DNA of 36,872 nucleotides from Acidimicrobiia bacterium. GTDB lineage: Bacteria; Actinomycetota; Acidimicrobiia; Acidimicrobiales; CATQHL01. Under the pieces are notes generated by a model. It made no database searches. It was given only the letters and a program-made list of their open reading frames with translations, and was not told the origin of the DNA. Shown one piece after another: positions 1 through 36,872 of the stretch. The position numbers and the translations under genes were made by a program. Each line of letters begins with the position of its first letter. Within the stretch, counting starts at the first letter, position 1. The DNA lies in the NCBI GenBank assembly GCA_009840735.1, contig VXNF01000099.1:1-36872 (forward strand), read 5' to 3'.

Positions 1-768
<768 letters not shown>

Positions 769-1108
769 CATCTCGGGCCCGCGGCGGCGAACCGCCCCGA
801 ACCGTCGATCGTGTGCCGGGGGGTGGTGTTTCCCTGCACCCCCGCGGCTGGAGAGCCGGAGGCGGGTGCCGACCCGCTTCCGACAATCCGGAATTGCTGG
901 GTAGGCCGCGTCGGACAAGGACTCCGACGAGGCCACCCGCACTGGCATTCGTCTTCTCTTCCGTTTTCAAGGAGCGCACCGGTCGCCGCAGCCCCGAGGG
1001 GCCGCGAGCGACGCTCACGCGACGTTCGCGCGGTGGCGTCCACCCTCCGCCTCGCATTCTCGCCGGGCCGGTCTGCGGCCGATCGGCGCGTTCCGAGTGC
1101 TGAGGTGG
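769..1108 (-). other. rRNA operon leader (pre-16S 5' region)
   Basis: This is about 340 nt of non-coding sequence between the proposed rRNA promoter and the 16S 5' end. No reading frame here has family likeness, and I read it as the transcribed leader of the rRNA operon. It contains the boxA-like element at 963-975. The flanking stretch 1144-1267, up to the tyrS stop, holds nothing else I recognise and no convincing terminator for tyrS. Confidence 0.7.
963..975 (-). promoter_or_regulatory. boxA-like antitermination element in the rRNA leader
   Basis: The minus strand reads GCTCCTTGAAAAC. It resembles the actinobacterial rRNA boxA form (around TTCTTTGAAAA) bound by NusB/NusE to protect rRNA transcripts from Rho. 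It lies about 195 nt upstream of the 16S 5' end and downstream of the proposed promoter, as expected. Assignment rests on resemblance and position only. Confidence 0.55.
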
Positions 1109-1114
1109 CTACGG

Positions 1115-1143
1115 ATGCTAGCGACACGCGCCGGCGATCGCAA
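1115..1143 (-). promoter_or_regulatory. Candidate rRNA operon promoter
   Basis: On the minus strand a -35 hexamer TTGCGA (1138-1143) is followed after exactly 17 bp by TAGCAT (1115-1120). This fits the actinobacterial TANNNT -10 form. Transcription would start near 1108 and run through the leader into 16S. It lies between the tyrS stop and 16S, where an rRNA promoter is required. Confidence 0.6.
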
Positions 1144-1267
1144 CCAGCGCCCCGGCACGGCCCCGACAACCCAGCCTCGACGACCCAGACCCGATGAAGC
1201 GGCCCCGGCAATGACAGCAGCGCTGCGTGCCGCCGGCCGCCCGGTGCCGGAACCCAGCTCGGTCGGG

Positions 1268-2548
1268 TTAGGGCGCCACCACGATGAGGCGACGCTCGCG
1301 GCGACCGCGCTGGAGGAGCAGGTACCGGTCGTCGATCAACGAGTCCGCCGCCACCCCGCTCCCTGCCACGCGGGCGCGGTTCACCGAGATCGCCGATTGG
1401 CGGAGCTGGCGGCGAGCGTCGGCGCGCGACCCGCACAGCCCCGAGGAGACCAGCAGCCCGAGGAGCGCCTCGGGCCCCGCCAGCTCGTCGCGGGGGGCTC
1501 GGACCTCGGCCACGATCCCCGACAGGGCGCCGAGCAGCTCGCCGCTGAGCGGTGCGCTGCCGTACAGTGCCTCGGCAGCCATGTTGGCCTGGGCGACCGC
1601 CTCGGGGCCGTACACAAAGGCTGTCACCTCGTCGGCGAGGCGCTGCTGAGCGAAACGGCGCTCAGGGGCCTCGCCGTGCTCGGCGGTGATCTGGCGCACG
1701 GCGTCCATCGGCAGCAGGGTGAGGCGAGCCAGCAGCATGCCGACGTCGGCGTCGTCGCTGCGCAGCAGGTGCTGGTGCAGGTCGAACGGCAGTGTCCGGT
1801 CGGCGGTCAGCCAGACTGTTCCGTCGGCGGTTTTGCCGAACTTCTGGCCGTCGGCGCGGGTCAGCAGCGGCCAGGTGAGGCCGTGTGCGACCGCGCCGGA
1901 ACGGCGGCGGATGAGGTCAATGCCGGCGACGATGTTGCCCCACTGGTCCGAACCCCCCACCTGCAGGCTGCAGCCGCGGTGGGTGTGGAGCCACCAGAAG
2001 TCGAAGGCCTGCAGCAGCATGTAGCTGAACTCGGTGTAGGAGATGCCTTGGTCGCTGCGGAGACGGCTGCGCACCGACTCGCGGGCCAGCATCTGACCCA
2101 CGGTGACGTGCTTGCCCACGTCGCGTAGGAACTCGATGACGCCGACCGGTGCTGTCCAGTCGCGGTTGTCCACGACGTCGGCTTCGGCGGTGCCGGCGAG
2201 GCGGGCGTACTGTTGGCGGATAGCCGCCACGTTCGCCTCCAAGGTCTCGGCGTCGAGCAGGTTGCGCTCATCGGAGCGACCGCTGGGATCGCCGACCATG
2301 CCGGTAGCGCCGCCGACGAGCGCCAGCGGCCGATGTCCCGCCTCGGCGAAGCGGCGCAGCACCATCACACCGATCAGGTTGCCGAGGTGCAGGCTGGGCG
2401 CGGAGGGGTCGATGCCCAGATAGAGCACCGTCGGCGGCTCGGCCAGAAGCTCTCGGAGCGCTTCCCGGTCGGTGGTGTCGTGAAGCAGCCCGCGCTCGTC
2501 GAGGTCGTCCAGCACCCCCGCGCCGCGCCTCGTCGCATGCGTGCTCAT
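1268..2548 (-). CDS. tyrS: Tyrosine--tRNA ligase
   Basis: Class I aminoacyl-tRNA synthetase charging tRNA-Tyr. The 426 residues match the usual length. The HIGH-equivalent HLGN is at residues 54-57, the tyrosine/ATP-site segment GGSDQWGN at 198-205, and the KMSKS-equivalent KFGKT at 236-240. A C-terminal S4-like RNA-binding segment covers roughly the last 65 residues. The frame is open for 78 more codons upstream, but that part is Arg/Ala-rich and unlike the family, so the ATG at 2546-2548 is chosen. The gene is divergent from the penicillin-binding protein gene. In mycobacteria tyrS sits close to mpg downstream of the arg genes; here a MOSC gene, a PBP and a small membrane protein lie between them. 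Confidence 0.96.
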   Translation of the reverse strand: MSTHATRRGAGVLDDLDERGLLHDTTDREALRELLAEPPTVLYLGIDPSAPSLHLGNLIGVMVLRRFAEAGHRPLALVGGATGMVGDPSGRSDERNLLDAETLEANVAAIRQQYARLAGTAEADVVDNRDWTAPVGVIEFLRDVGKHVTVGQMLARESVRSRLRSDQGISYTEFSYMLLQAFDFWWLHTHRGCSLQVGGSDQWGNIVAGIDLIRRRSGAVAHGLTWPLLTRADGQKFGKTADGTVWLTADRTLPFDLHQHLLRSDDADVGMLLARLTLLPMDAVRQITAEHGEAPERRFAQQRLADEVTAFVYGPEAVAQANMAAEALYGSAPLSGELLGALSGIVAEVRAPRDELAGPEALLGLLVSSGLCGSRADARRQLRQSAISVNRARVAGSGVAADSLIDDRYLLLQRGRRERRLIVVAP

Positions 2549-2687
2549 GGCTCTCGCTGTTCTGTCCCGTCTCGCCGTGGTCTTCGCGCCGAGCGGGCCC
2601 CTGTGGGGTACGCCGCCGGCGTGCCCCGAAGTCTGCCGCCGATTCGGCGCCGAACGACGCTGCCGTGGCGCGCCGCGCGAGCTCGCG

Positions 2688-2693
2688 TAGGCT
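2688..2693 (+). promoter_or_regulatory. Possible -10 box for the penicillin-binding protein gene
   Basis: TAGGCT fits the TANNNT -10 form and lies 12 nt before the GTG start of the PBP gene. The leader would be only about five nt. No good -35 is seen, and no strong Shine-Dalgarno lies before the GTG. Confidence 0.3.
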
Positions 2694-2705
2694 CTGCACG
2701 TCGAC

Positions 2706-4991
2706 GTGTCTGCCATTCTCGCGCGCCGCCGCGCCGCCTCGGGACTGCTTCGGGTGGCCCTCGTTACCGTCGCCCTCGCCACGTCCTGTACCTATGAGAC
2801 ACGCGACCTGCGGGTCTCGCTCCCCACTACGGCGCAGTCCTCGTTCATCTACGACGCCGAGGGCGGCCTGATCACCTCGTTCCGCGGCGAGCAGCACCGG
2901 CGCGACCTCGAGACGATCGACGAGGTGCCGCGGATTCTGCAGGACGCCGTGGTGGCCATCGAAGACGAGCGCTTCTGGGAGCACCAGGGTGTGGACGTGC
3001 GCGCCCTGCTGCGGGCGGCGCGCTCGAACATCGCCGTCGACGGCGTCCTGCAGGGCGGCTCCACGATCACCCAGCAATACGTGGGCCGGGCCTTCCTGGA
3101 CCGCACCGAGATCACCGCTAGCCGCAAGATCGCCGAGATCGCCCTGGCTCTGCAGCTCGAGCGCGCCTACACCAAGGACTTCATCCTGCTGCAGTACCTC
3201 AATACGGTGAACTTCGGCGAGGGCGCCTACGGGGTGCTGACCGCCGCCAAGGAGTACTTCGACAAGGAGCTGGACGAGCTGACTCTGGCGGAGGCCGCGC
3301 TCCTCGCCGGGCTGATCCAGGCGCCGTCGGCCCGCAACCCCTACGAGAACCGCACCTCGGCCATCCAGCGGCGCGGGGCGGTGCTGGAACGGATGCTGGC
3401 CAACGACTGGATCAGCGAGCGCGAGTTCGAGCAGGCCCGGACCGAGCCGCTGCGCCTCGCGCCGCGGGTCGCCACCCTGGATGAGACCTACGAGTACGGG
3501 TACTTCGTCGAGGAGGTGCGGCAGTGGATCTTGGACGACCCGCGTTTCGGCGCCACCCCCGACGAACGGGTGCGTCTGCTGTTCGAGGGCGGACTGCACA
3601 TCCACACCACGCTGGTGCCGCGGGTGCAGCGTGCCGCCGAGAGCGCCCTGAGGACGATCCTGCCTTGGGAGGGCGGGCCGTCGGCGGCCATCGTGGTCAT
3701 TCGCAACGACACCGGGCATGTGGAGGCCATGGTCGGAGGACGCGACTTCTTCGGCGCGGCACCGTCGGCCCGGTTCAACCTGGCGACCCAGGGCGGGCGC
3801 CAGGCCGGCTCGGGGTTCAAGCCATTCGTGCTGGCCGCCGCTCTGGAGCAGGGCATCCAGATGAGCGCCCTGTACCCGGCCCCCAGCAAGATCGAACTGC
3901 CGATCCCCGGTCTGACCGAGACCTGGGAGGTGTCCAACTTCTCCGTGACCGGCGGCGGTGGCCTGATGACGCTGCGGGAGGCGCTGGTGCGGTCGATCAA
4001 CACGGTCTTCGCCCAACTCATGGAGGACGTGACGCCCGCCGCCGGCGTCGCCATGGCCGAGCGCCTGGGGGTGGCGTCGCCACTGGCGCCCGTGCTGGCG
4101 GCCGTGTTGGGCAGCGAGGACGTGACAGTCTTGGACATGGCCGCGGGGTACTCCACCTTCGCCCGGCGGGGGATCTACATTGCCCCCACGATGGTGACCC
4201 GCGTCACCCGCTTGGACGGAACAGTGCTGTACGAGCACGAGCCCAACTCCGCTCGGGTTCTGGACAGCCGGATCTCCGACGAGATGACCGACGCGATGGC
4301 CGAGGTCGTGGAGGCGGGCACCGGGCGCCGGGCGGCCGTCGAGGGCCGCTCGGTCGCCGGCAAGACCGGCACCGCGGAGAATTATGTGGACGCCGGATTC
4401 ACCGGCTACACGCCGCAGTACACGACCGCGGTGTGGGTCGGCTTCCCCGATGCTCAGATCCCGATGGAGCCGCCGACGACCGAGCGGGACGTGACCGGCG
4501 GCTCCTATCCGGCGGAGATCTTCCAGCTTGTGATGTCTGCCATCCACGAGGGGCTAGCGACCGAGCCCTTCGCGGCGAGCCCGCCGACCACGACCACCAC
4601 TCAGTACCCGCCGGTGGTCGAGGTGCCGTCGGTGATCGACCTGCCCCTTGAGGAGGCCACCGCGAGGATCGAGGAGGCCTACCTGGACGTGCGGGTTTCG
4701 GAGGTCGTGCGGCCCGAAGCGGCGGCGGGCACCGTGGTCCGCCAGATTCCGCCCGCCGGGGAACTGGCCAGCGGCGGCAGCGCCATGATCGTCGAGGTGG
4801 CCGTCGAGCCGCCGGCAACCCCCGTCGAGACCGAGGATGTCGATTCGCCTGCCGAGCCACCCAGCGGTCCTGACCTGCCCGAGAGCGCGGACCGACAGCC
4901 GGCAACCGACGGCGACGAGCCCCAGCCCTCCGTGGACGCGGGCATCCAGGGCGGTGCCGGGGAGGGAGGCGTGGGCCGTGATCAGCCCTGA
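2706..4991 (+). CDS. Bifunctional class A penicillin-binding protein with C-terminal PASTA domain
   Basis: Peptidoglycan polymerase and crosslinker at the outer face of the membrane, 761 residues. The glycosyltransferase GT51 domain has the catalytic-Glu motif EDERFWEH (86-93) and GGSTITQQ (117-124). The transpeptidase has SGFK (nucleophile Ser369), SIN (430-432) and KTGTA (553-557). One PASTA-like domain follows at about 638-700, then an acidic Pro-rich tail. The N-terminus has a short hydrophobic segment (about 13-27) ending in Cys29. This could be a membrane anchor or a poor lipobox, since the residues before Cys (A-T-S) are not ideal. The start is GTG. The 3' end overlaps the next gene by 14 nt, indicating one transcript. 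Confidence 0.95.
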   Translation: MSAILARRRAASGLLRVALVTVALATSCTYETRDLRVSLPTTAQSSFIYDAEGGLITSFRGEQHRRDLETIDEVPRILQDAVVAIEDERFWEHQGVDVRALLRAARSNIAVDGVLQGGSTITQQYVGRAFLDRTEITASRKIAEIALALQLERAYTKDFILLQYLNTVNFGEGAYGVLTAAKEYFDKELDELTLAEAALLAGLIQAPSARNPYENRTSAIQRRGAVLERMLANDWISEREFEQARTEPLRLAPRVATLDETYEYGYFVEEVRQWILDDPRFGATPDERVRLLFEGGLHIHTTLVPRVQRAAESALRTILPWEGGPSAAIVVIRNDTGHVEAMVGGRDFFGAAPSARFNLATQGGRQAGSGFKPFVLAAALEQGIQMSALYPAPSKIELPIPGLTETWEVSNFSVTGGGGLMTLREALVRSINTVFAQLMEDVTPAAGVAMAERLGVASPLAPVLAAVLGSEDVTVLDMAAGYSTFARRGIYIAPTMVTRVTRLDGTVLYEHEPNSARVLDSRISDEMTDAMAEVVEAGTGRRAAVEGRSVAGKTGTAENYVDAGFTGYTPQYTTAVWVGFPDAQIPMEPPTTERDVTGGSYPAEIFQLVMSAIHEGLATEPFAASPPTTTTTQYPPVVEVPSVIDLPLEEATARIEEAYLDVRVSEVVRPEAAAGTVVRQIPPAGELASGGSAMIVEVAVEPPATPVETEDVDSPAEPPSGPDLPESADRQPATDGDEPQPSVDAGIQGGAGEGGVGRDQP

Positions 4992-5580
4992 GAAGCGAGA
5001 GGTCCAGCACTGGCTGGACTCGCTGCGCGGCACCGAGGATCCCGAGCCGGAAAGGCCTGGCGGGAACCGGCCCTGGCTGCCGAAGAACCGCACCGGCGCC
5101 AGCGTGGCTGTCACAGTGCTGGTCGTGATGGCCGGGTTCTGGATTTGGGCGTTCTCACCGCTGGCGCCGAGCGGTCACCCCGACGCTCTCTACGACGTGG
5201 CCTTCACCGAGGACGCCGAGGACGTCTGCGCCGCTGCCGTGGCCGCCGCGGACGGTTTGCCGGGGGCCGCTGAGGCGACCGGCCCGGAGGATCGGGCGCG
5301 CCAGATCCACACGTCCACCCCGCTGTTCGAGGAGATGGTGGCCGAGCTGCGGGCCGAGGCATCCCAGGTGGTCGGCGCGGACGCCGATCTCCTCAACGCC
5401 TGGCTGGCTGATTGGGACACCTACTTGGGCGACCGCCGCGCCTACGCCGAGATCCTGGCCGGCGGCAGCGACCCTCCGTTCACGGTGACCGCCCGCGACG
5501 GAGACGCCGTGACGAGCTACATCGACATCTTCGCCGAGGTCAACGCCATGCCGAGCTGCGCCACGCCCGAAGACGTCTGA
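4978..5580 (+). CDS. Small single-pass membrane protein, unknown function
   Basis: A 200-residue protein starting at GTG 4978, inside the last codons of the PBP gene (14-nt overlap). A strong Shine-Dalgarno GGAGGGAGG lies at 4961-4969, which decides this start over the in-frame upstream ATG at 4837. It has a basic cytoplasmic N-terminus of about 40 residues, one transmembrane helix at about 43-63, then an outer part with two Cys (in DVCAAA and PSCATPE) that could form a disulphide. I recognise no family. Overlap with a PBP gene and an extracytoplasmic domain suggest a role at the cell wall, but that is inference. It ends 11 bp from the convergent MOSC gene. Confidence 0.8.
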   Translation: MISPEKREVQHWLDSLRGTEDPEPERPGGNRPWLPKNRTGASVAVTVLVVMAGFWIWAFSPLAPSGHPDALYDVAFTEDAEDVCAAAVAAADGLPGAAEATGPEDRARQIHTSTPLFEEMVAELRAEASQVVGADADLLNAWLADWDTYLGDRRAYAEILAGGSDPPFTVTARDGDAVTSYIDIFAEVNAMPSCATPEDV

Positions 5581-5591
5581 GACACGCTGGG

Positions 5592-6302
5592 CTAGGTCTC
5601 GACCTGGCCCGAGAGGTACAGACGGTCGAGGTCGAGGCCCAGCGTCTCACGCCGAGCGATGCGGGCCCGCAGCTTGTCCTTGATCGCCAAACTGAGCGCC
5701 TCGACCTCACAGAGCCGCTCAGCGCCGTCGATGTCGTTGCGATCCACGTTGATTACGCGGCCGGCCTGCGCGACGGTCCAGTGGTGGGTGGTGTCCCGCT
5801 CGGTGAGGCGCAGCTCGTCGCCGGCGGCAACGCAGCCCTCCTGCAGCACGCGCATGAGGTAGCCGGTGAAGCCGGTGTCCTGGACGACGACAGAGATGTC
5901 CTTGCGGCCGTAGCGGGCAGCGATCTTGTAGCAGGGCGAGCGCGGCTCGCTCACCTGCAACACGCTGGTGCCCGCTTCGAAGACATCGCCGAGGCGCACC
6001 TCCGCCTCGGTCAACCCGTCCACGGTGAGGTTCTCGGCGAAAGCCCCGACTGCGGGGATGTCGACGCCTCGCTCGCGCCAGAACGGGTAGTGGTCCCGGG
6101 AATACACCAGCACGGCGCCGTCGGGGCCCCCATGGCCCGGATACTCGTGCTCGTCGCCCTCGACGCCGAGGCGGTACACCCGCACCGGGCCCTCCACGGG
6201 TCGCTTCACGAAGGCGCTGACGACGGTGCGTCCGCTGGATTCCAGCTCCCCGACCTTGCCCACGCACACGGCCGCGACCCGGCCTCGCAGCCCGTCATCC
6301 AC
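5592..6302 (-). CDS. MOSC domain protein, YiiM-like
   Basis: A 236-residue protein of the MOSC family (molybdenum cofactor sulphurase C-terminal-like domain). The segment LGVEGDEHEYPGHGGPDGAV (45-64) followed by SRDHYPFW (68-75) is characteristic of YiiM, which uses molybdenum cofactor to reduce N-hydroxylated compounds. The segment SEPRSPCYKI holds Cys124, the likely cofactor-binding Cys. The C-terminal about 60 residues correspond to the helical YiiM tail. The start is GTG at 6300-6302, 20 nt after the mpg stop, with a TANNNT box just upstream. The YiiM activity is known for the E. coli protein and is inferred here. A mogA/moaB gene at 27179 is consistent with molybdenum cofactor use. Confidence 0.85.
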   Translation of the reverse strand: MDDGLRGRVAAVCVGKVGELESSGRTVVSAFVKRPVEGPVRVYRLGVEGDEHEYPGHGGPDGAVLVYSRDHYPFWRERGVDIPAVGAFAENLTVDGLTEAEVRLGDVFEAGTSVLQVSEPRSPCYKIAARYGRKDISVVVQDTGFTGYLMRVLQEGCVAAGDELRLTERDTTHHWTVAQAGRVINVDRNDIDGAERLCEVEALSLAIKDKLRARIARRETLGLDLDRLYLSGQVET

Positions 6303-6308
6303 GCCGTC

Positions 6309-6314
6309 AACCTA
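6309..6314 (-). promoter_or_regulatory. -10 box for a possibly leaderless MOSC transcript
   Basis: TAGGTT on the minus strand ends 6 nt before the GTG start of the MOSC gene, so transcription would start at or next to the start codon. It sits in the 20-nt gap after mpg, so read-through from the arg operon is also possible. No clear -35. Confidence 0.4.
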
Positions 6315-6322
6315 CCCGTGTC

Positions 6323-6900
6323 TCAGCGGGGCGGTCGGGAGACGTTGAGATCGCCGGGCACGTACCAGCGCCAGGGACGTTCGGTGGCCGCCGAGATGCC
6401 GATACGGCCGCTGCTCGCATGGGTGGAGGTGCCCGCGCCGTCCTCGAGTATCGCCACCGGGGAGGCCGGATCAAGCAGATCGGCGCCGTTGTGGTGACCG
6501 TCGATGCCCAAGGCGGCGGTGAGCTTGGCGGGGCCGCTGCACAGGTCTCGGGTGCGGCGCGCCTTCGGGCGGTCGGCCCACATGTCCTCGACGCCCCGCA
6601 GCGGCGCCAGGGCGCGCAACAGCACCGCCCCGCAGCGCCCCTCCGGCTCACAGACCACGTTGGCGCACCAGTGCATCCCGTAGCTGAAGTACACGTACAG
6701 ACGCCCCGGCGGGCCGAACATCACCTCGTTGCGCGGCGTTCGGCCCCGATGGCCGTGGCTGGCCGGATCCTCCGCGCCGCCGTAGGCCTCCACCTCCACG
6801 ATGCGACCGGCTCGGTCACCGCAGGCCAGCACCATGCCCAACAGTTCGGGGGCGACGGCGGCGACCGGGCGCTCGAAGAAGCCTCGGCCTGCTCGCTGGG

Positions 6901-6904
<4 letters not shown>
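6323..6904 (-). CDS. mpg: 3-methyladenine DNA glycosylase (AAG/MPG family)
   Basis: Base-excision repair enzyme removing alkylated and deaminated purines, 193 residues, normal for bacterial family members. The motif GRIVEVEAYGGAEDPASH (33-50) carries the catalytic Glu37. RTPRNEVMFGPPGRLYVYFSYGMHWCANVV (55-84) is the family core around the substrate pocket. The GTG start overlaps the argH stop as GTGA, so translation is coupled to the arginine operon. Mycobacteria also keep an mpg near argH and tyrS, so the linkage is old. It is still an odd partner for amino-acid biosynthesis. Confidence 0.94.
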
Positions 6905-9580
<2,676 letters not shown>

Positions 9581-9583
9581 GGT

Positions 9584-10087
9584 TCAGGTCTCCTTCTTGG
9601 TGTGGTCGGACGCCTCGGGCGGCAGGCCGGCGCGGGCGCGCAGCCGGGCGGCGAGGGCGCCCGCGTCGCTGCCCTCGGCGGCCACCACCAACAGCGTGTC
9701 GTCGCCGGCCACGGTGGCGAGCACACCGCTCAGCCCCGCCCGGTCGAGGGCCGAGCCAACCACGTGGGCCGAACCCGGCGGCGTGCGCAGGCAAACCAGG
9801 TTGGCGGAGCGGCCGATCTCGATGACCCAGTCTCCGAGGACCCTGCGCAGGCGGTCGTCGCCCATGGCCCGCTCCTCGGCCGGCACGGGCACGGCGTAGA
9901 CGCCCACGCCGCCGCCGACGCGCACCTTGACGGCGCCGAGATCGTCGAGGTCGCGCGACACCGTCGCCTGCGTGGCGCTCACGCCGCGCTCGGCCAGCAA
10001 CTCGACGAGTTGCTCCTGGCTGCTGACCGTCTCATCGCCCAAGAGGCGCTCGATGATGTGTTGGCGCTGTCTCTTGCCGACGGTCAT
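9584..10087 (-). CDS. argR: Arginine repressor ArgR
   Basis: Hexameric arginine-responsive DNA-binding regulator, 167 residues. The N-terminal winged helix-turn-helix has the recognition segment SATQATVSRDLDDLG (37-51). The C-terminal oligomerisation/arginine-binding domain holds GDDTLLVV (128-135). The frame extends 17 codons upstream, but ATG 10087 overlaps the argF stop as ATGA and gives the usual N-terminus. ArgR encoded within the operon it should control, together with the palindrome at the argC promoter, implies negative feedback on this transcript. Confidence 0.96.
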   Translation of the reverse strand: MTVGKRQRQHIIERLLGDETVSSQEQLVELLAERGVSATQATVSRDLDDLGAVKVRVGGGVGVYAVPVPAEERAMGDDRLRRVLGDWVIEIGRSANLVCLRTPPGSAHVVGSALDRAGLSGVLATVAGDDTLLVVAAEGSDAGALAARLRARAGLPPEASDHTKKET

Positions 10088-11118
10088 GGGCTGGTTTCCT
10101 CCCTGGGGGTTCGGCTCGGCGCGGGGTCCGCCAGCCACCAGAACAGGCCTTTGGCGGCGCCGAGGCGGTTGGCCGCCTGCTGCCAGACGCGCGAGTGAGG
10201 GCCGTCGATTACCTCAGCGGCCACCTCCTCGCCCCGGCGCGCCGGCAGGCAGTGCAGGAATACGGCCTGCGGTGCGGCGGCGGCCATCAGCTCGGGGGTC
10301 ACGGTGAAGCCGGCGAAGTCCTGTCGCCGCTGCTCCGCCTCGGCCTCTTGGCCCATGGAGGCCCAGACGTCGGTGTATACGGCGTCGGTGCCGGCCACTG
10401 CGGCGCGGGGGTCCTCGAAGCTGCTCACCTCGGCGCCGGCGGCGCGCAGGCGGGCCAGTTGCTGCTCGCTGAATCCGTAGCCGGCCGGCGAGGCGATCCG
10501 GAACGCCAGGCCCGCCCGGCCGGCGCCGAGGGCAAGCGAACTCGCCACGTTGTTGGCGTCGCCCACGTAGGCCACGCTGCGCCCCTCGCAGGTGCCGAAG
10601 ACTTGCCGGACAGTCAGCAGGTCGGCGAGCGCCTGCAGGGGGTGGGCTCGGTCCGAGAGCAGATTCACGACCGGCACCGGCGAGACGGCCGCCATCCGCT
10701 CCAGGACGCGGTGGTCGAAGACCCGGGCGCCGATGATGGCGTGGTAGCAGGCGAGGGTGCGCGCCAGGTCCTCGGCGCTCTCGCGCACGTCGATGCCCAC
10801 CTCGTGGTCGAGGACCGTGACCGGGTGGCCCGAGAGGTGCGCCACGGCCAACTCGGCGGAGTGTCGGGTGCGCGCCGACGGCTTCTGGAAGTACAGGGCG
10901 ACGCCACGATCCTCCAACACGTTCCTCCGGCGACCCTCCTCAGCGCGGTTCAGCACGTCCAGCACCTCGGCGGCGCTGAGGTCGTCGATGTCCAGCACAT
11001 GGCGCACCGGCGCGGGCGGCTCCTGCTCCTCGCTGGGTCCGAGCTGGCGGCTGAGCTCGCCGGACACCAGCAGCGTGCTGGCGACGAGTCGGGCCGTCAG
11101 CTGACCGAACACCGTCAC
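10084..11118 (-). CDS. argF: Ornithine carbamoyltransferase
   Basis: Carbamoyl phosphate plus ornithine to citrulline. Motifs in order: the carbamoyl-phosphate loop FQKPSARTRHS, HPLQALADLLT, and HCLPARRG near the C-terminus. At 344 residues it is longer than usual, because about 37 residues precede RHVLDIDDLS, where most homologues begin. Three starts are possible. GTG 11118 makes a GTGA overlap with argD but abuts its Shine-Dalgarno. GTG 11112 has AGGAG at 5-nt spacing. GTG 11007 gives the canonical N-terminus. I keep the longest frame; 11112 is the best by ribosome-binding site. Confidence 0.95.
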   Translation of the reverse strand: MTVFGQLTARLVASTLLVSGELSRQLGPSEEQEPPAPVRHVLDIDDLSAAEVLDVLNRAEEGRRRNVLEDRGVALYFQKPSARTRHSAELAVAHLSGHPVTVLDHEVGIDVRESAEDLARTLACYHAIIGARVFDHRVLERMAAVSPVPVVNLLSDRAHPLQALADLLTVRQVFGTCEGRSVAYVGDANNVASSLALGAGRAGLAFRIASPAGYGFSEQQLARLRAAGAEVSSFEDPRAAVAGTDAVYTDVWASMGQEAEAEQRRQDFAGFTVTPELMAAAAPQAVFLHCLPARRGEEVAAEVIDGPHSRVWQQAANRLGAAKGLFWWLADPAPSRTPREETSP

Positions 11119-12356
11119 TCCTGTCCGCCGGGAGACGCCTCGATGACCGCGGCGAAGCGGGCGACCGCCTCGTCAATCTGATCCTCAGAGACCACTAGCG
11201 GAGGGGCGAATCGCACCGCGCTGGACGTCACGGCGTTGACCACGAGGCCCGCCGCCAGGCACGCGGCGGCGACCTCGCCGGCGCTGCGGCCAAGCGTCGG
11301 GTCCAACTCGGCGGCCAGCAGCAGGCCGCGCCCGCGCACGGCGGCCACGCCAGCGATCGCTTCAAGGCGGGCGCGCAGCTGGACGCCTGCGGTTTCGGCG
11401 CGGGCCGGGGCGTCCATCTCGATCATGCACTCCAGCACAGCGCGGGCCGCGGCTGTCGCCAGCGGCTGGCCCCCGAAGGTGGTGGCGTGATCGCCGGGCG
11501 CGAAGGCCCCGGCCACCCCAGCGCGCGCCCAACAGGCGCCGATGGGGACGCCGTTGCCCAACGCCTTGGCCATCGTGACCACGTCGGGCTGCACGCCGCT
11601 GTGCTGGTGGGCGAACCAGCGTCCGGTGCGGGCCAGACCGGTCTGCACCTCGTCGAACATCAGCAGCAGGCCGCGCTCGTCGCACAGTGCCCGCAGTTCC
11701 GGCAGGTAGTTCTCCGGGGGAACGTGTACGCCGCCCTCGCCCTGGATCGGCTCCACAAGGACCGCCGCGGTGCTCTCGTCGACGGCGGCGTCAACGGCGG
11801 CAACATCCGCGAACGGCACGTGACGGAACCCGGCGGGAAGCGGCTGGAACACCTCGTGCTTCTCGGGCTGGCCGGTGGCGTGGAGCGTGGCGAGCGTGCG
11901 CCCGTGGAACGACCGCAGCGCCGAGATGACCGTGTGGCGGCCCCAGCCTGCCCAGCGCCGCGCCAGCTTGATGGCGGCCTCATTGGCCTCAGCGCCGGAG
12001 TTGCAGAAGAACACCTGCCCTCCCCCGCCCAGCAGCCCGTCGAGGGTCTGAGCGACCGGACCGTTGTGCTCGGTGGCGAACAGGTTGGAGACGTGCAGCA
12101 GGCGCCGGGCTTGGGCGGCGAGGGCCTGCGCCACCTTGGGATGGCTGTGGCCGAGGCTCGTGACGGCCAGCCCCGACAGGAAGTCCAGGTACTCGCGCCC
12201 GTCGCGGTCCCACAGCCGGGCGCCTTCGCCGCGCACGAACATCACCTGCGGCGGCCCGTAGCTGGGCATGAGCGGGCAGCGCTCGGCGTCGGCGGGCGCC
12301 CCGACGGCGACAGCGTGGGGGCTCGGCTCGGCGGCTCGGCGCGACGGAGGGTTCAT
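11115..12356 (-). CDS. argD: Acetylornithine aminotransferase
   Basis: PLP-dependent class III aminotransferase converting N-acetylglutamate semialdehyde to N-acetylornithine, 413 residues. Features: NSGAEANEAAIKLAR (PLP phosphate and helix), SFHGRT, EPIQGEGGV, and LLMFDEVQTGLARTG with the cofactor Asp. The Schiff-base Lys lies in TMAKALGNGVPIGA. The ATG start forms an ATGA overlap with argB, and the end overlaps argF. Confidence 0.96.
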   Translation of the reverse strand: MNPPSRRAAEPSPHAVAVGAPADAERCPLMPSYGPPQVMFVRGEGARLWDRDGREYLDFLSGLAVTSLGHSHPKVAQALAAQARRLLHVSNLFATEHNGPVAQTLDGLLGGGGQVFFCNSGAEANEAAIKLARRWAGWGRHTVISALRSFHGRTLATLHATGQPEKHEVFQPLPAGFRHVPFADVAAVDAAVDESTAAVLVEPIQGEGGVHVPPENYLPELRALCDERGLLLMFDEVQTGLARTGRWFAHQHSGVQPDVVTMAKALGNGVPIGACWARAGVAGAFAPGDHATTFGGQPLATAAARAVLECMIEMDAPARAETAGVQLRARLEAIAGVAAVRGRGLLLAAELDPTLGRSAGEVAAACLAAGLVVNAVTSSAVRFAPPLVVSEDQIDEAVARFAAVIEASPGGQE

Positions 12357-13270
12357 TGGGCCTCCCCGGCGGTCTCTGGAGGGTCGGGGCGGATCATGGT
12401 GCCCACGCCTTCATCGGTGAAGAGTTCGAGCAGCAGCACGTGAGGCTGGGTGCCGTTCAGCAGGTGCGCCGAGCCGACGCCGCCCCGCACCGCCGCCAGG
12501 CAGGCCTCCGCTTTGGGGATCATGCCGCCCGCCACGCGCCCGTCCGCGAGGATGGCCGCCAGGTCCGCCGCCGTGACCTCTGACAGCACGCTGGCGGGGT
12601 CGGTCACGTCGGCCAGCAGGCCGGCCACGTCGGTCAGAACCACCAGCCTCTCGGCGCCCAGCGCGGCCGCCAGCGCGCCCGCCACGGTGTCGGAGTTGAT
12701 GTTGTAGGGCTGGGCACCAGCGCCCGCGCCGATCGTGGAGACGACGGGGATGTAACCCAGCTCCAGCAGGCGCTCCACGATGCCCGGATCCACCGCGTCC
12801 ACCTCGCCGACGAATCCGAGGGAGGCGTCGCGCGGCCGCGCGACGATCAGCCCGGCGTCCTCGCCGGAGACGCCCACCGCTAGGGGGGCGCGGGCGTTGA
12901 TGGAGGCCACGATGTCGCGGTTCACCTTGCCGAGGAGCACCATGCGGGCAATGTCGAGCGTCTCCGCGTCGGTGACGCGGCGTCCCGCCACGAAGGAGGG
13001 CGCCTTGCCGAGACGGCCCATGAGGTCGTCGATCTGCGGTCCGCCGCCGTGGACGATCACCGGGCGGATGCCCACCGAGTGCATTAGCAGCACGTCGCCG
13101 GCGACGGCGCGCGCCACCTCGGGGTCGCTGACGGGCACGCCCCCGAACTTGATCACCACGGTGCGCCCGGCGAAGCGCTGGATGTACGGCAGCGCCTGGG
13201 TGAGCACCTCGGCGGTTACCTGCGGTGCGGGCCGGGAGGCGCCGAGAGGAGAGTCGGCGTGCGGGTTCAT
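12353..13270 (-). CDS. argB: Acetylglutamate kinase
   Basis: Phosphorylates N-acetylglutamate, usually the arginine-inhibited step. 305 residues of the amino-acid kinase family. Motifs: VIKFGGVPVSD (about 39-49, phosphate loop), HGGGPQIDDL (substrate site), PYNINSDTVAGALA, and LTDVAGLL for ATP. The loop has GGV where many actinobacterial enzymes have GGN; E. coli also has GGV, so this is not a defect. ATG shares its A with the argJ TGA (TGATG). A long N-terminal stretch before the kinase core is typical of arginine-sensitive enzymes. Confidence 0.96.
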   Translation of the reverse strand: MNPHADSPLGASRPAPQVTAEVLTQALPYIQRFAGRTVVIKFGGVPVSDPEVARAVAGDVLLMHSVGIRPVIVHGGGPQIDDLMGRLGKAPSFVAGRRVTDAETLDIARMVLLGKVNRDIVASINARAPLAVGVSGEDAGLIVARPRDASLGFVGEVDAVDPGIVERLLELGYIPVVSTIGAGAGAQPYNINSDTVAGALAAALGAERLVVLTDVAGLLADVTDPASVLSEVTAADLAAILADGRVAGGMIPKAEACLAAVRGGVGSAHLLNGTQPHVLLLELFTDEGVGTMIRPDPPETAGEAQ

Positions 13271-14433
13271 CAGCTCGTCTTGGAGTTCTCGTCCACGTAG
13301 CCGTGGGACAGGTCGACGGTGACGATCTCGGCCTGCCCGTCGCCGATGCCCAAGTCCACATTGAGGTGAAGTCTGCGCTGGCGCATGTAGGCGGCGAGAG
13401 CGTCGGCGTCGGGGCGGGCGGGCCTGCCCTCGGCGTACACGGTGTGGTTGCCGTAGGCGATGGTGATGCGCTCGGGGTCGAACGCCACGCCCGCGGCGCC
13501 GAACTCACTGGCGATGCGCCCCCAGTAGGGGTCTTCGCCGAACCAAGAGCACTTCACGAGTTGGCAGTTGGCGCAGTCCCTGGCCGCCTTGGCGGCTTCG
13601 GCGTCGCTGGCGGCGCCGGTGACCCGCAACAGCACCGTCTTGGTGGAGCCTTCGGCGTCGTCGGCCATCTGCAGCGCCAGGTCGCCGCACGCCTCGGCCA
13701 GCGCCGCGGCGAGGGCACCGTCGGGCGCCCGCCCGGCGGCGCCGTTGGCGAGCAGCAGCACGGTGTCGTTGGTGGACTGGGCGCCGTCGACGGTGAGGCG
13801 GTTGAAGCTGCCGGCCACCGCGGCGCGCAGGACCTCCTCCAGCGCGGCGGGTTCGGCGGCGGCGTCGGTGGTGAGCACAGCCAGCATGGTGGCCATGTTC
13901 GGCTCCAGCATGGCGGCGCCCTTGGCGATGCCGCCGACGGTGAAGCCGCCGCCGGCGACGGTGACCTCCTTGGCCACGGTGTCGGTAGTCATCATGGCAA
14001 CGGCGGCCTCGCTGCCCCCGGCGGGATGCCGGGCCGCCACCACCTTGGGGATGCCCGCGGCGATGCGGTCCATCGGCAGCTCGAAGCCGATCAGGCCCGT
14101 GGAGCACACCAGCACGTGATCGCTGTGGCCGCCCAGCGACTCGGCGGTCAGTTCGCACATGCGCTCAGCGTCGGCGAGTCCCTGCCGTCCTGTCGCCGCG
14201 TTGGCGTTGCCGCTGTTGCAGATCACCGCCGCGGCCAGTCCCCCCGAACGCGCCAGGTGGCCGCGGCTGACCACCACGGGTGCGGCGGTCATCCTGTTGG
14301 ATGTGAACACGCCCGCGGCGGCCACCGGTGTTGCGTCGGCGGTCGCCACGATCGCCATGTCCAGGGCCCCGGAGGGCTTGATTCCGCCAGACCGGCCTGC
14401 CGCCACGAACCCGTCCACGGAGGTGACGCTCAC
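13270..14433 (-). CDS. argJ: Glutamate N-acetyltransferase / amino-acid acetyltransferase
   Basis: Bifunctional ArgJ recycles acetyl from N-acetylornithine to glutamate, giving the cyclic acetyl route. 387 residues from GTG 14433, which overlaps the argC stop as GTGA; the longer frame upstream is not used. Autocleavage site: KGAAMLEPNMATML at 171-184, with Ala181-Thr182 as the expected scissile bond and Thr182 as nucleophile. No argA or argE lies in the window. That fits the cyclic pathway, though whether this ArgJ is mono- or bifunctional cannot be read from sequence alone. Confidence 0.96.
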   Translation of the reverse strand: MSVTSVDGFVAAGRSGGIKPSGALDMAIVATADATPVAAAGVFTSNRMTAAPVVVSRGHLARSGGLAAAVICNSGNANAATGRQGLADAERMCELTAESLGGHSDHVLVCSTGLIGFELPMDRIAAGIPKVVAARHPAGGSEAAVAMMTTDTVAKEVTVAGGGFTVGGIAKGAAMLEPNMATMLAVLTTDAAAEPAALEEVLRAAVAGSFNRLTVDGAQSTNDTVLLLANGAAGRAPDGALAAALAEACGDLALQMADDAEGSTKTVLLRVTGAASDAEAAKAARDCANCQLVKCSWFGEDPYWGRIASEFGAAGVAFDPERITIAYGNHTVYAEGRPARPDADALAAYMRQRRLHLNVDLGIGDGQAEIVTVDLSHGYVDENSKTS

Positions 14434-15452
14434 GGGTACACCCCCACGGTGGCGAGGCCGGTGGTCTCCTCGAGGCCGCACAGCAGGTTGGCGCACTGCA
14501 CCGCCTGCCCCGAGGCGCCCTTGCCCAAGTTGTCGAGCGCGCAGAGCGCCATAACCCAGCCGGTGCGGGCGTCGAACCGGGCGGTGAGGTGGGCGCTGTT
14601 GGCGCCGAGAGTGGCCTTGGTGGACGGCGGGCTCTCACGCACCGTCACGAACGGCTCGGCGGCGTAGGCCTCGGCGAGCAGCGTCAGCAGATCATCGGTG
14701 TCGGCGACGCCGGCGGGGCGGGCGTAGCAGGTCGCCAGGATGCCGCGGTTCATGGGCGCTAGGTGGGGGGTGAACAGCACCCCAGCCCCGGTGGCCTGTT
14801 CGATCTCCGGCGTGTGGCGATGGTCGAGCAGGCCATAGGCGACGAAGTCCTCGTCCACGGCGCAGAAGCTGGTGTGCGGCTTCGCCGGGCGGCCCGCGCC
14901 GGAGACACCGCTGGCCGCGTCCACGATCACGCCGTGCGGTTCGATGGCCCCGGCTCGAACGAGCGGCGCCAGCGCCAGCGCCGCCGCCGTCGGATAGCAG
15001 CCCGGCGCGGCCACCGCAGCGGCGCCCCCGAAGGTGTCGCGGAACAGCTCCGGCAGCCCGTAGGCGAAAGCGTCCAGATGTTCGGGGGCTTGGTGGGGCT
15101 GGCCGTACCACTGCTCGTAGACGGCGGGATCGCGCAACCGGAAGTCGGCTGCCAAGTCGACGACTCTGGCGCCGGTGTCGGCGTCGAGCAGCGTCGGGAC
15201 GAACCGCTGCGAGGCACCGTGGGGCAGGGCGAAGAAGACGACGTCGGCGCCAGCGACGCGTTCGGGCTCATAGCCGCTGAAGGCGAGATCGGGATAGGCG
15301 ACCCCGAGGCTGGGGTAGAGGTCTCCCACGGCCACGCAGGCCTGGGAGTCGCCGGTCGCTGTCACCACGGTCATCGCCGGATGCGCGGCCAGGATGCGCA
15401 ACAGCTCCGCCCCGGTGAAACCCGACGCCCCGACGATCGCCACAGATAGCAC
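14430..15452 (-). CDS. argC: N-acetyl-gamma-glutamyl-phosphate reductase
   Basis: NADPH-dependent reduction of N-acetylglutamyl phosphate, 340 residues, first gene of the operon. Rossmann loop GASGFTGAELLR (8-19). The catalytic Cys152 is in the motif APGCYPTA. HTSFCAVDEDF and HLAPMNRG lie in the catalytic domain. The start is GTG 15450-15452, only 6 nt after a perfect TATAAT, with no room for a Shine-Dalgarno, so the mRNA is probably leaderless. Confidence 0.96.
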   Translation of the reverse strand: MLSVAIVGASGFTGAELLRILAAHPAMTVVTATGDSQACVAVGDLYPSLGVAYPDLAFSGYEPERVAGADVVFFALPHGASQRFVPTLLDADTGARVVDLAADFRLRDPAVYEQWYGQPHQAPEHLDAFAYGLPELFRDTFGGAAAVAAPGCYPTAAALALAPLVRAGAIEPHGVIVDAASGVSGAGRPAKPHTSFCAVDEDFVAYGLLDHRHTPEIEQATGAGVLFTPHLAPMNRGILATCYARPAGVADTDDLLTLLAEAYAAEPFVTVRESPPSTKATLGANSAHLTARFDARTGWVMALCALDNLGKGASGQAVQCANLLCGLEETTGLATVGVYP

Positions 15453-15458
15453 GACGAG

Positions 15459-15487
15459 ATTATACTGACTATTGCATTAGTATGCAA
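15459..15487 (-). promoter_or_regulatory. argC promoter with overlapping ArgR operator palindrome
   Basis: Minus strand: -35 TTGCAT (15482-15487), 17-bp spacer, -10 TATAAT (15459-15464), then 6 nt to the GTG of argC. The -35 and spacer lie in a perfect palindrome TTGCATACTAATGCAA (15472-15487). It resembles the roughly 18-bp imperfect palindromes bound by ArgR. Binding here would block RNA polymerase directly. ArgR is encoded six genes downstream in the same operon. Confidence 0.75.
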
Positions 15488-15529
15488 CCACGGCCTGCGG
15501 GCAGCCCGGTCGGGCGCCGGACGGCTTGG

Positions 15530-17914
15530 TCAGTCGCGCAGCGCGGCGCCGGCGACCTCGGCCGCGGCGATGCAGGCGGCTCGGATCTCGCCCACCTCGG
15601 CGTCGGTGAGGGTGCGGTCGGCAGCCTGGAGGCGCAGACGCCAGGCCAGGCTGCGGCAACCGGCGCCGAGCCGGTCTGGGTCGCGGAACACGTCGAAGAG
15701 ACGGAGCCACGCGAGTGACTCGCCGGCCGCTCGGCGCAGCGCAGCCTCGACTGTCGCCGCCGGCACCGGCTCGCCGACCACGAAGGCTAGGTCGATGTCG
15801 CTGGAGGGGAAGCGACTGGGCTGGCGGTAGCGGGGACTGTCGATGTGGGCCTCCAGCAGCCGGCCCAGGTCGCACTCCAGCCAGGCGACCCGCTCGGCGA
15901 TGTCGAAGGCCGCCGTCACGGCCGGGTCGATCTCGCCTAGGACTCCGAGGGTCTGGCCTCCGGAGACCAGCACGGCCGAGCGGGTGGGGTGCATCCCTGC
16001 GGTGGCCTCGTTGCGGACCTCGATCCCCGCGAATCCCATGGCGCGGCACAGACGTTCCCACAGCGCCGCAGCCGCGGGCGCCTCACAGCCGGCTAGCGCC
16101 GCCGCCAGGCAGTCGCTCTCGGCGGGAAGCTCGCCGTCGCCGGAGGCATGGACGTGGCCGACCTCAAACAGCGCCACGCCGGGCTGGCGGCGGGCGGCGT
16201 TGTAGGCCACGGCCTTCAGCAGCCCCGGCCGCAGCGAGGTGCGCATGATCGACTCCTCGGCCACGAGCGGGTTGGTGACGGTGATGCCGTCCGGCGGCAG
16301 GCCACAGCGCTCCAGGTCGCCCGGCGCCAGGAAGGGCAGCGGCATGGCCTCCGTCAGCCCGAAGCCCGCCAGCGCCTCCTGCACCCGGCGGCGACCGCGC
16401 TGGCGGGACGTCAGACCGCCGGGGTGGGGCGACTTGGGCACCGTCCGGGCGATGCGGCTGTAGCTCCAAAGCCGACCGACCTCCTCGATCACGTCGATCT
16501 CCGTGGCGGTGTCGAGGCGCCACGACGGCACCGTCACGTCCCAGACCTCGCCGGGGTAGCTGCGAGGAGCGGCTGCAGGAGGCACCTCGGCGGCGGCGAT
16601 CCCGAAGCCGATGGGCTCCAGGCAGGCGAGCATCTCCGCTGCTGTGAGGCAGGTTCCCAGAATGGCGTTGACCCGCCCGGTGCGCACCCGCACCGTCGGG
16701 CGCGGCGGCAGATGGCCGTGCGCCTGCACCAGCTCCGGCGCCAGGGCTACCCCCCCAGGGGCGGCCAGCTCGGCGAAGCGCTCCAGCGCCCAGGGAGCGA
16801 TCTCGGGGTCCACCCCGGCCTCGAAGCGGGCGGAGGCCTCGCTGCGCAGACCCAGGCGACGCGACGTGCGGGCGATGTCGGTCGGGTTCCACCAGGCGGC
16901 CTCCAGCAGCACCGTCTCGGTGGCTTCGGAGATCTCCGTCGAGGCGCCGCCCATCACCCCGGCGATGCCGATGGGCACCTCGGCGGAGTCCACGATCACC
17001 CCGTCGCCCGCGTGCAGGGTGCGCGCCGCGCCGTCGAGCGTCTCGACCTGCTCCCCCTCGGCGGCCCGGCGCACTCCCAGCGCCCCGCCGGGCACCAAGT
17101 CGGCGTCGAAGGCGTGCGACGGCTGGCCGACCTCCAGCATCACGTAGTTGGAGAGGTCCACCACGAAGTTGATCGGGCGCATCCCCAGGGCCAGCAGGCG
17201 CCGACCGATGAGCGGCGGCGTGCGGGCGCCGGCGGCGTTGCGCAGCAGGCGCACGCTGAAGTGCCCGCATAGGTCCGGCGCCAGGATCTCCACCCTGACC
17301 GACTCCCCCGCCGGCGCGCCCACGGTCCCCACCTGCGGCTCCGGCAGCTCGAACGGCAGGCCGCGGCGGGCCGCTAGGTCGCGCGCCACGCCCACCACCG
17401 ACAGGGCGTCGGGACGGTTGGGGTTGACTTCGAGATCGAACAGCACGTCGCCGGCCACACCGAGGGCCGCGGTTAGGTCCTCGCCCAGCTCCAGGTCGCC
17501 CGGCAGGATCATGATGCCTTCGGCGTCGGTGCCCATCTCCAACTCAGCCGCCGAGCAGATCATTCCTTCCGAGTGCTGCCCGCGCATGCGTCGGCGGCCG
17601 ATCTCGAGGCCGTTCGGCATGGTGGTGCCCACGGTGGCGAGGGGCACTAGGTCGCCGACGGCCATGTTGAAGGCACCGCAGCAGACCTGCCGCAGATCGC
17701 CGTCGCCTGCGTCCACGTCCACGAGCTGGATCCGGTCGGCGTCGGGATGGGGCCGCAGCCCGGCCACCCTTGCCACGACGATGCCGTCCGACACCGCAGC
17801 GAAGGTGGCCATGCTCTCGACCGCCAAGCCCAGGTCGGAGAGGTCTTCGGCTATGGCCTCCGGCGCACCTTCGATCGGCGCGAACTCGCGCAGCCACGAC
17901 AGCAGAACCTTCAT
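15530..17914 (-). CDS. pheT: Phenylalanine--tRNA ligase beta subunit
   Basis: Large subunit of the alpha2-beta2 PheRS, 794 residues, normal length. An OB-fold tRNA-binding domain (about 40-150, PHPDADRIQLVDVDAG) comes first. The B3/B4 editing region, the NPNRPDALSVVGVARDLA segment (about 160-185), B5, and a C-terminal ferredoxin-fold anticodon-binding domain (about 700-794, from SPRYRQPSRFPSSDID) follow. ATG shares its A with the pheS TGA (TGATG), so subunits are translationally coupled. About 40 bp separate its stop from the argC operator, and I see no clear terminator. Confidence 0.97.
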   Translation of the reverse strand: MKVLLSWLREFAPIEGAPEAIAEDLSDLGLAVESMATFAAVSDGIVVARVAGLRPHPDADRIQLVDVDAGDGDLRQVCCGAFNMAVGDLVPLATVGTTMPNGLEIGRRRMRGQHSEGMICSAAELEMGTDAEGIMILPGDLELGEDLTAALGVAGDVLFDLEVNPNRPDALSVVGVARDLAARRGLPFELPEPQVGTVGAPAGESVRVEILAPDLCGHFSVRLLRNAAGARTPPLIGRRLLALGMRPINFVVDLSNYVMLEVGQPSHAFDADLVPGGALGVRRAAEGEQVETLDGAARTLHAGDGVIVDSAEVPIGIAGVMGGASTEISEATETVLLEAAWWNPTDIARTSRRLGLRSEASARFEAGVDPEIAPWALERFAELAAPGGVALAPELVQAHGHLPPRPTVRVRTGRVNAILGTCLTAAEMLACLEPIGFGIAAAEVPPAAAPRSYPGEVWDVTVPSWRLDTATEIDVIEEVGRLWSYSRIARTVPKSPHPGGLTSRQRGRRRVQEALAGFGLTEAMPLPFLAPGDLERCGLPPDGITVTNPLVAEESIMRTSLRPGLLKAVAYNAARRQPGVALFEVGHVHASGDGELPAESDCLAAALAGCEAPAAAALWERLCRAMGFAGIEVRNEATAGMHPTRSAVLVSGGQTLGVLGEIDPAVTAAFDIAERVAWLECDLGRLLEAHIDSPRYRQPSRFPSSDIDLAFVVGEPVPAATVEAALRRAAGESLAWLRLFDVFRDPDRLGAGCRSLAWRLRLQAADRTLTDAEVGEIRAACIAAAEVAGAALRD

Positions 17915-18939
17915 CAGAACTGCTCCAGGAATCTCGAGTCGTTGGTCCAGAGGTCGCGCAGGTCGTCGATGCTGTAGCGGAGCATGGCGAGGCGGTCGAT
18001 GCCGAACCCGAAGGCGAACCCGCTCCAGCGCTCGGGGTCCAAGCCGCAGACCTCCAGCACCGACGGGTGAACCATGCCGCTGCCGCCGAGTTCGAGCCAG
18101 GTGCCGTCGGGGCGCTGCACGTCGAACTCGGCGGAGGGCTCGGTGAACGGGAAGTAGGAAGGGCGCAGCCGGGACGTGAAGCCCGGACCGAAGTAGGCCG
18201 TCGTGAACGTCTCGATGGCGCCCGCTAGGTCGCCGAGCGTGATGCCCTCGTCCACGACGAGCCCTTCGATCTGGTGAAAGACCGGCATGTGGGTGGCATC
18301 GGCGGTGTCCTGGCGGTAGCAGCGGCCCGGCGCCACGACGTACAGCGGCGGCGACTGGCGCTGCATGACCCGGACCTGCACCGGCGACGTGTGGGTGCGC
18401 AGCAGCGTGCTGCCGGGCGGGCCGTGATCCACGTACAGGGTGTCGTACATGTCACGGGCCGGGTGGCCGGGCGGGAAGTTGAGCGCCCCGAAGTTGTGCC
18501 ATTCGGTCTCGATCTCGGGACCCTCCGCCACGGTGTAGCCCATGGCGCAGAACACGTCCTCGAGGCGACGCTGCGTCTGGCTGATGACGTGCAGCCGCCC
18601 GACGGGCGGACGTTCGGGCAGTTCGGTGAGGTCGAGGCGCTCGGCCTCGAGTTGCCGGCGGCGCTCGGCCGCCCGCAGTTCGTCGAGGCGGGCCTCGTAG
18701 CGCGCCGCCACCTCGGCCAACGCCTCGCTGAGGGCGCGTCCGGCCGCCGGGCGATCCTCCGGCGCCAACGACCCCACTCGGCGGCGCAGGCCTGTCAGGG
18801 GGGCGCCCTTGCCGAGCAGGTCGGGGCGCGCGGCGGTGAGTTCGGCGACGGTGTCGGCGGCAGTGAGGGCAGCGACGGCGTCGGTGGCCAGGCCGCGGGC
18901 CTCAGCCACCAGCGCGCTCGCGGTCTCCTCAGCAGTCAT
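17914..18939 (-). CDS. pheS: Phenylalanine--tRNA ligase alpha subunit
   Basis: Catalytic class II subunit, 341 residues. An N-terminal coiled-coil arm (about 1-105) is followed by HNFGALNFPPGHPARDMYDT. Motif 2 lies around PGRCYRQDTADATHMPVFHQIEG, and motif 3 is FGFGIDRLAMLRYSIDDLR near the end. Starts at ATG 18939. The 97 bp upstream, before the methyltransferase gene, contain a dispersed-repeat-like segment (18977-19007). Confidence 0.97.
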   Translation of the reverse strand: MTAEETASALVAEARGLATDAVAALTAADTVAELTAARPDLLGKGAPLTGLRRRVGSLAPEDRPAAGRALSEALAEVAARYEARLDELRAAERRRQLEAERLDLTELPERPPVGRLHVISQTQRRLEDVFCAMGYTVAEGPEIETEWHNFGALNFPPGHPARDMYDTLYVDHGPPGSTLLRTHTSPVQVRVMQRQSPPLYVVAPGRCYRQDTADATHMPVFHQIEGLVVDEGITLGDLAGAIETFTTAYFGPGFTSRLRPSYFPFTEPSAEFDVQRPDGTWLELGGSGMVHPSVLEVCGLDPERWSGFAFGFGIDRLAMLRYSIDDLRDLWTNDSRFLEQF

Positions 18940-18976
18940 CCGGTCTGACCCTCAGGCCGCGGGCGGGGTGGCCGAG

Positions 18977-19007
18977 CACTGGATCCCGGCCCCGACTGGT
19001 ATGACGG
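18977..19007 (-). repeat. Dispersed-repeat-like palindromic segment (VIPAKAGIQ type)
   Basis: The minus strand resembles the intergenic repeat whose usual form is CGTCATTCC...GGAATCCAGTG and which translates as VIPAKAGIQ. Here it translates as VIPVGAGIQ. It lies in the gap between pheS and the upstream methyltransferase. Only one copy is in the window, so repeat status cannot be confirmed, and the stem is imperfect. Confidence 0.35.
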
Positions 19008-19036
19008 ATCGAACCGAACCGGGGGCGCGGCGAGGA

Positions 19037-19870
19037 TCATCGGCCGTGGGCCGCCTCGGCCTGAGGCGCCTCGCAGCGACGGCGGCGCTGGACCTCGAAG
19101 CAGAGCACGGCGGCGGCGGCCCCCACGTTGAGCGACTCGGCCAACCCCGCCAGCGGGACATGTACCCAGTCGTCGATCTGCTCGGCCAGCGAGGCGGGCA
19201 GACCGTGTGACTCGTTTCCGACGACGAGCGCCAACGGCGCGGACAGGTCGGCCCGGTCGAACGGACAACCCCGACCGGCAGCGGCGCCCACGGCCCGCAG
19301 GCCCCGCCCCCGCAGCCCCTCGAGGGCTGTTATCGGGTCTTGCGCCAGCGCCGGGGGCAGCCGGAAGATCGACCCGGCCGAAGCCCGAACCGCCTTCGGG
19401 CCGTACGGGTCGGCAGACTCGCCGGCGAAGATCACCGCGCCGGCGCCAGCGGCCTCCGCGCAGCGCAGCAGCGTGCCGGCGTTGCCGGGGTCGGCCACCG
19501 AGACCGCCACGAGGACGAAGCTGGCCGCACCGGCCGGGGCGTCACCGCCGGCGGCGGCAGCGGGTCGCTCGACGACAGCGAGCAGCGGCTGCGGGGTCAC
19601 CGAGGCGCCGACCTTGGCGAGTGCCCCTGCCTCGACCTCGAGGCGCGTCGCACCCGCCGCGGCCAACCGGTCCCCCAGGCACCGTGCTTCCTCGTCGGCC
19701 CGTGCCGTCTCGATGTAGACCTGCCGTATCGCCAGACCAGCGGCGGAAGCCTCGGCGGCGAGGGTCGACCCCTCCACGAGGAACACCCCGTCGGCCCGCC
19801 GAGCGGCCGCCGAGCGCGCCAAGCGACGCAGCCCCGCCAGACGCGGTCGCGCAGCGGTCAACGCCGCCAC
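19037..19870 (-). CDS. SpoU/TrmH-family RNA 2'-O-methyltransferase (TsnR-like)
   Basis: SPOUT-fold enzyme transferring methyl from S-adenosylmethionine to a ribose 2'-OH, probably in 23S rRNA. 277 residues. An N-terminal substrate-binding domain (about 1-105) precedes the trefoil-knot motifs PGNAGTLLRC (128-137, with Asn130 and Arg136), VVGNESHGL (216-224) and ESLNVGAAAAVL (245-256). GTG start. It lies between rplT and pheS, exactly where mycobacteria carry tsnR, which supports a ribosomal RNA target. RlmB or tRNA TrmH specificity cannot be excluded. Confidence 0.9.
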   Translation of the reverse strand: MAALTAARPRLAGLRRLARSAAARRADGVFLVEGSTLAAEASAAGLAIRQVYIETARADEEARCLGDRLAAAGATRLEVEAGALAKVGASVTPQPLLAVVERPAAAAGGDAPAGAASFVLVAVSVADPGNAGTLLRCAEAAGAGAVIFAGESADPYGPKAVRASAGSIFRLPPALAQDPITALEGLRGRGLRAVGAAAGRGCPFDRADLSAPLALVVGNESHGLPASLAEQIDDWVHVPLAGLAESLNVGAAAAVLCFEVQRRRRCEAPQAEAAHGR

Positions 19871-19941
19871 GCCGCCATCCCCGCCGCGGTCACTGCCCTG
19901 TCAACTCCGCCGAATCGCCGCCCGCCGTGCAGCGGGGCAGC

Positions 19942-20319
19942 TCAGGACCCGCGGGGCGAATCACCGGCGCGGGCGCCGTCCGCTAGCCGCACGAGCGCGG
20001 CGAAGGAATCAGGGTCGCGAACCGCCATGTCGGCGAGGGCCTTGCGGTTCACCTCCACGCCGGCGGTGCGGAGTCCGGCCATGAACGTGCTGTAGGTGGC
20101 GCCGTGCTGGCGGCACCCGGCGTTGATCCGCTGGATCCACAGCCGGCGCATCTCGCCCTTGCGCGCCCGGCGGTCCCGGAACGCGTACTGGCCCGAGTGC
20201 ATGAGCTGCTCGTTGGCGCCGCGCCAGGTGCGGCTCTTGTTGCCGTAGTAGCCCTTGGCGCGCGCCAAGGTGGCCTTGCGCCGCTTGCGGGCTGGAACGG
20301 ATCGTCTGGCTCTGGCCAT
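19942..20319 (-). CDS. rplT: 50S ribosomal protein L20
   Basis: Primary 23S-binding assembly protein, 125 residues. Typical basic N-terminal arm ([22 protein letters not shown]) and core [26 protein letters not shown]. The C-terminal tail ([13 protein letters not shown]) is slightly longer than usual. Third gene of infC-rpmI-rplT on the minus strand. Confidence 0.98.
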
Positions 20320-20347
20320 CTCCTGCCTCCCGGGTGCCGAGACCCTC

Positions 20348-20542
20348 TCAGATACCGAGCTGGCGGCGCACCGACGGCCTGTCGGCGCTGCTCACGTCCC
20401 CGTCGCGGCGCAGCTGGCGCTTGCGCTTCGGGGCCTTCTTCTCGAGGATGTGGTTCTTGTAGGCGTGACGCCGAACGATCTTGCCGGAGCCGGTCACCTT
20501 GAAGCGCTTGGCGGCGCCCCGGCGGGTCTTCATCTTGGGCAT
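20348..20542 (-). CDS. rpmI: 50S ribosomal protein L35
   Basis: 64 residues beginning [20 protein letters not shown], the standard N-terminus, so ATG 20542 is chosen over the longer frame starting 20 codons upstream. Lies 28 bp upstream of rplT. The 144-bp gap before it, downstream of infC, shows no gene. Confidence 0.97.
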
Positions 20543-20686
20543 TGTCGTTCCTCTCGGCTTCGATGACCGGTGATAGGTGGGGCGCTTCGGTGGGGCTCTC
20601 AAGGCTCGGGCGGCTAGCGGCGGATCGCAACCCGCACCGGCCCCCGAACCGGCGGCGTCAGCCCGAGCAGCCGGGGCGAGACGCAG

Positions 20687-21214
20687 TTACTTGCGGCCGC
20701 GCTTGTCGGGGGCGAGGAGCATCACCATGTTGCGGCCGTCCTGGCGAGGCGGCGCTTCGATGCGGGCTAGGTCGCCGGTCACCTCGGACACCTCGTCCAG
20801 GATGCGTTGACCCAACTCGGGATGAAGCGTCTCACGGCCCCGGAACATGACGGTGATCTTCACTCGGTTGCCAGCGTTCAGGAAGTCGCGCACCTTGCGG
20901 GTCTTCGTCTCGAAGTCGCCGCGCCCGATCTTGGGGCGGTACTTCATCTCCTTGACGACGACTTGGGTGCTCTTCTTGCGCGACTCCCGGGCCCGCTGCG
21001 CCGCGTCGTACTTGTACTTCCCGTAGTCCATGATCCGGCAGACGGGCGGTTCGGCCCTGTCGGCGACCTCCACCAGATCCAACCCGTGCGCCTGTGCGAT
21101 CGAGAGGGCTTCGGCGAGGGGACGGATCCCGATCTGGTCCCCGTCCGGGCCAACCAGGCGGACTTGCGGCGCCTGGATGTTCTCGTTGACGAGCGGCCCC
21201 GAATCTGCAGCTAT
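20687..21214 (-). CDS. infC: Translation initiation factor IF-3, apparent AUA start
   Basis: IF-3 binds the 30S subunit and checks initiator tRNA and start codon. The conserved N-domain reads VNENIQAPQVRLVGPDGDQI, with MDYGKYKYDAAQRARESRKK in the linker region. C-domain motifs are KITVMFRGRE, HPELG and DGRNMVMLLAP. From the in-frame TGA at 21221-21223 to the conserved Val-Asn-Glu there is no ATG, GTG or TTG. The only plausible initiator is ATA at 21212-21214, giving 175 residues. The first standard start in frame (TTG 21082) would cut off 44 residues of the N-domain. Rare AUU/AUC/AUA starts are known for infC and support autoregulation by IF-3. Followed by rpmI and rplT. Confidence 0.92.
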   Translation of the reverse strand: MAADSGPLVNENIQAPQVRLVGPDGDQIGIRPLAEALSIAQAHGLDLVEVADRAEPPVCRIMDYGKYKYDAAQRARESRKKSTQVVVKEMKYRPKIGRGDFETKTRKVRDFLNAGNRVKITVMFRGRETLHPELGQRILDEVSEVTGDLARIEAPPRQDGRNMVMLLAPDKRGRK

Positions 21215-21312
21215 GGCCGATCACTCAGCAATCGTGATTCCCCTCTCTCGGTGCGCCGGCCTCCCCAGCGCTTGACGTTGCGGTTCGTGCCGGAGTGTGC
21301 GGACCGGCACAT
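21211..21312 (-). other. Possible leader ORF overlapping the infC start
   Basis: A 33-codon frame begins at ATG 21310-21312 after a G-rich stretch and ends with TAG at 21211-21213. Its stop overlaps the proposed infC ATA (21212-21214) as ATAG. Terminating ribosomes could re-initiate at the weak AUA. The peptide has no recognisable family, and the arrangement may be chance. Confidence 0.2.
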
Positions 21313-21397
21313 GCCCGCCCGCAGCTCCCGGGCATCCGAAGCGGCTGCGCCGGGCCCGGACCGCGAGAATCCCGGCTCGGGCGCTACAGGCGGGCCA

Positions 21398-21427
21398 TAG
21401 AGTACCAGCACCAGCAGCGGATTCGAA
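21398..21427. promoter_or_regulatory. Candidate symmetric divergent promoter for infC and the DUF1844 gene
   Basis: TAGAGTA (21398-21404) reads TAGAGT on plus and TACTCT on minus, both of TANNNT form. For infC a -35-like TTCGAA (21422-21427) is 17 bp from TACTCT, giving a leader of about 180 nt. For the plus strand, transcription would begin near 21410 and include the GAGGAGG ribosome-binding site of the DUF1844 gene. The plus-strand -35 is poor. Confidence 0.4.
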
Positions 21428-21451
21428 GACGGCGACTGCGAGGAGGCTGCG

Positions 21452-21892
21452 ATGACACTGTGGACACCCGGCGGCGAGCATCATGTGCCGAGAGAGCCCC
21501 AGCCGGAGCGGCCCGCAGCGGCGGCCAGCGAGACCGACGCCGCCGCCGGCGAAATGCCGCTGAACCTCGACGACCTTGACCCCGAGGAGCGAGAGCGCGC
21601 GGAGGCGATCATGGCCGAGTTGGCCGCCGCCCGCGAGCGGCTCGCCGCGGCGCCGCCCGAGGCGGTCGTGGCCAACCACGCCATGGGCCTGTACGAACTA
21701 GCCGCCATCCACCTGACCGCCGATCCGCCCCGGCCGGCGGAGGCCCGACTGGCGATCGACGCCATGGGCTTACTAGTGGAGGGCCTGGCCGGTCGCCTCG
21801 GCGAGTCCGAAGCGACGCTGCGTGAGGCACTGCAGAGCCTGCGCATGGGCTACGTCCAGCAGACCTCCGGCGGCGCGAGCGACGCCGCTTAG
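21452..21892 (+). CDS. DUF1844 domain protein
   Basis: 146 residues. The first about 35 are low-complexity Pro/Ala/Glu. The core VVANHAMGLYELAAIHL (about 73-89), EARLAIDAMGLLVEGLAGRLG and LREALQSLRMGYVQ match the actinobacterial DUF1844 pattern (a small helical protein usually encoded beside infC). Function unknown. A strong Shine-Dalgarno GAGGAGG lies 6 nt before ATG, unlike several neighbours that look leaderless. Divergent from infC, followed by hisG on the same strand. Confidence 0.8.
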   Translation: MTLWTPGGEHHVPREPQPERPAAAASETDAAAGEMPLNLDDLDPEERERAEAIMAELAAARERLAAAPPEAVVANHAMGLYELAAIHLTADPPRPAEARLAIDAMGLLVEGLAGRLGESEATLREALQSLRMGYVQQTSGGASDAA

Positions 21893-21992
21893 CCAGCGGC
21901 GAGGCCTTGTGGCCCTGGGGCGCGCCGTCGGCTGGGCCGTGATGACACGCTCGGCGCGGTGCGCCGGCGGCTCGGGCCGTCTGCGGCACCGG

Positions 21993-21998
21993 TAGCGT
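21993..21998 (+). promoter_or_regulatory. -10 box for a possibly leaderless hisG transcript
   Basis: TAGCGT ends 7 nt before ATG 22006 of hisG, with no convincing Shine-Dalgarno between. No clear -35. If used, the mRNA would begin at or next to the start codon, which also excludes the GTG at 21997 as the start. Confidence 0.4.
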
Positions 21999-22005
21999 GG
22001 GCGGG

Positions 22006-22881
22006 ATGCTGCGCCTGGTGCTGCCGAAAGGATCCCTCGAGCAGGCCACGCTGGAGCTGTTCGCCGACGCCGACTTGAACGTGCGCAGGATGTCCAAGGT
22101 GGACTACCGGGCCACCATCGAGGACCCGCGCGTGGACGACGTGCGCATCCTGCGGCCCCAGGAGATCCCCCGCTACCTCAGCGAGGGCATCTTCGATCTG
22201 GGGATCAGCGGGCGCGACTGGGTGACCGAGAGCGGCGCCGAGGTGGTCTCGCTGTGCGAGCTCGGCTACTCCAAAGCCACCGACCAGCCGGTGCGGATCG
22301 TGGTGGCCGTCGCCGCCGACTCGCCCTATGAGCGCGCCGCCGACCTGCCCAACGGTGTGCGGGTCTCCACGGAGTACCCCAACTTGACCAGCCGTTTCTT
22401 CGCCGAACAAGGCATCGAGGCCGACGTGCAGCTCTCCTACGGCGCCACCGAGGCGAAGGTGCCAGAGATCGTGGACTGCGTAGTGGAACTGACCGAGACC
22501 GGCGGGGCGCTGCGGGCGGCGGGGCTGCGGATCATCGACACCGTGCTGGTGTCCCACACCGAACTGCTGGCCAACCCCGCCGCCCATGCCGAGCCCGCCA
22601 AGCGCCACGCCATGAGCCAGATCGCCACGCTGCTGTCAGGAGTGCTGGAGGCGCGGGGCCGCGTGCTGGTGAAGATGAACGTGCCAGAGGGCGCTCTGGG
22701 CGCGGTCATCGACCTGCTGCCGTCGATGAAGGCGCCGACGGTGAACGAGCTCTACAGCGGCCAGGGGTTCGCCGTGGAGACCGTCGTGCCGAAGACGGTC
22801 ATAAACACCCTGATCCCCGAGCTCTCCGAGGCCGGCGCCACCGACATCTTAGAACTCCCCCTAGCCAAGATCGTCCACTGA
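22006..22881 (+). CDS. hisG: ATP phosphoribosyltransferase (long form)
   Basis: First step of histidine synthesis, ATP plus PRPP. 291 residues from ATG 22006 (an in-frame GTG lies 9 nt earlier). Features: N-terminal LRLVLPKGSLEQATLEL, GISGRDWVTESG, and VRVSTEYPNLTSRFF. The PRPP-binding loop is in the VELTETGGALRAAGLR segment. A C-terminal regulatory ACT-like domain (about 205-291) marks the long, histidine-inhibited, hexameric form that needs no HisZ. No other his genes are in the window. Convergent with pnkp. Confidence 0.95.
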   Translation: MLRLVLPKGSLEQATLELFADADLNVRRMSKVDYRATIEDPRVDDVRILRPQEIPRYLSEGIFDLGISGRDWVTESGAEVVSLCELGYSKATDQPVRIVVAVAADSPYERAADLPNGVRVSTEYPNLTSRFFAEQGIEADVQLSYGATEAKVPEIVDCVVELTETGGALRAAGLRIIDTVLVSHTELLANPAAHAEPAKRHAMSQIATLLSGVLEARGRVLVKMNVPEGALGAVIDLLPSMKAPTVNELYSGQGFAVETVVPKTVINTLIPELSEAGATDILELPLAKIVH

Positions 22882-22926
22882 GCGCTGCAGCCGACGGCAG
22901 CCCGGGCGATCCACTGCGACCGCGAG

Positions 22927-22961
22927 CTGCTCGGCGCGTCGTTGCACGCATCAACGAGCAG
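22927..22961. terminator. Hairpin between convergent hisG and pnkp
   Basis: CTGCTCG (22927-22933) pairs with CGAGCAG (22955-22961). An inner CGTTG/CAACG pairing competes with part of it. No T-tract follows, so it may be a weak bidirectional terminator or a transcript end structure. Nothing else is seen in 22882-23022. Confidence 0.3.
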
Positions 22962-23022
22962 AGAGCCTGCGATGGCGGCGTCGCCGCGCAATCCACACGC
23001 AGTCCAGCCGAGGAGGCTGCTG

Positions 23023-25566
23023 CTAGAGCCGGGGGTCGACGGGCTCGCTCTCGAGCGCGAGCACACCGAAGACGCACTCATGGACCCGGCTGAGGTGTTC
23101 GCTGGCCACGAAACGGTCGAGGGCTTCGATTCCCAGCGCGTACTCGCGACGGGCCAACGAAGACTTGCGCCCGAGCGATCGCTGCCGCAGCCCCGCGAGA
23201 TTCGCCGGCTCGAGATACTCGGGGCCATAGATGATGCGCAGGTACTCCCGGCCCCGGCACTTGATGGCGGGCTGGACGAACCCGGCGCCCGTGGTCGCGA
23301 TCGGTTCGGCCGGCTTGACCACCGCGCCCTCGGACCCGCCGTCGGTCAGCGAATGCCACCAGTCCGTTGCCTGCTGAATCGCCGCTTCGTCGCTCAGGAC
23401 GACGAACCGGCGGTCGGTTCGCCGAAGCGTCCCCGGAGCGTGGTCCGCCAGCGCATCGAGGTGCTCGAGATGCCAGCGGTGGGGTCGGCGGGCGAGCACC
23501 TCCCCTTCTGCCGCGAGGATCTGGAACGGGGCGATCTCGATGCCGTCCGCGCCGTCGACGTCCCAGCAGTACCGCCGGTACGCATCGACGAAGGCCGCGA
23601 TGTGCTCAGCTCGGTCGGCGGTGCGAGCTGTGAGGGCCTCGACGTCGACGCCCCGGCGCGCCGCGTCCGCCGTCATGCGGCGGGCCTCACCGAGGGTCGC
23701 TGTGCCGGCCGCAGCAGTAGCGGCGTACATCCGCTGGATCAGAGCAGCAGCCTTGACCGACCACGGCAGGACCTCCGCATCAACGATGAACCAGTCGGTG
23801 CCGAGGCGGTCCCATAACCCAGCCCCGTCGGCCGCGGCGCGGACCCGGTCAAGCAGAGAACCAGCCGGTGAGGGCTCAGCGAAGAAAGGCCGACCGGTGC
23901 GGGTGACGATGACGCCGTCCTGGTCATTGGAGATTCCGAATCGCGCCTGGGCCGCGTCGGCGTTGCGGGCAACCACAAGCACGGCCCGCGAGCCCATGTG
24001 TTTCTCTTGGACCACGACCTCGGCGACGCCGGCCTTGCGGAAGTACGCGAAGGCCTCGTCGGGATGCTCGAGATAGCCGTCCCGGTCCGAGGCCGCCGCG
24101 GGGGCCATGGTCGGCGGCAGGTAGACCAGCCACCGGGGGTCGACGGCGAATCGGCTCATGACCTCGAGAGCGGCGCTCGACCGCTCGGCTTCGATGAGCA
24201 CACGCCCCGCCAGCGCCGTCTGGACATGGTGCTTGCCGAGCACGTCGCCGACATCCAACAAGCGCGGCGGCCGCGGCGAGGCCTCTTCGGCGGCGTCGAC
24301 GGGACGGACCGGCTGGTAGTGCTGGGCGACAGCGGGCACCGCGACTAGGTCGCGTTCGGGCCAGCGCAGCGCTGTCAGCTCGCCTCCAAAGACCGCCCCG
24401 GTATCGACGCAGATCGTGTTATTGACCCATACCGCCTCGGGCACCGGGGTGTGGCCGTAGACGACCGCGGCATCGCCCCGGTAGTCATCGGCCCACGGAT
24501 ACCGCACCGGCAGCCCGAACTCGTCGGTCTCGCCGTCGGTGTCGCCGAAGAGGGCGAGCTCTCGCACACGGCCCGACGAGCGTCCGTGGTACCGCTCGGG
24601 AAGGCCGGCGTGGGCGACCACCAGCCTGCCGCCGTCGAGGACATAGTGGCCGATGAGACTGTCGATGAACTCGGCGACCCGTTCGGCGAACTCGGGGCCG
24701 CGCCGCTCGAGCTGTTCGAGCGACTCGGCCAGCCCGTGGCTGACGTTGACTTTGCGTCCCGCCAGTGCCCGACGCAGCTTGACCTCATGGTTGCCCGCGA
24801 CGCACAACGCATTGCCCGCGGCCACCATCGACATGGCCACATCGAGGACTTCCACCACGCCAGGACCCCGGTCCACGAGATCTCCGACAAAGACCGCCCG
24901 GCGACCCGCGGGATGCGCGATCGGGTCAGCCTCGGTGTCATAGCCCAACCGGTCGAGCAGGCTCAGCAGCTCGGCGTGGCAGCCGTGGACATCGCCGATG
25001 ATGTCGAACGGGCCCGTGTCGTCGCGGCGGTCGCTCCAGAGCCGGTTGCGGGCCACCTCGACCGAGTCGAGCTCCTCTGTCGAGCCGAGCGTGTAGACCC
25101 TGGCGAAGCGCTCCCTGCGCAGCCGCTTGGTGCTACGTCGCAGCGTGTCGTGCTGGCGCTGGATTGCGTGCGCCGGCGTCCGGCGATCGCGGCGCTGCTC
25201 GTTGTGGGCCAGGCAAGCTGCCACGGACAGATCGAACACGATGGCGGTAGCCAGCACGTCCCATCGGCGCGCCAGCTCGAGCAGACCCTTACGGTCCTCG
25301 GCCCTCACGTTGGTCGCGTCAACGACGGTGAGGCGGCCGAGTTCGAGGCGCTTGCCGACGATGTAGTGGAGCAGCTCGAAGGCGGCTGCCGTGCTGGACT
25401 GGTCAGTCTCGTCGTCGCTGACGAGCGCCCGGCATTGGTCGCTCGACACGACTTCGGTGGAGGCGAAGTGCCGGCGCGCGAACGTCGACTTGCCCGAGCC
25501 GGACGCGCCGCAGAGCACGACCAGCCCGACCTCGGGGACGTCGATGCGAGCGAGTTGGCGTCTCAC
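23023..25566 (-). CDS. pnkp: Polynucleotide kinase-phosphatase-ligase Pnkp (RNA repair)
   Basis: Three-domain RNA end-healing and sealing enzyme, 847 residues, full length for stand-alone bacterial Pnkp. The 5'-kinase has P-loop GASGSGKST (20-28). The metallophosphoesterase 2',3'-phosphatase has GDVHGC (191-196), GDLVDRG (228-234), GNHE (258-261) and GHT (371-373). The adenylyltransferase ligase domain has VVQEKHMGSRAV with nucleotidyl Lys522. All key residues I can check are present. It starts at GTG 25566 with GAGGAGGG ending just before it; that ribosome-binding site overlaps the hen1 stop, so the two are one unit. With Hen1 it repairs RNAs cut by ribotoxins and marks the junction with 2'-O-methyl, as known for Clostridium thermocellum and Anabaena. 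Confidence 0.95.
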   Translation of the reverse strand: MRRQLARIDVPEVGLVVLCGASGSGKSTFARRHFASTEVVSSDQCRALVSDDETDQSSTAAAFELLHYIVGKRLELGRLTVVDATNVRAEDRKGLLELARRWDVLATAIVFDLSVAACLAHNEQRRDRRTPAHAIQRQHDTLRRSTKRLRRERFARVYTLGSTEELDSVEVARNRLWSDRRDDTGPFDIIGDVHGCHAELLSLLDRLGYDTEADPIAHPAGRRAVFVGDLVDRGPGVVEVLDVAMSMVAAGNALCVAGNHEVKLRRALAGRKVNVSHGLAESLEQLERRGPEFAERVAEFIDSLIGHYVLDGGRLVVAHAGLPERYHGRSSGRVRELALFGDTDGETDEFGLPVRYPWADDYRGDAAVVYGHTPVPEAVWVNNTICVDTGAVFGGELTALRWPERDLVAVPAVAQHYQPVRPVDAAEEASPRPPRLLDVGDVLGKHHVQTALAGRVLIEAERSSAALEVMSRFAVDPRWLVYLPPTMAPAAASDRDGYLEHPDEAFAYFRKAGVAEVVVQEKHMGSRAVLVVARNADAAQARFGISNDQDGVIVTRTGRPFFAEPSPAGSLLDRVRAAADGAGLWDRLGTDWFIVDAEVLPWSVKAAALIQRMYAATAAAGTATLGEARRMTADAARRGVDVEALTARTADRAEHIAAFVDAYRRYCWDVDGADGIEIAPFQILAAEGEVLARRPHRWHLEHLDALADHAPGTLRRTDRRFVVLSDEAAIQQATDWWHSLTDGGSEGAVVKPAEPIATTGAGFVQPAIKCRGREYLRIIYGPEYLEPANLAGLRQRSLGRKSSLARREYALGIEALDRFVASEHLSRVHECVFGVLALESEPVDPRL

Positions 25567-25576
25567 GCGACCCTCC

Positions 25577-26965
25577 TCACCGGCGGAGCACCGCCATCTG
25601 TGACGGCGGCCCGCAGACCGGGGCCGAGGAGCCGACGGCGCTGATCTCCACGCTGTAGCCGTAGCGCGCCGCTATGCCGCGAACCCACGCCTCAAACTCG
25701 CTGCGAGTCCATTCGAAGCGATGGTCCTCGTGGCGCAATCCCCTGGCGTCGAGGCGCTCGAAGTTTGAGTTGTACTCCCGATTCGGAGTCGTGAGCACCA
25801 CCGACGCCGCGCCGATATGACCGAACACGACGTCGGCGAACACGTCGAGGCGTTCGGGGTCGAGGTGCTCGACAACTTCGACGATGGTGGCCACATCGAA
25901 GCCCTGCAATCGCGAGTCGGTATAGGTCAACGCGCCCTGGAACAGCCGGATCCGCTCCCGGCGACGCTCAGACATCTGATCGAGCTTCAGACGGCGCTCG
26001 GCTCGTTCGAGCGCTCCGACCGACGCGTCCACCCCCACCGCGCACGTCACCGCTGGCTCGGCAAGCAGCCTCTCCAACAGTCGGCCCTCACCGCATCCCA
26101 GATCGACGACCCGCCCCGCTCCGACGTCGCGCACCGCCTGAAGCACCGCCTCCAGCCGTTGCTCGCCCAAGCGGATCGGCGCTTCAGCCGCTTCCTCGGC
26201 TGCGTCCCGCTGCACGCCGAGGAGGTCGGTGTCCTCACCCGCGTCGGCCAGACGCGCTTGAGCCTCCCGAATGAATCCGGGGAGGCGCAGGTACCGGCGG
26301 GTGATCAGCTCGGATTCGGGATGGCAACCCAGCCAGTCGCCGCCCCGCAGCAGCAGTTTGTTCACCTCCTCGGGGCCGATCCAGTAGTGCTTGGCGTCGT
26401 CGAGCACCGGCAGCAGCACGTAGAGATGCTCCAGGGCCGAACGGACGGTCTGGCGGCCGGCCAGCCGGGCGGCCACATACTGGCTGTCTCCCCACGCCGG
26501 GAACTGCGAGTCCAGCGCGATCGGCGAGCACTCCACCTCGTAGCCCAACGGATCGAACAGCCTCCCCAGAATCTCCGCGCCGCCCCGCACCGGCACAGCC
26601 GGCAGCTGGATCTCGATATCGAGGCGTCGGGCGACCAGTTCGGGCCGATCGTCGCACCTGCCCGTCAACGCCGTGCGGAACAGCCGGCCCAGCGCGACGC
26701 TCAACATCGACGACGCCGCATAAGGCCGGTCGTTCACGTAGGGCTCAAGGCCCTGGGCCCGGTGCCGGTCGCGGCGCCGTGTCCGCCCGAAGGGGTCGAC
26801 CTCGACGTACGTCGTCGCCGTGCAGCGCTGCGCAGCAGCCTCAGGATAGAACACATGCGCGCGCCCGAACCCGAGATCGACCGAGCGCACCCGATCAGGG
26901 TGCTTGTGCAACAGAAACCCCAAGTCGGTGGCAACAGGCGTCGTCGAAGTCAGTGAGACCAGCAT
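25577..26965 (-). CDS. hen1: 3' terminal RNA ribose 2'-O-methyltransferase Hen1
   Basis: Partner of Pnkp; methylates the 3'-terminal ribose before sealing. 462 residues. The N-terminal half (about 1-250) is the Pnkp-activating Hen1 N domain. The C-terminal methyltransferase has the SAM motif VVDLGCGEGRLL (286-297). Putative metal ligands are Glu363, Glu366, His367 (EVVEH) and His415 in HEDHRFEW, matching the E-E-H-H set of bacterial Hen1. The pnkp start is 10 nt downstream. The 213 bp upstream (26966-27178) show no gene and no clear promoter. Confidence 0.95.
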   Translation of the reverse strand: MLVSLTSTTPVATDLGFLLHKHPDRVRSVDLGFGRAHVFYPEAAAQRCTATTYVEVDPFGRTRRRDRHRAQGLEPYVNDRPYAASSMLSVALGRLFRTALTGRCDDRPELVARRLDIEIQLPAVPVRGGAEILGRLFDPLGYEVECSPIALDSQFPAWGDSQYVAARLAGRQTVRSALEHLYVLLPVLDDAKHYWIGPEEVNKLLLRGGDWLGCHPESELITRRYLRLPGFIREAQARLADAGEDTDLLGVQRDAAEEAAEAPIRLGEQRLEAVLQAVRDVGAGRVVDLGCGEGRLLERLLAEPAVTCAVGVDASVGALERAERRLKLDQMSERRRERIRLFQGALTYTDSRLQGFDVATIVEVVEHLDPERLDVFADVVFGHIGAASVVLTTPNREYNSNFERLDARGLRHEDHRFEWTRSEFEAWVRGIAARYGYSVEISAVGSSAPVCGPPSQMAVLRR

Positions 26966-27178
26966 GGCTCAGCCATTCAACCCGCGGCCCGCGCCCGTCG
27001 CAACGACCACTGTCCGGACACTCGCCGACCGGAGGGTGGATTAGCAGGGGCTTCTGCCGTCACACAGCAGATCGTCGAGGAGGTCGGGCTGGCGCCGCAA
27101 GAAGGTCAGCCATATCGCCCACGCGGACCCGCGGGCCTGATGACGAGATCGAGCCGATCTCCGCGCCGGGGTGAGCGG

Positions 27179-27667
27179 TCAGTGGGGTGTCGGTTCGTCG
27201 CTCAGGAGACGCAGGGCGTGGGGCAGCACCTCGAGGACGGCTTCGGCGCATTCCACCGCGCCGCGGGGTGATCCCGGTGTGTTGAGGATCAGCGCCCTGC
27301 CGCGGGTGCCGGCGACGGCGCGTGAGAGTCGCCCCAGCGGGTTCACGAAGCGCATCGCCTCGGCCAGCCCGGGGGCAAGGCGCTCAACGACTTGCCGGGT
27401 CCCCTCGGGCGTGAGGTCTCGGGGCCCGAATCCTGTCCCGCCGGTCGTGACGAGGAGCCCGGCGAAGCCGTCGGTCATCTCCGCCAGCGCCTCGGCCACC
27501 GACTCGGCGCCGTCGGCCACGACTCGCCGCTCAACCACCTCGTAGCCGGCGCCGGCCAGCAGCGCCTCTAACGCCTCACCGGAGCGATCCTCCCGCGTGC
27601 CAGCGATGACGCCGTCAGAGACTGTCAGAACCTTGGCAAACAGCCCGGTGGCCCGTAAGTCACTCAC
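27179..27667 (-). CDS. mogA: Molybdopterin adenylyltransferase-type protein MogA/MoaB
   Basis: MPT-binding domain protein, 162 residues, acting late in molybdenum cofactor synthesis by adenylating molybdopterin. Features: VLTVSDGVIAGTREDRSG (about 14-31), TTGGTGFGPRDLTPEGT, and LNTPGSPRGAVEC, the pterin-phosphate and adenylation site. GTG start with a TANNNT box 6 nt before it. MogA and MoaB cannot be told apart by sequence alone. No other cofactor genes are nearby. The frame stays open 45 codons past its TGA, without family likeness. Confidence 0.88.
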   Translation of the reverse strand: MSDLRATGLFAKVLTVSDGVIAGTREDRSGEALEALLAGAGYEVVERRVVADGAESVAEALAEMTDGFAGLLVTTGGTGFGPRDLTPEGTRQVVERLAPGLAEAMRFVNPLGRLSRAVAGTRGRALILNTPGSPRGAVECAEAVLEVLPHALRLLSDEPTPH

Positions 27668-27673
27668 ACCGCG

Positions 27674-27679
27674 ACCCTA
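27674..27679 (-). promoter_or_regulatory. -10 box for a possibly leaderless mogA transcript
   Basis: TAGGGT on the minus strand ends 6 nt before the GTG of mogA. The surrounding CGGGTAGGGT closely resembles CGGGTAGGTT before the MOSC gene. The AGGG could instead act as a short Shine-Dalgarno. Confidence 0.4.
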
Positions 27680-27744
27680 CCCGGGAGATCGCCGCGCCCA
27701 GGTTGGCACGATTGGCCAGAACACGAGCGACGTTGGCTTGTGCG

Positions 27745-28461
27745 TCAATCCCCGCCGAAGCGAGCGTCGTAGGCTTCGGCCATCCGGTCGATGAACTCCT
27801 GCCATCGAAGACCGGTCCCGTCAGCGGGAAGACCGGGATCCATACACCCCGATTCGCGGTCGAACACAACGACAGCGATGCCCTCGAGCAGGTGAGACGC
27901 ATCGCCCTCGGTCTGTCGTCCGCCCGCACGCGTGAATCGCCCGATGGCTCGCTCGATCAGGTGTGTCGTGGGCTTCCACTCGTCGTCATATCCCGACCTC
28001 ACCCGCTCGGTGGTCGGCAGCGTGAGGATGCCGCCAACCACTGCGAACGGGAATTTGAGATGAACGTTGACCGAGAAAGTCCGAATATCTCCGAATCGGT
28101 TCCAGATAGCTCGCCCCACGGCCAAGTGGACGGGCTTGATCTCAACGGCCAGCGTCAAGCCGTCCGTCTCGGTGATCTCCGAGACGTCGGCCTTCACGCT
28201 CCGCAGGCCTCCACCAACCGTTCGCTCCCCGGCAACGGCGCCATCGAGACCGAGTCCCGTTGCCCGGAGGCTGCTGAGCGTCGCGCGGGACAACCCGTCG
28301 GACAGCCGCAGCTGCGCCGCCTTACCCTTCTGGCTGCCAATCTGTGAGGCTCCTCTGATGTACTCGGCGGACGCAGCGCAGTAGTCGTCGATCGTCGGCG
28401 TGGGCGACTCTCCGAGCCTCTCGACTAGCGCGAGACCTGCGGGGTCTGGCGATCCGGCCAT
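27745..28461 (-). CDS. Probable type II restriction endonuclease, PD-(D/E)xK-like
   Basis: 238 residues, 3 nt after the stop of a DNA methyltransferase gene on the same strand. I do not recognise the family. A PD-(D/E)xK-like signature is visible: Asp92 (in RSVKADVSE), then a beta strand LTLAVEIKP with Glu107-x-Lys109 and an alpha helix after it. The N-terminus is helical and polar, and an aromatic-rich middle (about 119-140) follows the active site. No signal peptide or membrane segment. Base composition looks less GC-rich than its housekeeping neighbours, which with the RM pairing suggests acquisition. The recognition site is unknown. The alternative is a non-restriction accessory protein of the methyltransferase. 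Confidence 0.65.
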   Translation of the reverse strand: MAGSPDPAGLALVERLGESPTPTIDDYCAASAEYIRGASQIGSQKGKAAQLRLSDGLSRATLSSLRATGLGLDGAVAGERTVGGGLRSVKADVSEITETDGLTLAVEIKPVHLAVGRAIWNRFGDIRTFSVNVHLKFPFAVVGGILTLPTTERVRSGYDDEWKPTTHLIERAIGRFTRAGGRQTEGDASHLLEGIAVVVFDRESGCMDPGLPADGTGLRWQEFIDRMAEAYDARFGGD

Positions 28462-28464
28462 GGC

Positions 28465-29577
28465 CTATGCCGTGCGGTCGAGGGGCAGCTGGCTGGGCGA
28501 CTCGAGTGCGCCGCGCACCCGCCTGAGGGCGTGCTCGAAGTAGATCGGGTCGATCTCGCAGCCGACACTGTTGCGGCCCCAGGCCGCCGCCGCGGCGGCG
28601 GTCGTGCCGGTCCCCAGGAACGGGTCGTAGACCGTGTCGCCGACGAAGGAGAACATGCGCACCAAGCGCTCGGCCAGGCTGAGCGGGAAGGGCGCAGGAT
28701 GGTCCCGCGTCGAGGCCCCGGTGATGCGCCAGATCTGCTGGAACCATGCCGCGTGGTCCTCGGCCGGGATGATGGACATGAGCCGCGCCGCCAACTCGGG
28801 CTTGCGGTATCCGCCGGGCTTGCGCTGCAGCAGGATGTACTCGATGTCGTTCTTGATGACGCCGTTCGGCTCGTAGGGCTTGCCGTAGAACCCGCCGGCG
28901 CCCATCTCGTACTTGGCGTTGGCGATCTTGTGCCAGATGATCGGCGCCAGGTTGTCGAATCCGATCAGTCGGCACCGCTCCTGGATGCTGGCGTGAAGGG
29001 GGAACACGAGATGCCTCCCGAACGCTTTGCGCGACACGTTGACGTCTCCGACGACGACCACCATTCGGCCGCCGGGGACGAGGGCGCGGTGGACGCGGCG
29101 CCAAACCTCGTCGAGTTCGTCCAGGAACTCCTCGTAATCCTCGACCTGGCCGAGTTGACCAGCCTGATGGTTGTATTCCTTGAGGGTCCAGTACGGAGGA
29201 GAAGTGACTGCGAGGTCGACGCTCTCCGGCTCGAGCTCCAAGCGGCGGCTGTCGCTGCGGTGAATCAGGTGGGCGCTCGGAAGGCGCTGGACAGCCCGAG
29301 CGACCGCCGCGCACGATTCGGGCTCTTTGGCGATCGCCGGGAAACCCCGCTGAGGCTCGGCTGCCACGCGCTCGAGGAGCGCTGGCGGCACCGCGGCTGC
29401 AATCGCCGCGGGGTTGACCGGCGAGCCAAGCTCGACCTCCTGGCCGGCAGGGGGCGCTGGTCGGGACCCGCTGATGCTGGTCAGAACACTGTCACTCAAC
29501 GACGACTCCCCCGGTTCTGAGAACTCGCTTCGGGCCTGCTGCCAAGCTAGCCCAACTGCCTCCGTCTGATTGAGCAT
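28465..29577 (-). CDS. DNA methyltransferase, beta class, N4-cytosine type
   Basis: 370 residues. Catalytic motif IV TSPPYW (125-130) precedes SAM motif I DPFLGTGTT (318-326), the beta-class order. TSPPY rather than DPPY favours N4-methylcytosine over N6-methyladenine. About 100 residues precede the catalytic core. The middle (IWHKIANAKYEMGAGGFYGKPYEP, within about 214-237) is likely part of the target-recognition region. ATG start; no Shine-Dalgarno seen. It is transcribed from an AT-rich segment with a palindrome near the predicted start of transcription, and is followed by a nuclease-like gene. This layout is that of a type II restriction-modification operon with the protective gene first. 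Confidence 0.9.
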   Translation of the reverse strand: MLNQTEAVGLAWQQARSEFSEPGESSLSDSVLTSISGSRPAPPAGQEVELGSPVNPAAIAAAVPPALLERVAAEPQRGFPAIAKEPESCAAVARAVQRLPSAHLIHRSDSRRLELEPESVDLAVTSPPYWTLKEYNHQAGQLGQVEDYEEFLDELDEVWRRVHRALVPGGRMVVVVGDVNVSRKAFGRHLVFPLHASIQERCRLIGFDNLAPIIWHKIANAKYEMGAGGFYGKPYEPNGVIKNDIEYILLQRKPGGYRKPELAARLMSIIPAEDHAAWFQQIWRITGASTRDHPAPFPLSLAERLVRMFSFVGDTVYDPFLGTGTTAAAAAAWGRNSVGCEIDPIYFEHALRRVRGALESPSQLPLDRTA

Positions 29578-29580
29578 AGC

Positions 29581-29611
29581 ATCATCTGATGATTCGATAT
29601 ATTGTAATATC
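29581..29611 (-). promoter_or_regulatory. Promoter and nested palindromes upstream of the RM operon
   Basis: The 63-bp gap 29578-29640 is about 37% GC. ATCATCTGATGAT (29581-29593) is a perfect palindrome around one base. GATAT-N6-ATATC (29596-29611) is a second inverted repeat enclosing a minus-strand -10 TACAAT (29601-29606). Transcription would start near 29594, placing the first palindrome at the transcript 5' end. Fits autoregulation by the methyltransferase or a regulator. Confidence 0.5.
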
Positions 29612-29640
29612 TATCGTGATTCTCGATTCTTAGATCGGCC

Positions 29641-30531
29641 TCAGGAGCCGAGTCGGCAGGCGGCTTCGAGGCGGGCGCCGCGGCGCCAGTCCCCCGCGGG
29701 CATGGCCCGACGGCCGGCCGACTGCACCTCGTCGAGGCGGAGCCCGCCGGCCGCGGTGCCCGCCACAAGACCGTCGAGGATGCCGGCCGGGCCGCTGTGC
29801 GACGGCACGACGCTGGCGCGGAGAATCCGCAGCCGCTCGCCCGCCAGCGTTGTCCACGCCCGTCCCAACCGGACGCGCCGGTGCAACTCCACGGCGGGGC
29901 GATCCCAGTCGAGCCCCAGCTCGTCGTCGCCGATCTTGGCAGCCCAGGTGGCCTCCCCCGCCTGCGGCACCGGGTGGCGCGGCCCGGCCCGCAGCCACTC
30001 CACGAGCAGCGGGCAACTCAGAGCGACGAGGCGGTCGCGCAGCTCGGCAAGGGTCTCGTCTGCGCCGATGGGCGTGGCCTGCTGCGCGTAGAGCGGCCCG
30101 GCGTCGAGAGTCTCGGTGAGCGCCATCAGGCTGACGCCGGTGACCTGGTCGCCGGCCAGAATGGCGCGCTCCATGGGTGCGGCCCCCCGCCAGCGCGGCA
30201 GCAGCGAGAAGTGCGCGTTCACCGCAGGCAGCGCAGCCAGGACGTCGGCACCGATGAGTCGCCCGTAAGCCACCACGACGGCGCCGTCGGCGCCTGCGGC
30301 GGCGACCGGCGCATCCTCGGCGAAGTGCGTCACCGGGATGCCCAGGGCGGCGGCGGCCCGGCTCACCGGACTGGGCTCCGCCGCGCCGCGCCGTGAGCGA
30401 CGGCGGTCGGGGCCGGTCACCGCCAGGATGACATCGAAGCCGGCGTCACACAGGGCGCGCAGCGGGGCAACCGCAAGCTCCGGGGTGCCGAAGTACACCA
30501 GCCGGCGGACCGCCGCCGGCCAGGGGGTCAC
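29641..30531 (-). CDS. fmt: Methionyl-tRNA formyltransferase
   Basis: Formylates initiator Met-tRNA. 296 residues from GTG 30531, 4 nt after the def stop; a GTG at 30567 gives 12 more residues but overlaps def. Features: LVYFGTPELAVAPLRAL at the N-terminus, catalytic NAHFSLLPRWRGAAP with Asn and His, and TLDAGPLY with the catalytic Asp. The C-terminal OB-like tRNA-binding domain covers roughly the last 95 residues. Paired with def as usual, linking formylation and deformylation. The methyltransferase of the RM pair follows after 63 bp. Confidence 0.95.
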   Translation of the reverse strand: MTPWPAAVRRLVYFGTPELAVAPLRALCDAGFDVILAVTGPDRRRSRRGAAEPSPVSRAAAALGIPVTHFAEDAPVAAAGADGAVVVAYGRLIGADVLAALPAVNAHFSLLPRWRGAAPMERAILAGDQVTGVSLMALTETLDAGPLYAQQATPIGADETLAELRDRLVALSCPLLVEWLRAGPRHPVPQAGEATWAAKIGDDELGLDWDRPAVELHRRVRLGRAWTTLAGERLRILRASVVPSHSGPAGILDGLVAGTAAGGLRLDEVQSAGRRAMPAGDWRRGARLEAACRLGS

Positions 30532-30535
30532 GGCG

Positions 30536-31060
30536 TCACTCGGCGCCGAGGGACGGGAAGAGTCCACCGCCTTGGGCGCCGACGCCGCGGCGGCGCAATT
30601 CGCTGAGCGCGGCGCGCCGCTGGTCGTCGTCCAGACGCTCGGTCAGCAGGACGCCGTCGAGGTGATCGATCTCGTGCTGGATGAGCCGGGCGAACAGGTC
30701 ATCGGCCTCCACGGTGACCTCGTTGCCGTTGAGGTCGATGCCCGACAGCGCCACCCGGCGAGGCCGCTCGATCTGCCACGAGTAGCCCGGCACCGACAGG
30801 CAGCCCTCCTCAAACATCCAAGTGCCGTCGCTGTCGGCGAGGACCGGGTTGAGGATCACCCCGCGCCCGCACGTCTCGGGCTCGTCGTAGACGAAGAGCC
30901 GCTTGCGCACACCGACCTGAGGGGCGGCCAGCCCGATCCCACGCGCCGCGTACATGGTGGTGAACATGCCGTCGCACAGCCGCGCCACTGAACCGTCGAT
31001 CTGGGTCACCTCAGCGGCCTTGGAGCGCAGCACCGGGTCGCCGAAGAGCCGGATTTCCAC
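30536..31060 (-). CDS. def: Peptide deformylase
   Basis: Removes the N-formyl group from nascent proteins; Fe/Zn metalloenzyme. 174 residues from GTG 31060 (VEIRLFGDPVLR), the normal N-terminus; 48 further upstream codons are open but unlike the family. All three motifs are intact: GIGLAAPQVG, EGCLSVP (metal Cys) and HEIDH (HExxH). A TANNNT box lies 7 nt before the start. Followed by fmt. Confidence 0.96.
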   Translation of the reverse strand: MEIRLFGDPVLRSKAAEVTQIDGSVARLCDGMFTTMYAARGIGLAAPQVGVRKRLFVYDEPETCGRGVILNPVLADSDGTWMFEEGCLSVPGYSWQIERPRRVALSGIDLNGNEVTVEADDLFARLIQHEIDHLDGVLLTERLDDDQRRAALSELRRRGVGAQGGGLFPSLGAE

Positions 31061-31067
31061 GCCGTCG

Positions 31068-31073
31068 AGGCTA
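31068..31073 (-). promoter_or_regulatory. -10 box for a possibly leaderless def-fmt transcript
   Basis: TAGCCT on the minus strand ends 7 nt before GTG 31060 of def. No Shine-Dalgarno and no good -35 are visible. It would be the promoter of the def-fmt unit. Confidence 0.4.
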
Positions 31074-31190
31074 GCGAGCGCTGCGCTGGCCGAGGGTGCC
31101 CGGCGGCGGGCGACCGGCGCAGGCGCCGACCGGCCAGCGAAGCGAGCGGACCGTCGGGCTGGCAGCCACCGAGGGATCTCGTCGGTGGGG

Positions 31191-31196
31191 TATCGT
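31191..31196 (+). promoter_or_regulatory. -10 box for a possibly leaderless RsmC-like gene
   Basis: TATCGT ends 6 nt before ATG 31203. No Shine-Dalgarno lies between. Divergent from the def promoter about 120 bp away. No clear -35. Confidence 0.45.
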
Positions 31197-31202
31197 CCGC
31201 GC

Positions 31203-31943
31203 ATGGTCGGGGTGGATCACTACTTCTCGCCGAGCCCCGTCTCCCAGCGCCGCCCGCGCACTGTCACCCTTCGGTTGGCGGACCTCACCGTGGACCTGCG
31301 CACCGACCGCGGCGTGTATTCCGCAGACCGCATCGACCCCGGCACGCTCCTGCTGCTGAAGCACGCTCCGCTGCCCCCGGCACCTGCGCCGAGGAGCGGC
31401 GGCCCCGGCGCGGCGCCCGTCCGCGTGCTGGCCGATGTGGGCTGCGGATACGGCCCCATCGCCGTGACTCTGGCGCTGCGGGCACCCGATGCCGCCGTCT
31501 GGGCGATCGACGTGAACGAGCGGGCCAGAGAGCTGGCGACAGCCAACCTGGCCGCAGTCGGCGTGCCGAGGGGCGGCGCTGCCGACGGAGGCCAGCACAA
31601 CGGCAGCCACGACCGCGCGGGCCACAACGACCACGACCGCGCAGGGGAGCGAATGCGGGCGCGGGTCTGCTCGCCCGAGGAGGTTCCCGAGGCGCTGCGC
31701 TTCGACGCCGTGTATTGCAACCCGCCGGTGCGCATCGGCAAGGCGGCTCTGGACGATCTGCTCGCAGGGTGGCTGCGACGGCTGCGGCGCGGCGGTTTCG
31801 CCGTGCTGGTGATGCACAAGAACCTGGGCGCCGACTCGTTGGCGCGCCGTCTAGCGGCCGCCGGCACGACGCCTAGGCGACTGGCTGTCGGCGGCGGCTA
31901 CCGGGTGCTGCAGGTGCCCGCGGCCGACAGGGCCGAGCCATGA
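31203..31943 (+). CDS. Class I SAM-dependent methyltransferase, RsmC-like
   Basis: 246 residues. The N-terminus DHYFSPSPVSQRRPRTVTL and GVYSADRIDPGTLLLL are typical of actinobacterial RsmC-like proteins (16S rRNA guanine-N2 methylation by analogy). SAM motif I is VLADVGCGYGPIAV. The catalytic NPP motif is VYCNPPVRIGK. Between them lies an unusual Gly/His/Asp-rich insert (about residues 124-146) with the unit HDRAG twice. The start ATG 31203 is chosen because the protein begins there and a -10 box sits 6 nt upstream; the frame runs further upstream through the def promoter. The stop overlaps a 35-codon ORF as ATGA. Confidence 0.85.
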   Translation: MVGVDHYFSPSPVSQRRPRTVTLRLADLTVDLRTDRGVYSADRIDPGTLLLLKHAPLPPAPAPRSGGPGAAPVRVLADVGCGYGPIAVTLALRAPDAAVWAIDVNERARELATANLAAVGVPRGGAADGGQHNGSHDRAGHNDHDRAGERMRARVCSPEEVPEALRFDAVYCNPPVRIGKAALDDLLAGWLRRLRRGGFAVLVMHKNLGADSLARRLAAAGTTPRRLAVGGGYRVLQVPAADRAEP

Positions 31944-32047
31944 GCGACGAGCCCGCTGGCTGGCCGGTGGCGCAGAGCCAGACTGCCGCGAGCGTCGCGC
32001 ACGGCGCCGCAACGGCGGCCACCTCGCCGGCTGGGATCGGTCTATGA
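31940..32047 (+). CDS. 35-residue ORF linking two genes by ATGA overlaps
   Basis: ATG 31940-31942 overlaps the TGA of the RsmC-like gene (ATGA), and its own TGA 32045-32047 overlaps the ATG of the CoA-transferase gene (ATGA). The peptide begins MSDEPAGWPVAQ and is Ala/Ser/Thr-rich, with no membrane segment and no known family. Both junctions are typical of translational coupling in this genome. It may be a small protein, or only a relay that carries ribosomes across the gap. Confidence 0.45.
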   Translation: MSDEPAGWPVAQSQTAASVAHGAATAATSPAGIGL

Positions 32048-33252
32048 GCGCCCCGCTGGAAGGCATCCTCGTGGTGGCACTGGAGAACGCCGTCTCAGCG
32101 CCGTTCACGACCCGCCACCTGGCCGACCTGGGCGCTCGGGTGCTCAAGGTGGAGCGCCCGCCGCACGGCGACTTCGCCCGCCACTACGACAGCAGGCTCG
32201 CCGGCGAGTCCACCTACTTCGTGTGGGGCAACCGCGGCAAGGACAGCGTGCTGTTGGACCTGGCTGATCCGCCGGACAGGGAGCGGTTCGACCAGCTCGT
32301 GGCGGGCGCCGACGTGTTCGTCCAGAACCTCTCCCCCGGTGCCGCTCGCCGCGCCGGCGTGCTGGCTGAGCAACTCAGCGCGCGCCATCGGAGTCTCGTG
32401 GCGTGCGACATCTCCGGCTACGGCACCGAGGGGCCCCGCGCCGACGACAAGGCCTACGACTTGATCATCCAGGCCGAGGCCGGCGCCGTCGCTTTGACCG
32501 GCGACCCAGATCGCATAAGCAAGGTCGGCTTCTCCGTTGCCGACATCTGCGCCGGGATGTACGCACTGAGCGCCATCCTGGCGGCGCTGCACCGCCGAGC
32601 CGTCACTGGGCGGGGCGCGGCCATCTCGCTGTCGATGCTGGAATGCCTAGCCGAGTGGACCGCGCCGCAGACCTACGCCTCCGTGGCCGACGGCGCCCCC
32701 CTAGAGCGGTCCGCTCGCCGCCACACCCTCATCGCGCCGTACGGCCTGTTCGAGTTGGCCGACGGCACGGTCATCATGCTGGCGGTGCAGTCCAACGCCG
32801 AGTGGGCGATACTCGCCGGAGAGGTGATGGGCCGCCCGGAACTCGCCACCGACGCCCGGTTCGCCACCAACGCCGAGCGCGTCGTCAACGTGGAAGCACT
32901 CGAAGCCGAAATCGCCTCGGCACTCAAGGCTGAGGGCGCGCCAGCAACTCTGCAGCGCCTGCGGCGGGCGCGGATCGCTTTCGGTCGGGTACACGGCCCG
33001 TTGGAGTTGGCGGCCCACGAGCAACTCCGGGCGCTTGGCCGCTTCGCCGAGGTAGACCTGCCGGGGGGCCGCACGTCGGTGCTGCGCCCGCCCTTCAACA
33101 TCAGCGAAGCAGGTGAGCCCCGGGCCCGCGTCCCGGCACTCGGCGAGCACGATCCAGCCCTCGTGGCCGAACTGATCGAGCGCGGTCGCCGCCGCGCCGA
33201 CGACAGCCCAGCCGGCCCCGCGCCGCCGACAGGCCACGGAGAAGGCAGCTAG
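32044..33252 (+). CDS. Class III CoA-transferase (CaiB/BaiF family)
   Basis: 402 residues. Transfers CoA between carboxylic acids through an aspartyl-CoA thioester. Features: ARVLKVERPPHGDFAR (31-46), FVWGNRGKDSVLLDL (59-73), VFVQNLSPGAARRAG, and the catalytic Asp139 in AYDLIIQAEAG. GFSVADICAGMYA and LDAR-like later motifs follow. Substrate is not readable; formyl-, succinyl-, itaconate- or mesaconyl-type activities are all in this family. No other catabolic gene is nearby. Start coupled to the 35-residue ORF by ATGA. Confidence 0.88.
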   Translation: MSAPLEGILVVALENAVSAPFTTRHLADLGARVLKVERPPHGDFARHYDSRLAGESTYFVWGNRGKDSVLLDLADPPDRERFDQLVAGADVFVQNLSPGAARRAGVLAEQLSARHRSLVACDISGYGTEGPRADDKAYDLIIQAEAGAVALTGDPDRISKVGFSVADICAGMYALSAILAALHRRAVTGRGAAISLSMLECLAEWTAPQTYASVADGAPLERSARRHTLIAPYGLFELADGTVIMLAVQSNAEWAILAGEVMGRPELATDARFATNAERVVNVEALEAEIASALKAEGAPATLQRLRRARIAFGRVHGPLELAAHEQLRALGRFAEVDLPGGRTSVLRPPFNISEAGEPRARVPALGEHDPALVAELIERGRRRADDSPAGPAPPTGHGEGS

Positions 33253-33286
33253 GCGAGCCTGACGCGCGCCTCGGTGGTTATTGCCG

Positions 33287-33349
33287 TAGTTTTGTGCCGT
33301 AGCTGTGGCAGCGTAAGGGGCGGACTTGCAGGCGGACTTGCACGGCAAG
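33287..33349 (+). promoter_or_regulatory. Repeat-bearing control region of the MarR-type gene
   Basis: GGCGGACTTGCA occurs twice in perfect tandem (33319-33330, 33331-33342). The second copy overlaps an inverted repeat CTTGC-ACG-GCAAG (33337-33349). A TANNNT box TAGTTT (33287-33292) lies upstream, and GCCGTAG occurs twice (33283-33289, 33296-33302). The region is 22-90 bp before the MarR-type gene and may be its own operator. Confidence 0.45.
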
Positions 33350-33371
33350 GCCCCGGACCTAGGCGGAATCG

Positions 33372-33827
33372 ATGCAGACCCAATCAAGGGAAGAACTGAC
33401 CCAACGACTCGTCGAGTCCGCGGAGCGCCTGAACAGGGAGCTGCGACTCGATCACCTCAGCGAGTGGCAGGAGTTGGCCCTGACCATCCCGCAGGCCAAG
33501 ACCCTGCTGCTCCTCGAGCGGGAAGGGCCGCAGCGGATGGGTGCCATCGCGGGTGCCCTGGGGATCGCCGTGTCGGCCACAACGACCGTCGTGGACCGAC
33601 TCGTCGAGCGCGGTCTGGCCGAGCGTCTGTCCGATCCGAAGGACCGTCGGGTGGTGATCTGCGGGCTCACCGATCAGGGCCGCCAAGCGGCCGACAGGTT
33701 CTGGGCGATCGGACACGAACGGATCCGCGCCTTGGCCGGTCAGCTGCGGGCCGAGCAGCTGACCGGTCTCGTGCAGGCGATCGAACGGCTGTGTGACGAC
33801 AAGGCTGAAGCACCGGCCGACTCCTGA
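33372..33827 (+). CDS. MarR-family transcriptional regulator
   Basis: 151-residue dimeric winged helix-turn-helix regulator. Helix 1 carries NRELRLDHLSEWQELAL. The DNA-binding part is TIPQAKTLLLLEREGPQRMGAIAGALGIAVSATTTVVDRLVERGLAERLSDPKDRR, within about 38-93, with recognition helix around SATTTVVDRL and the wing at SDPKDRRVV. C-terminal helices (about 105-145) form the dimer interface. Ligand unknown. It may regulate itself through the upstream repeats and perhaps the sigma factor gene that follows 112 bp downstream on the same strand. Confidence 0.92.
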   Translation: MQTQSREELTQRLVESAERLNRELRLDHLSEWQELALTIPQAKTLLLLEREGPQRMGAIAGALGIAVSATTTVVDRLVERGLAERLSDPKDRRVVICGLTDQGRQAADRFWAIGHERIRALAGQLRAEQLTGLVQAIERLCDDKAEAPADS

Positions 33828-33892
33828 GGATCCCCCCCTAGGAGAATCTCTTCGCCAACGCTGTCAACGCGCGCCGGACTTCGAGCGTCTGT

Positions 33893-33917
33893 ACCTGCGC
33901 AGGTTGACCGAACCTGC
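33893..33917 (+). promoter_or_regulatory. Cluster of ACCTGC half-sites upstream of the sigma factor gene
   Basis: ACCTGCGCAGGT (33893-33904) is a perfect 12-bp palindrome. GCAGGTTGACCGAACCTGC (33899-33917) is a perfect inverted repeat with 7-bp arms sharing the middle half-site. So three ACCTGC half-sites alternate in orientation. TTGACC (33904-33909) between them resembles a -35, but no good -10 follows. The site lies 23-47 bp before the sigma gene start. Confidence 0.5.
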
Positions 33918-33939
33918 ACGGAGTCATGAGCCCGCAGCC

Positions 33940-34485
33940 ATGAGCGCCCCAAAGCGGCGAGGCAGCCCACGAGGAAGCGATACCCAAGATGACCTGCTGG
34001 TCCGGCTGTTCGCCGACCATTACAAGGATCTCGTGCGTCTCGCCTCCTTGCTGCTCGACGACGTGGGGAGCTGCGAGGAAGTCGTGCAGGACGCCTTCGT
34101 GAAGCTACACACGCTCAGCGCTCGCCCCGAGGCGGGCAAAGAGGCCGCCTACCTGCGCAGCATGGTCCTCAACGGGGCGCGCTCGCGCATGCGCAAGCGC
34201 ATGGTGCGCCAGCGCGTGGCGCTTGCGCCGGTGCCGCCCGCGAGCAGCGCCGAGGAAGGCGCCCTCGAGCGGCTGGGCGGCGAAGCCCTGCTCGACGCCG
34301 TGCGCAGCCTGCCGCGGCGCCAGTCCGAGGTGCTCACCCTGCGCTACTACCTGGACCTCAGCGAAGCCGAGATCGCTGGGACGCTCGGAATATCCCCGGG
34401 TTCGGTCAAGACCCACGCCAGCCGCGGCCTCGCGGCTCTCGAGCGCAAGCTGACCGCCTCCGGAGCGAATGAGGCGACGTCGTGA
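33940..34485 (+). CDS. ECF-type RNA polymerase sigma factor (SigE family)
   Basis: 181 residues. Region 2 (about 18-90: LLVRLFADHYKDLVRLASLLLDD, then SCEEVVQDAFVKLH) binds core polymerase and the -10. Region 4 (about 115-172) has the helix-turn-helix LSEAEIAGTLGISPGSVKTHASRGLAALE. There are no region 1.1 or 3 domains, typical of ECF factors for envelope signals. Start ATG 33940 is chosen; the frame is open back to 33793 inside the MarR gene, but that part is not sigma-like. The stop overlaps the next gene as GTGA, the usual sigma/anti-sigma arrangement. Confidence 0.93.
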   Translation: MSAPKRRGSPRGSDTQDDLLVRLFADHYKDLVRLASLLLDDVGSCEEVVQDAFVKLHTLSARPEAGKEAAYLRSMVLNGARSRMRKRMVRQRVALAPVPPASSAEEGALERLGGEALLDAVRSLPRRQSEVLTLRYYLDLSEAEIAGTLGISPGSVKTHASRGLAALERKLTASGANEATS

Positions 34486-36284
34486 GCATCGAAGAACGCC
34501 TGCGGAGCGCCCTCGCACAGCGGGCCGAGAGCGTTGAGACGTCGCCGGGCGCCCTGTTCGAGATCCAGCGTCGCATCGCCCAGCGGCGCCGAGTGCTGCG
34601 GGTGGCGCGTCTGCCCGAGTTGCGCCTGCGGCCGGCGCTTGTCCTAGCGGCAGCAGCCTGCGCGACGATCGCCGTCGTCGTCTCCGTCTCGGTGAGAGGA
34701 CCCGCGCCGCCGCCGATTCAGACCGACACCCAGCCGGTCGCCGGCACCGCCGAGCCAGCCGTGGTAGCACCGACCACCGTCGAGCCGCCGCCGCAGGGGC
34801 CCGCACCTACGCCCCCGCTCGCTCAGACGGCGCCGCAACCGAACGAATCCGGCCAGCTCACCACCGCTGCTGAGCCGCCGAGCGAGGTCGCAGCGACACC
34901 TCCGTCCGATCCCCCGCCAGCGACCGACGCCGCCGCCAGCGAGGCTGCCGACGACGAGGCCACCAACGGCGAAGACTCCGGCGAGGCTGCCGGCGACGAC
35001 GAGGCCGTCGCCACCGAGACGCAGGGGTGCCCCGCCGCGCCGGCGGACGCCGCTGAGCCGTCCGCGGGGTGGGTCACCGTGTACTTCGCCTGCGAGGGCA
35101 ACGACGCCGCGCCTCGGCTGCGGGCCGCCGACGACGACAACCTCCTGACCGCGCTGAAGATCCTTCTCGGAGGACCCGACGAGGCCGACCGCGCCGACGG
35201 GTTCCGGGGCCTCAGCGCCGCCTCGCCCACGACGGTCACCACCGCCACGACCGACCGTTGGGTCACGATCGATCTGCCCGCCGGCCTCGCCAACTCCTTC
35301 GGCGCCGGCGACGGCGGCATCACGGCCCGACAATTCCTAAGCCAGCTCAACGCCACCGTGTTCCACTCCGGCGACTTCGAAGTTGCCGAATACCGCCTCG
35401 GCGGCGACTGCGCGGCCTTCGGGTCGCTCCTCGGTGCTTCCTGCCAGATCCACCTTCGCGACGGCGACGGCTACGCCAGCCGCACCAGCGATCTGACGGC
35501 CCACACCATCGGCCGTGCCGCTTCGGTGGTCCGCGCCGAGCCCGACGACAGCGCCGCCGAGTTCGGCGTCCTGCGCGACGGCACCCGCCTCACCGACGGC
35601 CGCGCCGGCAACGGCCGCGCCGCCTGGGCCGAGGTCGTGACCGCGTCCGGCGACCGGGGCTGGGTGTCGACCCAGACCATCGTGGCGCAGCCGCTGGCGC
35701 TCGATGCCGCCACCGCCGCGCGTATGGCCGACCTGGCGCGTCGCCTCACGACCGGCCCTGGGCTCGAATCCTCCGCCCTGGTGCCGGCGGGGCTCGTGCT
35801 GCGATGGGGCGCCGGCGGCGGCGACCTCGCCGTCGTGTCGACCGCCGACGCGGCGCTTCGAAGCGACTGGTGGCACACGGCGGTGGACACACCCTCGCCG
35901 CGGGACGGGTCTGCGCAGTCGTCGCTGGCTGACCTGCTGTGGATCGACGGCCAAGGGGACGGCGCCACCGTCACGGTCAACGCGCCCGGGCCGCTCGGCG
36001 AGCCGCACGGCGACTTCACGGCGCTGGCCTACGTGTCGATCTACCGGCCGGCGATCGAGGGCTCGACCCTGCCGCCCCCGCTGGCGACCAGCGCCCCGGA
36101 GCAGACGACGCCGACCTCTGAAGGCCCCGACCTGCCTCCGGTGCTTCCGAGCCTGAGTGAAGGGAACAGCGACGCCGGCGAGCAGCCGCCTCCGCCGCGG
36201 GCGCAGATCAGCGTCATCTTCGACTTCCTGTCACCCGACGGGCCTCGCGTCGCTGCGGCTGAGGCCATCTGGATCCAGCCGTAG
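34482..36284 (+). CDS. Single-pass membrane protein with GerMN and SH3b domains; likely anti-sigma/sensor partner
   Basis: 600 residues, GTG start inside the sigma stop codon (GTGA). A cytoplasmic N-terminus of about 50 residues (LRSALAQRAESVETSPGALFEIQRRI) has the form common in proteins encoded after actinobacterial SigE-family factors, but no zinc H-x3-C-x2-C motif. Transmembrane helix about 51-72. A long Pro/Ala/Glu-rich stalk (73-190) follows. A GerMN-like domain (about 196-325, VTVYFACEG to LGASCQIHL) contains Cys204, 310 and 321. An SH3b-like domain (about 342-402, ending DRGWVSTQTIV) comes next. The C-terminal about 200 residues are unassigned. Extracytoplasmic GerMN and SH3b suggest binding cell-wall material. 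Anti-sigma function is inference. Confidence 0.8.
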   Translation: MSIEERLRSALAQRAESVETSPGALFEIQRRIAQRRRVLRVARLPELRLRPALVLAAAACATIAVVVSVSVRGPAPPPIQTDTQPVAGTAEPAVVAPTTVEPPPQGPAPTPPLAQTAPQPNESGQLTTAAEPPSEVAATPPSDPPPATDAAASEAADDEATNGEDSGEAAGDDEAVATETQGCPAAPADAAEPSAGWVTVYFACEGNDAAPRLRAADDDNLLTALKILLGGPDEADRADGFRGLSAASPTTVTTATTDRWVTIDLPAGLANSFGAGDGGITARQFLSQLNATVFHSGDFEVAEYRLGGDCAAFGSLLGASCQIHLRDGDGYASRTSDLTAHTIGRAASVVRAEPDDSAAEFGVLRDGTRLTDGRAGNGRAAWAEVVTASGDRGWVSTQTIVAQPLALDAATAARMADLARRLTTGPGLESSALVPAGLVLRWGAGGGDLAVVSTADAALRSDWWHTAVDTPSPRDGSAQSSLADLLWIDGQGDGATVTVNAPGPLGEPHGDFTALAYVSIYRPAIEGSTLPPPLATSAPEQTTPTSEGPDLPPVLPSLSEGNSDAGEQPPPPRAQISVIFDFLSPDGPRVAAAEAIWIQP

Positions 36285-36318
36285 CCGCAACAGGCAACGG
36301 CCCCGCCCGCCGCGGCGC

Positions 36319-36324
36319 TAGAGT
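36319..36324 (+). promoter_or_regulatory. Possible -10 box for the lipoprotein gene
   Basis: TAGAGT ends 10 nt before GTG 36335, implying a leader of only a few nt. No Shine-Dalgarno and no clear -35 are seen. Confidence 0.3.
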
Positions 36325-36334
36325 CGCTGCCGTC

Positions 36335-36872
36335 GTGAACGAGCACCAGCTGCGTCAAACCACCCGCCCCGCGGCTGCGGTCGACCGGGCTCGAGGCCTC
36401 GTCGCAGTCCTGGCTGCGCTGGCGCTCGCCGCCACGGCCTGCGGCGGCGACAGCACACAGGCCGACAGCACACAGGCCGGCGCTGCTCCCGTGGATGCCG
36501 CGCCCGAAGCAGCGCCTCCAACCCGGCCGCCGCCGACTCCTCAACCCCCCGAACCGCAACCGACGCCCGAACCCGGACCCGCCCCGACGGCGGCCGCCGA
36601 GCCCGCTGAAGAGCCCGCAGCGCCCGAGCCGGCGGCTGCGGAGTCGGCACCCCCAGAGGCACACGACGAATCAGCCGCCGAGGCCCAAGCGACCCCAGAA
36701 GCTCCAGCGACCCCCGCCGCCGAGGCCCAAGCGACCGTAGAAGCTCCAGCGACCCCCGCCGCCGACGCCGCTGAACAGGCTCCCCCGGCCAGCGAGGAAA
36801 CCGCCGCTGCGCCGCCCTCGCCCGAGCCCTCGCCGCCGCCCGAACCTGCGCCGCCGCCCCCTGCGCCACCAC
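36335..36872 (+). CDS. Pro/Ala/Glu-rich lipoprotein, truncated by the window edge
   Basis: Starts at GTG 36335 and stays open to the end of the window, at least 179 codons. The N-terminus has a hydrophobic segment GLVAVLAALALAATACGG with a lipobox-like ATAC, so it is a probable secreted lipoprotein with the lipidated Cys at residue 36. The rest seen is low-complexity Pro/Ala/Glu, like the stalk of the preceding membrane protein. It includes DSTQA twice and a 14-residue tandem repeat. Any folded domain lies beyond the window. Position after the sigma/sensor pair suggests an envelope role. Confidence 0.75.
   Translation, partial: MNEHQLRQTTRPAAAVDRARGLVAVLAALALAATACGGDSTQADSTQAGAAPVDAAPEAAPPTRPPPTPQPPEPQPTPEPGPAPTAAAEPAEEPAAPEPAAAESAPPEAHDESAAEAQATPEAPATPAAEAQATVEAPATPAADAAEQAPPASEETAAAPPSPEPSPPPEPAPPPPAPP
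36449..36478 (+). repeat. Tandem 15-bp repeat in the lipoprotein gene
   Basis: GACAGCACACAGGCC occurs twice, identical and adjacent (36449-36463, 36464-36478), encoding DSTQA twice just after the lipidated Cys. The length keeps the frame. Confidence 0.9.
36680..36763 (+). repeat. Tandem 42-bp repeat in the lipoprotein gene
   Basis: Two adjacent 42-bp units (36680-36721 and 36722-36763) encode EAQATPEAPATPAA and EAQATVEAPATPAA. They differ only in one codon (CCA against GTA). In-frame, so the stalk length could vary between strains. Confidence 0.9.

Follow-up and report, generated by a model that had tools for sequence, protein, structure and literature searches.

Genes at the locus

The window analysed here is the whole stretch of 36,872 nucleotides of contig VXNF01000099.1, from an Acidimicrobiia bacterium (assembly GCA_009840735.1, genome G000 below). 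Towards its 3' end the gene of an ECF sigma factor is followed on the same strand by the gene of a membrane sensor, a putative anti-sigma factor, and by the start of a lipoprotein gene (Table 1). The sigma gene was set to begin at ATG 33940, the first ATG that fits the homologues and most likely the true translation start. Its product has sigma regions 2 and 4 and lacks region 3, as in ECF sigma factors, with both Pfam matches above cut-off (Sigma70_r2, 1.2e-7; Sigma70_r4_2, 9.6e-18). The SigE family model TIGR02983 was the top-scoring of all models (E 3.4e-40); its 137.6 bits fall just short of the cut-off, 141.55.

The sensor gene starts with GTG at 34482 and ends with TAG, and its start overlaps the sigma stop TGA (34483-34485) as GTGA. 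The first-pass annotation had described this gene with the right coordinates, strand, reading frame and overlap. Seven further genomes of the family, six from the genus plus G008, whose sensor is 34-39% identical, preserve the pair and its 4-bp overlap; this conservation puts the pairing beyond chance. A MarR-type gene (33372-33827) lies just upstream of the sigma gene, at the locus common to the genus only. Elsewhere in the window, a partial 16S rRNA gene was found at the contig end (1-768, minus strand; Rfam RF00177, 757.8 bits), and overlapping frames at 29641-31204 (minus strand), judged only by eye, resemble methionyl-tRNA formyltransferase and peptide deformylase.

Table 1. Features of the sigma-sensor locus, and two predicted target loci elsewhere in the genome
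Feature	Position	Strand	Evidence
Predicted sigma-dependent promoter TGTCAAC-N17-CGTCTG (-35, -10), 48 nt 5' of sigma ATG	33862..33891	+	conservation
ECF sigma factor, SigE-family-like, 181 aa	33940..34485	+	Sigma70_r2 and Sigma70_r4_2, TIGR02983
Membrane sensor, putative anti-sigma factor, 600 aa	34482..36284	+	ORF, GTGA overlap, conserved pair
Cytoplasmic tail, residues 1-48, putative non-zinc anti-sigma domain	34482..34625	+	conservation, tail-only profile
Single transmembrane helix, about residues 50-71, Arg-rich inner side	34629..34694	+	sequence; homologue hydropathy
Pro/Ala-rich stalk, about residues 73-190	34698..35051	+	sequence
GerMN domain, about residues 197-329	35070..35468	+	PF10646 match of a relative, profile, fold
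SH3b domain, about residues 340-404	35499..35693	+	SH3_3, relatives, fold
Conserved C-terminal domain, about residues 409-600, no family	35706..36281	+	common to SH3b-containing relatives
Pro/Ala-rich lipoprotein start, cut by contig end	36335..36872	+	ORF open at 3' end
Leaderless-looking gene of ~80-aa CxCxPIRWA protein	locus L228 1144-1386	-	behind predicted sigma promoter
Structured ~120-nt RNA (G000:C75:2635)	locus L227 236-401	+ (on C75)	behind predicted sigma promoter

Cytoplasmic tail and stalk

The tail is Arg-rich, with two putative helices around a VxxSPxAL turn; a homologous tail was modelled as two helices in a predicted structure. Within the genus it is the best-conserved part of the sensor, with the consensus MSIEERLRxAfxQRAexVevSPGALFeIqRR. 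The HxxxCxxC motif that defines zinc-binding anti-sigma factors (class I, ZAS) is absent from the window tail and from the first 110 aa of all 79 homologous downstream proteins. The first-pass annotation had pointed out the short N-terminus without a zinc motif. Such an absence is normal for anti-sigma factors, since about 44% of class I lack the motif (PMC7406223). The long Pro-rich stalk reported earlier is also present; both its length and its sequence differ among relatives.

Extracellular domains

About 400 aa of the sensor lie outside the membrane. Residues 180-600 were modelled with AlphaFold2 from an alignment of 16 sequences (pLDDT 83, pTM 0.80). The GerMN domains of Bacillus subtilis GerM were the top PDB fold matches of this model, followed by wall-binding SH3b domains. 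In a Foldseek comparison of the predicted GerMN domain with GerM, 6gzb was matched with E 3e-4 and probability 1.00, and the single domain 6gz8 with a TM score of 0.64. The best relative of the GerMN and SH3b type, from another family (L024), matches PF10646 at 1.9e-4, with 22.5 bits against a gathering score of 23, and the family profile matches the separate GerMN protein of the same genome on contig C69 at 3.8e-5. For the window protein itself, PF10646 gave no match in a single-sequence Pfam scan or in a search of its own genome, and GerMN was likewise not recovered by single-sequence NCBIfam and PDB searches. The earlier GerMN assignment is thus upheld by relatives, family profile and predicted fold, but not by the single-sequence Pfam scan. 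The C69 protein (26968-27294, locus L001) lies directly behind what appears by eye to be the end of a histidine kinase gene, a gene order that presumably recalls MtrB-LpqB.

SH3_3 is matched weakly in the window protein (E 5.6e-5, 23.7 bits against a gathering score of 27 bits), yet all 10 aligned relatives match it, the relatives L028 and L133 score above the cut-off, and Foldseek places the domain close to the wall-binding SH3b domains of ALE-1, lysostaphin and endolysins; the SH3b assignment holds. The roughly 200 C-terminal residues that had been left unassigned form a conserved domain of ~190 residues without a family, for which neither a profile match nor a significant PDB sequence match was obtained. 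Its best Foldseek match was 3d9r (probability 0.77, TM 0.50), and the NTF2-like matches overall had probabilities of 0.4-0.8 and TM ~0.5, so that an NTF2-like fold is a possible but weak prediction. RskA_C (PF10099) was not matched in the window protein by Pfam.

A modular family in Actinomycetota

A profile of tail and transmembrane helix was matched in 20 of 198 genomes of the order and in 80 of 395 genomes of the class, some of the class matches being weak. Among the best 29 class loci (L040-L068), a sigma gene adjoins the match in 28, and L052 is cut by the contig end. The same profile also picks up a genuine anti-sigma factor with RskA_C, encoded behind a different ECF sigma gene of the source genome; this second sigma/anti-sigma pair is located on C109 (locus L229 1409-2645, minus strand).

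A sigma-based scan of named actinobacterial genomes gave 80 loci with relatives of the window sigma. A protein starts behind the sigma gene in every one of them, at most 129 nt away, with a 4-bp overlap in 73; L164 has TAATG and lies outside the 79 measured. A membrane helix was detected in 76 of these 79 downstream proteins, and contig ends truncate the remaining three. When a profile of the tail without the transmembrane helix was run against the 5,560 stop-to-stop ORFs of those loci, 64 matches were obtained, all directly behind an ECF sigma gene and none away from one, a count that is slightly favourable because a few of the searched loci (L097-L103, L105) also supplied training rows. Linkage to the sigma gene and conservation of the tail together with the sigma factor, which generally mark a membrane anti-sigma factor, are thus established. 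The proposal of the first-pass annotation that the sensor controls the sigma factor is well supported by these two features of the sequences.

The outer parts are diverse. GerMN with SH3b is found in the genus of the window, in G008, in L024/L103 and in L028/L105, that is, in three families of one order. SH3b alone is found in L022 and L023, Gmad2 with SH3b in L109, L119, L133 and L151, Gmad2 with propeller repeats in L106 (Pfam PD40), and propeller-type ectodomains, by eye, in L047 and L054. GerMN with Gmad2 is present in Nocardioides and relatives (L108, L113, L115, L116, L120, L137, L140, L162). L026 carries a SecDF P1-like head, L030 and L042 are multi-TM proteins, and in Streptosporangiales and Nocardiopsis the outer part is merely a short low-complexity tail. 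Judged by sequence comparison, the inner tail is constant in this family and the outer sensor is exchanged; the tail carries several domain combinations, of which GerMN with SH3b is one. The architecture had been called unusual, which is borne out for the pairing, seen in one order; it is less singular as a coupling, because SigE-type sigma factors are widely coupled to GerMN, Gmad2 and SH3b sensors, including those of cultured Nocardioides. A search of the open literature returned nothing relevant on GerMN with ECF anti-sigma factors or on GerMN/Gmad2/LpqB.

Predicted promoter and regulon

The promoter motif was derived by aligning the regions upstream of the sigma genes. The genus and G008 (two genera) keep it with a spacing of exactly 17 nt, and it also occurs in further families, which establishes its conservation. 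The exact pattern has 2-4 sites per genome in eight genomes, against 0 for the reversed-pattern control in the same 8. Only 11 of the 80 loci of the sigma-based scan match it, and it is absent upstream of most distant sigma genes, so the motif is specific to near relatives. When the pattern was relaxed to end in CGTC, the extra sites were near the control level (controls 0-8 per genome), and this form was rejected.

Three exact sites were found in the source genome. The one in front of the sigma gene is predicted to make the operon autoregulatory. The second (C18:9393, minus strand) stands seven nt before the ATG of the small CxCxPIRWA protein, also present in G008; the small-protein gene lies behind the promoter in L181, L186, L187, L192, L193 and L196 as well, and its product has no match to a Pfam family. 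The third (C75:2635, plus strand) precedes the structured RNA, which ends in a terminator-like hairpin and T run, with an acyl-CoA synthetase gene downstream. This RNA is conserved in L177, L180, L183, L189, L190 and L197, with GGAG in two hairpin loops, and folds better than shuffled sequences (z -3.4 to -6.6). Across seven sequences the terminal helix shows 98% pairing, and four of its base pairs have both partners replaced; covariation over the whole structure is only modestly above that of shuffles. No Rfam match was found in L227 or L177; the transcript may act as a small RNA or as a leader. The same promoter pattern was seen in G008 (C2:1002690, locus L185) 5' of a Pro-rich lipoprotein that looks von Willebrand A-type-like by eye.

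The lipoprotein behind the sensor

The window copy of the lipoprotein shows no redoxin half, because the contig ends at 36872. Complete copies (L011-L015) contain a thioredoxin-like domain, matched by Pfam as Thioredoxin/AhpC-TSA, with UGA at the place of the expected first active-site Cys (WAPH-UGA-P-x-C), and the frame stays open beyond the UGA; the positions given for this lipoprotein in L011 are 6515-6535 and 7278-7298. In the order, homologues that contain one inner TGA are common, and a tRNA-Sec is encoded in the source genome (64 bits). The in-frame UGA probably encodes selenocysteine, as far as can be read from these sequences.

Proposed mechanism and its alternatives

We consider it probable, for the whole scheme including release and regulon, that the sensor is a membrane anti-sigma factor, which inhibits through a short tail without zinc and probes the wall with its outer part. 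The 48-residue tail, folded as two short helices without zinc, would bind and silence the SigE-type sigma factor encoded upstream, while one transmembrane helix and the Pro-rich stalk would hold GerMN, SH3b and the third domain out towards the cell wall. The sigma factor would be released when the wall is altered or a wall ligand binds, probably through stepwise proteolysis with the last cut made by the M50 site-2 protease of the genome. The free sigma factor would then transcribe its own operon, the gene of the ~80-aa protein and the structured RNA from the predicted promoters. The steps of signal and release are drawn from the domain types and from what is generally known about regulated proteolysis. 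An M50 protease is encoded in the source genome, which is weak support since all control genomes have one too.

Sigma factor and tail were modelled together on L102, a natural in-frame read-through of the two; unpaired tail rows, which misaligned onto sigma region 2, were left out of the alignment. In the AlphaFold model (pTM 0.58, tail-helix pLDDT about 81 and 57), which carries no inter-domain error, the sigma factor takes a compact form as with the wrapping anti-sigma factors of SigW-RsiW and CnrH-CnrY (TM ~0.7), a compactness that may also arise partner-free.

The tail might instead bind the sigma factor as a required activator or pro-sigma partner in the style of FecR, and linkage and tail conservation cannot separate inhibition from activation. 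This is nevertheless unlikely, as Tt-TolB and CnrY, the known short-tail single-pass partners of ECF sigma factors, inhibit (PMC3397946, PMC7406223), and a FecA-type outer-membrane receptor gene was not seen adjoining the pair in the window. We give equally little credence to a structural or remodelling protein of the wall that is a co-transcribed sigma target and uses its tail for membrane insertion only: the ectodomain parts are of wall-associated types and the operon has the predicted promoter of the sigma factor itself, but the tail motif persists where ectodomains are wholly different or missing, and in the examined loci it does not occur away from sigma genes. Control by another factor, such as the MarR-type protein encoded just upstream within the genus, is very improbable, as its gene was not found at the sigma locus of G008, where sigma, sensor and promoter remain, and the promoter sits between the MarR and sigma genes.

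Significance and comparison with known systems

Class I makes up about 36% of 21,047 putative anti-sigma factors (PMC7406223); most thus fall outside it, and their inhibitory parts are poorly defined. Beside the anti-sigma reading of the window sensor, a wider one is tentatively put forward, to which we give slightly less than even weight: the tail may be an anti-sigma class of its own across Actinomycetota, with swapped sensor cassettes. In the lineage of the window its regulon would be very small, with a structured RNA and a selenocysteine redoxin among the members. If so, one fixed sigma-binding module of ~40 residues would carry GerMN, Gmad2, SH3b and propellers interchangeably, and the redoxin would join the regulon via the sigma operon. 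A tail that stays short and conserved while the wall sensors are exchanged would offer a testable rule for naming such anti-sigma factors from sequence; it would connect transcription control with GerMN, Gmad2 and SH3b domains, and at this locus a promoter and targets are already predicted.

Tt-TolB of Thermoanaerobacter tengcongensis is the nearest tested precedent: it has a 39-aa tail, a transmembrane helix and a large ectodomain, the tail binds the sigma factor and the full protein inhibits it (PMC3397946). As in the window, Tt-TolB is encoded directly behind the ECF sigma factor Tt-RpoE1, with a tail of ~40 aa, one transmembrane helix and a large ectodomain, and the sigma factor is autoregulated, as the predicted promoter suggests for the window. 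The ectodomain differs in being TolB-like, and binding and inhibition are experimental there, whereas the window sensor is likened to it by layout. Its propeller-type ectodomain parallels those of L106, L047 and L054 in the window family, a likeness of ectodomain type.

Class II anti-sigma factors (CnrY, NepR), whose short two-helix domain wraps sigma2 and sigma4, resemble the predicted window tail in a very short cytoplasmic part with two helices and no zinc, and CnrY has a single transmembrane helix; they differ in sequence, no known anti-sigma structure being matched significantly by the tail profile (E 0.48 for CnrY). RskA-type anti-sigma-K factors share the order of N-terminal tail, transmembrane helix and ectodomain behind an ECF sigma factor, but possess the RskA_C domain that is missing from the window protein. 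GerM, which shares the GerMN fold with the window sensor, is a sporulation protein with tandem GerMN domains, and we know of no link between it and a sigma factor. The sensors of Nocardioides and relatives (L108, L116, L120, L162) have the same sigma family, the same tail pattern, GerMN outside and mostly the 4-bp overlap, and differ in that Gmad2 replaces SH3b and the C-terminal domain.
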